A stretch of 64,000 nucleotides of DNA, taken from contig JAHEDW010000132.1 of the NCBI GenBank assembly GCA_024641025.1, positions 1 through 64,000 of the forward strand, written 5' to 3'. The notes beneath the pieces are model-generated. The model ran no database searches. It had not been told where the DNA came from and saw only the letters and a program-made list of their open reading frames with translations. Position numbers and translations under genes: made by a program. Origin of the DNA: Gallionella sp. GTDB taxonomy: Bacteria; Pseudomonadota; Gammaproteobacteria; Burkholderiales; Gallionellaceae. Every line of letters starts with the position of its first letter. The first letter of the stretch is position 1. Positions 1 to 64,000 of the stretch are shown one piece after another.

Positions 1-222
1 TTATTATTTTTATCGGGAATAACTTTAGCACGATTTTTCGATGTCGCAAAACTTCGCGAGCTGAATTTGACGATGTTCCGCTTTCAGACAGAGTAATTTT
101 AAGGTCACATGACTGCTGTGGGCACACTACAGACTGATCAAGTTAGATTTACATTGAGTCTGCAATGGTTGGTGGAGCAGACATACGAGTAACGGCAGAT
201 CCGTCCCACGAGATTCTATGGT

Positions 223-1186
223 TCAGGTCAAGCATTTCGTGAGACGCACAGGATCGAATTCCGTTCTATAGGTGTACATCGACCAGGCAGTCCGAGCGAT
301 GCGCCGAGCCTAGATGACAACTGCTTCCGTGCCAGACAGTCCCTTTCCACGATAGTGATCAAACAGCGGTTTCCATGTTTCCGTCTTCTTGGCAGCCATC
401 GCAGCCAGATATAGCAGGCGGCGCAATTCTGATGGACCCCGTTTGGAAATACGCCGCCTACCCCGATGTTGCCCCGAGTCATCCGCCCGTGGGTCCAAGC
501 CTGTGAACGCGACGAAGCTATCTGCGCATTTTAGGGGAATGCGCTCCAGGGTGTTAACCAGTGCAACGCTGACAAGCGCACCGACACCGTTGATCGTTCG
601 CAGCTGTGTGATATGTTCTTTTCGATCAGGATTTGAATCGACCAATGCTTTGATGCGCTGGTCGATGTGTGCAATGAGCTGGTTGAAACGCTTTCTGGTC
701 GCCTTGAGCTCGCTGTTGAACCCGTCCATATCCTTGAGGGACATGCCCAATGCCTCACGCAGTGAAACCAGCTTGGAACGACGCTTGATCAGCTGGTCAA
801 TCTCGCGCTGCTCCGGTGAAGGCGGTATCCACATGTACAGACTGGCATGTTCACGCTCGATCATGCAGGCAATAACTTCAGCGTCCACACGATCGGTCTT
901 GCTGCGCAGTCCGACCCCCCCTCGCGTAGTTGCGTGCGTCCTTGGGGTTGAGCACATAGACAATAAAGCCGAGCTGGTGTGCAAGATTGGCCAGCAGCTC
1001 GTGATAGATTCCTGTTGATTCCATGCCGATACGACTGCCCGTAGGCAGGCTCTTCAGTAAGGATCGCAAGGAAGCGCGATTGTTGGCATGTTTACGAACA
1101 GGGAAACTTCCGTCCGAGCAGGCCACGACGATTTCGTCCTTGGCTACATCGGCACCGATATTGAGTACTTGGGTTGGGGTTTGCAT
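223..1186 (-). pseudogene. IS110-family transposase, broken by a frameshift and an amber codon
   Basis: The N-terminal piece (starting MQTPTQVLNIGADVAKDEI) carries the DEDD RuvC-like start and the GMESTGIY motif. The second piece holds SKTDRVDAEVIA and the C-terminal Transposase_20 region (INGVGALVSVALV). The two parts are in different frames and join at a run of seven Gs on the minus strand near 914-920; removing one G restores YARGVGLRSKTD. The second piece stops at a TAG (310-312), but the same frame continues as ARRIARTAWSMYTYR and ends at a TGA at 223-225, so the amber codon replaced a sense codon. Restored length is about 320 residues, normal for IS110. The N-terminal ATG has a GGGAG ribosome site. 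IS110 enzymes normally move the element by RNA-guided recombination; this copy is probably inactive unless slippage and readthrough occur. Element ends cannot be fixed because IS110 lacks clear inverted repeats. Confidence 0.88.
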
Positions 1187-1480
1187 GATGTGTCTCCCAT
1201 GATTAGACTAAGGGTGCTGGGGTGGACACACCTGCGTGAGCTTGCGGACAAATCGGCGGTCGTAGCCGCTAGATTCCTCATCGACGCTGTGTGGTGTGGG
1301 TGGGGGGATTCTTTTGGCGACTGTCTCTCGGCAGGGAGAGCAGATGCGGACTTTGGCCCCTCCACCCCGGCGACATTACTGTTACACAAGTCAGCCGTTT
1401 CCACCAACCGAACCATACAAGCGGACTGTGAAGCGTTTTCTTCATTGCAGTCATTCATGACAGTATTTTCCATCTACACT
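1187..1480 (-). other. Upstream flank of the IS110 transposase, possible bridge-RNA region
   Basis: This stretch lies 5' of the transposase start and before the rsgA ribosome site. In the IS110 group the upstream non-coding end encodes the structured bridge RNA that pairs with target and donor. The sequence shows a clear hairpin (CTCTC, six-base loop, GAGAG, near 1325-1340) and G/C-rich tracts. The RNA itself is an inference; no target or donor guide loops were assigned. Confidence 0.35.
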
Positions 1481-1501
1481 CCCCAATGTCATGGAGTAAT
1501 A

Positions 1502-2578
1502 ATGCTGAATCGACAGATTGACCTTATATCGTTAGGTTGGAACAAGTGGTTCGAAGCGCAGGCCGACCTTTGCGCCAGCCACGAAAATACTTTCGCTCGG
1601 GTTGCTGCCGTTGATCGAGACCAGTTCTTGCTCATCAATCAGACCGGCCAATTCCGGGCAAAAATGTCTGGCCACTTTTTTTACCAACATGAACAGTCGC
1701 ACGAATTCCCCTGCGTAGGGGATTGGGTGTGCGTCACGAAGAATCCAACTGACGACTTCGCTCTGATTCGCTCTCTTTTGGATCGCAAGACTAGCCTGCG
1801 CCGTCGGTCGGTCGGAGACGGACATGGATACCAGATGATTGCGGCGAACGTTGATTACATCGTAATCGTTCAATCTTGCCACTACGATTTCAATCTGAAA
1901 CGTCTGGAACGTTACCTTGTCATGGTAACCGAGGGTGGTGCTGAGCCTTGGGTGCTGCTGACGAAGACGGATCTGGTTAAACCAGCCATCCTCGATTCCC
2001 AGTTGTCAGAGCTCCGTGCATCAGGAATTGCGGCACCGGTGTTCCCTTTGAGCAATATGACGCGAGAAGGCGTTGACGAGTTTATTAGGATGCTTCTTCC
2101 TGGAAAGACGTATTGCTTCGTCGGGTCATCCGGGGTCGGCAAGAGCACTCTCATCAATGGCTTGATTGGTAGAGACATGCTCGAGACTAATAACGTCAGT
2201 GGCACGGGCGAGGGACGGCATACGACGGTCCGTAGGGAACTCATCCTCCTTGAGGGTGGAGCGCTAGTTATCGACAACCCGGGGATGCGTGAGTTCGGAA
2301 TACTTGGCGCAGATAGCGGACTCGGCGGAAGCTTTTCCGATATCACTTCTCTCGCTGCTGCTTGTCGATACAGGAATTGCAGTCATACCAACGAACCTGG
2401 CTGTGCTGTAATCAAGGCACTTGAGGCTGGTGAAATTGGGGTAGAGCACTATGACAATTACTTCAAGCTCAGCGAAGAGTCCGCGTTCAGCCAAATGTCC
2501 TACGCTGAGAAGAGAAAGAAAGATCGCGATTTTGGTAAATACATAAAGTTAGCGAAAAAGGACCTGAAACATGACTAG
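1502..2578 (+). CDS. rsgA: RsgA-like ribosome small-subunit-dependent GTPase
   Basis: Circularly permuted GTPase of the YjeQ/RsgA family, which checks late 30S maturation in the cytoplasm. An OB-fold-like N-terminal region is followed by G4 (TKTD, about 154), G1 (GSSGVGKST, about 208) and G3 (DNPG, about 258), then a zinc-binding C-x4-C-x-H-x5-C set (C288, C293, H295, C301) and a lysine-rich tail. The track ORF begins at 1088, but that extension lies inside the IS110 region; the ATG at 1502 has GGAG five bases upstream and gives 358 residues, normal for the longer RsgA subtype. It sits between the broken IS and the tRNA fragment, so it may be a second, island-borne copy. Whether another rsgA exists cannot be seen here. 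G4 reads TKTD rather than NKxD. Confidence 0.93.
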   Translation: MLNRQIDLISLGWNKWFEAQADLCASHENTFARVAAVDRDQFLLINQTGQFRAKMSGHFFYQHEQSHEFPCVGDWVCVTKNPTDDFALIRSLLDRKTSLRRRSVGDGHGYQMIAANVDYIVIVQSCHYDFNLKRLERYLVMVTEGGAEPWVLLTKTDLVKPAILDSQLSELRASGIAAPVFPLSNMTREGVDEFIRMLLPGKTYCFVGSSGVGKSTLINGLIGRDMLETNNVSGTGEGRHTTVRRELILLEGGALVIDNPGMREFGILGADSGLGGSFSDITSLAAACRYRNCSHTNEPGCAVIKALEAGEIGVEHYDNYFKLSEESAFSQMSYAEKRKKDRDFGKYIKLAKKDLKHD

Positions 2579-2871
2579 GTGTGCGCGGCGAATTGACTTG
2601 AAGGTCCGCTTTCTCTGAGTGGCTACTTCCGCTTAGGGCAAAAAGCGGAAGTTAGGGTTGGTGTAGGGTAGGTCCGCTCCCCAGCGTAAAGCCGACATAC
2701 AATTGATCAGCCGTTAATTTCGGCATAGGCGGAGAAGCCGACGCTTTGAAGGGACTTTGAAGGAACTGAATTGTAAAAAGCACTATAAGACAGTCGTTGA
2801 AGGGGATGTGGGATTGGTTAATAAATCATTTAAAACATAGTGTTGTATACAAACAATCAAATCGACATCCA
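2579..2871. other. Non-coding stretch with a 10-bp hairpin
   Basis: No convincing gene. It contains a perfect 10-bp hairpin (ACTTCCGCTT at 2626-2635 with AAGCGGAAGT at 2644-2653) lacking a T run, a repeated AGGTCCGCT-like word, and a short tandem (CTTTGAAGGGA then CTTTGAAGGA) near 2740-2765. It probably belongs to the island end. Confidence 0.5.
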
Positions 2872-2872
2872 A

Positions 2873-2906
2873 GGGGTCGTTGGTTCGAGTCCAATCGTGC
2901 CTTCCA
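2873..2906 (+). repeat. tRNA 3'-end fragment, probable island attachment site
   Basis: The 34 bases read as a complete T arm (stem GTTGG/CCAAT around TTCGAGT), the 3' acceptor strand CGTGCCT, a discriminator base and an encoded CCA. No D arm or anticodon arm precedes it. The sequence resembles the 3' end of betaproteobacterial tRNA-Val(GAC), from memory of the family. Integrases using tRNA genes leave such a copy at the far end of the inserted element. In this orientation the intact tRNA and the integrase should lie to the left, outside the window. Confidence 0.75.
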
Positions 2907-2913
2907 AAAATAC

Positions 2914-2953
2914 AATGGGTTAAATCAGAAACGGTCTAGCCCATTTTTCTTTT
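2914..2953 (+). terminator. Rho-independent terminator after the tRNA fragment
   Basis: AATGGGTTA (2914-2922) pairs with TAGCCCATT (2937-2945), followed by TTTTTCTTTT. It looks like the natural terminator of the tRNA gene whose 3' end was duplicated. Confidence 0.75.
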
Positions 2954-3323
2954 AAGGGACTCAAATATTTTGAGACAATCCCAACTATCGCAATGTGTCC
3001 GAATCAGTGCTTGGCAAACGATTTATTTCGGGTTATGAGGTCAGCGAGTTTTAGTTCCGATTGGTGCCAATAACAGACTTTGCGATCGGCAGCTTTGCGG
3101 TTGTGAATATTGGGAAGTAGGCAGTCGATTTGTCCCAGAAGTGGACAGCAGGAGTATTATTAATACCACGTTGGATATTTAACTATTTACTGTCTGCCCA
3201 GGCCAATGAACTAGTGCCAGTATTGCCGAAACATAGCAAGAATGGATTCTTTCATCTTGTGTTGATGATACTGATTCCGTATACATTGATTTTCTAGACG
3301 AAAAAGTGATTTAACCTGACTTC
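2954..3323. other. Intergenic stretch, no gene seen
   Basis: About 370 bases between the tRNA-fragment terminator and the PAS gene. I see no tRNA, conserved motif or ORF with a ribosome site. It probably contains the promoter of the downstream gene. Confidence 0.4.
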
Positions 3324-3917
3324 ATGTCCAATAATTATCAATCCTTAAAGACAAATCATTCTCAGTCAGCAAGATGGTTGCTAGCGATATTGACTGTCTC
3401 CGCATTTCTAATTGAACTACTGGTTCTGCTTCTTTCGGGCATATTGCCGGACATGCCAAAGATAGCCAGGTATCTATTGGACTCAATTATTTCGGCTACA
3501 TTACTTTTTCCAATATTCTACTTTATGGTTTTCCGCCCCATGTTGAAGAACATTACCAAGCTCAAGCAAGCAGAGGAAAATTTACGCATTATCTCTGTAG
3601 CTTTTGAGAGCAAAGATCCTATCCTGATTACGGATGCGAACTCAAATATCCTCCGAGCCAACAATATGTTTTTACGAATCACTGGCTATACTGCAGAAGA
3701 AATAGTCGGGAAAAACTCCCGCATCTTCAAATCGGAACGATATAACTCGGATTTACACAAAAACATGTGGGAAAAGTTGTTACACGCTGGTTCATGGCGA
3801 GGGGAAATTCGTATTAAGGGGAGTGATGGTCGTGAAGTTCCTGCAGGTGTTGTGATCACCGCAGTAAAAGATGAACGGCAAGAAACTACCCATTATGTGG
3901 CAATATACAATCTATAG
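3324..3917 (+). CDS. Membrane-anchored PAS sensor fragment
   Basis: Two membrane segments (about residues 18-42 and 52-70) lead into a PAS domain with PAC end: ITDANSNILRANN, then ITGYTAEEIVGKN, then GSWRGEIRIKGSDGR. Proteins with this arrangement normally continue after the PAC motif into further PAS, GGDEF, EAL or kinase domains. Here the reading frame stops directly after HYVAIYNL, so only the sensor remains, 197 residues. It is either a truncated diguanylate cyclase-type protein or a small stand-alone sensor. It is the first gene to the right of the tRNA fragment and has no clear operon partner. No strong ribosome site is visible before the ATG. Confidence 0.7.
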   Translation: MSNNYQSLKTNHSQSARWLLAILTVSAFLIELLVLLLSGILPDMPKIARYLLDSIISATLLFPIFYFMVFRPMLKNITKLKQAEENLRIISVAFESKDPILITDANSNILRANNMFLRITGYTAEEIVGKNSRIFKSERYNSDLHKNMWEKLLHAGSWRGEIRIKGSDGREVPAGVVITAVKDERQETTHYVAIYNL

Positions 3918-4120
3918 GCAGGACGAATTCTGATTTGAGGAAGCAAGATTAAGGGATGTCTGTAGATATGTATTGAGAGTTGCATACAGTGGTTCTGCTA
4001 TACGGCGATCTGAATCATGGAAAAGCGTGCGACGGCATTCAGGCCGAGTCTATGGCTTGACCTGATATGGCAGGCAATCACTTCGTGCAAAATCCGACTG
4101 TTATTGAGTAGGAAATAATT

Positions 4121-4939
4121 ATGGCTAGTCTGGAAGCACACTATTCGGCGCGCGACATTGAGGCTAGAATCATGTCTGCAATCCGCGCGGCCGGTTTGAA
4201 TCCCGAGCAACGCCTTTCCCCGGAGGAACTGGGGGGGCTTGACCATTTCCACACGGGCGGATTCCGAGCTTCACTCCAGTTGTTGGAACTAGCGAAAATC
4301 CTGGCCGAAGATCGCGTTCTCGATATTGGCGCTGGTCTTGCAGGAGCCGCCCGGATGCTAGCTTTCACAACAGGTTGCAGAGTCGATTGCATTGAATTGT
4401 CACCCGATTATTGCGCTGGGGCGATATTGCTGAATCGGTTGACCGGCCTTGATGAAAGAATCACAGTACATAATGGCAGCGCTTTCGACCTGACTTTTCC
4501 CGAAAATTCGTTTGATGCAGTATGGATGCAAAATGTAGGCATGAACATCTCCGACAAGCGGAAGCTCTATGAGGAGGTTTGTCGGGTCCTCAAGCCTGGC
4601 GGGCGGTTTGCTTTCCAAGAAATGACCTCCGGTGAGCAAGCGGCTTCGTTCCATTTTCCACTACCGTGGGCCACCGATCCTGGGGACAACTTCCTAATTT
4701 CTTCCGAGGAGATGCATTCGGTTCTTGTCGAGAGTGGATTCATCGCTGAATCCTTCGAGGATGCAAGCGACGAAATATTGAATGGACCTCATGTGAGTGT
4801 GACTCCCGAAGTCACCGCGCAGATTCAACTCGGCTTGTCGGTATTCGTCGATAATCTTGCGGAAAAAGCCGGGAATGCAAGGCGCAGTCTTCAGGAGCGT
4901 CAGATCCGCTTTGTAAGAGGTGTCTTCCGGGTGGAATGA
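4121..4939 (+). CDS. SAM-dependent methyltransferase
   Basis: Class I methyltransferase of 272 residues. Motif I is VLDIGAGLAGAARML (about 66-80), the acidic strand end is CIELSP, and a motif IV/post-I region includes NSFDAVWMQNVGMNI and LKPGGRFAFQE. The segment LGGLDHFHTGG before motif I resembles the DQFHTGG entry of sarcosine/dimethylglycine-type N-methyltransferases, but the substrate cannot be assigned. A taggaaa ribosome site precedes the ATG. The gene stands alone and is followed by a hairpin. Moderate GC contrasts with the AT-rich FkbM gene next to it. Confidence 0.85.
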   Translation: MASLEAHYSARDIEARIMSAIRAAGLNPEQRLSPEELGGLDHFHTGGFRASLQLLELAKILAEDRVLDIGAGLAGAARMLAFTTGCRVDCIELSPDYCAGAILLNRLTGLDERITVHNGSAFDLTFPENSFDAVWMQNVGMNISDKRKLYEEVCRVLKPGGRFAFQEMTSGEQAASFHFPLPWATDPGDNFLISSEEMHSVLVESGFIAESFEDASDEILNGPHVSVTPEVTAQIQLGLSVFVDNLAEKAGNARRSLQERQIRFVRGVFRVE

Positions 4940-4981
4940 GCAACCGCACTGTTGCAACTTCTGAAACACAATTATTGATCG

Positions 4982-5006
4982 TGGCACTAAATTTCGTTTA
5001 GTGCCA
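4982..5006 (+). terminator. Strong hairpin downstream of the methyltransferase
   Basis: TGGCACTAAA (4982-4991) pairs perfectly with TTTAGTGCCA (4997-5006). The following sequence (TTGATGGC) has no real T run, so it is a possible terminator or mRNA end. Confidence 0.5.
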
Positions 5007-5129
5007 TTGATGGCTTTAAGATGGAATGAAGTTCTGCTCTTTGCAAATAGTTTCTGCACAAATAACCATCTTGTGATTAGAGAAAAACATATTATTTAAT
5101 ATTTAAAAGTAGAAGATTCACTATAAAAA

Positions 5130-5984
5130 TTACTGCGGTTTGCTAGAGTTGAATGACTGCAGATATTTTTGAGTCGAATTCGCTTCGATCACATTTCTTT
5201 GTTCAAGGATTAATAAACATCTATATACCAAATCGAATGACTTGTAACATGAGTGCGCTATCAAGCACAGATGTTTTATTTGAAGGTCATCAAAGTCGTC
5301 TGGGTAGTGAAAATCCTTCACATAAACCATATCTGCCTCGAGTAGTTGGTGTAGAGGTTGTCTCGGGTCATTGTTTATTACAAATGGGGATATAATTCCT
5401 CGTTTTATCGCTGCAAATCGATGCGGAATAAATCCTTGTTTTCGCAATTCAATGTCGACTTCTCCAAACGAAGGTTGGTTCTCATACAAATTAACAAACG
5501 AAACTTCTGTTTGTATCACAACTGAATTTGAAAGTTTATTGTTTGCGTTTTGAAATACCTCTAGCTCACCACCTTGAATATCAATTTTAAGAAAATCAAT
5601 ATATTTAACCTCATCTATATCATCTAATCTTCTGGTGACTAGGGGGATCTGATTAATGATTTGGGCATTTTTCTTATAAATACTGTAAACATCAAGGGAC
5701 GCGGCACTTGGCATTAGCGTGCTAGTCCAACCTGAATAGTTGCATATATTTAACGTCTTGGATGAGCCATTACCAACAGCATAAGGAAGATAGGTTTCAT
5801 TTGCTGACTTAGCGTTATTAAGCTTGGACAAGGCTTCATTCTGTGGCTCAAAACCGGTGACTTTGCACATACCATTAATGAGTAACTCCTTGTATGGCGG
5901 ATCTCCTTCGATTGGATTAGCCCCGATATCAACAACTTCAGTAACGCGCTCTAAATTTAATATTTCATGAAGTTGCTTAGGCAT
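5130..5984 (-). CDS. FkbM-family methyltransferase
   Basis: 284 residues. It begins with a SAM-binding strand (VTEVVDIGANPIEG) and contains YIDFLKIDIQGGELEVFQ, the signature of FkbM-type O-methyltransferases, which usually methylate sugars or polyketides. The C-terminal 80 residues are variable and of unknown role. FkbM genes are common in surface-polysaccharide clusters, which agrees with the polysaccharide synthase pair 400 bases upstream, although promoters and spacing suggest a separate unit. The gene is clearly more AT-rich than the chromosomal core genes in this window, a sign of transfer. Confidence 0.85.
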   Translation of the reverse strand: MPKQLHEILNLERVTEVVDIGANPIEGDPPYKELLINGMCKVTGFEPQNEALSKLNNAKSANETYLPYAVGNGSSKTLNICNYSGWTSTLMPSAASLDVYSIYKKNAQIINQIPLVTRRLDDIDEVKYIDFLKIDIQGGELEVFQNANNKLSNSVVIQTEVSFVNLYENQPSFGEVDIELRKQGFIPHRFAAIKRGIISPFVINNDPRQPLHQLLEADMVYVKDFHYPDDFDDLQIKHLCLIAHSCYKSFDLVYRCLLILEQRNVIEANSTQKYLQSFNSSKPQ

Positions 5985-6386
5985 AGAAAATTTGTTCGTC
6001 CTTGTTCATTTAGTGATTTCCTGGGATTTCTTAGAGAGTGTACTTCACACGATTTGATTATATATGTATCAGCAAGAATTCCTTTGAAATTTAGCATACC
6101 TACTTGAATAAATAGGTCCAGAAGATCCATGTCCTTGATAAGTATATTCAATATCCGACAGGAGCGAAAAGCAGATACTTTAATTATCTATAATTATAAA
6201 TATTTTGTATTGAAGTTTTGAGAAGAATATATTCCCCTAATGCTATTCCGTATTTTGCCTCAACTTTGAAAGCCCTTTTTATATGAATGCCGAAGTCTGT
6301 TATTAATTCGGAAGTGGAATTTGGCGAAAATCCACTATATTGCTAAATTAGAATCAGTTGCTGGCCATATTAATCTAGCCTCTCAA
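5985..6386. other. AT-rich intergenic stretch
   Basis: About 400 bases of very AT-rich DNA (for example ATTATCTATAATTATAAATA near 6180). It likely carries the FkbM promoter on the minus strand. The only track ORF here (5957-6151, minus) has no recognisable features. Confidence 0.4.
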
Positions 6387-7328
6387 TCACAATGTGAAGA
6401 TCAGATCTTCCATGATGTAACGATAAATATAGTTCGGGCCATGAAACTCTGCTGACTTGCTGTAACCTAATCGGGTCCTGAAAAATATCATTCCAGCGAA
6501 CGGACTAGTGGCTGCAAACTCCAGAAGCTGAGTGGTAGTATTCGGGCCTTGATCTATCTGTTGTTGCCCTAATCCTGCCGTTCCGTTTAGATTCCAACCT
6601 GCTAGGCGCCGCCTAATGCCAAGCGCCAACATGACCTGGGAATATCTGTTCGGGTTGAAATAATAATTGTTTTGCTTTGTGTTATTGCTGCTGTGATATT
6701 GACGATACCTTAACTGTGTGGTCACGCCATACTCGGGTAATAAATTGTAGATGATATTTAATCTCATCAGGACACGTGTATTGGTATCAGAGAAAAATAT
6801 TTTTCCACCCATGCCGACAAGGGTAATGCGTTCTAATAGTTGTTGCTCAATGCTCGCTCCAGCGAGAGTGTAGTGGATACCATTCATAAGTGAGTTTTGC
6901 GTTTCGACGCGATCTCGGTTAACAAGTATTTCTCCTGTCGTGCTATTCGTGAGCCTGGTTCCATATTGGCTGTCAGTAGTGAAAAGCTTGTAACCATTTT
7001 CAACGTTAAAGCCCAAATTCAAGTTGTATCCCAAGGCGGTTCGTGGATTGATTGCTATGGTTTTCAATGTGACCTGATTGGCGGACGAACTCCAGCTACC
7101 TTGAGTAAATTGATTATGCAGATATTCAATTCCAGTATATTTATCACCATGTTCATAAAGGGGATAGAATCCCGCCCGGTACCTGTATGTACTAAATCTT
7201 TCACTATCTGTTGATGCGAAGAAATCAGGAATCGAAATCGCTTGTTTCCATTTGAATTCGTCTGCCAAACACGCATTGCTTAAAGCAAAGAAAGTAGTCA
7301 ATAAAGTTATCAATATCGTGTGTTTCAC
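6387..7328 (-). CDS. Outer-membrane beta-barrel protein, PgaA-barrel-like
   Basis: 313 residues with a signal peptide (MKHTILITLLTTFFALSNACLA) and alternating aromatic strands throughout, ending in ...EDLIFTL, a barrel-type C-terminus with final hydrophobic residues. Its start (a GTG) overlaps the stop of the upstream glycosyltransferase by four bases (GTGA), so the two are translationally coupled. By context it is probably the outer-membrane exit pore for the polysaccharide made by that enzyme, comparable to the barrel domain of PgaA but without PgaA's long TPR part. The function is inferred from pairing and architecture, not from a catalytic motif. Confidence 0.78.
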   Translation of the reverse strand: MKHTILITLLTTFFALSNACLADEFKWKQAISIPDFFASTDSERFSTYRYRAGFYPLYEHGDKYTGIEYLHNQFTQGSWSSSANQVTLKTIAINPRTALGYNLNLGFNVENGYKLFTTDSQYGTRLTNSTTGEILVNRDRVETQNSLMNGIHYTLAGASIEQQLLERITLVGMGGKIFFSDTNTRVLMRLNIIYNLLPEYGVTTQLRYRQYHSSNNTKQNNYYFNPNRYSQVMLALGIRRRLAGWNLNGTAGLGQQQIDQGPNTTTQLLEFAATSPFAGMIFFRTRLGYSKSAEFHGPNYIYRYIMEDLIFTL

Positions 7329-8680
7329 TTGGTACCCCAGATCTTTCGCATGCCCGTAAATTCTGATAGGTAGCCGAGTAGGCAGGCTGGCTGAAGAATT
7401 ATTCCGTAAAACAAGGCGTAAAACCCGAATGCGAAAGGGTTCTTTCGGACTTTCAGGCCTTGTTCAGTAAACATCTTTGACTGCAGGAAATACATAATAT
7501 AGTTGACCAGCATTGAGAGTGGAAGTACCAGTAGAGTCATTGGTCCTGCAATCCAGTAGTATCCAAAAATTGCCAAAATTATTCCGGGTAGGAAGAAAAA
7601 CGTATAAATAAAATCCATGAATGGGAATAGTAGGTTCCACCAGATGAAGATTGTTATCAAACGTAAGTGGAACAGGAGTTGCCAGTGATGTTTGAAAGCC
7701 TCAATTAAACCACGTGACCAACGCTGACGCTGTCTTATGAAATTCTTGAACGTAATTGGTGCATTAGTGAATGAACACGCATCTTCGCAATATCCAACAC
7801 GATAGCCGCGTTTGAGAATCGCCCAAGTGAGGACAATGTCCTCGCCCAAGCATTCGGGCCATCCACCAAGCTCATGCAATATGTCAGTACGATAAATGGA
7901 GAAGGCTCCCTGAGCTACCAACGTTCCTTGAAACAAACTCTGCAAGCGCTTTATGGCGGCAATCCCATGGAAATAATCCCATTCCTGGATTTTTGTCACA
8001 AAATTATGGCGCGAGTTGCGCACAAGTACTGCACCTGCAACTGCACCTGTATTATGGGGGTCACTGAGAAAGCGTCCAACAAGGTTCGGTAGGGCGTTCG
8101 CATAGAGATAAGAATCTGCATCGAGAGTAATCGTCAGCGCAAAAGTGGCCTGTTTAAGTCCTACATTGAGTGCGTTTGCCTTGCCACCGTTTTTCGGAAG
8201 ATCAATTACTCGCAGCCATGGATAGGAGATATTAGCGAGCTTCTCAATCGTTCCATCGGTCGAGCCATCATTGATGACGATAACCTCAATCTGTCCTGAG
8301 TATTTTTGAAGCGCAATGCTCTCTAGCGTGTTAACAATCGAACTTTCCTCATTGTAGGCTGCTACAAGGATAGTGACATCAGGATAAATTAAAATAGGCT
8401 TACGCTTTGGACGACGATCAAGCAAGAGTCCAGTAACAAGGAAAGCGTTCATGAAGCCGGGCAGGATGGCGATGCCCAAGATGACAATGTTAGCGATCGG
8501 TGCGCCGACGAGTCCCGAAAGATCAGATATCCACCGCCGTGCGATCCAATAAGAAAATATCGCCCATGCCGACGCAATTGTCAGCGCTAGCGCAAACTTG
8601 ACTCGTACTGACCAGTATCCTTTTCTGGACATACCAAGGTCATTCGCAGTATCAAGCTGCTTGGGTGATGTTTCTACCAA
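7325..8680 (-). CDS. Processive family 2 glycosyltransferase, PgaC/IcaA-like
   Basis: 451 residues, inner-membrane. Two N-terminal membrane segments (about 28-50 and 60-82) precede a GT2 domain with the nucleotide-sugar motif NDGSTDGT, the metal-binding TLDADS, the acceptor ED (CLGEDIVLTW) and the processivity motif RQRQRWSRG. Further membrane segments follow. This pattern matches poly-beta-1,6-N-acetylglucosamine synthases and related hyaluronan/cellulose-type enzymes. Start taken at TTG 8680 with GGATATACAA upstream; an ATG at 8632 is an alternative. It forms a two-gene operon with the barrel gene. No PgaB deacetylase or PgaD partner is present, so the product may be a different or unmodified polymer. 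Confidence 0.9.
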   Translation of the reverse strand: MVETSPKQLDTANDLGMSRKGYWSVRVKFALALTIASAWAIFSYWIARRWISDLSGLVGAPIANIVILGIAILPGFMNAFLVTGLLLDRRPKRKPILIYPDVTILVAAYNEESSIVNTLESIALQKYSGQIEVIVINDGSTDGTIEKLANISYPWLRVIDLPKNGGKANALNVGLKQATFALTITLDADSYLYANALPNLVGRFLSDPHNTGAVAGAVLVRNSRHNFVTKIQEWDYFHGIAAIKRLQSLFQGTLVAQGAFSIYRTDILHELGGWPECLGEDIVLTWAILKRGYRVGYCEDACSFTNAPITFKNFIRQRQRWSRGLIEAFKHHWQLLFHLRLITIFIWWNLLFPFMDFIYTFFFLPGIILAIFGYYWIAGPMTLLVLPLSMLVNYIMYFLQSKMFTEQGLKVRKNPFAFGFYALFYGIILQPACLLGYLSEFTGMRKIWGTK

Positions 8681-9102
8681 TTGTATATCCCAAGCTATTA
8701 ACAGCGGATTAAGGAATAGATTACATTTTGTCCATTTTTTACATTTATGCTGCTGCGGGCATATCTATGTCAATATTCCAGCTAAATGAATTTTAAAATG
8801 TTAACCACGTAAGCCTCAGTCGCGCTGATTGATGCAATTACTGTTTATATGTATAACCGTTTTAAGTCTCTTTTACAGCGGCAAATATGCCACAACAAAC
8901 GCAAATTAGATAGCACATAAAGTGACATTATGGAAGCATTTCGAGGTAAATCAACTGTTAACAAATACTAACCGCAATTAATTATTCTGGAATTCTAGAG
9001 TTCACACTGATACCAATTAACGTCTGTTTGGAAACGCTCTAAGCATCGTATTGCTGCCAAAGATTTTTCAGTATGCAGAATCTTTTGCAGTTATTCTCGC
9101 TC
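8681..9102. other. Intergenic stretch upstream of the polysaccharide pair
   Basis: About 420 AT-rich bases lying upstream of the synthase gene and downstream of the HExxH protein gene. It should hold the promoter of the polysaccharide operon. No ORF with a ribosome site or RNA gene is seen. Confidence 0.4.
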
Positions 9103-9783
9103 TTAGCGCGGGGAAAGTCTCATCTTCAAGTATGCCTTTGGATTTGTTTGTTGTTGGTAATGTTTGTAGGACTTAATTGCGAAGTAGTGAGGATTTAGTG
9201 CGTAGTAGAGTTCAGTAATTTCAGAGTCATTCTCAAAGGCATCAAGATTAGGGTGTGTGTCGAGAATTCTTGAGCGGTACTGCTCTGGCAAAACGGAAAA
9301 TTGTGCTACAGCGGCAACGTATTCATGAATTGCTCTCGATGGGCAGGCCTGGTCACAACCCTCATGGATTGCAGCATGAGCGAGTTCATGAACAATGTAA
9401 CTTTTCCAAAACGGAAGCGAATCTATCGACCACAAATTGGTTTCAGACTCCTTTGATTGAGATGTCGTAGGGCCATAATTCTTTATAACAATCGTTCGTA
9501 ATCGTGCGTTGTAATGACCAATTTCGTTGCTATGAACTAACGGTGATGTTTCATTCTCAAGCAGAATAACTAATTTGCTTGGCATTGGCAGGCCTGCTGA
9601 TTGAAAGAAATGGGCAGCGTCTTTTACTGCGTCGCAGACATAAATGAAATTTTCGCTGCTGGAGCTTTCAATCAGGATTTCATTGCTAGTGCATTGAACT
9701 TGATCCGCGCGGAGGGATTTAGACCACATGCCAAACATAAGCAGCGTGATAGAGGCCGCAATATTAATGTAGTGTGTTCGCAT
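9103..9783 (-). CDS. Exported putative zinc metallopeptidase (HExxH)
   Basis: 226 residues with a signal peptide ending near SLRA. The core holds VHELAHAAIHEGCD, a zincin HExxH motif, and an IHEYVAAVAQF segment about 20 residues later that could supply the third zinc ligand (gluzincin pattern). Four cysteines (two early, two as CDQAC) suit periplasmic disulfides. The fold class resembles small DUF-type HExxH proteins of Proteobacteria whose substrates are unknown. The gene is monocistronic. The protease call rests on the motif alone. Confidence 0.72.
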   Translation of the reverse strand: MRTHYINIAASITLLMFGMWSKSLRADQVQCTSNEILIESSSSENFIYVCDAVKDAAHFFQSAGLPMPSKLVILLENETSPLVHSNEIGHYNARLRTIVIKNYGPTTSQSKESETNLWSIDSLPFWKSYIVHELAHAAIHEGCDQACPSRAIHEYVAAVAQFSVLPEQYRSRILDTHPNLDAFENDSEITELYYALNPHYFAIKSYKHYQQQTNPKAYLKMRLSPR

Positions 9784-10149
9784 ATTGGGGTAATCGGGAG
9801 CGGTTATTCGTGATTACTACAACACAATACGACAAATTGTGTTACTCGGCTATCAATAATATATTGTTACAACAGATTGGTTACCAGAATCACAGATCAA
9901 ACTGCCGTGGTGGATGAGGGGTTGTGTGAGGCGCGAATTGCCGGTATTTTGGCGTGCTGTCTTATGATCCCGAGCCAACTGGAGATGAAACGACCTTAGT
10001 CATCAAAAGGTGACAATCGTCATCGCGATGGAAGAGGTATGGCTAGACAATATCCACTGTGACATGGAATCAGAGATCATTGGTATATCCACTCCATCGG
10101 GACGGACAGATTTCTTTGTTCCCCTTAGGCTAAGGTTTTAAATGAAAAC
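9784..10149. other. Intergenic stretch, no convincing gene
   Basis: About 365 bases upstream of the HExxH gene. A short ORF (MEEVWLDNIHCDM..., about 37 residues near 10029-10141, plus) is visible but has no good ribosome site, so it is not called. Confidence 0.35.
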
Positions 10150-10437
10150 CTAGTTTTTACATTCCACAACCATATTACGTTCGATGATTGTTGTTCTTGT
10201 TCCTTCAAACTCTTTGTGATATTCATTCCTGTTAGATGAATCGTATTTGCCATTGCAGACTTTTTTTGCGGCATCATAACAATAATTCCAATCTAATCCG
10301 TTACATTGAATATAGTATCCTTGATTACCGTTAGGCAATTTTACTTCCTTTACCCTTGCTTTTGCTGCGCAACCGCAAAGAAGAACTGCTGCAATAGTTC
10401 CGATTATAAAGTTGCTCATAATATTATTAGACTTCAT
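10150..10437 (-). CDS. Small lipoprotein
   Basis: 95 residues with a lipoprotein signal ending in LLCGC, so the mature protein would be lipidated at that cysteine. The mature part has four more cysteines (CNGLDWNYC, KKVC, VVEC), likely forming disulfides. A GGGAG ribosome site lies seven bases before the ATG. A short hairpin (AGGTTTT/AAAACCT) overlaps the stop codon region. The function is unknown, and it has no obvious operon partner. Confidence 0.75.
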   Translation of the reverse strand: MKSNNIMSNFIIGTIAAVLLCGCAAKARVKEVKLPNGNQGYYIQCNGLDWNYCYDAAKKVCNGKYDSSNRNEYHKEFEGTRTTIIERNMVVECKN

Positions 10438-10670
10438 TTGGATTCTCCCTTTTAAGTATGATTACATTATCATAAACTTAATATTACCCAAATTGGATAT
10501 TTTACTGTGTTGTTCAATCTGGTGAGATGTGTGTCATCATTTCAATTCAAAAATTGGTAGTACGGGCTACTTCTTTTCTGTATTAAGCTAAACTTGGTGA
10601 ATGACCGATTCGCAGTGATAACTCTGAAAGTTTGGGTTAAGCTTTTTGACTTTTCTAGCAGCTAGAGAAT

Positions 10671-11060
10671 ATGGAGGACATTTTGACAACGGTACGTGAC
10701 ATCATGACAAGGAAGGTTGTGTCGATCGATCGTGAGATGCTTGTGTGCGAACTCGAAGGCTTGTTTGTATCTCGAAAGATCAGTGCAGCACCATTGGTAG
10801 ATAAGTCTGGAGAGATCACCGGCTTCGTTACGAAGTCTGACATAAATCGCTTTCATTTTACCAATGGAGATCCCTATTACACACGCGCTTGGGAAATCGC
10901 GAACCCAAAAGTGTTCACTATTGATGTGTCTGCATCGATTAAAGATGCAGCAAACTTGATGATTGAAAAACATCTCCATCACCTTTTGGTGGTCAATTCA
11001 TCTGGGATAGCAGGAGTCTTGTCCTCCTTTGATTTCATAAAGCTTGTGGCAGGGGAGTAG
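10671..11060 (+). CDS. Two-CBS-domain protein
   Basis: 129 residues made of two CBS motifs in tandem: first VRDIMTRKVVSIDREM with ISAAPLVDKSGEITGFVTKSDI, second NPKVFTIDVSASIKDAANLM with HHLLVVNSSGIAGVLSSFDFIKLV. Such pairs bind adenine nucleotides and act as energy sensors, usually on a partner protein. No partner gene is adjacent, so the target is unknown. It is a single plus-strand gene between minus-strand units. Confidence 0.87.
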   Translation: MEDILTTVRDIMTRKVVSIDREMLVCELEGLFVSRKISAAPLVDKSGEITGFVTKSDINRFHFTNGDPYYTRAWEIANPKVFTIDVSASIKDAANLMIEKHLHHLLVVNSSGIAGVLSSFDFIKLVAGE

Positions 11061-11115
11061 TGAACTTGGCACGACTAGTGGACTAGTGAGTTATCGATGG
11101 GTTTTGGGTCCTTCT

Positions 11116-11526
11116 TTACTTCTTGTCGCAGGCAACTCTCCATATATCGCTTTCAAATGAATGTGCATTTACTAATTGCCACGCAGCATTGTCCAAATTT
11201 GAGTCACCAATGATTATGTGACCTTTGCCCATGGAATCACTGTAGTAATTGTATGCAATCATTCGATACTGTGCTTTTTTGCAGTCGAATTCGAATTGTT
11301 TTGAGATGGACTTATAAAACATTGGGTTAGAAGATTCTTCAATCTGCTGGTGCCGATTGAAATCAACAAGGCACGAAATTATTACGCCTTGGTTTTTCCT
11401 TAGAATTGATTGATTATCGATATATACAGTTTCAAATCCATCACTACTGCTATGTAATTTGTTCCAATCCGCAAATGCATTACTGCTCAATGTTGCTATC
11501 AGCGCCATGAAGGTAAGTCTATGCAT
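11116..11526 (-). CDS. Exported surface-adhesin-E-like protein
   Basis: With the start at 11526 the protein is 136 residues, beginning MHRLTFMALIATLSSNAFA, a clean signal peptide; GAAGGAATTTCA supplies the ribosome site. The longer track ORF to 11580 would run into the preceding gene and bury the signal peptide. The mature part (DWNKLHSSSDGFETVYIDNQSI, then YRMIAYNYYSDSMGKG) matches the general pattern of small surface-adhesin protein E-like proteins common in betaproteobacteria. The role is uncertain. It lies 44 bases after the Sel1-repeat gene, probably co-transcribed. Confidence 0.7.
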   Translation of the reverse strand: MHRLTFMALIATLSSNAFADWNKLHSSSDGFETVYIDNQSILRKNQGVIISCLVDFNRHQQIEESSNPMFYKSISKQFEFDCKKAQYRMIAYNYYSDSMGKGHIIIGDSNLDNAAWQLVNAHSFESDIWRVACDKK

Positions 11527-11570
11527 TGAAATTCCTTCGGTTAAAGCTCCAGGGGAATTTGATAAGCAGT

Positions 11571-12170
11571 TTAATCGCAACCCTTGTAACGGTTTGCCGA
11601 ACAGTCTGCCGTCATTTTTTCGGCATCTGCGATTTGCTGCGTAGTCATTAGGCTTGTCAGTTTGTTCCTTGGTCCAATGGATTCTTCAGCTACGAATTGA
11701 TCTTCTGAGGATGCTGCGAGACCAAACCACATATATGCGCGTACATAATCTTTTGAAACGCCTAAACCATTTTCATACATATGTCCAAGATTGGCCTGCG
11801 CGTAACCATTACCTTGCTCTGCGGCGAGTCGATACCATTTTACGGATTCTGCGTAATCTTGTTGTACGCCTTGGCCTTGGTAATACATCAGTCCCAAGTT
11901 GAATTGGGCTTCAGCATTACCCAGTTCTGCGGCAAGCCGATATCTCCTTCCTGCTTCCTTCTCGTCCTTAGCTAATCCTTTACCTTCTTTGTACATAAGA
12001 CCCAGATAGATCTGTGCTTCAGCATTACCACTTTCTGCGGCTTTTTGAAAATAATCGGCTGCTACAACATAGTCACCACGAAGCGCTGCAGCAAGCCCAT
12101 CCTCGAAGTCATCTGCCCAAGTAATATTGCTAACAGCTGCAAGAATAACTATCAAAAAAGTATTGCGCAT
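11571..12170 (-). CDS. Exported Sel1-like repeat protein
   Basis: 199 residues with a signal peptide (MRNTFLIVILAAVSNITWA). At least three Sel1-like repeats of about 36 residues follow, each with A-x-A-Q-x-x-L-G-x-M-Y and G-x-G-V (for example NAEAQFNLGLMYYQGQGV). Sel1 repeats fold as alpha-alpha hairpins and scaffold protein interactions, often in the periplasm. The C-terminal part (LTTQQIADAEKMTADC) is a common tail of this family. Likely first gene of a unit with the adhesin-E-like gene. Confidence 0.85.
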   Translation of the reverse strand: MRNTFLIVILAAVSNITWADDFEDGLAAALRGDYVVAADYFQKAAESGNAEAQIYLGLMYKEGKGLAKDEKEAGRRYRLAAELGNAEAQFNLGLMYYQGQGVQQDYAESVKWYRLAAEQGNGYAQANLGHMYENGLGVSKDYVRAYMWFGLAASSEDQFVAEESIGPRNKLTSLMTTQQIADAEKMTADCSANRYKGCD

Positions 12171-12254
12171 AACATCCTTTGTTAAGTAGGTTGAACTATT
12201 AGTAAATTTAGACCAAATTACATCGCTTAGTTCTTCAGGGCCGCAAGGTTTGGA

Positions 12255-12788
12255 CTATTCATTCGAACCTTTAACCTGTAATTTTTCATCGGCAGGGGTG
12301 TAATGGAACCTTCGAGACTCAGAGCTGCCAGCAGGTATCAGCAGCACTATTGCGCCATCTAGTGATACTTCTACTTCCAGTGAGTCATTTCCATAGCCAA
12401 TGAGACCTTCTCTGTTAATGAATCCTTCATGTTGTTCGGGAGGTATAGTCAATTTCGGTGTCCCTCACTTGCCCGTGATTGTTCGTGAGGCAATTACGGT
12501 TCCCGATGATTCTGCAATAAACTCGAAAGAGTTCACGCCATTCTTTGTAACACGGATATTTGTCGCAGGTCTGACTTCTTTAAAAAGTAGCGATGTAAGC
12601 GTAGGAGCATCATACCCTTGAACACCAGCTTCGCCGTTATTCTTGTAGTTTCCAGGTAGTGAGGTACAGATTTCAGAGTTGCTACCAACCGTAGCCAATT
12701 TGTCTGGATAGGACGGATTGGAATAGAAAATGCAACCAGTTTGCGTAGCTACAATTGACCAATATATTGGTAATAGGCATTTCTGCAT
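12255..12788 (-). pseudogene. Lipoprotein-like gene interrupted by an in-frame TGA
   Basis: From ATG 12788 the frame encodes a short leader ending TQTGC (lipobox-like) and runs about 107 residues to a TGA at 12465-12467. The same frame continues without another stop for about 70 codons (GTPKLTIPPEQHEGFIN... to ...QVKGSNE) to a stop at 12255. The downstream part was listed separately in the track from a TTG at 12452. A single base change (TGA to TGG) would give one protein of about 177 residues. Upstream extension to 12947 would overlap the kinase gene and is rejected. It is either a nonsense-mutated gene or a readthrough case. The family is not recognised; it sits just downstream of the sensor kinase gene. 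Confidence 0.65.
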
Positions 12789-12858
12789 TATTGCCCTAAT
12801 AATTTGGAAATGGTGGTTTTGATGAATAATATTGACAAATCGGGTGTATAAATCATAG

Positions 12859-14160
12859 CTATGATTCGCGTTGCCTATAGGAAAATACCAAACCTTTGAC
12901 CCCACTGCGGTTTCTGAGTGTAATCGTTCCCTTGAACTGATCTGCAATGCTGCGTGCGATTGCTAGACCAAGACCACTTCCGACTTGAGAATTGTTGGGC
13001 AAACGGAAAAATGCTTCGAAAACACGATCAAGTTCTGTAACCGGAATTCCAGGGCCATTGTCGATTACTTCCAGTATGGCATAGCCATTATCCCTACTAA
13101 TTCTGACAGTTACTTCGCCACCTTCTGGAGAATATCGGATCGCATTATCTACGGCATTACGCAGCATCAACTGAATTGCAGAGGCATCGGCATCAATCTT
13201 CGCATCCGCTTCTTTGGATAGACCAAGATCGATATTTTTTGCTTCGGCTATCGGCATCATCTCCTCGATAACACCTAGTGCAACCGATGCTAAATCAACA
13301 ACATCCAACTTGGTTGAGCTTGCTTGCTGCCGTACCAGATCTAGTAATTGATTTAGAAGGTGTCGCGATCTCTCAAGTCCGTCTTTCAGGGGTACCAGAC
13401 GCTCTTTGCTGATGGCAAATGAACCGGTTTTTTCTATATTTTGTGCTTGCAAAGAAAGTGCGGTTAGCGGTGAACGTAATTCATGTGCAGCATCGGCAAT
13501 AAAACGACGTTGCGATTCATTCATCAGGTTAATACGTTGCAATAGTCGATTGATGGCATGTATGAAAGGGGCGACTTCGTCGGGAACTCGACCAGTAGGC
13601 AAAATGGAAAGTCGCTCCTCATTCTGTGTATCAATGATCTCTGCAAGGGTGCGCAATGAGGACATCTCGGACTTGATGATTCTCCGTGAGACAAGAATCA
13701 ATATCGGAATCAATACCAGCAATGGCAATAAAGTAAGCAAAGCGCTGTCTTGAGCCATGGATTTTCTTGCGGCAGACTCCTGGGCTACAGCAACGCGCCT
13801 TCCTAGAATGGTGGCGTAAATGTAGATACGCCAGTCTAAACCATCAATCTTGACTGTATGATATCCCGTAGACAAATTCGCGGGAAGTTTAAGCAATGGT
13901 GGAAGTTCGTTTGGTGATGCGATGACCGGTTGTACAACTATTCGCTTTGGGTCACTATCAATTGATTCTAATATCCTTTCATCTTCAAGCGGAGTTTTGT
14001 AGGTATCGACCAACAGGGCGATTTGACGAAGTTTATCGTCCTGAAAGTCCTGCGCTTCGCTATAAGATAGCCAGAATGAAAAGCCGGAAGCAAGCAGACT
14101 GATAATTAATATGGCGATACTGAGCCAGATGAACAATTTGTTTTGGAGAGAATTATTCAT
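12859..14160 (-). CDS. Sensor histidine kinase (QseC/TctE type)
   Basis: 433 residues. Two membrane segments (about 10-30 and 140-158) enclose a periplasmic sensor loop of about 105 residues; a HAMP-like linker follows. The HisKA box is ADAAHELRSPLTALS with phospho-accepting His226. The ATPase domain shows N (NAVDNAIRYSPEGG), G1 (DNGPGIP) and G2 (GSGLGLAIARSIADQF). The start overlaps the stop of the response regulator by four bases (ATGA). Such pairs sense envelope signals; the ligand is unknown. Downstream lies the TGA-broken lipoprotein gene. Confidence 0.95.
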   Translation of the reverse strand: MNNSLQNKLFIWLSIAILIISLLASGFSFWLSYSEAQDFQDDKLRQIALLVDTYKTPLEDERILESIDSDPKRIVVQPVIASPNELPPLLKLPANLSTGYHTVKIDGLDWRIYIYATILGRRVAVAQESAARKSMAQDSALLTLLPLLVLIPILILVSRRIIKSEMSSLRTLAEIIDTQNEERLSILPTGRVPDEVAPFIHAINRLLQRINLMNESQRRFIADAAHELRSPLTALSLQAQNIEKTGSFAISKERLVPLKDGLERSRHLLNQLLDLVRQQASSTKLDVVDLASVALGVIEEMMPIAEAKNIDLGLSKEADAKIDADASAIQLMLRNAVDNAIRYSPEGGEVTVRISRDNGYAILEVIDNGPGIPVTELDRVFEAFFRLPNNSQVGSGLGLAIARSIADQFKGTITLRNRSGVKGLVFSYRQRES

Positions 14161-14819
14161 TTATTTCGCGCCACCATCCAACCTGCACCACGAACATTCT
14201 TTATCGCATCTATACCAAGTTTTTTTCTGATGCCATGTATCAAGAAATCAACTGCGTTGCTTTCTACTTCCTCATTCCATCCGTAGATACTCTCTTCCAA
14301 TTGTGCTCGTGTAAGTATCGTACCAGGGCGAATCAACAAAGCTTGTAATAAGGAAAATTCACGTGCACTTAATAGGCATACCACACCACCTTTGCTTGCT
14401 TCGCGGGTTGCTGGATCAAGGTTAATGATTCCGTTGCTAAGTAAAGGAGTTGCCTGCCCGCCTTGGCGACGAAGTGTGGCTCTTAAGCGAGCGAGCAGTT
14501 CGTCAATATCGAATGGTTTGGTTAAATAGTCATCGGCACCCAGATCAAGGCCTTTGACTCGATCTTCGATGCCGTCTCTTGCAGTGATGATTATTACGGG
14601 TAATGTTGTACCATTAGTACGCAGTTTTTTTAGGACTTCAAGTCCGTCACGGCGAGGCAAACCCAGGTCAAGTAATACAGCATCATGTTCGTGATTATCC
14701 AGAACCCTTAAGGCTGTCTCTCCGTCTTTAACCCAGTCAACTGCATATGCGGCATCGCGCAACGCCACGCACAACGCGTCGCCAATCATCTGGTCATCTT
14801 CAACTAGCAAAATACGCAT
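14157..14819 (-). CDS. OmpR-family response regulator (QseB-like)
   Basis: 220 residues. The receiver domain has acidic residues at VEDD, the phospho-accepting Asp in VLLDLGLP and the conserved Lys in YLTKPFDIDELLAR. A winged-helix OmpR-type DNA-binding domain follows (LSAREFSLLQALL, then VDFLIHGIRKKLG). It is cotranscribed with the kinase gene that overlaps its stop. AGAGGAA upstream acts as ribosome site. Targets are unknown; the neighbouring outer-membrane gene upstream on the same strand is a candidate. Confidence 0.96.
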   Translation of the reverse strand: MRILLVEDDQMIGDALCVALRDAAYAVDWVKDGETALRVLDNHEHDAVLLDLGLPRRDGLEVLKKLRTNGTTLPVIIITARDGIEDRVKGLDLGADDYLTKPFDIDELLARLRATLRRQGGQATPLLSNGIINLDPATREASKGGVVCLLSAREFSLLQALLIRPGTILTRAQLEESIYGWNEEVESNAVDFLIHGIRKKLGIDAIKNVRGAGWMVARNK

Positions 14820-14891
14820 GCATTGATTCCTCTGCTTGACTCAAATAATAGTATTTTCTTCACCCAAGTAACTTCAAAGATTTCATGTCCA

Positions 14892-17054
14892 TCAGAAATC
14901 CCAGCGGTATCCTAAATTAAAGTATTTTTTCCGCGATTTGTCATCCTGTTCTGGGGTGATGGTATGTGAAAGTACAAGTCCGGCACCAACCTCAAAATTA
15001 AATGCTTTGTTCATACGATAGCTTATTCTGAAAGAAGGGCTGATGCGAGTTAGATTTACACTCATATTGTTGTTCTCATCGTAAAGCTGAACTGAAATAT
15101 TGAATTGAAGCTTTTCACGGAATGTGGCAACTTGGCTATATGATAGTGCTCTCCCGTTGTAGGTGCTTGCATTGGTATAACTTGCACTTATAACGCCCAA
15201 GTCATTGCTGAACAGTAAATTACTGCCAATTACTTGGGCAGAATAGATATAAGCCCATATTCTTGGATAAATTTCCCTTGCATTTATTAAAGGATCAGCA
15301 TTGAATGCTTCATAACTTGTCGTGTTAGTGGCCCTGAAATCACCCCCAAGTTTTATGTGGGAAGATAAGGGTTGTGTCATTCCAAACATGAACTGGTTGT
15401 ATATTGGACTTGCCAGAAGCGCATTGCTACGCAGGTACTCTGGAGTAGCACCCGAAGTGATCATTCCTTCTATCGATTCGCCTGGTTGTTCAAGCCTCAA
15501 AGCGTTTGTGATTTCCAGGTTTCTACGTTGTTCAATCAACAAGGTATAGTTGGCTCCACCCATGGTTGTCCAGTTTCCCTGGATCAAACCTATGTTGAGT
15601 TTTTTGAACAGCGTGTCATATTCAAATAAACCCATGTGGTTGTTTTGCTTGTTGAAATAATGCGTTTCAAGGCCAACCGCGCGTTTATCCATGACTTTTC
15701 CAACGCGCTGGCCAATTAGGTAGGTATTGCCGCTCCACTGTCCTGGTAATCTTGAAAGATCTACGCTGATGGCAGAAAATATCTTTGATTCTTCGGTGCT
15801 TCCTGGAGCAAGAACGGGTACTCCCAATGCGCCATTTACCCTCCACCTGGAGCTAAATTTTCGATTCAGCCAAGCTCCGTCAAAGCGGCTTGGCAATCCT
15901 CCTGACGCTCCCGTTTGTCTGCCTAAGCCGTAGATGTATCTTTCGTCACTTGTTCCTTGCTCAAAATAAGCTGCGGTCAGGAAATTATTGTCTCCTGCGT
16001 ATGGTAAGAAATTAGCCGTGAAAGTGTCACGAAAGACCAAGCGAGTATCAGTAGTCTCAGTTCGCTTTTGTCCAGTCAGGTCCAAGGAGGATAAAAGCTG
16101 GTATTGGTCGTTACTGATTGAAGTGACAACCTCGGAAGTGGGAAGTAGCGTACTGTCAGTTTGCACAAAGCCTTTGGTGAAATATTGTGAGAACCCACCA
16201 AAATAGTTCATGCTGTCCGAAATTGCCAATTTCTCAGGAACTGATTTTTCTTCCTCGTATGCAGGCATGAATACACGTGCCAAACTAGCCTTGGCCTGAT
16301 TCAGGTTGCTTGCCTTGGGATATTGATTAATGTACAAACTATAGCTGTTTCTGGCTTTGACAAACTCCTTGTTTCTTTCATAAGCCTGACCAATCATGTA
16401 GTTGGCAGTTTGAGTCTGTTGATTTGGAGGCAATCCGAGCAACTTGGTCAGTATGTCGATTGCTTCTTGGTTTGAGTTGTTATTCAAGGCGATACCCGCT
16501 TGATAGATCAACTGCTTGGCTTCTGCTTCATTAGCCGCTATTTCCTCAGATCCTTGAAGTACCACTATTTTGGCTGGAGAGGAGGCAGTCACTGATGGAG
16601 TGAGCGCAGGAATCCCTTGAGGTTTGCCGGACAGTTTTGTGATTGGCGTATAGATGCTTATGCTTCGGCCATCATTCCCCGGGCGAATATGGTAATCAAC
16701 CGGCCTTCCGAAGCTGATGGAAAGGGATGAATCGATCTCCGGGTAGGTGACAGTGAAATGCGGGGCAATGTTAGAAGGCGGAGAGTCTCTTTTTTGCCAT
16801 GTCAATCTCGGATCTGCAGCATCTATTTCAAGGAGGTTGAAATAAATTCTGACATCGCCGTTTTTCAGCATTACCTGCCGCACATACTGGATGCGTGTAA
16901 CAAAACGTATCCTGATTTCGGCCTCATTGCCCGCTTGAAAGATCTGAATCCGATCAATGACTTCAGCGTGTACTGGTTTGACTGCAATACCGAAAAGGCA
17001 CAATATGCCTAGCAAGTATGCGCCTATTAACTTTATTAATAAATTGGACTTCAA
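14892..17054 (-). CDS. AMIN-like/TPR/outer-membrane-barrel protein
   Basis: 720 residues starting at a TTG with a signal peptide (ends KPVHA). Residues about 30-140 look like an AMIN-type beta domain (VIDRIQIFQAGNEAEIRIRF), which in PilQ and AmiC binds peptidoglycan. Residues about 175-265 form tetratricopeptide-like helices (EAKQLIYQAGIALNNNSNQEAIDILTKL...). From about 280 to the end the sequence alternates in amphipathic strands and ends NLGYRWDF with a terminal Phe, typical of outer-membrane barrels. This suggests a barrel anchored to the cell wall with a periplasmic interaction domain. Substrate and role are unknown. It lies 72 bases upstream of the response regulator gene on the same strand. 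Confidence 0.8.
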   Translation of the reverse strand: MKSNLLIKLIGAYLLGILCLFGIAVKPVHAEVIDRIQIFQAGNEAEIRIRFVTRIQYVRQVMLKNGDVRIYFNLLEIDAADPRLTWQKRDSPPSNIAPHFTVTYPEIDSSLSISFGRPVDYHIRPGNDGRSISIYTPITKLSGKPQGIPALTPSVTASSPAKIVVLQGSEEIAANEAEAKQLIYQAGIALNNNSNQEAIDILTKLLGLPPNQQTQTANYMIGQAYERNKEFVKARNSYSLYINQYPKASNLNQAKASLARVFMPAYEEEKSVPEKLAISDSMNYFGGFSQYFTKGFVQTDSTLLPTSEVVTSISNDQYQLLSSLDLTGQKRTETTDTRLVFRDTFTANFLPYAGDNNFLTAAYFEQGTSDERYIYGLGRQTGASGGLPSRFDGAWLNRKFSSRWRVNGALGVPVLAPGSTEESKIFSAISVDLSRLPGQWSGNTYLIGQRVGKVMDKRAVGLETHYFNKQNNHMGLFEYDTLFKKLNIGLIQGNWTTMGGANYTLLIEQRRNLEITNALRLEQPGESIEGMITSGATPEYLRSNALLASPIYNQFMFGMTQPLSSHIKLGGDFRATNTTSYEAFNADPLINAREIYPRIWAYIYSAQVIGSNLLFSNDLGVISASYTNASTYNGRALSYSQVATFREKLQFNISVQLYDENNNMSVNLTRISPSFRISYRMNKAFNFEVGAGLVLSHTITPEQDDKSRKKYFNLGYRWDF

Positions 17055-17371
17055 ATCGATCCCGGCTTTAAGCTTTGATTCATTATGAATTATCCTTCAG
17101 GCAATTAACCTATAGATGTACATTTGCATTCGACGTGTCTCGATAAAGAGTCTGCAGTCGAGCCGAATGTCACGACGAAGGTTAAGGGCAAAGCATTACT
17201 GCATCGAACTTAAATTGAAACTCAGTAATTTGTTATTGCTTTATTGACCATACCATCAAGTGAACTATGCGATTTCAAGCGTAATCTGCTAATGCATAAT
17301 TATGGCTTGAAAAAATTAAAAAATCCCCATCGATATTTCGATGGGGATTTGCGTCACCAAATGCTTACATA
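17055..17371. other. Intergenic stretch with terminator
   Basis: About 317 bases between the outer-membrane gene and the cysteine-motif gene. It contains the terminator described separately and probably the promoter of the 720-residue protein. No other structure is noted. Confidence 0.4.
17311..17350 (-). terminator. Rho-independent terminator of the CxxCH protein gene
   Basis: AAATCCCCATCGA (17321-17333) and TCGATGGGGATTT (17338-17350) form a perfect 13-bp stem with a four-base loop. On the minus strand it is followed by TTTTTTAATTTTTT, so it ends the gene stopping at 17372. Confidence 0.92.
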
Positions 17372-17938
17372 TTAGTCATCGTGGCTTTTGCTACTATTAC
17401 GGCCACTGCGGCGGTGAGTGCTGCTGCGACTATACGATGATTCACGAACTGCGACTTGATGATCATCATCAGATTCCCTGCTCATGCTTGTCTCGCGACT
17501 GGAGCTGCTGGATGCGACTGTTGAAGAGCTGCTTGAATGACATGTTGAACAAGCTGTACCGGTAGAATTCACATTTTTGTGGGCAGAAACGCTGCTTGGA
17601 GCAGTTCCCAATTGACAAGCACCACAACTCTCAGAGGTCCTTCGTAAGGTAATGCTTGCAGTAGTTGTAGTCTGTACGGGAACTTGGTTTGTGGCCTGTG
17701 TTGTTGTCTGCGTTGTTGTCTGCGTTGTTGTCTGCGTTGTTGTCTGCGTTGGCGTAGTCGCAGCAGTGTGGCAGGTTGTACAAACAGTACTTGAGTTAAC
17801 AAATGTATGGGAAGCGGGTTGTGCACCGACCACGCAGGAACCGCAGGAAGGAATCGCAAACGCATTACCTGCAAACATTGCTGGCAATGCCAAGGCGGAC
17901 GCTAAAACAAGGGCTTTTACGGTATTCATTGACTTCAT
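17372..17938 (-). CDS. Exported protein with two CxxC-His-CxxCH units
   Basis: 188 residues from the ATG at 17938, which has a TAGGAGGCAGC ribosome site; the track start at 18022 would place a spurious 28-residue extension before the signal peptide (ends GNAFA). Two similar units follow: C32-x2-C35, H44, C53-x2-C56-H57, and C105-x2-C108, H120, C130-x2-C133-H134. CxxCH is the covalent haem-c motif and the isolated histidines could be second axial ligands, so a small dihaem cytochrome is possible; zinc binding is the alternative. The units are joined by a T/Q repeat linker encoded by 12-bp repeats and followed by a Ser-rich, charged tail. I do not recognise the family. It is monocistronic with its own terminator. 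Confidence 0.82.
   Translation of the reverse strand: MKSMNTVKALVLASALALPAMFAGNAFAIPSCGSCVVGAQPASHTFVNSSTVCTTCHTAATTPTQTTTQTTTQTTTQTTTQATNQVPVQTTTTASITLRRTSESCGACQLGTAPSSVSAHKNVNSTGTACSTCHSSSSSTVASSSSSRETSMSRESDDDHQVAVRESSYSRSSTHRRSGRNSSKSHDD
17701..17748. repeat. Four perfect 12-bp tandem repeats
   Basis: TTGTTGTCTGCG occurs four times in a row and the run continues imperfectly on both sides. On the minus strand it encodes the TQTT linker of the CxxCH protein. In-frame copy-number change would alter linker length without breaking the gene. Confidence 0.95.
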
Positions 17939-18173
17939 GCTGCCTCCTAAGAGATTAATGATCATGTGCACTTTGATATGCAGCTCATTTCGTTCGAGCA
18001 CGCGCACATTAACAAGCAACAATTAGCCGTCTATTAGCAAGAAAAAATTATTTGCTTTGATCGGTATATTCACCCGCATCAAGAATGCCGATATCAAAAA
18101 TGGCAACATTCACTTGAATCGGAAATTGTAGATCAGGACTATTGCAGATCAATCGAGAAATACAGAGGGTAAT

Positions 18174-18578
18174 TTATCGACGACGTTTATCTTCCGGCAT
18201 TTCGACTCTCTTGACGATACCACCTTCCAATAATAGTACATAGCTCTTGTGTACCTCCTTGACGGTGACACCGGGCACGACTACTTCGCCTGTATTGATG
18301 GCTTTGGCGGGTTTACCGTTAACCGCCAGGATGGCAACACTTTCCGAAGGATTGCTTGCAACCACGACACCGGTTAACTGATAGTTGCTGGCAACCGCAA
18401 TAGACGAACGCCCACCAAACAGACTCGATGCCGCATCCAAAGGAACAGGGTGGTCGGATTTTAAAGGTGCAGCGATGGCACGAAGCGGAGGTTTGTATAT
18501 CTGCATTGCCCAGTATGCAATTGACATGCATACAGCAACGAACATAATAAAACCTGTAATCAGGGGCCAGCGTTTCAT
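18174..18578 (-). CDS. gspC: Type II secretion protein GspC (short form)
   Basis: 134 residues: a short cytoplasmic start, one membrane segment (about 8-26) and a periplasmic homology region (SSLFGGRSS, then LTGVVVASNPSESVAILAVNGKPAKAINTGE) that contacts the N0 domain of the GspD secretin. It ends after ...VKRVEMPEDKRRR with no PDZ or coiled-coil domain, so it is shorter than enterobacterial GspC but typical of betaproteobacterial versions. AAGGAA ribosome site. It is the last gene of the gspL-M-N-D-E-F-C run, 32 bases after gspF. Confidence 0.85.
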   Translation of the reverse strand: MKRWPLITGFIMFVAVCMSIAYWAMQIYKPPLRAIAAPLKSDHPVPLDAASSLFGGRSSIAVASNYQLTGVVVASNPSESVAILAVNGKPAKAINTGEVVVPGVTVKEVHKSYVLLLEGGIVKRVEMPEDKRRR

Positions 18579-18610
18579 TGAATTCCTTATTTCACTTTCT
18601 GGAAATACCG

Positions 18611-19831
18611 TCAGCGCACCAGTTGGTTGATCTCGATAATCGGCATCAGTACGGCAAGCACGATCAATAACACCACTACCCCCATTGCTAGGATCAATGC
18701 CGGTTCGAGTAACCCGGCCATTGTCATTGCGCGTCGTTCCAAATCTTGTTCCTGAGCATTGGCGGCACGCTCCAGCATCGCTGGTAATTCACCCGTCATT
18801 TCGCCGGATCGAATCATGTGTATCAACATTGCGGGGAAATGTTTGCTAGTTGACAGTGAATGCGCCAGGCTCGCACCCTCGCGTACGCTGGTAGTTGCTG
18901 CATCGACCTGGGCGCGCATTGCGACATTGGTCAAGGTATCGCGGCTAGTTTGCAGCGCACGCAATATGGGAACGCCTGAGCTTGTTGTTATTGCCAGTGT
19001 GCTAGCGAAGCGAGCTGTATTGAGGCTTCTCTCGAATCTTCCGTAAATTGGTGCAGTCAGCAACCATGAATGCCAACGCATCCTGATTGAAGGATTGCTC
19101 AATGCGCGTCGCCATGCAAAAGACAATGCGAGGGTTGCCAAGAAAACGATCCAGCCGTAATTTCGTACGAAATTCGAAATATTAAGCATGACCTTGGTAA
19201 GCAACGGCAGTTGCTGTTTTGTGTTAGCGAAGACGGAAACGATTTGTGGTACCACATAAGTAAGCAGGAAAATCACGATCAGGAACGCAACTACAGTTAC
19301 GATAGCCGGATAAGTGAATGCGAGCTTGATTTTTTGTACCAAGGCATTTCGACGCTCGATATAGTCAGCTAGTCGCGATAATACTCTTGCAAGTTGGCCA
19401 ATCTGCTCGCCAGATGCAATCAACGCACGATAGATGTCTGTAAAATCACGTGGATGATTTGCTAGAGCTTCCGATAGTGATGCTCCTGAAATTATCTCTG
19501 AGCGGATGGATGCGACCAGATCTCGGACATATGCACGCTCTGCTTGCTCCTGTAATGCAGAAAATGCTTGTTCTAGTGGCAAGCTTGCTTCAAGAAGACT
19601 TGCCAGTTGGCGTGTGAACAGCGCCAGTTCCAACGTGGAGAGACGATTGATGAACCCGCTGCGTTTTGCCATACCTGTCTCATCGATCTGGCTGGCTACC
19701 TGATTAACAGTTATTGGAACCAACCCCAGGCCGCGTAATTCTGAGCGTGCAGCACGTGCGCTATCTGCGTTGAGCACCCCCTTGTTGGTTGCACCAACTT
19801 TGTCAACGGCTTCATAACTGAATGCAGGCAC
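18611..19831 (-). CDS. gspF: Type II secretion inner-membrane platform protein GspF
   Basis: 406 residues with two T2SSF domains, each rich in helices (LALFTRQLASLLEASLPLEQA; FASTLAITTSSGVPILRAL) and three membrane segments. It forms the inner-membrane platform working with the GspE ATPase. The start is set at GTG 19831, one base after the gspE stop, with GAGGGACTGAC as ribosome site and the standard VPAFSYEAVD opening; the track start at 19900 lies inside gspE. Confidence 0.95.
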   Translation of the reverse strand: MPAFSYEAVDKVGATNKGVLNADSARAARSELRGLGLVPITVNQVASQIDETGMAKRSGFINRLSTLELALFTRQLASLLEASLPLEQAFSALQEQAERAYVRDLVASIRSEIISGASLSEALANHPRDFTDIYRALIASGEQIGQLARVLSRLADYIERRNALVQKIKLAFTYPAIVTVVAFLIVIFLLTYVVPQIVSVFANTKQQLPLLTKVMLNISNFVRNYGWIVFLATLALSFAWRRALSNPSIRMRWHSWLLTAPIYGRFERSLNTARFASTLAITTSSGVPILRALQTSRDTLTNVAMRAQVDAATTSVREGASLAHSLSTSKHFPAMLIHMIRSGEMTGELPAMLERAANAQEQDLERRAMTMAGLLEPALILAMGVVVLLIVLAVLMPIIEINQLVR

Positions 19832-19832
19832 G

Positions 19833-21269
19833 TCAGTCCCTCGTGACGCGCAGAAGTTCTGCGCGTGTAGTTGTTCCGTCAACAAGCCAGCGTTCACCAT
19901 CTTCGCGCATCGTGCGCATTCCGTCCCGCAAAGCGGTAGCTCGGATATCTGCTTCAGATGCCCTGTTGTGTATCTGCGCGCGAATCTGGTCGGTTGCTAA
20001 TAACAGTTCATAGACGCCAACACGCCCTTGATAGCCGGTGTGTGCACATTTGTCGCATCCGGTTTCTTTCCAGAATTGACCATCATGTTGCTTGCAATGT
20101 GGACACAGTTTCCTCACTAGTCGCTGCGCGACCACGCCAAGCAGAGATGATGAAAGGAGAAAAGGTTCTATGCCCATGTCCAGTAGGCGTGTAACCGCTG
20201 CTGCCGAATCATTGGTATGCAGGGTTGCCAATACCAGATGGCCTGTCAGTGAAGCCTGCACCGCGATCTGAGCTGTTTCCAGATCGCGGATCTCTCCGAT
20301 CATTATAATGTCCGGATCCTGCCGAAGTATTGCACGCAGGGCTTTGGCGAATGTCATGTCGATACGTGGGTTGACCTGAGTCTGGCCGACACCGCTTAAT
20401 TCATACTCTATCGGGTCTTCTACTGTCAGAATATTAGTACGTGTGTCATTCAGTCGCGAAAGTGCAGCATAAAGTGTGGTGGTCTTTCCAGAACCGGTTG
20501 GACCGGTTACCAGAATGATCCCGTGGGGCTGCGCAATCAACTTGTCAAATTGTGCAAGCACGTCCTGGTTCATGCCGAGATGATGTAAATCGAGCTTGCC
20601 TGATTCCTTGTCGAGCAGACGCAATACTGCACGTTCGCCATGCCCCGTAGGAAGCGTTGAGACCCTTACATCGACAGCTTTTCCACCCACGCGTAATGTT
20701 ATGCGTCCATCCTGTGGCAGGCGTTTCTCAGCTATGTCAAGTTGTGCCATGATCTTGATGCGAGAAATCAGCGAGGCATGGATCGCCTTTTTTGGTTTAA
20801 CCACATCTCGTAAATTACCGTCGATCCGGAAGCGCACCACAGAGGTTTGCTCGAATGGTTCGATATGAATATCCGATGCACCTTCACGCAATGCCTGCGT
20901 CAACAGCGCATTGATCATGCGTATCACGGGCGCGTCATCGGTGGATGCCAGCAAATCCTCTACGGCAGGTATATCCTGCATCAGTTTTGCCAGATCAAGA
21001 TCCGCCTCATATTCGTCGATGACTTGAGCCGCATCACTGCCCGAACTGGCATATGCTTTTGAAATTTCAGCCGTTAGGGAATCCCGTGGAATCGATTTCA
21101 ACTTGATGCTGCCAAAATTGCGACTTACCTCAGCGATCGCATTGGGTGAAGTTGCATCAGATATCAAGACTTCAACCGTGCTGTCAAGGCTGTCGTTACG
21201 CAGTGCCAGCAAACCGTTGTCACGGGCGAAGGCATAGGGGAGCAGGCGGTTATCCATCTTGCTCATCAT
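19833..21269 (-). CDS. gspE: Type II secretion ATPase GspE
   Basis: 478 residues. The N-terminal domain interacts with GspL; the ATPase domain shows Walker A GPTGSGKT (256-263), Asp box (VEDPIEYE), Walker B (IIMIGEIRD, 321-329) and His box (TLHTND). A tetracysteine zinc motif (C389, C392, C405, C408) is typical of GspE. It powers pseudopilus assembly at the cytoplasmic face. It begins four bases after the gspD stop. Confidence 0.97.
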   Translation of the reverse strand: MMSKMDNRLLPYAFARDNGLLALRNDSLDSTVEVLISDATSPNAIAEVSRNFGSIKLKSIPRDSLTAEISKAYASSGSDAAQVIDEYEADLDLAKLMQDIPAVEDLLASTDDAPVIRMINALLTQALREGASDIHIEPFEQTSVVRFRIDGNLRDVVKPKKAIHASLISRIKIMAQLDIAEKRLPQDGRITLRVGGKAVDVRVSTLPTGHGERAVLRLLDKESGKLDLHHLGMNQDVLAQFDKLIAQPHGIILVTGPTGSGKTTTLYAALSRLNDTRTNILTVEDPIEYELSGVGQTQVNPRIDMTFAKALRAILRQDPDIIMIGEIRDLETAQIAVQASLTGHLVLATLHTNDSAAAVTRLLDMGIEPFLLSSSLLGVVAQRLVRKLCPHCKQHDGQFWKETGCDKCAHTGYQGRVGVYELLLATDQIRAQIHNRASEADIRATALRDGMRTMREDGERWLVDGTTTRAELLRVTRD

Positions 21270-21272
21270 GCA

Positions 21273-23456
21273 TTATTGTTGCGGCTCGGGTGTCGCAGCC
21301 GGTAGTTCTGTAGTGGCGTCCAATGTTGTAGCTGGCTTCGGTGCGCTCGACGGTGTTAAGGGCTGTTCCTGTTGATACAATGGTCCTCCGACAAAACGAC
21401 CATCCTGCAAGGGTGGCAATTTAGGCGCATCCATGTTTGGCAGCACGATTGTCCGTTCGGGTTGCCCGGCAATTTCTGCATTACGAATATATTGGTATCG
21501 ATCAGCGGCAAGATTCAAGCTCTGCTCGTTGCTGCGAATGATGGTTGGACGCAAAAACACCATCAGGTTGCGCTTTACGTGGCTACGCTTCTTATACTGG
21601 AATAATCCTCCGATGAGCGGTATGTCACCGAGTCCGGGCACTTTCTCGATTCCATCCTGCATAGTGTCATCGATCAAACCGCCGAGCACAATAATCTGCC
21701 CGTCATCTACTAGAACGTTGGTGTCGAGTGAACGCTTGGTGGTGGCGAGCCCGGCGCCCTCAGTGCTTACGGTATTATCAATACTCGAATTTTCCTGATA
21801 GATTGCCATCTTGACCGTGCCGCCCTCAGAAATCTGGGGTTTCACGCGTAACGTCAATCCGATATCCTTGCGTTCGACTGTCTGGAATGGGTTGACGCCT
21901 GCGGCACCAGCAGAAGCTGTGGTGGTGTATTGGCCGGTGATGAAAGGCACATTCTGTCCGACGATGATTTTCGCTTCTTCATTGTCAAGTGTGATCAGGT
22001 TGGGCATCGAAAGAATGTTGGTATTGCTGTCGGATTCAAGCGCATGCGCCAAAGCTCCCAGGCCAGACTGGTTAAGTATGCCCAAGGTCAAACCGTTGCC
22101 AGGGGGTAGAGGTATACCTGCGGCAGTTCTTGCGACAGCTTGGTTGATCAGGTTGTCGCCTTTTGTGCTGAAACCGGTTACTCCCCCGACCCTAACCGTG
22201 CTACTGGCATTTCCAGAAAGTCCGGCCCATTGGATTCCCAATTCGGCTGCTTTGCTTGCAGATACTTCAACAATCAAAGACTCGATGTAAACCTGCGCAC
22301 GGCGTGCATCAAGCTGGTCGATGATGCCGCGTAGATTACGGTATACCGTATCACTTGCAGTTATGATCAGGGTGTTAGTCGATGCGTCTGCCTGGATAAA
22401 TCCGGCTGGCCCTCCGCTTGGAAGCTGTGTTTGGGCAGGCGGCGGTGTATTCTGGGGCGTTGAAACGGGTGTTGTCGTAGAAAGGGAGGCGGCATCCAAC
22501 GAAACCACTGCGCGTAAGGTTTGAGCAAGCTTGGTAGCTTCAGCATTTCTTAAGTAAACAACGTGTACATTACCCGGTGTCGTAGTCGGTTGATCAAGTT
22601 TAGCGATGAGCGATTTTGCTTGGTTTGTTCGAGCCTCTGACTGTGAGCGTACGATGATGCTGTTGTTACGCGGATCCGCCAAAAGGTTGGTTCGACCCGT
22701 ATCGCCGCCGGGTATCGAGGCGCCGGATTCTAGAAGGCGACTTACCATGGCGGCGACATCGCTTGCGATGCCATGCCTGATAGGTACCACATCCACTTCG
22801 CTGCTCACCGGGCCGTCCAGTGCCTTGATGATTTTTCCAAGTCGCAAAAGGTTGTCAGCGTAATCCGTGATGATCAATGTGTTATTTCCCAGATTGGCAT
22901 TGATAGTGTTGTTGGGAGAGATTAGCGGGCGCAATACCGCCACTAGATTGTTTGCAGATTCGAAATCCAAATGAAAAATCTGGGTTACGATCTGGTCCCC
23001 CCGAACAGCACCCGCCTGGATCGGACCGCCCTGTAACTTGGCATCGGCTTCCGGGACTACTTTTGTATATCCGTTGCTAACGACTACCGTGTAGCCCCGC
23101 AAACGCAAAACCGAAGTCAATAGCTGGAATGCCTGAGTCTTAGTGAGTGGTTTCTCTGAAACAAGGGTGACCGTCCCTTTGACTCGGGGATCGAGAATGA
23201 ATGTAGTATTGGTGTAATCACCAACAGCTGCGATCACCGACTCGATATCAGCATCTACGAAATTGAGGGTCCCCTTGCCAGAGCCTGTTATTGCATTTGT
23301 TCCCGTGGTTTCAATCGAACCGGGTTCCTCTGCCTGAACTGGTTGCATGCTTGCCACAGTGCAAAGAATGATCAACGTCGCATAGATGGCTTTGCCAATT
23401 TCTCGATATGAATAAAGGGCTAGAACTGTTTCCGCAGTAAATCGACTATTTTTCAT
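21273..23456 (-). CDS. gspD: Type II secretion secretin GspD
   Basis: 727 residues. A signal peptide (to about QPVQA, residue 42) is followed by the N0 domain (LNFVDADIESVIAAVGDYTN) and N1-N3 secretin repeats (for example VVPIRHGIASDVAAMVSRLL), then the secretin barrel (VGQNVPFITGQY, then LRVKPQISEGGTVKMAIYQENS) with the VPGLGDIPLIGGLF signature. A Pro/Thr-rich tail follows. It builds the outer-membrane channel. Its ATG overlaps the gspN stop by four bases. Confidence 0.97.
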   Translation of the reverse strand: MKNSRFTAETVLALYSYREIGKAIYATLIILCTVASMQPVQAEEPGSIETTGTNAITGSGKGTLNFVDADIESVIAAVGDYTNTTFILDPRVKGTVTLVSEKPLTKTQAFQLLTSVLRLRGYTVVVSNGYTKVVPEADAKLQGGPIQAGAVRGDQIVTQIFHLDFESANNLVAVLRPLISPNNTINANLGNNTLIITDYADNLLRLGKIIKALDGPVSSEVDVVPIRHGIASDVAAMVSRLLESGASIPGGDTGRTNLLADPRNNSIIVRSQSEARTNQAKSLIAKLDQPTTTPGNVHVVYLRNAEATKLAQTLRAVVSLDAASLSTTTPVSTPQNTPPPAQTQLPSGGPAGFIQADASTNTLIITASDTVYRNLRGIIDQLDARRAQVYIESLIVEVSASKAAELGIQWAGLSGNASSTVRVGGVTGFSTKGDNLINQAVARTAAGIPLPPGNGLTLGILNQSGLGALAHALESDSNTNILSMPNLITLDNEEAKIIVGQNVPFITGQYTTTASAGAAGVNPFQTVERKDIGLTLRVKPQISEGGTVKMAIYQENSSIDNTVSTEGAGLATTKRSLDTNVLVDDGQIIVLGGLIDDTMQDGIEKVPGLGDIPLIGGLFQYKKRSHVKRNLMVFLRPTIIRSNEQSLNLAADRYQYIRNAEIAGQPERTIVLPNMDAPKLPPLQDGRFVGGPLYQQEQPLTPSSAPKPATTLDATTELPAATPEPQQ

Positions 23457-24229
23457 TTGAATTCCAGCGCGATGACTTCTGTGCCGCCAAGTATGCGGCG
23501 CTGCCCCAGCAAATTCAATAAGTTTGCCAGTTTTCTCTCATGCCCGGTTTCAGCTTCGGCTTTACCTGCGAACTGCAAGCGACCATTGTTGATACTCCCC
23601 GAACCACTTAACAGCAAAGGGCCTTTGATTGTCTTTAGCGTAACCGACGCATGAAGCTTTCGCCAATCGATTGCTAGATCATAGCTTCCCAATGGCTTGA
23701 TGGGGGATAACCGAGAGGCGATTTCATCCAGTTCAAGCTTCATCGATCCGATCAATTCGATATTCCCTTTCATTTGTGACAATTGTAGTAGTTGCCATGA
23801 TAGGCGCATCCTGCCAGACGGTTGAATGGTGTTCAACGGTGCCCCTAGTGCGGATAATCGTTCCGCTGGTAGTTCAATAGCTGATGGACTCACTTGTACT
23901 TGATGCCAACTGCCTGTTACGCTTACCGGCACTGATAGTGCTGCAGGGTTCTCCAGTTCAACAGCAATCCGGCCCAGCAAAATCGATGGCGATACTCGCC
24001 AGGAAAAGCGTCCAGGTAACAAAGGTGTAACCGGATCATTGTCCCCTGGTGAGGCACCTATAAAGGCTGATCCACGCCACAATGTGCCTTGTGCATCCCC
24101 CAGTGTCAAGCGTCCCGCCGACTGTGTTTCGAGCATGGGCACCAACCATGCTGCCGGAAAGAATGCCAGAACGGTGAGGGTGACACTGACAATACCCGCC
24201 AGTGACCATGTTAAGAACCGAAGCATCAT
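23453..24229 (-). CDS. gspN: Type II secretion protein GspN
   Basis: 258 residues, one N-terminal membrane segment and a periplasmic beta-rich domain (GRLTLGDAQGTLWRGSAFIG). GspN is an accessory part found in a subset of type II systems and resembles AsmA-like beta domains. Both ends overlap neighbours by four bases, showing tight coupling in gspL-M-N-D. Confidence 0.88.
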   Translation of the reverse strand: MMLRFLTWSLAGIVSVTLTVLAFFPAAWLVPMLETQSAGRLTLGDAQGTLWRGSAFIGASPGDNDPVTPLLPGRFSWRVSPSILLGRIAVELENPAALSVPVSVTGSWHQVQVSPSAIELPAERLSALGAPLNTIQPSGRMRLSWQLLQLSQMKGNIELIGSMKLELDEIASRLSPIKPLGSYDLAIDWRKLHASVTLKTIKGPLLLSGSGSINNGRLQFAGKAEAETGHERKLANLLNLLGQRRILGGTEVIALEFK

Positions 24230-24738
24230 TCATTCCTGACTTGGCGAAGCGTCAATGCCGCATTGACATTATCAGGCTGATTCAGTGAGGAGATATTGGC
24301 ATCAACCACTGAAAGTCTGAAAGTCTTCTGGATATCATCCAGCCAAGTTACCATGCCGGCAAATGAGACCGCATCAAGTTGAACCTTTAGATAGTCGCCC
24401 GTAATGAGCAGATCGTGTAACTTTAAGCCGTTGCGCGAGAGAGAAGACTCGATTTGATTTTTATTAATGGGGGCCAAAGCAATCTGGGGTTTGTCGCCAA
24501 GTTCAGCTGCCTCCTTCGATAATGCCTGCATCAGCGCGACTTGCTGTCGAAGCAGCGGAAGTTCCTCGCTCAACTGTTTTCTTCCTGATAGTGCTGGATA
24601 GATAAGCAAAGCGTATATCAAACCGAAGCTAACGAAGGCAAATACAACAATGAGTAACAGGCGTTCACGAGCTTCGCGTAATGCCCAGAAGCTTGAAAAG
24701 GACTGGTTGTATTCCTTCAACAGATCAGTCAGTTTCAT
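24226..24738 (-). CDS. gspM: Type II secretion protein GspM
   Basis: 170 residues from the ATG at 24738, which overlaps the gspL stop as ATGA and has GGAG six bases upstream; the track start at 24759 is less likely. One membrane segment (about 28-48) precedes a periplasmic coiled region (RKQLSEELPLLRQQVALMQAL) and a ferredoxin-like fold. It pairs with GspL in the inner-membrane platform. Confidence 0.88.
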   Translation of the reverse strand: MKLTDLLKEYNQSFSSFWALREARERLLLIVVFAFVSFGLIYALLIYPALSGRKQLSEELPLLRQQVALMQALSKEAAELGDKPQIALAPINKNQIESSLSRNGLKLHDLLITGDYLKVQLDAVSFAGMVTWLDDIQKTFRLSVVDANISSLNQPDNVNAALTLRQVRNE

Positions 24739-26003
24739 TTCACGCTCCGGATTTGCCATATGACATCTGTTTGCGATGGGATGCTTTCCAGTGCCAGACC
24801 TCGCTCGGTCAGCGCAGCCTTCATTTGTTGAGTCGGAGGATCCGCGTCAGGCTTCAAGCGCACCAACAGTCCCCGATCGTGATATTCCAGTCCTGTAATG
24901 GAAGGAGGGGAAGCAAGCGATGCCTTGACGCTGGCCCATGCTTCCCCGAATGAAGCTGCGATTGCGGGAAAGTCATCTGCAACGCTCATACCAGAGTTGC
25001 GTTTTCCAATCGAGATCTTTTGTTGCATTTGGGCAAGTGGGTCAATGATCACCGACTCGTTCGGGAATGTCGATTTAAAGATCTGGGTCATCGCTGAGCG
25101 TAGTGCATCCCGATCACTCTTCATGTGCCACCAGTCGATGTTCAAGGCACTGATGTTAATTAGCAGAACGGCGCTGCCCAGTACAAGTGGCCAACGCCAG
25201 GCATGCCAGTCGAAAGCAGAACGTGTGTTCATGCTATTTCCTGTCATCAGGTCGGGTATCGTGCTCTTTGTTCCTGGTATCCAATCTGACCAGTTGCCTG
25301 CGGATATCATCACGCGCTCATTCAGTCCGTGCTTATCCGCCAGATACTCGCGGTATTTGTGGATTTCACCTTGGGTAACGTAAATTTTGATGGATCCTTT
25401 AGGCACCACTGCGGATAGCGCCTGAATGACTTCTTGGGGTGCTGTTTGACTTGATTCTGCCTTTATTGAAATGCCGAAGCCATCTAGTTCATTCAGGCGT
25501 AGCGTCAAGTCTACATACGAATCATGCTCGGAAATCGTGGCAGTTACAACATCCGGGATATATGCAAGACATGACTGAGAGGGAAGTGCTGAGACATGAC
25601 GGGCGCCGAGCGTGATGAATGTCTTCGCAATCAGGCTGATCCAGTCGCGCTGTGCAACCCCAATTGTGCGTGAACCATTTGAGTAGCCGCCAGCGACGAT
25701 GACACAATCAGAAGGATCACAAAGCAAATACTCTTCGACCAAATTGGGTAATGCAGCTTTCAGCCTTGCAACCGAAAGGGGTGGGCTCTCAATACGCAGC
25801 AGATTAACGTCGCCCCCAGAAAGCAGCAACACGACTCGGCTCGCTTTTGATATCAATTCAGCAAGATTTGAAAGTAACGTAACTCCCTCACGTTCAATCG
25901 TGCCAGGATGCGATACCAGCGCAAACGAACACGATAGCGCGATCAATTGCTGAGCATTGCCCGCAATTGCTTTGGATGGAAGGCGAATGTAGAGTGTACT
26001 CAA
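24735..26003 (-). CDS. gspL: Type II secretion protein GspL
   Basis: 422 residues from a TTG start. The cytoplasmic actin-like part (about 1-265) includes LLLSGGDVNLLRIE and binds GspE; a membrane segment (about 272-288, LVLGSAVLLINISAL) and a periplasmic ferredoxin-like domain follow. It is the first gene of the second gsp run and is divergent from the omptin-like gene, so a promoter should lie in 26004-26166. Confidence 0.9.
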   Translation of the reverse strand: MSTLYIRLPSKAIAGNAQQLIALSCSFALVSHPGTIEREGVTLLSNLAELISKASRVVLLLSGGDVNLLRIESPPLSVARLKAALPNLVEEYLLCDPSDCVIVAGGYSNGSRTIGVAQRDWISLIAKTFITLGARHVSALPSQSCLAYIPDVVTATISEHDSYVDLTLRLNELDGFGISIKAESSQTAPQEVIQALSAVVPKGSIKIYVTQGEIHKYREYLADKHGLNERVMISAGNWSDWIPGTKSTIPDLMTGNSMNTRSAFDWHAWRWPLVLGSAVLLINISALNIDWWHMKSDRDALRSAMTQIFKSTFPNESVIIDPLAQMQQKISIGKRNSGMSVADDFPAIAASFGEAWASVKASLASPPSITGLEYHDRGLLVRLKPDADPPTQQMKAALTERGLALESIPSQTDVIWQIRSVK

Positions 26004-26166
26004 GGCTAATTGATCGTTTTACTCATCAGAAAATCCGGAAAGCAGAAGTTAGTTATGCTCACTAGCAATCTTAACATCACATGAGTGCAAATTACTGAAC
26101 CAAAAGCTATTGCCATTCAGCATAATACGCTATGCTTGTTGCAGTTTTAACAATAATTCTCACTGA

Positions 26167-27105
26167 ATGATAGTCAAGAAGCTGTACAACGCAAAAATTT
26201 GCATTTCTGGGGGCGTCGCATTTTTGTTACTTCTCGCCGCTCTTCCCGACGCATCGGCGGGCGTTGATATATCCAAGGAGTTATCACTAAGTGTCAACCA
26301 AAGAAATGATAATTTGAACTGGAACATCGCGGGCAGTTCGGTAAACGTTCTGTCCGAGCTCAAGTGGGAAAATATGTCGATTACACAGCTTCAGGCTGTA
26401 GGAGATATACGCTTCAAGGGTGATCTTAAAATCCGCGGCAAACTCGGTTATGGCATGGTTGGTTCGGGCAGCAGCCAGGATTCGGATTATAACGGCGACA
26501 ACCGTACCCAGGAATATTCACGTTCTATTAGCAACGTAAGTGGTGATGTATTTGATGCCAGTATAAGTCTGGGGAAAATATTTTATCTTTCTGGCCTGCA
26601 GGCGGGGCAATTTTTCACCTTATCTCCCTTTGTAGGACTTTCAGTGCACCAGCAAAACCTGACGATGAAAGATGGAGTTCAGATCATTCCCGCATCCGGA
26701 CCTTTTCCTGGCTTGGACAGCAGTTATGACGCTCAATGGATAGGGCCATGGTGGGGTGCGGAAGCCGCAATCGAAACAAAGAGAGGATGGGTTATAAAGG
26801 CAAATTTTGAATATCATCTGCTCGATTATTCCGCTAGTGCGAATTGGAATCTGCGTACAGATATGGCACATCCCGTCAGTTTTATACATGATGCTAATGG
26901 CGATGGCATTTTTATTTCTCTTGGAACAACAGTTCCTGTTCGAAAACACTGGAGAATGGAATTCTTTCTGGAGTATGGCAATTGGAGTACCGGCGCTGGT
27001 AGCGACCAGGTCTTTTTGGCCGACGGCACTGTAGGTTATACCCGTCTCAATGAGGTGAGCTGGGACTCATCAGCCTATCGCTTCGGTATAGTCCGAGAAT
27101 TTTAG
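26167..27105 (+). CDS. Omptin-like outer-membrane barrel protein
   Basis: 312 residues with a signal peptide (ends DASAG). The sequence alternates in strands with long polar loops (SGSSQDSDYNGDNRTQEYSRS; GDVFDASISLGKIF) and ends in RFGIVREF with terminal Phe. The layout resembles omptins and the omptin-related set often annotated as Protochlamydia outer membrane protein; I could not confirm the omptin catalytic Asp/His pairs, so protease activity is not claimed. It lies inverted between gspK and gspL. Confidence 0.72.
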   Translation: MIVKKLYNAKICISGGVAFLLLLAALPDASAGVDISKELSLSVNQRNDNLNWNIAGSSVNVLSELKWENMSITQLQAVGDIRFKGDLKIRGKLGYGMVGSGSSQDSDYNGDNRTQEYSRSISNVSGDVFDASISLGKIFYLSGLQAGQFFTLSPFVGLSVHQQNLTMKDGVQIIPASGPFPGLDSSYDAQWIGPWWGAEAAIETKRGWVIKANFEYHLLDYSASANWNLRTDMAHPVSFIHDANGDGIFISLGTTVPVRKHWRMEFFLEYGNWSTGAGSDQVFLADGTVGYTRLNEVSWDSSAYRFGIVREF

Positions 27106-27165
27106 GAGTCTGCATCGTACTTGAATTCACTTGGAAAAGTGATCCGTAATCAACTGAATGTGCAA

Positions 27166-28119
27166 TTAATCCTGCCTGATCCATATCAATTTGGTGTTTG
27201 ATCCATTGCGTTCAATTAGCGCCTGCATATCCAGTTCTGCACGGGACATGCGCACTTTACCTTTTACCAGAAAGTAATTGGTCGTGACTGATTCCCTCCC
27301 GGGGGACACTGAAAAATGTTTGCCAGGTAATCGATTGGTAAAATCAGCAAGGTCACGATAACTTGCAGTATTGCGGCTTTTTAGCAGCGTCTCGATATCC
27401 TCGGGCGAGAGGGTGCCAATCCTTGCAGACAACACTTCAGACGACGCAGTGTTGATATTCACTGGTGTGGCACGCGGCAAAAAAATCACTAAGTCGCTAA
27501 GCTTGCTGAGTATTTCCGGGGAAAACCCAGGTACTGCTAGCAAATCATCCACATGTGCCAGTTTCATGAGGCGTGGTCCATTAAAACGATCTCCGGCAGC
27601 CGCATCGGATTCCGGCTTGATCAGCGTAAGCGACATCGCAACAGCGGTTGCCTGAGCCAGTGCCGAATCCAGTTTTTTATTCTCTAGCAACCGAGCGAAA
27701 ACTGCTACTTCCACTGGGTTGATGATGCCATTAGGGCAAAGATTGGTTAGGTTATAACGCGCCTGTGCATCGCTAATGCTGCCTGATAATGTAGCATCTA
27801 CGACGTCGGTATCAGCACGAACGCTTTCAATATATTGATCAAGCCGCGTTTCCCCAAGTGGGACCGCCCAAGGTTCATCTAGGTCATCGACACTCGAATA
27901 CTTGCCATCCTCGCGCAGAATCAATCCAGCCCAATCCAGCGCGCCGCGCAGTATCCATTGTTGTTGCAATTGCAGTCTCTGGTTTTCGATCGAACGCACC
28001 TGTACCTGCTGTTGCCAGAACAGACTTGCGACAATCGTGATCGCAAGTGTGGTCAACAAAAGGGCCGTTATTACTGCGACACCGTGTTGCCTAGCGTATA
28101 TGCAAGGAACAATTCTCAT
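27166..28119 (-). CDS. gspK: Type II secretion minor pseudopilin GspK
   Basis: 317 residues. A prepilin-like start (HGVAVITALLLTTLAITIVASLFW) lacks the Glu at position 5, as is usual for GspK, which caps the pseudopilus tip. The large globular domain includes INTASSEVLSARIGTLSPEDIETLL, a helix-hairpin-helix-like stretch seen in this family. It overlaps gspJ by four bases and closes the first gsp operon. Confidence 0.92.
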   Translation of the reverse strand: MRIVPCIYARQHGVAVITALLLTTLAITIVASLFWQQQVQVRSIENQRLQLQQQWILRGALDWAGLILREDGKYSSVDDLDEPWAVPLGETRLDQYIESVRADTDVVDATLSGSISDAQARYNLTNLCPNGIINPVEVAVFARLLENKKLDSALAQATAVAMSLTLIKPESDAAAGDRFNGPRLMKLAHVDDLLAVPGFSPEILSKLSDLVIFLPRATPVNINTASSEVLSARIGTLSPEDIETLLKSRNTASYRDLADFTNRLPGKHFSVSPGRESVTTNYFLVKGKVRMSRAELDMQALIERNGSNTKLIWIRQD

Positions 28120-28760
28120 ACTGCACCCAGCAGAAATATCTTGAGCAGGCTGGTGTCCCTTCCGCGAAGTTGGAGCTTGACTTCCAGCCCTGTTGGCAGC
28201 AACGGGTTCGTTGCCGGTCCGACTGATGGGACTGGTGCCAGAACGTTGTCAGGTGTGTGCCAACCTCCCACGCCCCACAGTCGCATAGTCAGTGCTGTCA
28301 CATCAGGTTGAAGTGCTACGACCGGGATCGAAGCGTCGCTTGCATCAGCTTGCCACATCGCGTCCAGTTCATTCAAATCGCGCGTTACGGCGGATTCCTG
28401 TCGTGTTAATACACCATCACTGACTGCGTAAGTGACTACTTGAAGTCGTGACGGTTGGTTGTCGGCAAATACTGTTCGAACCAGTTTCAACCTACCTGCT
28501 GCAATGGCCAATGGCACTCGGTCAGGCAGATTGTTTGTCGCAAGATGTGCGCAATCACTTTGTAGTTGCGCTAAGGCAAGTTGCATCCCGCGAGTATTTT
28601 CCAGGTCATTCGTAAGTGTGATGCGTGCTCTTACGATACTGTCAAGGCCCTGCCAGCCAATTACCGCGACAAAAGCGAGGACGGTGATTGCGACCAGGAG
28701 TTCAATCAGGGTCAAGCCCTTGTATCGCAGAAGCAGCATTGCCGAATTGCTATTGCGCAT
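28116..28760 (-). CDS. gspJ: Type II secretion minor pseudopilin GspJ
   Basis: 214 residues from the ATG at 28760 (AGGTGG upstream), overlapping the end of gspI by 11 bases; the track TTG start is rejected. A prepilin leader ends KG, followed by LTLIELLVAITVLAFVAVIGW. GspJ forms the tip complex with GspI and GspK. Confidence 0.9.
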   Translation of the reverse strand: MRNSNSAMLLLRYKGLTLIELLVAITVLAFVAVIGWQGLDSIVRARITLTNDLENTRGMQLALAQLQSDCAHLATNNLPDRVPLAIAAGRLKLVRTVFADNQPSRLQVVTYAVSDGVLTRQESAVTRDLNELDAMWQADASDASIPVVALQPDVTALTMRLWGVGGWHTPDNVLAPVPSVGPATNPLLPTGLEVKLQLRGRDTSLLKIFLLGAV

Positions 28761-29142
28761 TTGGCACCACCTGAGCAAGTTTCAGGATGCTCCTCTGAGG
28801 ATCCTGTAAATTGAAGACGCTGACCTCAACACGGCGAAAATAGGGATTGGGAGTGGCATAGACAAATTCTTCACAGATCAGGGGCAAATCGTCTTGCGGA
28901 CAATCGAATCTGCGTTGCCCTAGCGGGGGCCACTCGCTCGAAAGCCGTATTTGTGCCAAACGGTTCTCAGCCGACCAGGTCGCCATCATGGAGGCACGTA
29001 GGTCGCTGCTGTTTTGAGTCAAGCTGCCGATTGCCCGAAGACTGGCTCCCAAAGCTGTACCGACTATTACCAAAGCTACCATTACTTCAAGCAAGGTGAA
29101 GCCGGCGCTGCGATGAAGGAAAGGGCACATAGGGGATCGCAT
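28750..29142 (-). CDS. gspI: Type II secretion minor pseudopilin GspI
   Basis: 130 residues from the ATG at 29142, one base after the gspH stop. The leader MRSPMCPFLHRSAG precedes FTLLEVMVALVIVGTALG, the class 3 prepilin signal. The longer track start at 29202 overlaps gspH and would give an over-long leader. Confidence 0.9.
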   Translation of the reverse strand: MRSPMCPFLHRSAGFTLLEVMVALVIVGTALGASLRAIGSLTQNSSDLRASMMATWSAENRLAQIRLSSEWPPLGQRRFDCPQDDLPLICEEFVYATPNPYFRRVEVSVFNLQDPQRSILKLAQVVPNAQ

Positions 29143-29143
29143 A

Positions 29144-29599
29144 TCATTCCACCGAGAAATGACCGATGCCATCTGCGCGGATTGTGGTCCGTAAATCACC
29201 AAACGCTAGTGTCAGGACAAATGGCTTACTTACCGGCTCGCGACCGAAAATGATGCGCGTTGGAATGGATTGGTCTGGTTGCTGTGGCATTATTGATAAG
29301 GTGATAGGAGAACGTTTGAATTCTCTTTCATGCAGCAGTTCATCACGATCGAGTTTCTGCCAGGTATTTTGTTCGCGTAACAGGAATCGATAACGATCTG
29401 CTTCCGCTTCGAACGCGATCGGACGATTGCGCACGATTGCCTCATCCCGCGCGAGTTGCATCAGCAAGGCAATTCGCTGTGCATCGCGTTGCAATATTTG
29501 GTGGTCGTCAGGCATCGCATTGAATGAAACCATGCCAAGTGTGATGCCTACAATTACCATCACGATCAGCAGTTCAAGTAGAGTGAAACCATGCGGCAT
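29144..29599 (-). CDS. gspH: Type II secretion minor pseudopilin GspH
   Basis: 151 residues from the ATG at 29599, giving the short leader MPHG before FTLLELLIVMVIVGITLG. The track GTG start at 29668 would overlap gspG and make a 27-residue leader; it is possible but less likely. The C-terminal GspH domain includes RIIFGREPVSKPFVLTLAFG. Confidence 0.85.
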   Translation of the reverse strand: MPHGFTLLELLIVMVIVGITLGMVSFNAMPDDHQILQRDAQRIALLMQLARDEAIVRNRPIAFEAEADRYRFLLREQNTWQKLDRDELLHEREFKRSPITLSIMPQQPDQSIPTRIIFGREPVSKPFVLTLAFGDLRTTIRADGIGHFSVE

Positions 29600-29655
29600 C
29601 GACCTTGTCTGTCTGCTCTGGCAAGGTCGAGCCGATCTAGCCTGGGAAGATGTGC

Positions 29656-30111
29656 TTACAGATCCCACGAACCGATGTCGGCATCAATGCCGGTTCCTCC
29701 CGGTTGTCCATCAGCACCCAACGAAACCACATCGACCTCACCCCTGATTCCCGGGGAAAGAAACTGATAGGCATTTCCCCAGGGGTCTTTGGGAAGCTTA
29801 TCGAGATAACCACCAGTCTTCCAGCCATTGGCAGCAGGGCCGGTGGTGGGTTTGACGATGAGAGCCTGCAAGCCTTGGTCGGTAGTGGGGTAACGTTGAT
29901 TGTCCAACTTGTATAGCTTCAGGGCCTGCATGATGGTGGCGATATCCTGTTTGGCTGCGATGATGCGTGCATCATCGGTTCGGCCCATCAGTTTGGGTAC
30001 GACCAGAGCAGCTAGAATTCCCATGATAACTACCACCACCATGATTTCTATCAGGGTAAAGCCGCGCTTTGCCTTAGAAAAGTGTAATGAAACAGTTCGA
30101 TTGTTTTGCAT
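29656..30111 (-). CDS. gspG: Type II secretion major pseudopilin GspG
   Basis: 151 residues. The leader ends KRG, followed by FTLIEIMVVVVIMGILAALVVPKLMG. The calcium-binding C-terminal region is present (KDPWGNAYQFLSPG, then DVVSLGADGQPGGTG). It is the first gene of the gspG-H-I-J-K run, divergent from thrS. Confidence 0.96.
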   Translation of the reverse strand: MQNNRTVSLHFSKAKRGFTLIEIMVVVVIMGILAALVVPKLMGRTDDARIIAAKQDIATIMQALKLYKLDNQRYPTTDQGLQALIVKPTTGPAANGWKTGGYLDKLPKDPWGNAYQFLSPGIRGEVDVVSLGADGQPGGTGIDADIGSWDL

Positions 30112-30269
30112 GAGACTTTAATTTCAAGGGAAGTTGAATGAAATGCTAGTATAAATCCGAAGCAGGCTTCAAGTGTTGTCTACAGGCGGATGGATTTAGC
30201 ATATGCAGCAGAATGCAGCAGAACGGTCGTTAGGCTTTGATTCTTAATGAGCCCTGTGACGACAATTCG

Positions 30270-30297
30270 TTGTAAATTCTGCCAAGAACACTATAAT
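30270..30297 (+). promoter_or_regulatory. Sigma-70-like promoter of the thrS operon
   Basis: TTGTAA (30270-30275) and a consensus TATAAT (30292-30297) are separated by 16 bases, about 100 bases before thrS. No other good promoter is visible in the divergent gspG-thrS region. Confidence 0.75.
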
Positions 30298-30353
30298 ACG
30301 CGGGCTTGGACAGTATCTTATAACAATTAGGATTATGTCCCGTTTTATTTAAA

Positions 30354-30382
30354 GTGCGGCCTCGCCGCATTTTGTATTTTTT
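30354..30382 (+). promoter_or_regulatory. Attenuator-like hairpin in the thrS leader
   Basis: GTGCGGC and GCCGCAT form a short strong stem (30354-30370) followed by TTTTGTATTTTTT, only 14-26 bases before the thrS ATG. It resembles an intrinsic terminator placed in the leader, so transcription of the operon may be attenuated there. The track start of thrS (GTG 30354) falls inside this hairpin. Confidence 0.65.
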
Positions 30383-30395
30383 GCGGAACAAATTT

Positions 30396-32300
30396 ATGCC
30401 GGTTATTACTTTGCCAGATGGATCGCAACGCAGTTATGCGCAGCCAGTGACAGTTGCGGATATCGCCATGAGCATCGGTGCAGGCCTTGCCCGTGCAGCC
30501 CTGGCTGGCAAGGTTGATGGTCAGTTGGTAGATACTTCTCATCTGATTGAAAAGGATGCCGTTCTGGCTATCGTCACCGAAAAGGATGCAGAAGGCGTTG
30601 AGATCATTCGCCATTCGACCGCTCATTTGCTGGCTTACGCGGTGAAGGAATTATTCCCGGATGCTCAAGTGACAATTGGTCCGGTCATCGAAAACGGCTT
30701 CTATTACGATTTTTCATATAACCGCCCGTTTACACCAGAAGACCTCGCTGCCATCGAAAAGCGCATGGCAGAGTTGGCTAAGCGCGACATTCCTGTGACA
30801 CGCAAGGTGCTGCCACGTGACGAGGCGGTGAGCTATTTCAAGGGCATCAATGAGCATTACAAAGCGGAAATCATAGCCTCCATTCCTGCAAATGAGGATG
30901 TATCACTCTATAGCGAGGGTGATTTTACTGATCTATGTCGTGGTCCTCACGTTCCATCCACCGGCAAGCTGAAAGCCTTCAAGCTGATGAAGCTGGCAGG
31001 CGCATATTGGCGCGGCGACTCCAAAAATGAAATGTTGCAGCGAATTTATGGCACTGCTTGGGCGAAGAAGGATGAACTGGAAGCCTACCTACATCAACTC
31101 GAAGAAGCGGAGAAGCGCGATCACCGCAAATTGGGCAAGCAACTGGAACTGTTCCATATGCAGGATTCGTCTCCCGGTATGGTTTTCTGGCATCCCAAGG
31201 GTTGGACGCTGTGGCAAGAAGTCGAGCAATATATGCGGCGAAAGTTCATCGAGCACAATTATCAGGAAGTGCGCACCCCGACCATCATGGATCGCGTGCT
31301 GTGGGAGAAATCTGGCCATTGGGAAAATTATCACGACAATATGTTCACCACTGCGTCAGAAAACCGTGACTATGCGGTTAAGCCGATGAACTGTCCTGGG
31401 CATGTGCAAATTTTCAACCATGGCCTTCATAGCTATCGTGACTTGCCGCTGCGTCTGGCAGAGTTTGGCTCCTGTCACCGCAACGAAACTTCCGGTTCGC
31501 TGCATGGGTTGATGCGGGTCCGCGGCTTCACCCAGGACGATGCGCATATATTTTGTACCGAAGCTCAGGTGCAGTCAGAAGTGTCGCAGTTCATCGTGAT
31601 GCTGAACGAAGTTTATCGGGATTTCGGATTCGACGAGGTGCTCGTCAAGTTATCCACGCGTCCAGAGAAACGTGTTGGTGCTGACGAAACCTGGGACAAG
31701 GCAGAAGCGGGGCTTGCATCAGCTTTGAAGCAAAACGGCCTGAACTATGATGTGTTGCCAGGGGAGGGTGCCTTCTACGGCCCCAAGGTCGAGTTTACTC
31801 TCAAAGATAGTCTTGGTCGGATGTGGCAATGCGGCACGATACAACTTGATTTCAATTTGCCGGTTCGCTTGGGGGCGGAGTTTGTTGATGAGGATAATAG
31901 CCGCAAACCCCCAGTGATGCTACATCGCGCGATTCTGGGATCGATGGAGCGCTTCATCGGCATCCTGATCGAACATCACGCAGGCGCGTTCCCTTTGTGG
32001 CTATCTCCGATACAGGTAGTTCTGATGAATATTTCGCAAGCCCAGGAGCAGTATGTGAGCCAGGTGGCTAATTCACTCCGTGCGTCCGGACTGCGTGTTC
32101 AACTGGATTTGCGCAATGAGAAGATTACCTATAAAATACGAGAACATAGCTTGCAAAAATTGCCTTATCAGTTGATTATAGGTGACAAGGAAGTTGCAGG
32201 AAATTTGGTGGCCGTGCGTACCCGCAGTGGCGAAGATCTTGGTCAGATGACGCTGGAAGCTTTACTGCAGCGTTTGCAGAGCGAGATCAGGAACGGGTAG
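30396..32300 (+). CDS. thrS: Threonyl-tRNA synthetase
   Basis: 634 residues from the ATG at 30396 ([14 protein letters not shown], the usual TGS-domain start). It carries the editing-domain motif [16 protein letters not shown], the class II core (motif 2 in the [12 protein letters not shown] region, motif 3 near [18 protein letters not shown]) and a C-terminal anticodon-binding domain ([16 protein letters not shown]). It charges tRNA-Thr and removes mischarged Ser. First gene of the operon thrS-infC-rpmI-rplT. Confidence 0.98.
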
Positions 32301-32335
32301 CACGGCTTACATATTGTTTAAGTGGAGATATTGCA

Positions 32336-32881
32336 ATAGCACAAGATAAAACGCAGCGCATGAATGAGATGATCACGGCACCCCAGGTGCGACTCATTGG
32401 TGTCGAAAAGGAGCCCCTCGGGATTGTTGCCATCGCAGAAGCGTTGCGAATGGCGGATGAAGCAGAGTTGGATTTGGTCGAGATTTCGCCGCTGGCGGAT
32501 CCACCCGTTTGTCGCATTATGGACATCGGCAAATTCAAATATGCCGAAAGCAAGAAGCTCCATGAAGCCAAGCTCAAACAAAAGCAGATCCAGATCAAGG
32601 AGATCAAGTTTCGACCGGGTACGGATGAAGGTGATTACAACATCAAACTGCGGAATTTAATCAAGTTTCTGGACGATGGCAACAAGACCAAGATTACGCT
32701 TCGCTTTCGCGGTAGAGAAATGGCGCACCAGGAGATTGGAATGCGCTTAATCGAGAGGGTCAGGGCGGATCTTGAGGAGCATGGCGTGGTCGAACAGTTT
32801 CCAAAGATGGAAGGACGCCAGATGGTGATGGTTTTGTCACCAAAATCGAAGAAGAAAGAAAAGGAAGCCAAAAAGGCATAG
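32336..32881 (+). CDS. infC: Translation initiation factor IF-3, ATA start
   Basis: The track shows only the ATG at 32360 (173 residues), but homologous IF-3 begins about eight residues earlier. In frame lies ATA at 32336 with GGAG at 32324-32327, spacing eight, giving an [21 protein letters not shown] start and 181 residues, the normal length. infC classically uses rare AUU/AUA-type starts so that IF-3 represses its own translation. An in-frame ATT at 32330 is too close to the ribosome site. The rest shows N and C domains with a KxR linker. Confidence 0.9.
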
Positions 32882-33026
32882 GTAGTAGCTGTTGTAACGG
32901 CAGCGAGGATTTCGACAGAAAGGGACGGTCGAGATGCTGCAGTAAAAAGGTCCCGATAAAAAGTGGTGTATGGGTTCCAAGATTTTCCACAGGAAAACAC
33001 CTATCACCATAACTTAAGGAGCAGTC

Positions 33027-33224
33027 ATGCCAAAAATGAAAACCAAGAGCGGAGCGGCCAAGCGATTCAAAGTCCGTGCCGGCGGAAGCGTTAAGCGCTC
33101 GCAAGCATTCAAACGTCACATCCTGACCAAGAAGACCACCAAAAACAAACGTCAGCTACGCGGTACTGCTGAAGTCCACGCAACCAACAAGGCATCGATA
33201 CATGCGATGATGCCTTACGCATAA
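33027..33224 (+). CDS. rpmI: 50S ribosomal protein L35
   Basis: 65 residues, basic, beginning [20 protein letters not shown], the standard L35 sequence. An AAGGAG ribosome site. The 145-base infC-rpmI spacer is the place where L20 represses this operon in other bacteria; I did not resolve a binding structure. Confidence 0.98.
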
Positions 33225-33234
33225 GGAGTAGATC

Positions 33235-33594
33235 ATGCCAAGAGTTAAACGTGGAGTCATAGCACGCGCCAGTCACAAGAAGGTTCTTGAACTTGCAAAA
33301 GGTTATCGTGGCCGTCGCAAGAACGTCTATCGTATCGCCAAGCAGGCGGTAATGAAGGCCGGGCAATATGCCTATCGTGATCGTCGTCAGAAGAAGCGCC
33401 AGTTCCGCACATTGTGGATAGCTCGCATCAATGCTGCTGCGAGAGAGCAAGGTATGAGCTATAGCGTGTTCATGAACGGTCTCAAGAAAGCTTCGATCCA
33501 GATCGACCGCAAGGTATTGTCGGACATCGCTGTGTTCGATAAGGCGGCGTTTGCACAATTCGTGGTGCAGGCAAAAGCCAGCCTTGGCGTTTAA
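33235..33594 (+). CDS. rplT: 50S ribosomal protein L20
   Basis: 119 residues, normal length ([25 protein letters not shown]). L20 is needed early in 50S assembly and often autoregulates the rpmI-rplT mRNA. Ribosome site AAGGAG, ten bases after rpmI. Followed by a strong terminator. Confidence 0.98.
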
Positions 33595-33610
33595 GCAGGA
33601 TCGTATAAAT

Positions 33611-33638
33611 AAAAAGGAGGCGGTATGCCTCCTTTTTT
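33611..33638 (+). terminator. Rho-independent terminator after rplT
   Basis: AAAAAGGAGGC pairs with GCCTCCTTTTT around a five-base loop, ending in a T run. It separates thrS-rplT from pheS, although partial readthrough is likely. Confidence 0.92.
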
Positions 33639-33656
33639 GTTTCTGATGTTCCGTAA

Positions 33657-34673
<1,017 letters not shown>

Positions 34674-34683
34674 AGATAATGCG

Positions 34684-37041
34684 ATGAAATTTTCCGAGAA
34701 TTGGTTAAGAACCTGGGTCGATCCAGACATGAACAGCGAAGCGTTGGCGCATGCGCTGACAATGTCTGGTCTGGAGGTGGAATCCCTTGAATCAGTAGCA
34801 GCTGAGTTCAGTAACGTGGTCGTTGCTGAAGTGCTGGAAGTGGTCAAGCATCCAAATGCAGACAGGCTCAATGTATGTCAGGTCAATGTCGGCGAACCAC
34901 AGTCGTTGACTATCGTATGCGGCGCAGCTAATGTGTCGGTAGGTATAAAGGTACCATGCGCACTTGTCGGTGCGATGTTGCCTGGAAACTTTGCCATCAA
35001 GCAAGCCAAGGTTCGTAGTGTCGAGTCTTATGGCATGTTGTGCTCCAAGAAAGAACTTGGCCTAGCCGATGAAAGTGATGGTTTGCTAGTGTTGCCCATT
35101 GATGCTCCAGTAGGGAAGTCGATTCGCGAATTTCTGGAACTGGATGACAAACTGTTCACCTTGAAGCTGACGCCGAACCGAAGCGACTGCTCAAGTGTTG
35201 GTGGCATCGCACGGGAAGTCGCTGCCCTGACCGGCAGCGCAATAAAGCCATTGGAAATCTCCTCCCAGCCTACAGCGCTGACTGAACAGTTGTCTGTCAA
35301 GGTGGATGATGTAACTGGTTGCCCGTTGTATTGTGGAAGGTTGGTGCGCGACGTAAATGCAGCTGCAGCCACGCCAGCATGGATGATTCGACGGTTGGAG
35401 CGCAGCGGGTTGCGTGCAATCAATGCTGTGGTCGACATTACCAATTATGTGATGTTGGAGATGGGGCAACCGATGCATGCCTTCGATATGTCAAAATTGT
35501 CGGGGGGAATCGTCGTACGCAAGGCGCGCCAAGGTGAAACGCTAGACTTGCTCAACGAGCAGAAAGTGTTGCTAGATGAGGATCTTTTGGTCATTGCTGA
35601 CGAATCACATGTTCTTGCATTAGCTGGCATCATGGGTGGTATTGGAAGCGGTGTTGAAACGAGTTCTCGTGACGTATTCCTTGAGAGTGCATTCTTTCAT
35701 CCCGACATTATTGCCGGTAAAGCGCGGCGTTTTGGCTTGGCGACTGATTCTTCTTTCCGATTTGAACGAGGCGTGGATTTTGCTGCGACTCGGATGGCCT
35801 TGGAGCGCGCAACACAACTACTATTGCAGATCTGTGGTGGAAAAGCGGGAATTATTAGCGAGGTTAGAGGTGCGTTGCCGAAACGCGAAGCAATCATGCT
35901 GCGCAGTTCACGTGTCAGCAGAGTTCTGGGAATCACTCTGGAAAGTAAGCAGATCTCAGTACTTCTGGCACGGCTTGGATTTGAAGTAGGTGAGAAGGGT
36001 GAAAATTTCCTCGTGACGCCGCCTAGTTTCCGATTCGATCTTTCCATTGAGGCTGATCTGATCGAGGAAATTGCTCGGCTTCATGGTTATGACAACATAC
36101 CTGCAAAGGCACCTCATGCTGATTTAACGATGCTGCCCTCTATTGAGCAGCATCGTCCGCTAGAACGCATCCACCAGATGCTGGTGGCACGCGACTATCA
36201 GGAGATCGTAAGCTATTCCTTTGTCGAAGAACTTGGGGAACGCGAGCTTTGTGGAAATGTTGACCCAGTGCATTTGCAAAATCCGATTGCTAGCAATCTG
36301 GCGGTGATGCGAAGCAGTCTGCTGACAGGCCTGATCGGCGCATTACGCTTCAATCTTAATCGCAAACAAGCCAGAGTGCGTTTGTATGAAGTCGGATCAT
36401 GTTTTGCAAGAGCAGGCGGGAAATACGTGCAAAGTCAGCGCTTGTCTGGCATTTCATATGGAGAGAGCCTGCCGGAGCAATGGGGGGTAACTGCAAAACC
36501 TGTCGATTTCTATGATGTCAAGGCAGATGTCGAAGCTTTGTTTGCGCCGAACCGTTTGAGTTTCGTCGGAGCTTCCCATCCAGCCCTCCACCCTGGGCGA
36601 ACTGCCAGGATCGAGAGTGCCGGGAAAGCAGTCGGTTGGATCGGTGAATTGCACCCGAAGTTGCTGCAGCGCTACGATATGGCTCAGGCGGGTGTTTGGT
36701 TCGAAGTGGAACTAGATAATCTTACTAAGATCAGCTTGCCACGCTTCAGTGAGATCGCCAAGTTCCTCCCGGTAAGGCGCGATCTGGCGGTATTGGTAGA
36801 CGAGTCTGTTACCGTTCAGGCCCTCATTGATTCCATGCAAAATGCATCGGTGCCTTATGTTCAGGAAATCACGGTCTTCGACGTGTATCGAGGAAAAGGC
36901 CAGGAGATTGGTAAAAAAAGCCTTGCATTCCGAGTGTTATTGCAAGATACTCAAAAGACGCTCACCGATCCTGAAATCGAATCTAGTATTTTGAAGTTGG
37001 TGGGAGTAATGAATGAACATGGTGCGAAATTGCGTATGTAG
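34684..37041 (+). CDS. pheT: Phenylalanyl-tRNA synthetase beta subunit
   Basis: 785 residues, full length. It contains the N-terminal tRNA-binding OB domain (VVKHPNADRLNVCQVN), the B3/B4 editing region, B5 (LTPNRSDCSSVGGIAREV before it, FRFDLSIEADLIEEIARLHGYDNIP after) and the C-terminal anticodon-binding FDX domain (FPPVRRD-like FLPVRRDLAVLVDE). Editing of Tyr-tRNA-Phe is a known PheT role. It is followed after nine bases by ihfA. Confidence 0.98.
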   Translation: MKFSENWLRTWVDPDMNSEALAHALTMSGLEVESLESVAAEFSNVVVAEVLEVVKHPNADRLNVCQVNVGEPQSLTIVCGAANVSVGIKVPCALVGAMLPGNFAIKQAKVRSVESYGMLCSKKELGLADESDGLLVLPIDAPVGKSIREFLELDDKLFTLKLTPNRSDCSSVGGIAREVAALTGSAIKPLEISSQPTALTEQLSVKVDDVTGCPLYCGRLVRDVNAAAATPAWMIRRLERSGLRAINAVVDITNYVMLEMGQPMHAFDMSKLSGGIVVRKARQGETLDLLNEQKVLLDEDLLVIADESHVLALAGIMGGIGSGVETSSRDVFLESAFFHPDIIAGKARRFGLATDSSFRFERGVDFAATRMALERATQLLLQICGGKAGIISEVRGALPKREAIMLRSSRVSRVLGITLESKQISVLLARLGFEVGEKGENFLVTPPSFRFDLSIEADLIEEIARLHGYDNIPAKAPHADLTMLPSIEQHRPLERIHQMLVARDYQEIVSYSFVEELGERELCGNVDPVHLQNPIASNLAVMRSSLLTGLIGALRFNLNRKQARVRLYEVGSCFARAGGKYVQSQRLSGISYGESLPEQWGVTAKPVDFYDVKADVEALFAPNRLSFVGASHPALHPGRTARIESAGKAVGWIGELHPKLLQRYDMAQAGVWFEVELDNLTKISLPRFSEIAKFLPVRRDLAVLVDESVTVQALIDSMQNASVPYVQEITVFDVYRGKGQEIGKKSLAFRVLLQDTQKTLTDPEIESSILKLVGVMNEHGAKLRM

Positions 37042-37050
37042 GGGATTGAT

Positions 37051-37362
37051 ATGACAACGACATTGACCAAGGCTGAATTGGCCGATTTGCTATTCGATAA
37101 GGTAGGGCTTAATAAGCGCGAAGCTAAGGATATGGTAGAAGCCTTTTTTGAGGAGATACGCGCACAACTTGAGAAGGGTGAGAGCGTAAAACTGTCCGGC
37201 TTCGGGAATTTCCAATTGCGGGACAAACCCCAGCGTCCTGGGCGAAATCCCAAGACCGGCGAAGAAATTCCCATTACTGCACGTCGTGTGGTAACTTTTC
37301 ACCCTAGTCAGAAGCTAAAGACCATGGTGGAAAAGACCTATCATGGAAAACCACAAGCCTAA
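37051..37362 (+). CDS. ihfA: Integration host factor alpha subunit
   Basis: 103 residues of the HU/IHF family ([32 protein letters not shown]) with the DNA-minor-groove arm ([28 protein letters not shown]). IHF bends DNA with IhfB. Its position after pheT is conserved in proteobacteria. Its 3' end overlaps the MerR gene by 20 bases. Confidence 0.97.
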
Positions 37363-37708
37363 TTCTGAACTTCCCCCGATTCCTGCGAAGCGCTACTTCA
37401 CGATTGGTGAGGTAAGCGAGTTGTGCGGGGTCAAAGCACATGTACTGCGCTATTGGGAGCAGGAATTCACTCAATTAAAACCGGTCAAGCGAAGCGGCAA
37501 TCGCCGCTATTATCAACACCATGAAGTGTTGCTGATACGCCGAATTCGAGAGTTGCTGTATGGTGAAGGATTCACCATCAGTGGTGCACGACACCGCTTG
37601 GAAGATGACAGCCATCCTGAACTTCGATCCAACGCACCTTCGGAATCGATGAATATCGCTGGCCTTCGCCACGAGATTAAAGAAATAATCACTTTGCTCA
37701 GCATTTAA
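37343..37708 (+). CDS. MerR-family transcriptional regulator
   Basis: 121 residues. The winged-helix start is [24 protein letters not shown], followed by [34 protein letters not shown]. The C-terminal effector part is short and has no metal-binding cysteines, as in the MerR homologue always found next to ihfA in betaproteobacteria; its ligand is unknown. Overlaps ihfA, so they are cotranscribed. Confidence 0.93.
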
Positions 37709-37808
37709 TTCTCGAATCTATCTCGAGGGATTGGTCTTTTCCTCAATGCTCCATCAGGCATGTATTTAACTGCCGCATTCATTGTTTCAGTAGTCAATTG
37801 GGTGATGA

Positions 37809-38756
37809 TCAAGGTGCTGGTTTTGCGATATCCCCGACTTGGAAGCCTGATCCGGACACTATAGTTGCTGAAGACAGGTTTTCATTCTGATGGCTGGCGA
37901 TTTTGATGACGCCGATCTTGCTTTCCCTGTAACCGAGAATCTGGCCGTTATCTGGATCAATCAATGCTTCGCCAATGTGATATACGGACAGTTGCGTCCC
38001 TTCCTTTAATTGGGAACGGCGCCCGGCTTTCAAGATCAAAGTAGAGCCGTCTACGGCCAGTACTTTGCCTTGGAACGGCATGCTGCCAAGCTTGCGGATT
38101 ACTTTTTCGGTAGCCTTGGCAAGCGCGTCACGCAACGCACCGTCACGCAAGTTGGGATCGAATGAGGATTTCGCGCCTAAACCCAAAGCACCGGTGGTGG
38201 TCTTGCGATATTCTCCAGCGCCAGATTCCGCCACTAAAGGTTTGCCAGTGGCGATATCGACCAGGGCATAATCTACAGTGATTCGTGCCACCCTGGATTT
38301 CTGCTGGTATACGATGGCGTCCACGCCTTCTTCAACTTCCGAGTATGCGGTGATTGCGCCAGACAAACGGTAATCGAGCGCATCAAAGCCGCTGTCAGCA
38401 TCCTTCTTCCCCATTTTTAGTACGCCGGAACGCTGTAATGCTTTGAACTTATCAGCTTCCTTCAGCGCATTTTCATCCAGTAAGATTGTCTTGAGCCCGG
38501 CAGTTTCCAATTGAGTTCTGAGGATGGTTGCTGCAGCTTCGCCTACTCCGGACACCCTTGATGGTGCCTTGTTATCGAATTGGACAATCCCAATGGTGTA
38601 TTGGGGACCGGTATATGCGGCCCCGGTACTTTCCAGTTGCTTTGTTTGACCAGACAAGGTGCTGTCATCTTTTGCTACACCAGTCATATGAGTGGTGCAG
38701 GCGCTGATGAAGGAAATCATTGATAAGAGTGTGAGAGTGGCGATATTACGTAACAT
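37809..38756 (-). CDS. CsgG-like outer-membrane lipoprotein
   Basis: 315 residues from the ATG at 38756 with CTAAGGAGCAC upstream. Lipobox SFISAC. The body matches the CsgG family (YTIGIVQFDNKAPSRVSGVGEAAATILRTQLETAGLKTI, then ARITVDYALVDIATGKPLVAESGAGE), which form nonameric secretion channels for curli in enterobacteria. The C-terminal extension (KAGRRSQLKEGTQLSVYHIGEALIDP) is a GW-like/FlgT-type beta domain. No curli subunit genes are nearby. It follows the DUF799 gene by 11 bases. The usual DUF4810 companion is absent. Confidence 0.88.
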   Translation of the reverse strand: MLRNIATLTLLSMISFISACTTHMTGVAKDDSTLSGQTKQLESTGAAYTGPQYTIGIVQFDNKAPSRVSGVGEAAATILRTQLETAGLKTILLDENALKEADKFKALQRSGVLKMGKKDADSGFDALDYRLSGAITAYSEVEEGVDAIVYQQKSRVARITVDYALVDIATGKPLVAESGAGEYRKTTTGALGLGAKSSFDPNLRDGALRDALAKATEKVIRKLGSMPFQGKVLAVDGSTLILKAGRRSQLKEGTQLSVYHIGEALIDPDNGQILGYRESKIGVIKIASHQNENLSSATIVSGSGFQVGDIAKPAP

Positions 38757-38767
38757 GTTTGTGCTCC

Positions 38768-39385
38768 TTAGTGAAGATTCTTCCAACCTGGCGGGAGAGT
38801 TATTTGAAGACGATTATAATACTCGGAAACTGCTCCTTGCATTGGCTTGCCAACAGATCTTTCCAAGACACTTCCAACCAGTCCTCCGATAAGTTGCGTG
38901 CCGATTGATTCGCTACGAAGCGGAGAAAAAGGAACGCTAGCAGTGCCGTCATAGTGCCAAACCGGTAGCCATTCATCGCCTTCGTACATCGTAAAACTGG
39001 CGGCGACTTCGTTATAGGATAATAGTACAGAACTGAAATTTTTCAATGTGCCGGTCATGATCGCATCAACCTTAAGACCGGCTGCAATTTTAGAGAGATC
39101 CGCTTCTGTTACCTGTCCGCCAAGTGAAATCCCGAACATGTTGGAAAGTTGCTGGTTGGTTTGTTCGATAGGGATTGGTGCATATCCCTTTAACTTTAGT
39201 AATTCAAACATTTCTTCACGCATGTACAATGCACCGGCTACCGAGTTTGATTGGTTATCTAAGGGCATTACGGCAATCGTTTTGCCGTTGGCATTAACCT
39301 CGGGTTGTGTATCGGATGTGCTCGCACAACCGCTGAGCAAAGTAAGGATGCCCGCCCATAGCAGAGAAGTAAATCTGAACATCAT
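38768..39385 (-). CDS. DUF799/GNA1162-type lipoprotein
   Basis: 205 residues starting MMFRFTSLLWAG with lipobox LLSGC. The mature part (KTIAVMPLDNQSNSVAGALYMREEMFELLKLKGYAPIPIEQ, then DAIMTGTLKNFSSVLLSYNEVAASFTMY) matches DUF799, which includes the meningococcal lipoprotein GNA1162. These are usually encoded with CsgG-like and DUF4810 lipoproteins, and the three probably form an envelope complex. The gene lies 29 bases after the response regulator stop. Confidence 0.87.
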   Translation of the reverse strand: MMFRFTSLLWAGILTLLSGCASTSDTQPEVNANGKTIAVMPLDNQSNSVAGALYMREEMFELLKLKGYAPIPIEQTNQQLSNMFGISLGGQVTEADLSKIAAGLKVDAIMTGTLKNFSSVLLSYNEVAASFTMYEGDEWLPVWHYDGTASVPFSPLRSESIGTQLIGGLVGSVLERSVGKPMQGAVSEYYNRLQITLPPGWKNLH

Positions 39386-39414
39386 CTTGGTGAGATTCCC
39401 GATGTCGGGAGTGT

Positions 39415-40092
39415 TCAAGAGCGCAGAGAAGTGTCATCGCTATTCTGAGCTTGCTGTTCAACTGTGAACAACACTGCTGCTTTAACCCTTGATGACAGGT
39501 TGAGTTTTGTCAGTATGTGTCTGACATGTTGCTTTACTGTGTCATAACTGATCGACAATGTTTGAGCGATAGCCTTGTTGCTTTCACCGCGAGATAGCAG
39601 TTGAAGTATTTCACGTTCCCGATCTGTCAGCAGTTTGAGGGAATGTTTCGGCTCATCTCCTGGTTGATCGCCGCGTAAAATCTCGATCATTTTGATGGTC
39701 ATCGCTGGAGCAACAACCAGTTCTCCCGCCGCAACCCGCCGAATGGCATCAACCACATCGTCGGGCGCCATGTCTTTGAGCAAATAACCGCGCACACCAG
39801 CACGTATCGCTTTCGCCAGGTCCGCTTCAGAATCGCTCATCGTCAATACAACAGCAGGTGTTGAGCAACCTTCCTTCCGGATTTCTTCGAGCATTGACAA
39901 ACCATCCATCGGCTTCATGCGCAGGTCCATGATCAGCAAGTCGGGTTGTTCACGCAATAGCTCGCGCAATCCCTCGACGCTACCGGTTGCGCCGAGCACA
40001 GCAAAACCATAACAGTTCGCTAGCAACTCGCTTAGTCCGGTTCTGCAAAGATTCTGATCATCAACCAGAACAACTTTTAAACTATCACCCAT
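39415..40092 (-). CDS. NarL/LuxR-family response regulator
   Basis: 225 residues. Receiver domain with VDDQ near the start, phospho-accepting Asp in LLIMDLRM and the conserved Lys in YLLKDMAPDD; LuxR helix-turn-helix at the C-terminus (LTDREREILQLLSRGESNKAIAQTLSISYDTVKQHVRHIL). It overlaps the kinase gene by eight bases and precedes the two lipoprotein genes in the same run. Confidence 0.96.
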   Translation of the reverse strand: MGDSLKVVLVDDQNLCRTGLSELLANCYGFAVLGATGSVEGLRELLREQPDLLIMDLRMKPMDGLSMLEEIRKEGCSTPAVVLTMSDSEADLAKAIRAGVRGYLLKDMAPDDVVDAIRRVAAGELVVAPAMTIKMIEILRGDQPGDEPKHSLKLLTDREREILQLLSRGESNKAIAQTLSISYDTVKQHVRHILTKLNLSSRVKAAVLFTVEQQAQNSDDTSLRS

Positions 40093-41317
40093 TAACTGCT
40101 CTCCAATTTGATCCTGGTTCAGGAAAGATCAATTGTACCCGAGTGCCTGAGCCTTTCGAGCTCTCAACTTTGATCTCGCCACTGATGCGTTCTGCACGTT
40201 CGCGCATTATTGTCATGCCGTAATGTCCTTCAACAGGGGTAGAAGTGCAACCACCACTGCCGTTATCCTCAATGGTAAAGACATAGTTATTCCCAGAAAA
40301 TTCCGTTATGAGACGAGCATGGGTTGCTTCTGAATGTGAGGCAATATTCGCGAGCGCCTCTTGAACGATGTGATATACCTGGATCTCGTATTCAAGGGGC
40401 AATTCAAGATTGGAGACCCGGTTGAGATATTCTAGTTCGATCTTGTTGCGATGAGAAAACTGTATGGTCAAGGTTTTCAGGGCATGAAGTAACCCCGATG
40501 GATCCATCGAACAACGAAAATCAGTAATCAGTTCCCGGACAGTTTTTTGACTGCTCTCAAGGGCTTCATCGATATCATACGCATACTTGGATACCATCAG
40601 TTCATTGCGGGTCCGTATGGCTTCGAGCAACAAACTCGTCCGCATCCTTGTATAGACCAAGGTTTGGGCCAATGAATCATGGATCTCGTTTGCAATCGCT
40701 TGACGCTCTGCAATCAGGTCGGCACGTTTTGAATCCCGATTTGATTTGTTATTGTCGATGACTGAGCCGAGTATGCCTGCAAATGCCAAAATAGTCTTGG
40801 AGGATTTTTCGTGTTGCTTCTCATCATCGACCATGAACAGCGTTAATTTTCCTATGGGTTCTTTCGGTGTGGTATGACTTTCAATTGAGGCTGAGATCAG
40901 TGAGCGAATTTGACTTCCTGCATAACGACAATCTTGGGGTGACTTGCATGCTTGAAGATTTGCTGTATGTATGCCACGGACATTAAATCCCTTGATGCAG
41001 GTTGCACAATTTGATTCAGTGGTTCTTTCAGCTTCCAGAAGGTCTGCTGGAAAGGATGCAGAACTGATCAATTGTAGTGTATGCCCTTGCGGAGAAAATA
41101 ATCTTATTATTCCGAAGCTTGCATTGACACAAACTATGACGCTTTCAAGCATTTCTGCCAGTAGGGATTTCACGCTACCGGATTGTGGTGCTGAGGCAGC
41201 AAGCATATCGAGCATGCCTGAAATCTCCCCATTACTCGTGTGAGAAGTGACAGAATCCTTTGTCCAAGAATAATTCGTGGATAGTGTTTTATTTGCGGAA
41301 CTGGTTTTCTTGCCCAT
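40085..41317 (-). CDS. Soluble NarX-like histidine kinase with GAF domain
   Basis: 410 residues from the ATG at 41317 (MGKKTSSANK); the track start at 41401 adds a doubtful leader. No membrane segment is visible, so it is cytoplasmic. A GAF-like domain (about 50-190) contains CATC and a second pair C-x5-C (CKSPQDC), which might hold a metal or Fe-S cluster. The HisKA_3 box is RQAIANEIHDSLAQTLVYTRMR; the ATPase domain has EALANIASHSEATHARL and DNGSGG, then GHYGMTIMRERAERI. It should phosphorylate the overlapping LuxR-type regulator. Confidence 0.93.
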   Translation of the reverse strand: MGKKTSSANKTLSTNYSWTKDSVTSHTSNGEISGMLDMLAASAPQSGSVKSLLAEMLESVIVCVNASFGIIRLFSPQGHTLQLISSASFPADLLEAERTTESNCATCIKGFNVRGIHTANLQACKSPQDCRYAGSQIRSLISASIESHTTPKEPIGKLTLFMVDDEKQHEKSSKTILAFAGILGSVIDNNKSNRDSKRADLIAERQAIANEIHDSLAQTLVYTRMRTSLLLEAIRTRNELMVSKYAYDIDEALESSQKTVRELITDFRCSMDPSGLLHALKTLTIQFSHRNKIELEYLNRVSNLELPLEYEIQVYHIVQEALANIASHSEATHARLITEFSGNNYVFTIEDNGSGGCTSTPVEGHYGMTIMRERAERISGEIKVESSKGSGTRVQLIFPEPGSNWRAVNG

Positions 41318-41610
41318 AACTGACTCAATTTGAAAAATATCAAGATAAATACAGGATTTGAATACGAAGGTTGAGCTAATTTGGGCTAGTTGCTTAACCA
41401 CCGATCCGGATGTATTGATACAGCATCCATTGCAACTTGATGGGGAAGTCGAATTGAATTCAAACTTTCACTAGGATAAGTATACCCCTCTTTCGGGTTA
41501 TATTGTTGCTCCCCCATTATAGTTATAGGCATCAATTCTGCCAATTGTGCCCAATATATAATGGACTTGAAAAATTGGTTTTGATGGTCAATGCAGGATT
41601 TTCCTAGGAA

Positions 41611-41941
41611 ATGACCTCACTTTCAAAATCTGCATCGTATCCGATAGCCATGATCGTGCAGAGCCGCTTGCAGCTGCTGTTGATCTAGCAAAGGCAGTTG
41701 GAGCAAAAGCGTAATACATTGTGGCGACCTTGTCGGAGCCAATACGCTGTGAGCTTCCCTAAAAATCAACGTACCCCATCACATCGTGCATGGCAATAAT
41801 CTTGGCGATGCCATGATCTTGCATAAGATGATGGCCAAATCCGCGGGTCTGATGACCTATCATGGTCAGGATGCTGAATTTGAAACAGTCCGGCTTGGAT
41901 GGTTACGTCATTCAGCTAGAAACACTGCAGCAGATAGCTAA
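41611..41941 (+). pseudogene. Decayed YfcE/MJ0936-type phosphodiesterase
   Basis: Frame starting near 41625 reads KICIVSDSHDRAEPLAAAVDLAKAVGAKA and hits a stop; shifting one frame at about 41712 continues VIHCGDLVGANTL, a TGA at 41750-41752 where Arg is expected, then ASLKINVPHHIVHGNNLGDAMILHKMMAKSAGLMTYHGQD and stops at 41941. The DxH (SDSHD), GD (HCGDLVG) and GNN (VHGNNLGD) metallophosphoesterase motifs survive in order. The C-terminal histidine motif is gone. So the gene has a one-base deletion, a nonsense codon and a 3' truncation. It is absent from the ORF track. Confidence 0.8.
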
Positions 41942-42085
41942 TATAATACCGCTACCTGTTATTCCACTTATACCTCGAGGGGAGTATATCCTCTCAATGT
42001 GAACTCTCCGCTGGACTGCTGGCCCTGCCCGGGTCTATCATCACACCATTCATTATTCGAACCAGTCCGGTTTTTGGAGCGCGAC

Positions 42086-42472
42086 ATGCAACATTTGACA
42101 CCCAGACAAGCTTTTGATTTCCTGAAGGATAATCCCGAGGCGGTATTCGTAGACGTGCGTAGCGAAATGGAGCACATGTTTGTGGGCCATCCCGAAGGTT
42201 CTATCCTGATTCCATGGGTCGACGGACCTGAATGGGATATCAACCCGCATTTCGTCTCACATGTAAAAAAGGCAGCTAGTGTTAATCGACCTGTTGTGCT
42301 GATATGTCGTTCAGGCCGCCGCTCGGTGGATGCGGGACTGGCATTGGAAAAAGCTGGTCTTACAGAAGTTTACAATGTATTGCACGGATTTGAAGGTGAT
42401 CTTGATGATGTGCATCACCGAAATTCTCACAACGGTTGGCGTTTTGAAGGCCTACCTTGGGCGCAAACATAA
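42086..42472 (+). CDS. Single-domain rhodanese (sulfurtransferase)
   Basis: 128 residues from the ATG at 42086, with GGAG six bases upstream; the track start at 41999 is not needed. The rhodanese fold is clear (LTPRQAFDFLKDNPEAVFVDVRSEMEHMFVGHPEGSILIPW) and the active-site loop is CRSGRRS with Cys74. It transfers sulfane sulfur, probably in thiosulfate or persulfide handling. Neighbouring DUF934 and SoxW-like genes fit a sulfur theme. Confidence 0.93.
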   Translation: MQHLTPRQAFDFLKDNPEAVFVDVRSEMEHMFVGHPEGSILIPWVDGPEWDINPHFVSHVKKAASVNRPVVLICRSGRRSVDAGLALEKAGLTEVYNVLHGFEGDLDDVHHRNSHNGWRFEGLPWAQT

Positions 42473-42721
42473 TGAACCCTCCGCTAGGGGGCTATAACTG
42501 GCAACTTAGTATCTCCAAATGAAAGCAACGAATCCTGACTTCAGTGGTACTGAACAAAATTCGTCTCCGCCATGCCTTTTGAGCGCTATGGAAGTTGGTG
42601 GCCTTTCAACTTGCTTCAGGTTCAATCAGATCACGAATGCCAGTTGGCAAACGTTTCCTCAGGTGTTACTCGAGCAGAAATCGATGATGATTATCACGGC
42701 CCGATGATGATCTGACCTGGG
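42473..42721. other. Stretch between rhodanese and DUF934 genes
   Basis: Convergent region. A 47-codon ORF (42572-42715, plus; MPFERYGSWWPFN...) is visible without a good ribosome site and may be a remnant of a lost gene. A small hairpin (CCCtccgctaGGG) follows the rhodanese stop and may terminate it. Confidence 0.35.
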
Positions 42722-43231
42722 TCAGGCTGCCACCGCAGCAATGCGTCCGATCAGTTTTCTTGGATTAAACCAATTGGGAAGCACTTCGGCATCAATTCTT
42801 GTCGAGTTTCTATGGCTACCTATGACGAAGGCATCAAACCCTACCTGGTGTCGATATGTCAGCAAATCGTTTGGCACATCCCCGATTGCCCGCAACTCTC
42901 CTGAGTAGCGATGTTGCTCACGTAATTTGAGTGCAGTCATGTAGCTCTTGCCATCGCTGAATTTGTCGAACTTTACCGCTATTACCGTGAAGTCATCGAT
43001 GTCATGCTCGATCAATTCAGGGCCTTCTTCAGCAGCCAACCAGATCCCAAGCGGCCAGCCGTGTTCATATTCTCTGTGTATCAGTTCTGTACGACGTGTC
43101 TTCCATACCGATAAAGGTACCAATACTGGTCCGACAGGGAGTTTGACGCTTTGCGGCGACTCTCCATCTGCGAGAGTCAGCGTCTTCCATTCATCGGATA
43201 CGATGCGACCATTCTTGATTAGCTTAGGCAT
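42722..43231 (-). CDS. DUF934 protein, sulfite-reduction associated
   Basis: 169 residues from the ATG at 43231 with CAAAGGAGATAATC upstream. Contains the DUF934 pattern (PVGPVLVPLSVWKTRRTELIHREYEHGWPLGIWLAAEEGPELI, then RYSGELRAIGDVPNDLLTYRHQVGFDAF). In proteobacteria it normally sits beside cysI and cysH and is thought to assist assimilatory sulfite reduction. Here it stands alone. A palindromic site lies 34 bases upstream of the start. Confidence 0.9.
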   Translation of the reverse strand: MPKLIKNGRIVSDEWKTLTLADGESPQSVKLPVGPVLVPLSVWKTRRTELIHREYEHGWPLGIWLAAEEGPELIEHDIDDFTVIAVKFDKFSDGKSYMTALKLREQHRYSGELRAIGDVPNDLLTYRHQVGFDAFVIGSHRNSTRIDAEVLPNWFNPRKLIGRIAAVAA

Positions 43232-43264
43232 ATGATTATCTCCTTTGGAATTCATAATAATTGT

Positions 43265-43280
43265 TTGATCAAATGATCAA
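43265..43280. promoter_or_regulatory. 16-bp inverted repeat upstream of DUF934
   Basis: TTGATCA, two bases, TGATCAA: a perfect 7+2+7 palindrome. It could be an operator for the DUF934 gene. The spacing (TTGAT-N6-ATCAA) differs from the FNR/CRP pattern with N4, so the regulator is unknown. Confidence 0.5.
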
Positions 43281-43536
43281 TCCCGATTTGATGTTGTGCA
43301 GTCTAGTGGCAATGCATATACCAGTAAAATACTTAATGGTTACATTGTTATAAAAAATAGTAATATAGATGCTGTAGATGAACAACATCGTCAAATGGTG
43401 TTTGAGAAGGCTGTCAATGGGCCATCTATGAACATAGAATGTTTGGTAAACACTGATAAATGCTTTCAATTGCGCAGGGAGAATGCTAGCGTTTAACTAC
43501 GCACTGTTCTCAAATTTTGCTGTTGGGGAGAAATTA
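43281..43536. other. Stretch before the EamA gene
   Basis: The track ORF 43296-43496 (plus) has no recognisable family and no convincing ribosome site. It may be promoter region for the EamA gene. Confidence 0.3.
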
Positions 43537-43959
43537 ATGTCTTGGAAAATTCTTGCAGTAGGATCGGCGTTTTTCGCGGGGTTAACAGCTATTTTTGGAA
43601 AACTGGGTGTAGAAGGGCTCAATTCAAATCTGGCAACATTGATCCGCACTATCGTCATTTTGATGATAACTGCGGCAATTGTTAGTTTTCAGGGAGAATG
43701 GCGCTTCCCAAGCAAGCCTTTGGAATTTCGACCGGTTATGTTTTTGGTACTTTCTGGAATTGCGACCGGATTCTCATGGTTGCTGTATTACAGGGCACTA
43801 CAGTTGGCTCCAGCCTCACTAGTTGCACCGGTTGACAAGTTGAGTGTTGCTTTTGCAATGGTGTTGGGCGTATTAATTCTAGGAGAACCTGTAACTTACA
43901 AGCTGATAATCGGCGGGATTCTCATTGTCGCTGGGACAATAGTATTAATCTTGCCCTAA
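43537..43959 (+). CDS. Half-size EamA transporter
   Basis: 140 residues from the ATG at 43537, with GGGGAG seven bases upstream. Five membrane helices (for example ILAVGSAFFAGLTAIFGKLG; FLVLSGIATGFSWLLYYRALQLAPASLVAPVDKLS; KLIIGGILIVAGTIVLI) make one EamA domain instead of the usual two, as in SMR-like half transporters that dimerise. The substrate is unknown. Confidence 0.88.
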   Translation: MSWKILAVGSAFFAGLTAIFGKLGVEGLNSNLATLIRTIVILMITAAIVSFQGEWRFPSKPLEFRPVMFLVLSGIATGFSWLLYYRALQLAPASLVAPVDKLSVAFAMVLGVLILGEPVTYKLIIGGILIVAGTIVLILP

Positions 43960-44076
43960 TTATTTATTTGTATCCCCAGAGTTGCTTTGAATTTGATTTC
44001 CGGAACAAAACTTACTATTTTGTTTCGAATAAGCAAACATTACAATCGCACTAGTTGGACTGGATAGGGACTCGCC

Positions 44077-44592
44077 ATGAAAATCTTTGCTTCGGTGTTA
44101 TTGTTCATGCTCTGCATTGGGACTGTGTTTGCTGAAACCCGTGATGCAGAGCAACACTTCTTTGATATGAAAATGGGAGACTTCAAGGAAGAGTTGGCTA
44201 CTGCCAAGAAAGATGGCAAAGCAGGTATTCTGATCATGTTCGAGCAGGAGGGTTGTCCCTTCTGTTTACGCATGAAAAACACGATCCTCAACCAGAGCGA
44301 AGTGCAAGACTACTTTCACAAGCACTTCCTGATTTTCCTACTCGATATTCGCGGCAGTATTCCTATGGTAGATTTCACTGGCAATGAAACTACCGAAAAA
44401 GCCTTTAGCGTAGAGCATCGTGTATACGGAACACCTGTATTTGATTTTTTTGATCTGGATGGAAATCTGGTTACACGCTTTCCAGGAACGGCTAAGAACG
44501 TAGATGAATTCATGTTGCTTGGTAAATGTGTCGTTGATGGCGCATGTAAAAGCACTTCATTTGCTGTGTACAAGAAAAATCTAGCGAAATGA
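44077..44592 (+). CDS. Periplasmic thioredoxin-like protein, SoxW-like
   Basis: 171 residues with a signal peptide (ends VFA). Thioredoxin fold with redox motif EGCPFCLRM and cis-Pro loop VYGTPVFDF. CPFC and the insert before the cis-Pro resemble SoxW, which supports the Sox or cytochrome maturation pathways. Overlaps the TolC gene by four bases, so it is cotranscribed with the efflux genes, which is unusual for SoxW. Confidence 0.85.
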   Translation: MKIFASVLLFMLCIGTVFAETRDAEQHFFDMKMGDFKEELATAKKDGKAGILIMFEQEGCPFCLRMKNTILNQSEVQDYFHKHFLIFLLDIRGSIPMVDFTGNETTEKAFSVEHRVYGTPVFDFFDLDGNLVTRFPGTAKNVDEFMLLGKCVVDGACKSTSFAVYKKNLAK

Positions 44593-45899
44593 GATGTGTT
44601 CTGCGCAAGCTATATTTGAAGCTTTTTTGCTGCTTGTTATACCTTTCAGCAACATCTGTTTCAGGGTATGCCAATCCGTTGACACTTGAGGCTGCCTTAG
44701 CTACAGCAGAATCTTCGCATCCTGATTTGATGCTGGCTCAGGCTGATCGAGAAAGAGCACTCGCAGACCAGGATATCGCAAATTCGCGTCAAGATGCCAG
44801 CATCAATTTTGAAGGGATATTGCGCAGTGGACACCCGACCTTTGGTGGTCCAGCCATTGCCAGCGACAATAGCGTTCGTCTTACAGCACGTAAAACACTC
44901 TATGATTTCGGGCGCAGCAGCAATGCCGAGCTTGCTGCTCAATATGAGTTGAATGCACGCGAAGCCGATCTTACCACCATGCTTAGCAGCCGACGGTTGG
45001 ACATCATGACTCGCTATTTCGACGTACTGCTGGCAGACATGAGGAACACCGTGGAGAGCGAATTGACATCGGTGTATTACACCAGTTACCAACAGGGGTT
45101 AGATCGATTTGAGCTAGGGCAGATATCCAGCATTGAACTGGCAGAGCTTGATACACGCTATCGGGACACTGTTGAAAAACGCAATGCCAGTGCCCAGAGT
45201 CAGCGCCTTACTCGAGCTTTACTGGCTAATGCCATGAATCGTCCTAACGATTTACCTCGTGAACTCCAAGACCCATTGCTTTCTGGCAATCAGCGTACAT
45301 TGCCTGATTATGAGACGCTGCTCCCCATTTTGTTGAGCAATAATTCTCGCCTTAACGCTCAACAGGATATGTTGTCAGCCTCGCAAAAGCGTATCGAATC
45401 GCTGCGTGCAGAAAATGGTCCCATTCTAGATGCCGAATTACAAGCCGCCGATTACAGTCGCATTGCCGCTACTAGAGATAACTTGAGTGCAGGCCTCATA
45501 TTGTCTTGGTCGTTGTACCAGGGCAAACGTTCGGATTCACGCGTTGCGCGTGAAGTGGCACAGTTCAATAAGCTGCAGGCAGGTACTGAAAAGCTGAAAT
45601 TGGAACTGACTCAGGCTTTGTTGGAGAGCTACCTGGAAATTACCCAGTTGCAGAGTGCTGCACGTAATGCTGCAAGTAAATTTGTTGATTATCGCGACCT
45701 GCTACTTGAGCGCAGTCGCGGACTCTATGAACTTGAACTCAAGAGTAATCTGGGTACCTCCATGGCAGGAACCGCAGAAGCTCATATGCGTTCTCGCCAA
45801 ATCGAATACCAACTTGCATTGAGCTTCGCGCGTTTGGAGGCATTGTTGGGAGTGCCTTTGGGTGAGCACGAAAAATATAAAGGGAATGGAAATGAATAA
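44589..45899 (+). CDS. TolC-family outer-membrane efflux protein
   Basis: 436 residues with a signal peptide and two OEP repeats (LTLEAALATAESSHPDLMLAQADRERALAD; VDYRDLLLERSRGLYELELKSNLGTSMAGTAEAH). Long coiled helices form the periplasmic tunnel. Overlaps the thioredoxin gene (ATGA) and the adaptor gene by eight bases. Confidence 0.92.
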   Translation: MRCVLRKLYLKLFCCLLYLSATSVSGYANPLTLEAALATAESSHPDLMLAQADRERALADQDIANSRQDASINFEGILRSGHPTFGGPAIASDNSVRLTARKTLYDFGRSSNAELAAQYELNAREADLTTMLSSRRLDIMTRYFDVLLADMRNTVESELTSVYYTSYQQGLDRFELGQISSIELAELDTRYRDTVEKRNASAQSQRLTRALLANAMNRPNDLPRELQDPLLSGNQRTLPDYETLLPILLSNNSRLNAQQDMLSASQKRIESLRAENGPILDAELQAADYSRIAATRDNLSAGLILSWSLYQGKRSDSRVAREVAQFNKLQAGTEKLKLELTQALLESYLEITQLQSAARNAASKFVDYRDLLLERSRGLYELELKSNLGTSMAGTAEAHMRSRQIEYQLALSFARLEALLGVPLGEHEKYKGNGNE

Positions 45900-46647
45900 A
45901 TGGATATTTTTCTGCTTTATAGCATTTGCAACACAAGCAGTTTGGGCTGCAGATATTCAGGCGACATTGGAATGGTCTCATAGAGTTGAGCTCTCTACCC
46001 CAGTATCAGGTGTAATAAAGTCAGTCAATGTTGAGGTCGGCGGCAAGGTAAAAAGGGGTGAGGTTTTGCTGTCATTGGACACTACTACTTTTCGTGCCAA
46101 AGTCGCCGAGAGTCAATCTGAATTAACCAGAATGGAAGCAGAATTGGCTGAAGCAGAAAAAGAGTTGGGTCGCGTGAAGGAACTGTACGAGCGGACCATT
46201 GTTTCAACAACTGACTTGGATCAGGCCAAGCTAAGGCTAGCAATAAGCCAATCCACGCTTTCCGAGGCGAAAGCTCGTTTGTTACAGAATCAGAAAATTC
46301 TGGCGGACGCCTCTTTACGTGCACCTTTTGATGCTGTTGTTGTTCTTCGCCAGGCTGAGCCTGGTCAAAGTGTTGCGGTCGGCTTGCAACCACAGATGCT
46401 GCTGACACTTGCAAAATCAGGTGAAATGATTGCGCGAATGCATCTTTCATTATCCCAGCTTGAAAAGTTGACAAAAGGCCAGAAGGTGGCATTGACGGCT
46501 GCTGGAGCAAGTTATACAGGGAATATCAAAACTCTAGGCCTAGAGCCAATCAAGATCAATGACGCATTTGCCTATCCTGTCGATGTGCTTTTCACAAGCA
46601 CGTCGCCTTTGCGCGCCGGCGTTCCAGCTCAGGTGACGCTGCCATGA
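45892..46647 (+). CDS. HlyD/RND-type periplasmic adaptor
   Basis: 251 residues from the ATG at 45892 (AGGG seven bases upstream), signal peptide ending VWAAD. The lipoyl-like half (SGVIKSVNVEVGGKVKRGEVLLSLD) is followed by a coiled-coil hairpin (ELTRMEAELAEAEKELGRVKELYERTI...), the second lipoyl half (LRAPFDAVVVLRQAEPGQSV) and a beta-barrel. It is shorter than typical RND adaptors, lacking the membrane-proximal domain. No inner-membrane pump gene follows. Confidence 0.9.
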   Translation: MNKWIFFCFIAFATQAVWAADIQATLEWSHRVELSTPVSGVIKSVNVEVGGKVKRGEVLLSLDTTTFRAKVAESQSELTRMEAELAEAEKELGRVKELYERTIVSTTDLDQAKLRLAISQSTLSEAKARLLQNQKILADASLRAPFDAVVVLRQAEPGQSVAVGLQPQMLLTLAKSGEMIARMHLSLSQLEKLTKGQKVALTAAGASYTGNIKTLGLEPIKINDAFAYPVDVLFTSTSPLRAGVPAQVTLP

Positions 46648-47247
46648 AGGTTGTTACATGACAGTTTATTCGTCCAATGTTGAATTGATGTGAGCGGCAA
46701 TACCAAATGAGCGTGACAAAATCTCCCTGTATTTCAAACCCATCAATTGAACCTATACAAACTAGCTAGCGATAGATTATCGAATTGCCACGTATTATTA
46801 AGATCGATGAGTATGGCCTCCCGAGTAAAAATTGATGTTGATCGTAATTTTTGCCGCTTGAAATCCTAAAGTTAGCAAAAGATTTTGGTAAATGAAATAC
46901 ATCTTACTGGCAAAATCAAGAGCCACAATTTTCCCTTGAAAATAACTTCCAACGTAGAGATCAGGGTGTTAGAGAATTCACCGATCACTGCTTTATTGAT
47001 TTCGTTCTGATTTATATCAGATGACGACTAGACTTCATTTGTGTCAGAAGACATACTAGGCTCAGTTGAAATGGTACAGGGATGTAACTGACAGCGAAGC
47101 TGCTTGATTTTGGCTTAATACTTTTGTCCGCACCGATTTCAAGATTCGCTGTAATGAGACCTGATTAGCAGTAATATTCTTCAAGTATTAGTTAGTTAAC
47201 CCGATTTGGTAAGTTCATCTACCAGATGCGCCTCATGGAGATAGCGG
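46648..47247. other. Gap after the adaptor gene, probably a lost pump gene
   Basis: An ATG (46644-46646) overlaps the adaptor stop as ATGA and starts MKVVT before a stop, as if a following gene had begun there. The rest (about 600 AT-rich bases) shows no long ORF. It should also contain the promoter of the MscS-like operon. Confidence 0.45.
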
Positions 47248-48087
47248 ATGGAAATATTCACGCGATGGAGTGACGCGCTAGCTGGCGTTCTTAACCAGAC
47301 AGTTGAGCGGCTTGCGCTCTATCTGCCGAACGTTCTCGGCGCATTCCTTTTGTTGCTGGTGGGTTGGCTCATTGCACATGTATTGCGTGCGACCGCAGTA
47401 CGTTTAACACTGCTAGGCGAGCGGGCGTTGGCTCGTATTTCAACCGGCCGCGGCGCATTGGCAGTTCACATACCGAGTGCTTCCGCGAAAATTTTTGGAA
47501 GCGTGGTTTTTTGGGTTGTGGTGTTGTTCTTTCTAACTGCGGCAACTCAAGTCTTGGGACTGAATACCTTTACAGCATGGCTTTCCCGCGTAGTCGACTA
47601 TCTGCCGACAGTTTTTGTCGGCGCACTCATCATCATTGCTGGATTTTTGGTAAGCAGGTTGGCACGCGAGGTGGTGGAGGCTGCAGCTGCGAGTGCTGGT
47701 GAACGCCAGCGAGCATTGATTGGTCGTGTGGTGCAGGCAGGAATCCTCATTACAGCCATCCTCGTCGGGGCAGAGCAGGTCGGCATCAAGGTGACCTTCC
47801 TTGTCATTTTAGCTGCTGTAGCTGGAATATCTCTCGTAGGAGCCGTTGCTCTTGCGCTCAGTATCGGTGCGCGTGAGTATGTTGCCAACCTGATCGGAGC
47901 GCACTACTTGCGTCAGCGTTATAGCATCGGGCAACATGTTCGTGTTGCTGGGAACGAGGGGAGGATACTTGAACTGACCGAAACTGCGGTTGTGATCGAA
48001 ACTGCTGAAGGACGTGCGAGTATTCCAGCGAAGTCATTCAATGAGCAGACTATCGTTCTGTTAATGAACGGGAAGCGTGATGGCTAG
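47248..48087 (+). CDS. MscS-like channel (conserved TM-helix family)
   Basis: 279 residues, four to five membrane helices (LPNVLGAFLLLLVGWLIAHVL; FGSVVFWVVVLFFLTAATQ; LPTVFVGALIIIAGFLVSRLAREVV; LVILAAVAGISLVGAVALALSIG), then a small beta domain (YSIGQHVRVAGNEGRILELTETAVVIETAEGRASIPAKSF) like the MscS middle domain. It lacks the large C-terminal cage. Cotranscribed with the two MgtE-type genes. Confidence 0.88.
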   Translation: MEIFTRWSDALAGVLNQTVERLALYLPNVLGAFLLLLVGWLIAHVLRATAVRLTLLGERALARISTGRGALAVHIPSASAKIFGSVVFWVVVLFFLTAATQVLGLNTFTAWLSRVVDYLPTVFVGALIIIAGFLVSRLAREVVEAAAASAGERQRALIGRVVQAGILITAILVGAEQVGIKVTFLVILAAVAGISLVGAVALALSIGAREYVANLIGAHYLRQRYSIGQHVRVAGNEGRILELTETAVVIETAEGRASIPAKSFNEQTIVLLMNGKRDG

Positions 48088-48922
48088 CACCGAAGCACTT
48101 AGCTACGCATTTCTGGAGGCACATCCGGCAGATGCGGCGAGGGTTCTTGAACGTCTCGCTGCCACTGAGGCAGGTGCGCTATTGAAGTCTGTACCGGTAC
48201 GACTCGCATCCCCCGTTCTGCGCCAGATGCTTCCATTCGCTGGTGCGCGCTGCCTCGAGCAATTAGATGATGTCGAGATAGCTGGACTTTTGCGTGGTAC
48301 CGGTGCGCAATCTGGGGTCGCGCTGATCCGTTACTTTGGTGCCGAACGCAGGGCACTATTACTGGCACAGTTGCCGACCACACTTACCCTCGCTTACGAG
48401 TTACTGCTCGGCTATCCGGAAGACACCGTCGGTGCCTGGATGGATCCGCGCGCGCTTGCATTGCCAGCCGATATGACGGTAGGCGAATCTCTTGAACGTG
48501 TTCGCCGAACTGACGAGGCGATGATTGCAGACCCCTTTGTTATCGACCGCAACCAGTGTCTGCTCGGCTATGTCGAGCTTGCTGACTTGTTACGCGCAAA
48601 TCCTAGGAGTTCTTTGGGAAGACAGGTCAGGCCATGCAGGCATCGGCTGCCAGCACAGTCTCCTCTTAATGGGCTAACTGATCATCAGGGTTGGCTCTCT
48701 GCTTCGACTCTGCCTGTCGTCGAGCATGACGACAGGTTCGTTGGCGCATTTACACACGCTGCGTTATTGAGGGCGCTTTCACTAGAACGGTCTACCCTGA
48801 CATCGGACAAATCTGAGGACACGCTCGTAAGTATCACAAGTGCCTATTGGCTAAGTGTATCTGCCTTGATCCAGGCACTGGTTGGAATGCTTCCGGTAAA
48901 ACGACACGAGGGCGAATCATGA
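48080..48922 (+). CDS. MgtE-N/CBS protein without transport domain
   Basis: 280 residues from the ATG at 48080, overlapping the channel gene. It has an MgtE_N-like helical superdomain (HPADAARVLERLAATEAGALLKSVPVRLASPVLRQML) and CBS-type segments (DTVGAWMDPRALALPADMTVGESLERVRRTDEAM; LPVVEHDDRFVGAF) but no membrane helices of the MgtE channel. Its stop overlaps the next start (ATGA). It may regulate the MgtE or the channel encoded beside it. Confidence 0.83.
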   Translation: MASTEALSYAFLEAHPADAARVLERLAATEAGALLKSVPVRLASPVLRQMLPFAGARCLEQLDDVEIAGLLRGTGAQSGVALIRYFGAERRALLLAQLPTTLTLAYELLLGYPEDTVGAWMDPRALALPADMTVGESLERVRRTDEAMIADPFVIDRNQCLLGYVELADLLRANPRSSLGRQVRPCRHRLPAQSPLNGLTDHQGWLSASTLPVVEHDDRFVGAFTHAALLRALSLERSTLTSDKSEDTLVSITSAYWLSVSALIQALVGMLPVKRHEGES

Positions 48923-50226
48923 ACACCGATGCCCAAGCGGCAGTCTCTGCCCTCAATTTGCGCTTTATGCTCGACTATCCGCGCGAGGCTGCACAGCGCA
49001 TCGAAGCGATGCTGCCACATGAAGCGAGTGTATTGCTTGCGATGCAACCGTTACAGGCTATGGTGCCGGTATGGCTCAGTCTTGCCACCGATGTGGAGCA
49101 GGCCGTGTTCACCCTATTGCCCGAACAGCGCGCCGCAGAGCTTCTTGCCGAGTTGGAGCCGTCGCGAAGCGCAGCGCTGCTTAATCGACTCGATGAGGCT
49201 GAACGAGAGCATTACAAGGGGATGCTGAGTACGCAAGTCGCAGCAGAAATTCGCACATTGATGGAGTATCTGCCCGACTCTGCCGGCCAGTTGATGGATC
49301 CTCGCGTACTAGCATTCCGGGGCGAGTTGACTGTACACGAAGCCTTGGTTCGGTTGCGCCAGACACAACGGAGAGGACTGCGTGAGTTGTATCTGGTTGA
49401 TGATGATGGTCGCCTAGAAGGCCGTGTTGACATCCAAGATCTGGCACTCGCTGACCCAGATGAGATGCTTACGCGAATCGCGCATAGGATTACGGACGCT
49501 GTAAAGGATACTGATCCCCGCGAAGATGTGGTGGAAAAAATGCAACAGGACACGACATCCGACCTGCCAGTGGTCGACTTCGATGGTCGACTGGTTGGTT
49601 TCATCCGCCAATCTAAGTTTGCAAATGCAGTGCAGCAAGAGACTACGCTGGATATTCAGACTATGGTTGGCGCGAGCCGTGATGAACGCGCTCTTTCGTC
49701 TGCTACTTTTTCGGTGGCTAAGCGGCTGCCCTGGTTGCAGATTAATCTCCTTACCGCCTTTCTCGCAGCGTCCGTTGTTGGTCTGTTCGAAGGTACGATT
49801 GCCAAGTACACCGCACTTGCGGTGCTGCTTCCTGTAGTCGCTGGCCAGTCTGGGAATGCAGGCGCACAGGCACTTGCAGTGACGATGCGTGGACTTGTGT
49901 TACGAGAAATCAGCTTGCGCCATTGGCCGAAAGTCGTATTCAAGGAAGTTAATGTCGGGTTGATGAATGGACTCGCGGTAGCCGCAACTACTGCAATTGG
50001 TGTGTTCATCTGGAGCCGGTCTATTGGGTTGGTGATGGTGATTGCTGCCGCAATGGTTATTTCAATGGTTGCCGCGGGTTTTGCGGGAGCGCTCGTTCCG
50101 ATATTGCTGCAGCGATTTGGCCAGGACCCTGCACAGTCTTCCTCAATCATTCTGACCACAGTCACTGATGTCGTCGGATTCTTTTCCTTTTTGGGTATTG
50201 CGACACTTTTTTCTTCAATGCTCTGA
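48919..50226 (+). CDS. mgtE: MgtE-type magnesium transporter
   Basis: 435 residues from the ATG at 48919. MgtE_N domain (EAAQRIEAMLPHEASVLLAMQPL), two CBS motifs (AGQLMDPRVLAFRGELTVHEALVRLRQ; VVEKMQQDTTSDLPVVDFDGRLVGFI), then five membrane helices with the signature PVVAGQSGNAGAQALAVTMRGL that lines the Mg2+ pore. CBS domains close the pore at high Mg2+. The track start at 48847 is inside the previous gene. Confidence 0.96.
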   Translation: MNTDAQAAVSALNLRFMLDYPREAAQRIEAMLPHEASVLLAMQPLQAMVPVWLSLATDVEQAVFTLLPEQRAAELLAELEPSRSAALLNRLDEAEREHYKGMLSTQVAAEIRTLMEYLPDSAGQLMDPRVLAFRGELTVHEALVRLRQTQRRGLRELYLVDDDGRLEGRVDIQDLALADPDEMLTRIAHRITDAVKDTDPREDVVEKMQQDTTSDLPVVDFDGRLVGFIRQSKFANAVQQETTLDIQTMVGASRDERALSSATFSVAKRLPWLQINLLTAFLAASVVGLFEGTIAKYTALAVLLPVVAGQSGNAGAQALAVTMRGLVLREISLRHWPKVVFKEVNVGLMNGLAVAATTAIGVFIWSRSIGLVMVIAAAMVISMVAAGFAGALVPILLQRFGQDPAQSSSIILTTVTDVVGFFSFLGIATLFSSML

Positions 50227-50410
50227 TTCGCTTTACGCAAATCAACTTAGATTATAAGAAAACTGAATGTCTCCTTTCAGGAATTCAATAGATAAACGCC
50301 TTTGTTGTTGTAAGCGAAGAACAGTCATTGGCTCCAGAACGTATTATCATCCATATTTGGTAAGCAAAATGCATGATTAGGTAGAAGGCCATTATTGGAC
50401 AAAACAAAGC

Positions 50411-51001
50411 ATGACTAAAAGATTAATCAACTCCAAGCTAATGAATATTTGTTGTTTGTGCCTGCTATACACACAGATACAAGCAGCAGAAGTCACCCTA
50501 CACGAAAACAATATAAGTGGCCTGGTGACGTGGATTTCAAAGGACAACGGATTTAGCATAGAACTCATTCAACTGATACCTGACTTTGTTCGTGCTATAT
50601 ATAGCAATCATGGTTTCCCTCCGGAGGAGGTAGAGAGAATCGCTGATTACTGTATTTTTGGTAGTATTATCCAGAACACTTCACAGCAGCATTTAAGTTA
50701 TCGTGTGGCTGACTGGCGTTATATCGATAAAAACGGTAAAACTTATCCTGTCAAAACTAAAGCTCAGTGGCTCGAAGAATGGCGTAAAGTGGGCATAAAT
50801 TTTTCTTGGACTTTGCTTCCAGAAAGTGGTGACTTTGGAGTTGGTGACTGGCAGCAGGGTTTTACCACCATACAATTGGACAGAAATGAAAAATTTGATT
50901 TTATTTACACTTGGACACTAGACGGCATTCAACACCAAGGGATAATTGAAAACATGAGCTGCGCACCTGCTAACCTTTCAACAAACCTGAACGCACAATG
51001 A
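50411..51001 (+). CDS. Exported protein of unknown function
   Basis: 196 residues with a signal peptide (ends IQAAE). Aromatic-rich mature part (YRVADWRYIDKNGKTYPVKTKAQWLEEWRKVGINFSWTLLP; DWQQGFTTIQL) and conserved-looking cysteines (DYC, MSC). Overlaps the TlpA-like gene by four bases, so the two are coupled; it may be that thioredoxin's client. I do not recognise the family. Confidence 0.72.
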   Translation: MTKRLINSKLMNICCLCLLYTQIQAAEVTLHENNISGLVTWISKDNGFSIELIQLIPDFVRAIYSNHGFPPEEVERIADYCIFGSIIQNTSQQHLSYRVADWRYIDKNGKTYPVKTKAQWLEEWRKVGINFSWTLLPESGDFGVGDWQQGFTTIQLDRNEKFDFIYTWTLDGIQHQGIIENMSCAPANLSTNLNAQ

Positions 51002-51567
51002 CAGTTCCCAGTACGACAACACAAATCTTTATGCGACTAAAATTCCTAACATTGTTTATATGCTGCTTGACGATGTTTTCAGCACAAGCTGCTGAACGTC
51101 AACAACCTAAGTTGGGCTACATGTTAACCGCCATATCAAAACCCACGCTTGCGCCAGACTTTACGCTTGAAGACATGGATGCAAGAAAATTCAGTTTAAA
51201 GGACTATCGCGGCAAGGTAATATTGTTGAATTTCTGGGCTACTTGGTGCCCGCCTTGCCGAAGAGAAATGCCCTCAATGGAACGCCTGCACCAAAACTTC
51301 AAAGGCAGAGATTTTGTCGTGCTTGCAGTTAATCAAATGGAAGACGGTGACCATGTATTTGCGTTCACAGGTGAGCTAGAAGTGGACCCAACATTCACCA
51401 TTTTATTCGATAAGGACAGTGCCGTATCTCGTGCTTTTCAGGTACAGGGCTTGCCAACTACTTATCTTATAGACAAGAAGGGAAACATTCGCTTTCGTGC
51501 TATCGGTGGGCGTGAATTTGATCATCCCGAAGTTGCAATGCAGATTCAGCAGCTAATGCAGGAGTAA
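50998..51567 (+). CDS. TlpA/ResA-like periplasmic thioredoxin
   Basis: 189 residues (or 178 from an internal ATG at 51031 that gives a cleaner signal peptide ending AQAA). Redoxin domain with PDFTLEDMDARKFSLKDYRGKVILLNFWATWCPPCRREMPS; active site WCPPC and cis-Pro in QGLPTTYLID. Reduces disulfides in cytochrome c or other client proteins. Coupled to the unknown exported protein. Confidence 0.93.
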   Translation: MTVPSTTTQIFMRLKFLTLFICCLTMFSAQAAERQQPKLGYMLTAISKPTLAPDFTLEDMDARKFSLKDYRGKVILLNFWATWCPPCRREMPSMERLHQNFKGRDFVVLAVNQMEDGDHVFAFTGELEVDPTFTILFDKDSAVSRAFQVQGLPTTYLIDKKGNIRFRAIGGREFDHPEVAMQIQQLMQE

Positions 51568-51627
51568 TTGCAACCCTAAAGATATTCATACCCGCACTGG
51601 GTTTGTTTTTTGAACAGGAGATTTCTT

Positions 51628-52029
51628 GTGAAAAATATAGTTTGGAGTGACGTATTAAGTGTTGCTGTCGATGAAATCGATGAGGATCACCGTAAGCTAT
51701 TGAATATTTTCAATACACTTAATCATTCTGTAACTACTGGTGAATCTCCGGATTATCTGGCAGCGGTTTTGGAAGAGTTAATTAATTGTACTGTCTGGCA
51801 CTTTAGTCATGAGGAGCGCTTAATGCTAAAGCACGGTTATGAGGGACAAAAAGAACACAAGGCGGAGCACCAGGAGCTAATTAATACCGCTAAAAATCTC
51901 CAAAAGGAAATTCTCCAAGCAGACAAACCTGTGTCGGATAAAGATATTGTGTTTCTGGAGCGTTGGTTAACTGAGCATATCCTTACTGCTGACATGAGAT
52001 TGGGCTCTTACCTTTCACAAATGATGTAG
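51628..52029 (+). CDS. Bacteriohemerythrin
   Basis: 133 residues from the GTG at 51628, which has AGGAG seven bases upstream; the track TTG at 51610 is upstream of this site. Di-iron ligands are visible in order: IDEDHRKLLNI, HFSHEERLM, EHKAEHQELI and TEHILTADMRLG. Binds O2 reversibly, for sensing, storage or delivery in microaerophiles. Stands alone. Confidence 0.93.
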   Translation: MKNIVWSDVLSVAVDEIDEDHRKLLNIFNTLNHSVTTGESPDYLAAVLEELINCTVWHFSHEERLMLKHGYEGQKEHKAEHQELINTAKNLQKEILQADKPVSDKDIVFLERWLTEHILTADMRLGSYLSQMM

Positions 52030-52413
52030 AAGTTTCTCACAAAATCATATGATCTTTATTGATTTAAATCGTAACTTGTAAATATTCGCTTAATTTTCAT
52101 TAGACCAAGACTGAATAATGGTTTCAAAATGAGTGACTGACAGGTAGGCGTCTAGTGCTTTACAACTGGCTGATTTATGGGGTTAATCTAAGAACATGAC
52201 GTCCGGGTTTGTGTCTAATGAGGCTATAAGTGATAAGTCATCTGAGATGGTTGACCCTAATTAACGTCTGGTCCTCCCGGAGTTGCATGCGGTTTGCAAA
52301 TATGGCGGTAGATAAGCCAGAAATTCTGCAGCACAAAGATCCCGCGGTCCGTGGTATTGTTAGCCTGCCGGTGTCGGCTGATTTGCGTCGCGCAATGTTC
52401 GCTTGGAGGAGCT
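52030..52413. other. Intergenic stretch, no convincing gene
   Basis: About 380 bases. The track ORF 52230-52454 overlaps the next gene and lacks a family; it is not called. Confidence 0.35.
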
Positions 52414-52782
52414 ATGAGCATAAGGTTTCGCAGCACAGAACTATCTTCAGCTGAAGCGTCGTTCTTAAAATGGCAGTACGGTTTTGACGAAGAGGATGAA
52501 CCATTCGAGAGAGCATTGTGGCAGGCTATCATGCGTGCTTGGGAGGCTGATAACGCCTCTGGTATAGGCACACACTATCTCGAACGCCTTGGGTGTCGCG
52601 GCGCCTTTCCTGAGGAAGTGGCATTGTATGTACGCTTCAGGTCAGAAGAGAGCGACGTTGTTTGGAATGAATTGATCAGCCGTGCTGGTCTGTCTGATCG
52701 TCGCACAGCCAAAGTCGAAACAACAATCAATCGTCGTCGCGCTGATCGTGCTTTGGGTCGAACTGAGAAGACTGCGCAGTAG
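52414..52782 (+). CDS. Hypothetical cytoplasmic protein
   Basis: 122 residues from the ATG at 52414 (GGAGGA upstream); the track start at 52351 is rejected. Acidic helical N-terminal half (FDEEDEPFERALWQAIMRAWEADNASGIGTHYLERLG) and basic C-terminus (INRRRADRALGR). No known domain recognised. Confidence 0.6.
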   Translation: MSIRFRSTELSSAEASFLKWQYGFDEEDEPFERALWQAIMRAWEADNASGIGTHYLERLGCRGAFPEEVALYVRFRSEESDVVWNELISRAGLSDRRTAKVETTINRRRADRALGRTEKTAQ

Positions 52783-53086
52783 TTGGGAGTCAACCAATAA
52801 CCGACTGTCGATCGGCTACGCCCGAAGTCCAATGTAATACAGCCTGACAGCTACGAGATTTGGGACACCGGCGTCGGAAATTCAGTACGTTCATCAGGGT
52901 TCGCAGAATTGAAGGGCGTCTTTTGGCATGAAGCAGCATGTATATACGGCGTTACATTAGCCGGAAAGTAGTCGTTCAATATTCCTTGATACAGATTGTT
53001 GCATAAAGCACTTCTTGCCTTACTCAAGGTCTGATTGTGAAAAGAATGGACGGCCGAAGCCGTCCATTTTTGCATAACACGTGAAA
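52783..53086. other. Intergenic stretch with bidirectional terminator
   Basis: About 300 bases between converging genes; apart from the terminator listed next I see no feature. Confidence 0.4.
53043..53071. terminator. Bidirectional terminator
   Basis: ATGGACGGC (53046-53054) and GCCGTCCAT (53059-53067) around CGAA, followed by TTTT on the plus strand and TTCTTTTC on the minus strand. It ends the binding-protein gene from the right. Confidence 0.85.
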
Positions 53087-54094
53087 TCAAGGTATGGACT
53101 TTGTTTCAAGATCGTCCTTGGATGCGTTGATGAATCCGAATTTCGCATAGGCATTCTGGCCGCTGTCGGATTGGAGGAAAGACAAGTACTTTTTCGCAGC
53201 TTCCTTATGCGTGCTGGATGTCAGTGTGCCGATAGCGTAGGACACTTCGTTGATCAGGCTGTCTTCTGGGGGCAATTTGATCGCGTCGATTGCATGACCC
53301 TCTTTAAGGGCGTTCATGGTCTCGGTCGCCCAAACGATGCCGACATCCACCGTGCCGGCTTTAAGGCCGTCTGGAATCTCGCGGTGATGCACTGAAGTGA
53401 AGTGCACATTGGGTGTCGGGTCGCAGGACTTGCATTCCTTACCGCCTGAAAGCTTGTCCCAAAGGTTGTGATTCTGCAGCACCTTCTTAGCGTAGAACTT
53501 CATGATGCCTTCAGTAAGAGGGTTTGGAAGCATGATCTTCAGGTCTTCTCTCGCCATGTCATCGATGCCCTTGATGTTCTTGGGATTGCCTTTTGCCACC
53601 ATCAGTTCCAATGCGTTATGGATATATATCATGTATGTATCCATCGTACCCTTTCCCTTGAGGGTCTTAAGGTGCCCTAGATCAACCGAGGCGTAGATAT
53701 CAGGCTGCATCGCGTAGTCCTTGCCTTCATAATTCCACCCACCTTTATTAATCGCGTTAAGGATGATGCCAGGGGGTAATGTAATCACCGCGATGTTGCC
53801 AACTTCGGGCTGTGCTTTCTGAAATGCGTTGATTACATCTTCCATTGCAAAAAACTGGTTGCCCGCGAGCCACAAGGTAAGGCTTGCATCACTGTTCATC
53901 TTCTCTAGAGCAGGAGTGCCATTGACAATCTTGCCATCTGCATAAAATATGCGGAGGTCACTGTCTTTATTGGGTGGTATCACCTCGAACGCAGATGCTG
54001 AAGCTGCTTGCTGTGGAGCATCCGCTGCGTAGCCCAGAGAGGTGAACAGTCCCAAAGTGATAAGTGCAAATAGTGCAAAACGTCTTATATACAT
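53087..54094 (-). CDS. Orphan periplasmic substrate-binding protein
   Basis: 335 residues from the ATG at 54094 (GGAGGAGAG upstream), signal peptide ending LGYAA. Type II periplasmic-binding fold like the molybdate/sulfate group (LTLWLAGNQFFAMEDVINAFQKAQPEVG; DVGIVWATETMNALKEGHAIDAIKLP). A CKSC motif in a loop is unusual for the family. No permease or ATPase gene is adjacent, so the ligand and partner are unknown. Confidence 0.86.
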   Translation of the reverse strand: MYIRRFALFALITLGLFTSLGYAADAPQQAASASAFEVIPPNKDSDLRIFYADGKIVNGTPALEKMNSDASLTLWLAGNQFFAMEDVINAFQKAQPEVGNIAVITLPPGIILNAINKGGWNYEGKDYAMQPDIYASVDLGHLKTLKGKGTMDTYMIYIHNALELMVAKGNPKNIKGIDDMAREDLKIMLPNPLTEGIMKFYAKKVLQNHNLWDKLSGGKECKSCDPTPNVHFTSVHHREIPDGLKAGTVDVGIVWATETMNALKEGHAIDAIKLPPEDSLINEVSYAIGTLTSSTHKEAAKKYLSFLQSDSGQNAYAKFGFINASKDDLETKSIP

Positions 54095-54419
54095 ACTCTC
54101 CTCCATCGCAATGAATTAGCAATAATTTTTCGCAATTCGGAATCTAAGGTTATAGCCTGGCCTGTGCGCCATCACAACTTACACATACAATAACACCATT
54201 TGACATATATGCCAGATTGAGCTCCCTAATAGTGAAAATTGATATCAAGCTAAGTTTGTTCTACTTATCTACTAAATCAACCACTGGCACGAAGTAGAAT
54301 GTCATTTCGCCCAATTGGCAGCCGGAAATTAGTCGGTAGCTGTTCCATGATTCATATCGCTGCATAGCAGAAATTTACGATATGCAGGCCACGTAACTTT
54401 GCGGATGGTTGATGGTTCG
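54095..54419. other. Intergenic stretch
   Basis: About 325 bases upstream of the binding-protein gene; promoter region, nothing else seen. Confidence 0.35.
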
Positions 54420-54779
54420 TCAAGCTGTCTTCGGCTTTGGCACTACTTTTTTGTTAGCAGGTTTAGCTGCATTTTTGCCAGTATTTTTTACATTCTTAGT
54501 AGAGGTAGCCACTTTTTTGGAAGTGGTGACAACGTTGCTGGCGGCCTTACTTATCTTCTTCTTGGCAGTTGCAATCGCTTTTTTAGCGGATTTTTCAACT
54601 TTCTTTTCAGTTGCGGATACTCCTTTGGCGGCCTTACTTATCTTCTTCTTGGCAGTTGCAATCGCTTTTTTAGCGGATTTTTCAACTTTTTTTTCAGTGG
54701 AGGACACTCCTTTGGCGGTCTTACTTATTTTGCGTCCGGCATTTTTTACGCTACCCTTGATACTTTTCAATGTTCCCAT
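54420..54779 (-). CDS. Histone H1-like Lys/Ala-rich protein
   Basis: 119 residues, about a third Lys, with 29-residue repeats (ISKAAKGVSATEKKVEKSAKKAIATAKKK). It resembles the C-terminal tails of histone H1 and bacterial H1-like proteins, so it probably binds DNA or polyanions. A strong AAGGGGGAAATC ribosome site. The large plus-strand ORFs here are mirror images of the repeat. Confidence 0.85.
   Translation of the reverse strand: MGTLKSIKGSVKNAGRKISKTAKGVSSTEKKVEKSAKKAIATAKKKISKAAKGVSATEKKVEKSAKKAIATAKKKISKAASNVVTTSKKVATSTKNVKNTGKNAAKPANKKVVPKPKTA
54544..54717. repeat. Two 87-bp tandem repeats in the H1-like gene
   Basis: Copies 54544-54630 and 54631-54717 differ by a few bases. A third partial copy lies to the right. 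Repeat number can change in frame. Confidence 0.92.
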
Positions 54780-55248
54780 GATTTCCCCCTTAGATAGTGA
54801 TTAAACAGACCTTGCGGTACAAAAACAAAATACTTGTTACACAATGCGCTTTTTCAGCATTATGGTCAATATGCTAAACGGTCTAGATATTTGAAGATTG
54901 ACTGGATATAAACTAACCTCAACCGCCCGATTTTGGCACCAAGAAGTCGCCTGACATGGGGGAATACTTCTTCAATATATTCTTGAATTTATCCGAAATT
55001 AAGCGTATAAAATACGTGTAGTTTTGTTAATAGGACCTGAGAAGCTAGTTGTTAATGGGAGACGCCTATCGACCATTCAATGATTAATTCACTATGATTC
55101 ATTACCCGCGTCAGTATTCTATGACTGGCCTATGCGGCATCCCTTATGCCGACACAAGACGCCACATTTATGTGGCGTCGCTATTTTCAATAATCGATAT
55201 GGATAACTAAACAACCAAAGCGTGATAATCGGATGACTCTGATCAACT
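54780..55248. other. Intergenic stretch with a hairpin
   Basis: Contains the strong hairpin GACGCCACAT/ATGTGGCGTC (55158-55179) downstream of the lipoprotein gene, possibly its terminator although it lacks a T run. The remainder is probably the H1-like gene promoter. Confidence 0.45.
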
Positions 55249-56565
55249 CTACTCTGGCGTGTTGAAGACATAGTAGCCAAGCAGCATGTCGGATGAGTAG
55301 CAGCCGCTTTGACGCATCCAGCGTGTGACCATAATCTGGCCATCGACTACAAATCGCGCGCGCACTGACCAGTAATAACGGCTGGCAGGGGAGAGTGCGA
55401 TTTCCAGAGCGTGCTGCGGGGCCGCAAGGCTTGTGCGCTCATAGATGAGCCGGTTTCGCCATTGCAGATGCCAAGGGCGATTCCGCTGATCAACGTCCTC
55501 GTCCCAGATCCTAAGGTCATAGGTTACGTTACTGATCTTTTGCAGTACCTCGGGAACGAGTTTCTGTTGGATAATTTCGCTTGGGAATCTGGTCCAGTAT
55601 AGCGTCGGCTGTAGTGTGTTGGTGCGTGATGGTGAGAGCGGCTCTATCCAACACCTTTCTTCCCAGATATTAGAGACAATAGGCAGCGCGATTGGGGTGA
55701 TAAGAAACGCTTCGTCGTAGATTCGCTCGGCGAGATCGCGATATGCCTGCTCGATTTCCTCGCCTAGCACCCGACCGCCGTCAGCTAGCCACTTAGTTAG
55801 CTCGTGTGGCCCACTCTTGTAATCAAGCTGCCACTCGAAAGGTGTTGTTCCTTCCGCTACGCGCACCAGCCGTGCATGCGCATTCATGAAGAAGTGGAGT
55901 GTATGCGGAGGACGACATTCCCAGTTGTTCATTATGCAACCGTCTAAGCCGATTTCTTTGATGGCGACCTCGATGACGGTGTCTATCCCATCGTCGCGCA
56001 GTTGTGCGTAGTCGGGATGTTCTTCCGGCTTATCAGGCCCTGCCTGATCTACGATTATGAACCGCCTCCTTGTATCCTTGTTGAGCATTGACGAGAGATG
56101 TTCGGCAAATGTTTTCTGCACATCTAGTCCGGTGACCGCCTTACTGATGGCGGACTCTATATCCAATGCCGTAGTGGCAGACACTGTACCCTTGGATGTA
56201 CGCTCGGCGTCCACTACAGCCATGGCTCCCGATCCGATAATGCCGGTCAGAATTATGACTGGAGCCGCTATGGGTGAGGCGGCCGCAGCAACAAACGTAG
56301 TGGTCGCCGTTCCTCCACCCGCTGTTAGTGCGGCCTGTTTTACGCTGGCACCCGACTTGTGGCGCCAGTTGATGAGGAAATTTGACTGAGGAATATAGCG
56401 CACAGGAACAATAGCCAGTTCGCCGAACTTATCGCGTTCCGACTGAGATGGCACGGGCAGTGCCACGGTGTTGGCGCAACCGCACTGCAGAACTAGAAGG
56501 GAGGCCATTAACCAAGGCAACGCACATCGCCATACGCTTTGATCTTTGCGGGTGGGTATGGCCAT
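55249..56565 (-). CDS. Large lipoprotein of unknown function
   Basis: 438 residues with lipobox VLQCGC. A glycine/alanine-rich hydrophobic stretch (AAAASPIAAPVIILTGIIGSGAMAVVD, about 90-118) may contact the membrane. The C-terminal half is beta-rich (LQPTLYWTRFPSE; YYWSVRARFVVDGQ), reminiscent of fibronectin-like or jelly-roll folds. AGGTTCCT ribosome site. No family recognised. Confidence 0.75.
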   Translation of the reverse strand: MAIPTRKDQSVWRCALPWLMASLLVLQCGCANTVALPVPSQSERDKFGELAIVPVRYIPQSNFLINWRHKSGASVKQAALTAGGGTATTTFVAAAASPIAAPVIILTGIIGSGAMAVVDAERTSKGTVSATTALDIESAISKAVTGLDVQKTFAEHLSSMLNKDTRRRFIIVDQAGPDKPEEHPDYAQLRDDGIDTVIEVAIKEIGLDGCIMNNWECRPPHTLHFFMNAHARLVRVAEGTTPFEWQLDYKSGPHELTKWLADGGRVLGEEIEQAYRDLAERIYDEAFLITPIALPIVSNIWEERCWIEPLSPSRTNTLQPTLYWTRFPSEIIQQKLVPEVLQKISNVTYDLRIWDEDVDQRNRPWHLQWRNRLIYERTSLAAPQHALEIALSPASRYYWSVRARFVVDGQIMVTRWMRQSGCYSSDMLLGYYVFNTPE

Positions 56566-56899
56566 TAGGAACCTAACAATTATGCATATGACAGATCCGT
56601 TCAGACATGATTTTATAACACTGATAATCCAAAAGGATCTATATCTGAAGTTCAGATTCTGGCATCGAGTGGTACTTCAATATACGCAATAGATTACCTG
56701 AAAGCGTGAATTGGTGCTTTGCAATCAAATTGGATAATCAGATTTCCGGAAAGCGGATACTGGTGACGTGGAGCTGACGACATATTGTTTTCGGTAGCGC
56801 GTGGTCGACTTCTAACTTTCAATCTCGCTAGGTAAAGTTCTCTAAAGTCGTTCTGCCAAGATAATCCGCTGAGGTCTAAGGGTCGATTTAATCTCTTCT
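56566..56899. other. Intergenic stretch, nothing seen
   Basis: About 330 bases upstream of the large lipoprotein gene and downstream of the next minus-strand gene. Confidence 0.35.
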
Positions 56900-57442
56900 T
56901 CAGAACAGCATAATTTCAGAAGCTAAAGCTGATGTCTTGATTTCAAAATTACCCATAATTTGTTGCCATTCTTCTCCGTGGCGAGTCCCGATATATTCAA
57001 GGAACGATGCGTCTGGATCATTCAGAAGAATACCCATAGCATATCCATCAACATTGTCTGTGATCTTCATCAGAACGTCGTATTTGGAACCGGTCGCCAT
57101 CGCATCATCAATCACGACTGGGGCCGGATCGAAGAACACCCTTGGAACCTCATAGCGTAGTGCTTCAGTAAAATCGGATTGAATGGCTGATTTTGCTTCG
57201 GCAAAGCTGCGAGAATCAGAGTAGTGCCCGAAGGCGCGTATCTCAAAATACTGCTGCACAGGGGGCGAAAGCTCTTGTTCATGTGCCGCCTCAAAAGCCG
57301 CGTCTATCTCAGTTCTGTTACCCCCCTTCATGTGTATCCGGATGATGAGCGCCTCGGACATACCTGCAAACCCATTGGCCTGGAAATAGCGAACGATGCG
57401 CTTTGCTGCCTCATTAGCCTGAAGATTAAGATTGTTTTTCAT
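56900..57442 (-). CDS. Hypothetical protein
   Basis: 180 residues, no signal peptide, mixed alpha/beta (AAKRIVRYFQANGFAGMSEALIIRIHMKGG; DAMATGSKYDVLMKITDNVDGYAMGILLNDPDASFLEYIG). Family not recognised. Divergent from the exchanger-like gene. Confidence 0.62.
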   Translation of the reverse strand: MKNNLNLQANEAAKRIVRYFQANGFAGMSEALIIRIHMKGGNRTEIDAAFEAAHEQELSPPVQQYFEIRAFGHYSDSRSFAEAKSAIQSDFTEALRYEVPRVFFDPAPVVIDDAMATGSKYDVLMKITDNVDGYAMGILLNDPDASFLEYIGTRHGEEWQQIMGNFEIKTSALASEIMLF

Positions 57443-57596
57443 GGTAACCCGATTTATAAGTAGGCAAACATTTTACCTAAAGCGGACAAGGAAAGCACTC
57501 ACCAGAAGTCACTGTGAAATGCATAACTCAAATTTCTTCGCGCAAGAATTTCCCTCGGCAAGGTAGAATCACGAAACAAATTCGATCATATCAGCC

Positions 57597-58592
57597 GTGA
57601 GTATCTCAATCGAAACTATCCAGGGATATCTTGTCCACCCATCGACCCTGCTTGTATTGTTCTTGGCAGCAAGCTTGATGATGATCTGGCGTCTACATTC
57701 GATGGAGAGCAAGGGTTTCGAAGGTACTGTCTTAGGTACGCTGATAATGCCATACTGCTCTGGATTCGCGAATCTCGTCTTTGCCTTTGTCATGAGCAGT
57801 GCACCAAGTAATGGCGGATTTGTCATCGAGAACAGCCTCGTCAACAATGCCACCAACCTGACGTTGATCCTTGGCGTGGCCGCCATCTTTGCTTCGGCTG
57901 CTGTGATTCAAAAAGGCTCCTCAAGGCGGCAAGCCAAGTTACATGCGGAATTTCAGCGTATCAACCGGCTGAATCTGCTGTTCACCCTGATCGCATTGTT
58001 CATGTTCACCGGGACGCTCTGGGCCTTGGCCAAAGACGGAGTACTGGACTTCTATGATGGTCTGGTGTTGGTCGGACTGTTCATGTTCTGGCAGGTGTTG
58101 CACGTGTTCGAAGTGCTCAAGGACAACATCCGCAAGGAAAAATCGTTCCACTGGTCGCTCCTGATCGATATCTTACTGCTCGGAGCTAGTGCCTACTGCA
58201 TCTACTTCTCGGTCGACCATCTTGTGGAGTGGGTCACAACTAGCAATAGTCCGTATCTGAGCTTTGCCAAGCTGGGTTGGTTCAGCGGTCTGTTGATGGT
58301 CGTACCCAATGCCTTCCTAGCGATATATTACACACGTATCGGCAGGCAGGATATCGTCATAAGTTCACAAATTGGTGATGGACATATCTGCATCCCGATG
58401 AGCATAGGTCTGTTCGCAGTATTCAATCCCATTCAGGTTCCTGATTTCTTTCAAATGGGAGCCTTTGTCATATTGGGTGCCGGGGCAGTACATTTCCTGT
58501 CTATCACCATTTTTGGAAGAGTTCCACGCATGGTCGGCTTTGGCCTTATCGGTGTCTATTCCTTGTTCTTGTATAAAGGACTCATACAGTAG
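57597..58592 (+). CDS. Divergent cation/Ca2+ exchanger-like membrane protein
   Basis: 331 residues from a GTG start, about ten membrane helices. Two inverted helical halves carry the motifs GTVLGTLIMPYCSGFANLVFAF with NSLVNNATNLTLILGVAAIF, and ISSQIGDGHICIPMSIGLFAVFNP, positions where CaCA exchangers have alpha-repeats. The usual acidic residues are replaced (NNATN), so transport chemistry may differ. Weak ribosome site. Confidence 0.75.
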   Translation: MSISIETIQGYLVHPSTLLVLFLAASLMMIWRLHSMESKGFEGTVLGTLIMPYCSGFANLVFAFVMSSAPSNGGFVIENSLVNNATNLTLILGVAAIFASAAVIQKGSSRRQAKLHAEFQRINRLNLLFTLIALFMFTGTLWALAKDGVLDFYDGLVLVGLFMFWQVLHVFEVLKDNIRKEKSFHWSLLIDILLLGASAYCIYFSVDHLVEWVTTSNSPYLSFAKLGWFSGLLMVVPNAFLAIYYTRIGRQDIVISSQIGDGHICIPMSIGLFAVFNPIQVPDFFQMGAFVILGAGAVHFLSITIFGRVPRMVGFGLIGVYSLFLYKGLIQ

Positions 58593-58764
58593 GTTCGACG
58601 TTTCAGTCGACTGTTTCTGGCAAAAAATGAGCTACAACCAACTCAATTCATCGCCCGGAAGCAGTCGTTCACCAAGTGCGACTCCCGACACATAGCGGCC
58701 GTTCGATTTTCTAGAAAAGGGCGCTCAACGTTTGAACTACCGCACACTGACGAATCCAAGGATT

Positions 58765-59247
58765 TCAATATGGTGTTCCATCTTTGCGGACGAACTGCCA
58801 GTTACCGTCGCTGCCAAGAACGGCTTTCAAGTCGTCGTCAGGATAAGTGACGGAATCTCCTGCCGAACGGTCGCCAATTTCTAGATAGAGGACATCTTCG
58901 TTTGTTCGGTTGACGAGTTGATGAGCATTTCCGCTACCGGCTTTTAATCCCGCGCACATGCCCGGAGTAAGGGATGTCTCGCCTTGATCGGTAATAAGTA
59001 CAGGGTAACCCTCCAAGACGTAGAGAAACTCATCTTGTTTGGAATGCGCGTGACGAAGGGCGGAACCGGCTCCTGAAACAAGGCGAGTGAGGTTGACGCC
59101 GAAATTCGACAAACCAAACAAGTCGCCAAGCGGTCGCTTTTCTCTCCCGGCCATGCGGGAGGCATACGGCACTGGGTAATTTGAAGGCTGGGTTCGAGGT
59201 GGAGCGTTCAGCGCGACAATTGCGACAGGTATTTCTGGATCGGGCAT
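58765..59247 (-). CDS. Cupin-domain protein
   Basis: 160 residues. Cupin motif 1 is RHAHSKQDEFLYVLEG (metal-binding His/His/Glu), motif 2 is GNAHQLVNRTNE. Small cupins of this type include isomerases and dioxygenases, or sensor proteins. Substrate unknown. Confidence 0.88.
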   Translation of the reverse strand: MPDPEIPVAIVALNAPPRTQPSNYPVPYASRMAGREKRPLGDLFGLSNFGVNLTRLVSGAGSALRHAHSKQDEFLYVLEGYPVLITDQGETSLTPGMCAGLKAGSGNAHQLVNRTNEDVLYLEIGDRSAGDSVTYPDDDLKAVLGSDGNWQFVRKDGTPY

Positions 59248-59333
59248 GGTGAATCCAAGGGTGAATGAATGGGCACTAACGTAAAAGTAAGGGGCGAAGC
59301 CATGCAGTGGCGGAGTTCCGCTTGACTGCCAGG

Positions 59334-59654
59334 TTAGGGCTCGACTGGACGGCCATTTTTATACACCGCCGATATAGGAGTGCCACAAGAATAACATTTT
59401 CCTTCTGGCCATCTTAGATCGAACACCGAGTACCCACGAAACACCTGCATTTTGCGGCAGCCAGTATTTTGACACCGCAACGAGAAAGCATAAAGGACAA
59501 CAAAGACGCCGAACCACAACGCAAGCCAGAAGTGAAAAGGCGAAGTAAAAGCACCCTCATTAACTTCTTGCGGTTCGCGTAATGCAACATGGACTAATGT
59601 TAATACCAGCTGAATGAGCAGCAAGTAGATAAGGCGTCTTTTATATTTACTCAT
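59334..59654 (-). CDS. Small membrane protein with zinc-ribbon-like cysteines
   Basis: 106 residues, two membrane helices (RRLIYLLLIQLVLTLVHVAL; FHFWLALWFGVFVVLYAFSL), then C-x4-C and C-x2-C (CQNTGC; CYSCGT). The pattern suggests a membrane-tethered zinc ribbon. Family not recognised. Confidence 0.72.
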   Translation of the reverse strand: MSKYKRRLIYLLLIQLVLTLVHVALREPQEVNEGAFTSPFHFWLALWFGVFVVLYAFSLRCQNTGCRKMQVFRGYSVFDLRWPEGKCYSCGTPISAVYKNGRPVEP

Positions 59655-60325
59655 GTCCCTCTCTTGAGCACTAACATTTATAAGACAGACCCGCCGGTCA
59701 GTACTTTTAAAAATAGTAAGGCGTGCTTATTTTTAGCAACTGATTCATCCATTGGATACCCCTTTGTTTTGCCTGTCCTCTTATGCATTAATAGTACGGA
59801 AAGAAGCCGCAACGGAAATCTATCACTAAATTCATTATTGGGGGGAGTTACTGAGGGACTGCTTATAGCACGTAGGGTGAATTCATTACTGCGAACTGCC
59901 TGCCGTAAACCGGTCACTGATAATTATAACTTTGATATGTGAAAATCTTGGTAATTCAATAACTCTCGAAAATGGGATTCCAGACACAAAATACTTCCCT
60001 GATTCTGAGGAAATGGGAAGGCTCATGCAAAGCATCTATATATAAAACAATAACTTAATGGTTGGCACGTAATATGCTTACAATTAGTAGGGGTTATGTC
60101 CAAAGGTCAATTATGCACCTAATGTTTAATAAATTTAGAAGAGCTTTGAAACAGTTAACGAGGTTACACGCTAAGCTTTTACCAACTATATCAATGGTCA
60201 CCAGCACTACATTATCGCCATCCGCGCATACTGGTGGTTCGACTGTCCAGAATGACAGATTCACCAATAAAACGGGTGGTGATATTTTTAGTTTCGTTTA
60301 TGGTTCTTGTTTTATTCGAGCGGTT
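59655..60325. other. Long intergenic stretch
   Basis: About 670 bases. The 5' half of the track ORF 60062-60781 lies here but is better seen as leader, because a signal peptide starts at 60326. No other gene seen. Confidence 0.35.
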
Positions 60326-60781
60326 ATGGTTCGCCTTGGTTTATTGTTCGTGCTCGTTGGGTTAGCGACTATGGCGCAAGCCGCAGAGACTGAAGAGGGC
60401 TTTTTTGCACCAAAGCTTAATTTGCTAAAAACCCAGTTCAACCAATCCGGCACCGATTTTCTGCCCCCTTACCAGCTTGGCGCAAGTGTTGTAATTGCTC
60501 CACCACTGGATAGCGCACCCATAGGATTAGGGCTCGGCAGATCCTTCCAGTTACCCTCTGATTCCAAACCGCAACAAGAAACCGACCGTGCAATGAACAC
60601 GCACTGGCAACGGACTTATGATGACATCCGCGATACCGCGCTAGATCTTGTACGTTTCGAGCTTAAGGGGGAAAGGACAAATATTTCATTCCAACCCGGC
60701 TTGGTTTCGATTGAGGTAGATCAGCTTGATATCTTGCTTCAGTCACACTCGGTATCGATGTTGTGGAGCTCAGCATTTTGA
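60326..60781 (+). CDS. Exported hypothetical protein
   Basis: 151 residues from an internal ATG at 60326 with signal peptide MVRLGLLFVLVGLATMAQAAE; the start at 60062 would bury it. The mature part is short, with a repeated Leu/Gly stretch (SAPIGLGLGRSFQLP) and an acidic C-terminal half. Family not recognised. Confidence 0.5.
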   Translation: MVRLGLLFVLVGLATMAQAAETEEGFFAPKLNLLKTQFNQSGTDFLPPYQLGASVVIAPPLDSAPIGLGLGRSFQLPSDSKPQQETDRAMNTHWQRTYDDIRDTALDLVRFELKGERTNISFQPGLVSIEVDQLDILLQSHSVSMLWSSAF

Positions 60782-61183
60782 AATGGCTAGTCACTCATCA
60801 AAGATTAGACTATGTGTTGACGGCCAACATAAGCCATTTCCCATCGAGAAAACTCTGATATCTGAATTCACTATTTTTTAATCCGCTATGTGTCGTTACG
60901 AATCAGTGTGAACAGAGTAAATCCAGTTACTTGATATATCCAAGTCAGCGAATGGCTGCTGATGGTACGAAACGCTTACGTCACATGTCAATATTACCTG
61001 CCACAAAACCATCATTCGTAGAAAGACACAGTGACGTAAACCTACAAGTCGATTTCCCCTTAGCTTTAGTTCAACTGAGTGTCGGAAAAATAATCCAGAT
61101 ACTATAAGGCTGTCATGCTAACTTGGCGTTTTGCTTTCAGCTAGCCCACTACTGCTGGTATGGGGAATCGATCATATCGACTC
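60782..61183. other. Intergenic stretch between converging genes
   Basis: About 400 bases, no gene recognised. Confidence 0.35.
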
Positions 61184-61840
61184 TTACCGAGAGCTGCTAT
61201 CTGCCAATGCCTGATCAACAAGTGCCTTCAACTGTTCAAAGCCAAAACTCGGCAGCGGCTTGCCGTTAACGAAAAATTCTGGTGTCATGGTGACGTTAAG
61301 CGTCTTCGCATCAGCAAGGTCTTGTGCGATAACGCTGGCAGTCTCCGTAGAGTTCATGTCTATGTTCATCTGATCCATATTCAAACCGATGCCGCTGAGA
61401 ATCCGCCATGCCGCCTCCACGTTGGCCGTGTGATGCTGCGTCCAGTCAGGCTGATAATCCAGTAAGGTTTCGAGTGCTACCCACAATTTCCCCTGACGAC
61501 GTGCACCTTCAAGCATCGCAACCACCTTATCAGAACCGGGGTGAAAGGGAGCGTACCGCAGCACGATGCGTATCTTCTCAGGGTTGGCAGCCATGATCTG
61601 CTTGACCATCGGGTAGAACTCTCTGCAGGTTTCGCAGGCCGGATCGAGAAATTCAACGATGGTCACCGGTGCATCGATCTTGCCCGAAATGGGCGAGTTC
61701 ATGCGCACCAGCGCGGCACGATTGGCTTCGGCAAGCTGCTTGGCTGCTTCCTCTTTCTGACCGGTATAGAACAGTGCACCCGCGACAAAGGCCAGTAGCA
61801 GAATGATCGCGGTAACGATGAAGATGGTTTTTTGTTTCAT
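61184..61840 (-). CDS. DsbA-family thioredoxin with membrane anchor
   Basis: 218 residues. N-terminal membrane helix (7-27), then a thioredoxin/DsbA fold: redox motif PACETCREFYP and cis-Pro segment MTPEFFVNG. The CETC motif is seen in BdbD-type oxidases. Overlaps the DsbB-like gene by four bases, so the two form a disulfide-forming pair. Confidence 0.9.
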   Translation of the reverse strand: MKQKTIFIVTAIILLLAFVAGALFYTGQKEEAAKQLAEANRAALVRMNSPISGKIDAPVTIVEFLDPACETCREFYPMVKQIMAANPEKIRIVLRYAPFHPGSDKVVAMLEGARRQGKLWVALETLLDYQPDWTQHHTANVEAAWRILSGIGLNMDQMNIDMNSTETASVIAQDLADAKTLNVTMTPEFFVNGKPLPSFGFEQLKALVDQALADSSSR

Positions 61841-62265
61841 TTGGAGCCTTTAAGGTGGGCAGCCAGTAGCAAGCCTGTGATGAATGAGAACGAAAGCACG
61901 GAAAGGAGCGGTATGGTCACGAAGCCGAACCAGATTACCGGGATGTTGGAACATGGCACGCCCTGCTGGCAGGGCTTAAGGTTCTCAGGTATCCATCCAG
62001 CGGTGAGCGCCAGATGAAACAGAGCCAGTCCCAAGCCCGTCATCGCCAGCGGCAAGGCATACCTTACCACACGCGGGTCTAAGGGGAACAGCCCGGCGGC
62101 GAGCACCATCACCAGTGGGAACATCGCGATGCGCTGGTACCAGCAAAGTATGCAGGGAGTGTAGCCCATCACCTCGCCGAGAAACAGCGCGCCCAGGGTC
62201 GACACCGTAACGATTAGCCAAGCGCTAAAGATCAGAGTCCATACGATGGGTGTGGTGTTGGGCAT
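61837..62265 (-). CDS. DsbB/BdbC-like disulfide-forming quinone reductase
   Basis: 142 residues, four membrane helices. First redox pair CILCWYQR, second pair in KPCQQGVPCSN, as in DsbB/BdbC proteins that re-oxidise DsbA using quinones. Confidence 0.92.
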   Translation of the reverse strand: MPNTTPIVWTLIFSAWLIVTVSTLGALFLGEVMGYTPCILCWYQRIAMFPLVMVLAAGLFPLDPRVVRYALPLAMTGLGLALFHLALTAGWIPENLKPCQQGVPCSNIPVIWFGFVTIPLLSVLSFSFITGLLLAAHLKGSK

Positions 62266-62458
62266 GGAATAAAAACTTCGGGTATATATTTTGACTAATG
62301 AGCTAAGTCAGTTCCGACTTAATTTTATTCTAAAATAGAGATGCACAAGCCGAAACATTTGGGGAATTCTACCTATACGCATTTTCGATGCGTTGTGCTT
62401 AGTATCTGTTATTGGCACATAGCTGCGATTAGCATGAGTTCCCAGTTTTATACTAAAT

Positions 62459-62535
62459 TGGTGCGCCCGGAGCGATTCGAACGCCCGACCGCCTGGTTCG
62501 AAGCCAGGTGCTCTATCCAGCTGAGCTACGGACGC
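62459..62535 (-). tRNA. tRNA-Arg(TCG)
   Basis: Full cloverleaf on the minus strand: acceptor GCGTCCG/CGGGCGC, D arm GCTCAGCTGGATAGAGC, anticodon arm CCTGG-CTTCGAA-CCAGG with anticodon TCG (codon CGA), T arm GGGCG-TTCGAAT-CGCTC and encoded CCA. Confidence 0.96.
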
Positions 62536-62684
62536 ATTTATTAGGTAACAAGGGAGAAATCAACACCCATGCCATATTGTTCATCCAGCAGACTGATTGT
62601 AATCAATTTCCAGAAATTTATGCACTATAATAATTAAAGCAGAATGCAAACACGCTATCCGAGGTAAAGGTAGGGACGGCGCAT

Positions 62685-62712
62685 TTGCCGCATTTTTGCT
62701 ATACGCTATAAT
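62685..62712 (+). promoter_or_regulatory. Sigma-70-like promoter of the DUF4279 gene
   Basis: TTGCCG (62685-62690), 16-base spacer, consensus TATAAT (62707-62712), about 40 bases before the start codon. Confidence 0.65.
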
Positions 62713-62751
62713 CTTTCGTCCTATTTACAATCAATTGATGAGGGTAACAAC

Positions 62752-63168
62752 TTGGCACCGAATAAAGCACGCGCCCACTTCACACTAAGCGGTTATCATT
62801 TTAATCCTGATGACATCACGCTTCTACTTGGCATCGAACCTACCTCGGTTGATGCATCCGGCGCGCGCAGTGCTCTCGATAAACCCGTGATCAGTTCATG
62901 GGAGCTATCAACGGAAACGATGACGGACAATGTTGACGTTTATAAAATGACGGAAATCATCATTAAAAAAATAGAACCGGCCAAGGAAAAAATCCTGCAA
63001 GTAATTAAAAGCCACAACTTATCCCCCAGAATCGTCGTAGAACTGGTGCTGTCTGTTGATAAAGGCGAAACATGTCCAGATGTGGGTTTCGGCGCCAGAA
63101 CGATTCGGTTTTTGGCAGATATTGGCGCTTTTATTAATGTGGATTACCAGCTTTCTGAGCGTAATTAA
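62752..63168 (+). CDS. DUF4279 protein
   Basis: 138 residues from a TTG start (GAGGGTAACAAC upstream). Sequence (ARAHFTLSGYHFNPDDITLLLGIEPTSVDASGARS; LVLSVDKGETCPDVGFGARTIRFLADIGAFINVDYQL) matches the DUF4279 pattern, a small immunity- or regulator-like fold of unknown function. Confidence 0.8.
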   Translation: MAPNKARAHFTLSGYHFNPDDITLLLGIEPTSVDASGARSALDKPVISSWELSTETMTDNVDVYKMTEIIIKKIEPAKEKILQVIKSHNLSPRIVVELVLSVDKGETCPDVGFGARTIRFLADIGAFINVDYQLSERN

Positions 63169-63182
63169 GCTTTTAATAGTAC

Positions 63183-63218
63183 AGTATTTTAAAAAAAGCA
63201 CGCTATAAAAGCGTGCTT
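63183..63218 (-). terminator. Terminator on the minus strand
   Basis: AAGCACGC (63196-63203) and GCGTGCTT (63211-63218) form a stem followed on the minus strand by a seven-base T run. It fits the end of the small gene at 63318-63488 transcribed leftwards. Confidence 0.8.
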
Positions 63219-63317
63219 ACCATAAATTATATTCAGACTTGAGTTGTTTAGAGTAATCCGCGCGGCCTTCGACTATCTATCAAAGTGCCGCGCAGCTCAT
63301 TGCATTAAATACTCTAG

Positions 63318-63488
63318 TTAGGGCTTCTTAGGAGTGGTGTATGGAACTTCTTTCTGGTGTGGTTCCCAGGTAGTTTCATAGCCAACAAAAAATTGTCCTG
63401 GCGTAATCTCTTTCTGACGAGTTGTCACGTGGAATGCGTGACCATCTGGAACCTTGGGACGGGTAAAAGGCTTCTTGTCATCACTCAT
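63318..63488 (-). CDS. Small 56-residue protein missed by the ORF track
   Basis: Starts at ATG 63488 with AAGGAGAAATGATT as ribosome site and stops with TAA at 63318. It encodes 56 residues, Lys/Pro/Thr-rich, beginning MSDDKKPFTRPKVPDG and ending TTPKKP. No signal peptide. It sits just downstream of the HIT gene on the same strand and is followed by a minus-strand terminator. Function unknown. Confidence 0.72.
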   Translation of the reverse strand: MSDDKKPFTRPKVPDGHAFHVTTRQKEITPGQFFVGYETTWEPHQKEVPYTTPKKP

Positions 63489-63573
63489 AATCATTTCTCC
63501 TTACTGGTTGAAAACGGGAGGAATTTCAACAGCGTTGCCAGCCCCTCCCACTTAACTGACGAAATTATACTAT

Positions 63574-63987
63574 CTAGCGCGTGTAGTGTCCTTTCTTTGG
63601 AATCACATGGCGCACGCCCCCTTGTGGATTCTCGACATCACCCTGGTAGCGCGGAATGATGTGTATATGGACATGGAATACACTTTGCCCGGCCGCCGGT
63701 CCTACGTTAACGCCGATGTTGTAACCATCAGGCTTGAATTCCTCGTCCAGTCGCATACGTTCCTCGGTGATCAGCCTCATGCAGGCATTGACCTCTTCAG
63801 GCGTCAGGTCGAAAAAGCTTGCTACATGGCGACGTGGGATAACCAGGGTATGGCCCGGGCTCACCGCGTAGGTATCACGCGCGCTGTACGCCAGTTCATG
63901 CTCCAGTGATACACCACGCGGGTCTTTGCAGAACAGGCATGGATTGTTCGGATCTCGCTTTTTTTCTGCTTTTTCTATAGCCGACAA
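63574..63987 (-). CDS. HIT-family nucleotide hydrolase
   Basis: 137 residues from a TTG start with GGGAG upstream. Zinc-like CLFC near the N-terminus and the catalytic histidine triad HVHIHIIPR at about 105-113. HIT proteins hydrolyse nucleotidyl phosphoramidates or dinucleoside polyphosphates. Followed on the same strand by the 56-residue gene. Confidence 0.95.
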   Translation of the reverse strand: MSAIEKAEKKRDPNNPCLFCKDPRGVSLEHELAYSARDTYAVSPGHTLVIPRRHVASFFDLTPEEVNACMRLITEERMRLDEEFKPDGYNIGVNVGPAAGQSVFHVHIHIIPRYQGDVENPQGGVRHVIPKKGHYTR

Positions 63988-64000
63988 ACTTAAACTCCCA

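Follow-up and report, generated by a model that had tools for sequence, protein, structure and literature searches.

MgtE is the textbook example of a channel that senses the very ion it carries. The Thermus thermophilus protein (PDB 2YVX/2ZY9) has the domain series PF03448-CBS-PF01769, and its closure requires every site from Mg2 through Mg7 (PMC5882242). The pore and the cytosolic N-CBS module are separable in evolution, as illustrated by SLC41, an MgtE pore without CBS domains (PMC9276622). A cytosolic CBS pair is also present in OpuA-type transporters, which respond to the osmotic state and are unrelated to MgtE; as cited in PMC8104411, ionic strength controls the gating of OpuA. In the MscS family, E. 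coli MscS and Arabidopsis MSL1 (PF05552/PF00924) have a kinked last transmembrane helix, a beta domain and a C-terminal alpha/beta cage.

Here we describe a locus from Gallionella sp. in which consecutive genes encode an MscS-like channel, a pore-less MgtE paralog and a full MgtE (hereafter, the trio). The trio MgtE shares the N-CBS-plug-pore order of the Thermus protein together with its D432 and D418, but the trio has an extra gene for a putative pore-less subunit and an obligate MscS-like partner gene, and most of the cytosolic Mg2+-site and ATP-pocket residues are lost. Whereas SLC41 drops the cytosolic module, the trio paralog drops the pore and stays beside an intact MgtE. A search of the open-access literature for MgtE combined with MscS, for an operon link and for a pore-less or heterodimeric MgtE found no description of this unit.

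Arrangement and conservation of the trio

The trio lies in a 64,000-nt stretch of Gallionella DNA, referred to as the window. The initial annotation described three overlapping genes, and its coordinates hold: all three are on the plus strand and overlap by 8 and 4 nt (Table 1). The ATG assigned to the paralog at 48080 is consistent with the conserved M-A-S/G-T-E start in an alignment of its relatives. Promoter and terminator signals in a scan at the trio were at chance level. Judged by eye, an upstream pair at 44589-46647 encodes a TolC-like outer-membrane protein and an HlyD/MFP-like protein, and a 119-aa Lys/Ala-rich repeat protein encoded downstream on the minus strand (54420-54779) resembles histone H1-like proteins.

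Table 1. Genes and gene overlaps of the trio in the window
Feature	Position	Strand	Start	Size	Basis
MscS-like channel gene	47248..48087	+	ATG 47248	279 aa	ORF, Pfam
Pore-less MgtE paralog ("sensor")	48080..48922	+	ATG 48080	280 aa	Pfam, tree, AF2
Full MgtE, trio clade	48919..50226	+	ATG 48919	435 aa	Pfam, clade profile, residues
Channel/paralog gene overlap	48080..48087	+		8 nt	Read from sequence
Paralog/MgtE gene overlap	48919..48922	+		4 nt, ATGA	Read from sequence

We gathered relatives of the paralog from named genomes and from samples of the order, class and phylum, with depth confined to Pseudomonadota; as the search profiles derive from known trio sequences, very divergent paralogs may have been missed. 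This yielded 47 loci with the paralog and MgtE genes on one contig, so the trio is not limited to one genome, a check that the initial annotation had called for. The order is channel, paralog, MgtE, with the paralog directly before an MgtE of one distinct clade. Most genes start before the previous one stops (channel/paralog, 36/46; paralog/MgtE, 38/47), and the overlaps of the window are also the commonest spacings, 8 nt in 20 of 46 trios at the first junction and 4 nt in 15 of 47 at the second.

The clade is sharply delimited. Across 369 Gammaproteobacteria genomes, its members score at least 528 bits with a profile of trio MgtEs and any other full MgtE at most 343; the window protein scores 691.6. 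Trio-clade MgtE genes occur in 28 of these genomes (27 intact, one broken), and the same 28 harbor the paralog, 27 of them in full and one cut by a contig end (in G564, the 3' part of the gene was found there). The co-occurrence of paralog and trio MgtE is extreme (Fisher p 4e-40; counts 27/0/1/341, predating the contig-end case). The channel gene is linked in 27 of the 28 genomes; in the remaining one the contig ends before it. One trio (G583) is split across two contig ends, and in another (G729) the channel gene lies ~2 kb upstream of the paralog gene with an inserted gene between them. That insert (2331-4172 of locus L140) is a histone-deacetylase-domain gene. In L146 (G675), the paralog is intact and the channel and MgtE genes are apparently frameshifted, through assembly error or decay. 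Outside Gammaproteobacteria, the trio was found in four more genomes of the phylum. Cultured carriers include Saccharospirillum salsuginis KCTC 22169 (L009) and Pseudoalteromonas sp. NC201 (L158). Co-occurrence across genomes rules out a chance neighborhood and supports a functional unit conserved across many Proteobacteria.

Features of the three proteins

As the initial annotation had it, the middle protein combines an MgtE_N domain (44.4 bits in Pfam) with two CBS stretches and has no PF01769 pore domain; a pore match is likewise absent from all 47 paralogs. In addition, a conserved hydrophobic or amphipathic helix with the pattern L-x3-Y/F-W/F-x5-L follows CBS2 at the C-terminus. The AF2 model (pLDDT 88.9) is confident in the N domain and the CBS pair, with the tail helix (residues 247-270) at pLDDT 70-76, and the solved folds nearest to it in Foldseek are MgtE cytosolic domains (E 1e-14). 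A leftover MgtE TM1 is an unsupported explanation for the tail, which does not align to TM1 and is just moderately hydrophobic in many paralogs. A recent MgtE pseudogene is ruled out by the age of the clade and its conserved positions. A Trp at the equivalent of T. thermophilus MgtE (TtMgtE) residue 224 is present in 46 of 47 paralogs and absent from MgtEs; it lies three residues before F227, near the ATP adenine pocket.

The third protein has the MgtE architecture of MgtE_N domain (39.2 bits), CBS pair (52.2 bits), plug and PF01769 pore (112.5 bits), and its best sequence match is Thermus MgtE. Its score against the NCBIfam equivalog TIGR00400 (227.3 bits) falls slightly under the cut-off of 232.75. 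In the plug of trio MgtEs, Met occupies the L263 position and D259 is kept. Two more MgtEs are encoded elsewhere in the same Gallionella genome, both of the ordinary type.

To compare the sensing residues, we aligned 44 trio MgtEs and 47 paralogs with 35 other MgtEs, the last group being a convenience sample, and took residue roles in TtMgtE from PMC5882242 (Mg2+ sites) and PMC5529423 (ATP pocket). The pore is intact: D432, the Mg1 aspartate, and D418 are present in 100% of the 44 trio MgtEs. The cytosolic sites are not. Over the seven cytosolic positions D91, D95, D226, D247, D250, E59 and E258, largely lost in both trio proteins, the mean number of acids is 0.48 in trio MgtEs and 0.91 in paralogs vs 5.2 in other MgtEs. 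D91 is acidic in 0% of trio MgtEs vs 100% of the others (2% vs 100% if a shift of one alignment column either way is allowed), D226 in 9% vs 89%, D247 in 7% vs 80% and D250 in 20% vs 91%; taken together, sites Mg4-Mg7 (D91/D247, D226/D250, D95, E59) are 0-20% acidic in trio MgtEs vs 49-100% in the others. Basic residues have moved in, with Arg or Lys at D226 in 50% of trio MgtEs and at D250 in 47% of paralogs, and the N-CBS module is far less acidic than in other MgtEs (net charge -8.6 in trio MgtEs and -0.6 in paralogs vs -26). On the plug side, the acids E216, E255 and D259 persist in 91-95% of trio MgtEs, and some divalent control near the pore may have survived with them.

Of the ATP-pocket residues Y170, R187, D188, N203 and F227, most are replaced and D188 alone is often kept (D in 52%), although this comparison discriminates weakly, since F227 is Leu or Ile in the sampled other MgtEs too. 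The initial annotation had viewed the paralog as a detached magnesium sensor and had made this view depend on its CBS nucleotide-binding residues. Neither part survives well: the acids of the cytosolic Mg2+ sites are nearly all gone from the paralog and from its partner MgtE, and the paralog mostly lacks the residues that form the ATP pocket of TtMgtE. Because closure of TtMgtE needs all sites from Mg2 to Mg7, the known closing mechanism should fail in the trio MgtE, and its gate should not be closed by Mg2+ in the known way. Judged by its sequence, this protein has the pore and the architecture of an MgtE without the Mg2+-gating features, and is probably switched by an input other than Mg2+.

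The channel protein matches PF05552 (48.2 bits) and PF00924 (21.4 bits; cut-off 20.2) above the cut-offs, and its profile matches MSL1 and MscS chains. The AF2 model (pLDDT 87.9) comprises five transmembrane helices and an MscS beta domain; the last transmembrane helix is kinked, resembling TM3 of MscS. The beta domain stops near residue 270, leaving ~10 residues to the C-terminus. MscS is the nearest solved fold (Foldseek E 5.7e-8), with a TM-score of just 0.27 that reflects a partial fold overlap, as the two diverge in the N-terminal helices and in the cage. Among 42 trio channels, PF05552 is found in 42 and PF00924 in 30, while no other or third MscS domain, the C-terminal alpha/beta cage included, was detected by Pfam in any; the model agrees for the window protein. 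By the beta domain and pore-helix region of its sequence and model, the window protein thus belongs to the MscS family, without the cage present in MscS and MSL1, and is a putative mechanosensitive-type channel.

Cage-less channel relatives of the same length occur without the paralog (G506, G591, G568), and the channel therefore does not depend on the paralog in general. The nearest relatives of trio channels that lack both paralog and MgtE (L141, L142, L143, L144, in these same genomes) adjoin a gene for a sigma-70-family sigma factor, recognized by Pfam for L141, L143 and L144 and by resemblance of the adjoining ORF for L142. This neighborhood is a second recurring setting of the cage-less MscS-like family.

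Origin of the trio and its possible arrival in Gallionella by transfer

In a quick tree of N-CBS modules, the paralogs form one clade (SH-aLRT 93) and the trio MgtEs another (92); the two are sisters and jointly separate from all other MgtEs with a support of 99. This sister relation points to a single tandem duplication before pore loss. The simplest history suggested by the tree is one ancient tandem mgtE duplication, loss of the pore from the upstream copy, and joint inheritance from then on. The distance matrices of the three trio proteins correlate (r 0.79-0.84), as joint inheritance would predict, and the correlation is compatible with proteins that make no contact.

In the window, the trio (47000-50300) has a GC content of 54.1% vs 46.8% in the rest, above every 3-kb stretch outside it. 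Three of 61 genus genomes carry the trio, and the DNA that the window shares with the other two starts and stops at the trio borders. The trio of the window genome may thus be a horizontal gain with sharp borders.

A candidate heteromeric gate and its alternatives

We favor a model in which the pore-less protein serves the trio MgtE as a regulatory subunit, the two forming a heteromer, and assign it a probability of about 0.5. Of the roles that the initial annotation had offered the paralog, mixed dimers with MgtE are the most plausible, because the paralog is a copy of the N-CBS module of MgtE and occurs in no genome that lacks the trio MgtE. In this model, the upstream mgtE copy would have become, after loss of its pore, a small regulatory subunit made of the N domain, the CBS pair and the C-terminal helix. 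The downstream copy retained the Mg2+ pore, and both shed nearly all cytosolic Mg2+-closing acids and most ATP-pocket residues. The subunit would pair with the N-CBS-plug module of MgtE by the usual CBS-dimer mode and thereby set the gate. At the former Mg2+ sites, basic residues could replace the Mg2+ bridges with direct salt bridges to the acids that the plug has kept. We speculate that a gate of this kind would respond to ionic strength, in keeping with an MscS-like partner.

The best candidates for the gate input are cytosolic ionic strength and membrane state, the former by analogy with OpuA, from which an ionic-strength role is extrapolated to the trio. If the co-translated MscS-like channel had this input in common, solute and ion release and Mg2+ permeation would be set jointly after an osmotic change. 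The complete relay, a rewired heteromeric Mg2+ channel that senses osmotic state (ionic strength or tension) via its pore-less subunit and is locked, physically or functionally, to a mechanosensitive-type channel, is a tentative and rather doubtful extension. Gene linkage alone makes it possible that osmotic and Mg2+ control are coupled or that the paralog gates the MscS-like channel, and both had been raised by the initial annotation. Linkage and co-inheritance would, however, also be expected from a shared pathway without contact.

Gating of the channel can be cast as a full alternative, in which the paralog regulates the channel by docking beneath it in place of the missing cage and MgtE is just an operon neighbor. 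The channel gene comes first and overlaps the paralog gene, so often by exactly 8 nt, the channel stops shortly past the beta domain, and the paralog tail is membrane-seeking. Nevertheless, we consider this unlikely, as cage-less channels of the same length do without the paralog, which is itself a duplicate of the trio MgtE and has never parted from it, even in G729, where an inserted gene splits channel and paralog. An operon of convenience is also improbable. In that case, three separate proteins of osmotic or ionic balance would have been co-transferred, with the paralog acting alone, for example on the membrane or another target; the GC contrast and the rarity of the trio in the genus do suggest package transfer, but obligate one-to-one presence and translational coupling conserved over deep divergence exceed what a package needs. 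Least credible, and in our estimate quite improbable, is that Mg2+ sensing persists, with a detached Mg2+/ATP sensor closing MgtE and tuning the channel. The N-CBS fold is conserved in the paralog and E216, E255 and D259 in the trio MgtE, yet the seven cytosolic acids and most ATP-site residues have gone from both proteins.

Annotating the trio genes as ordinary Mg2+-regulated transporters would be misleading. The trio offers a concrete and testable tie of osmotic stress to Mg2+ balance. A widespread clade that keeps the MgtE pore, apparently without its cargo sensor, and that always comes with a pore-less partner and an MscS-like channel is a natural experiment in the rewiring of MgtE gating.
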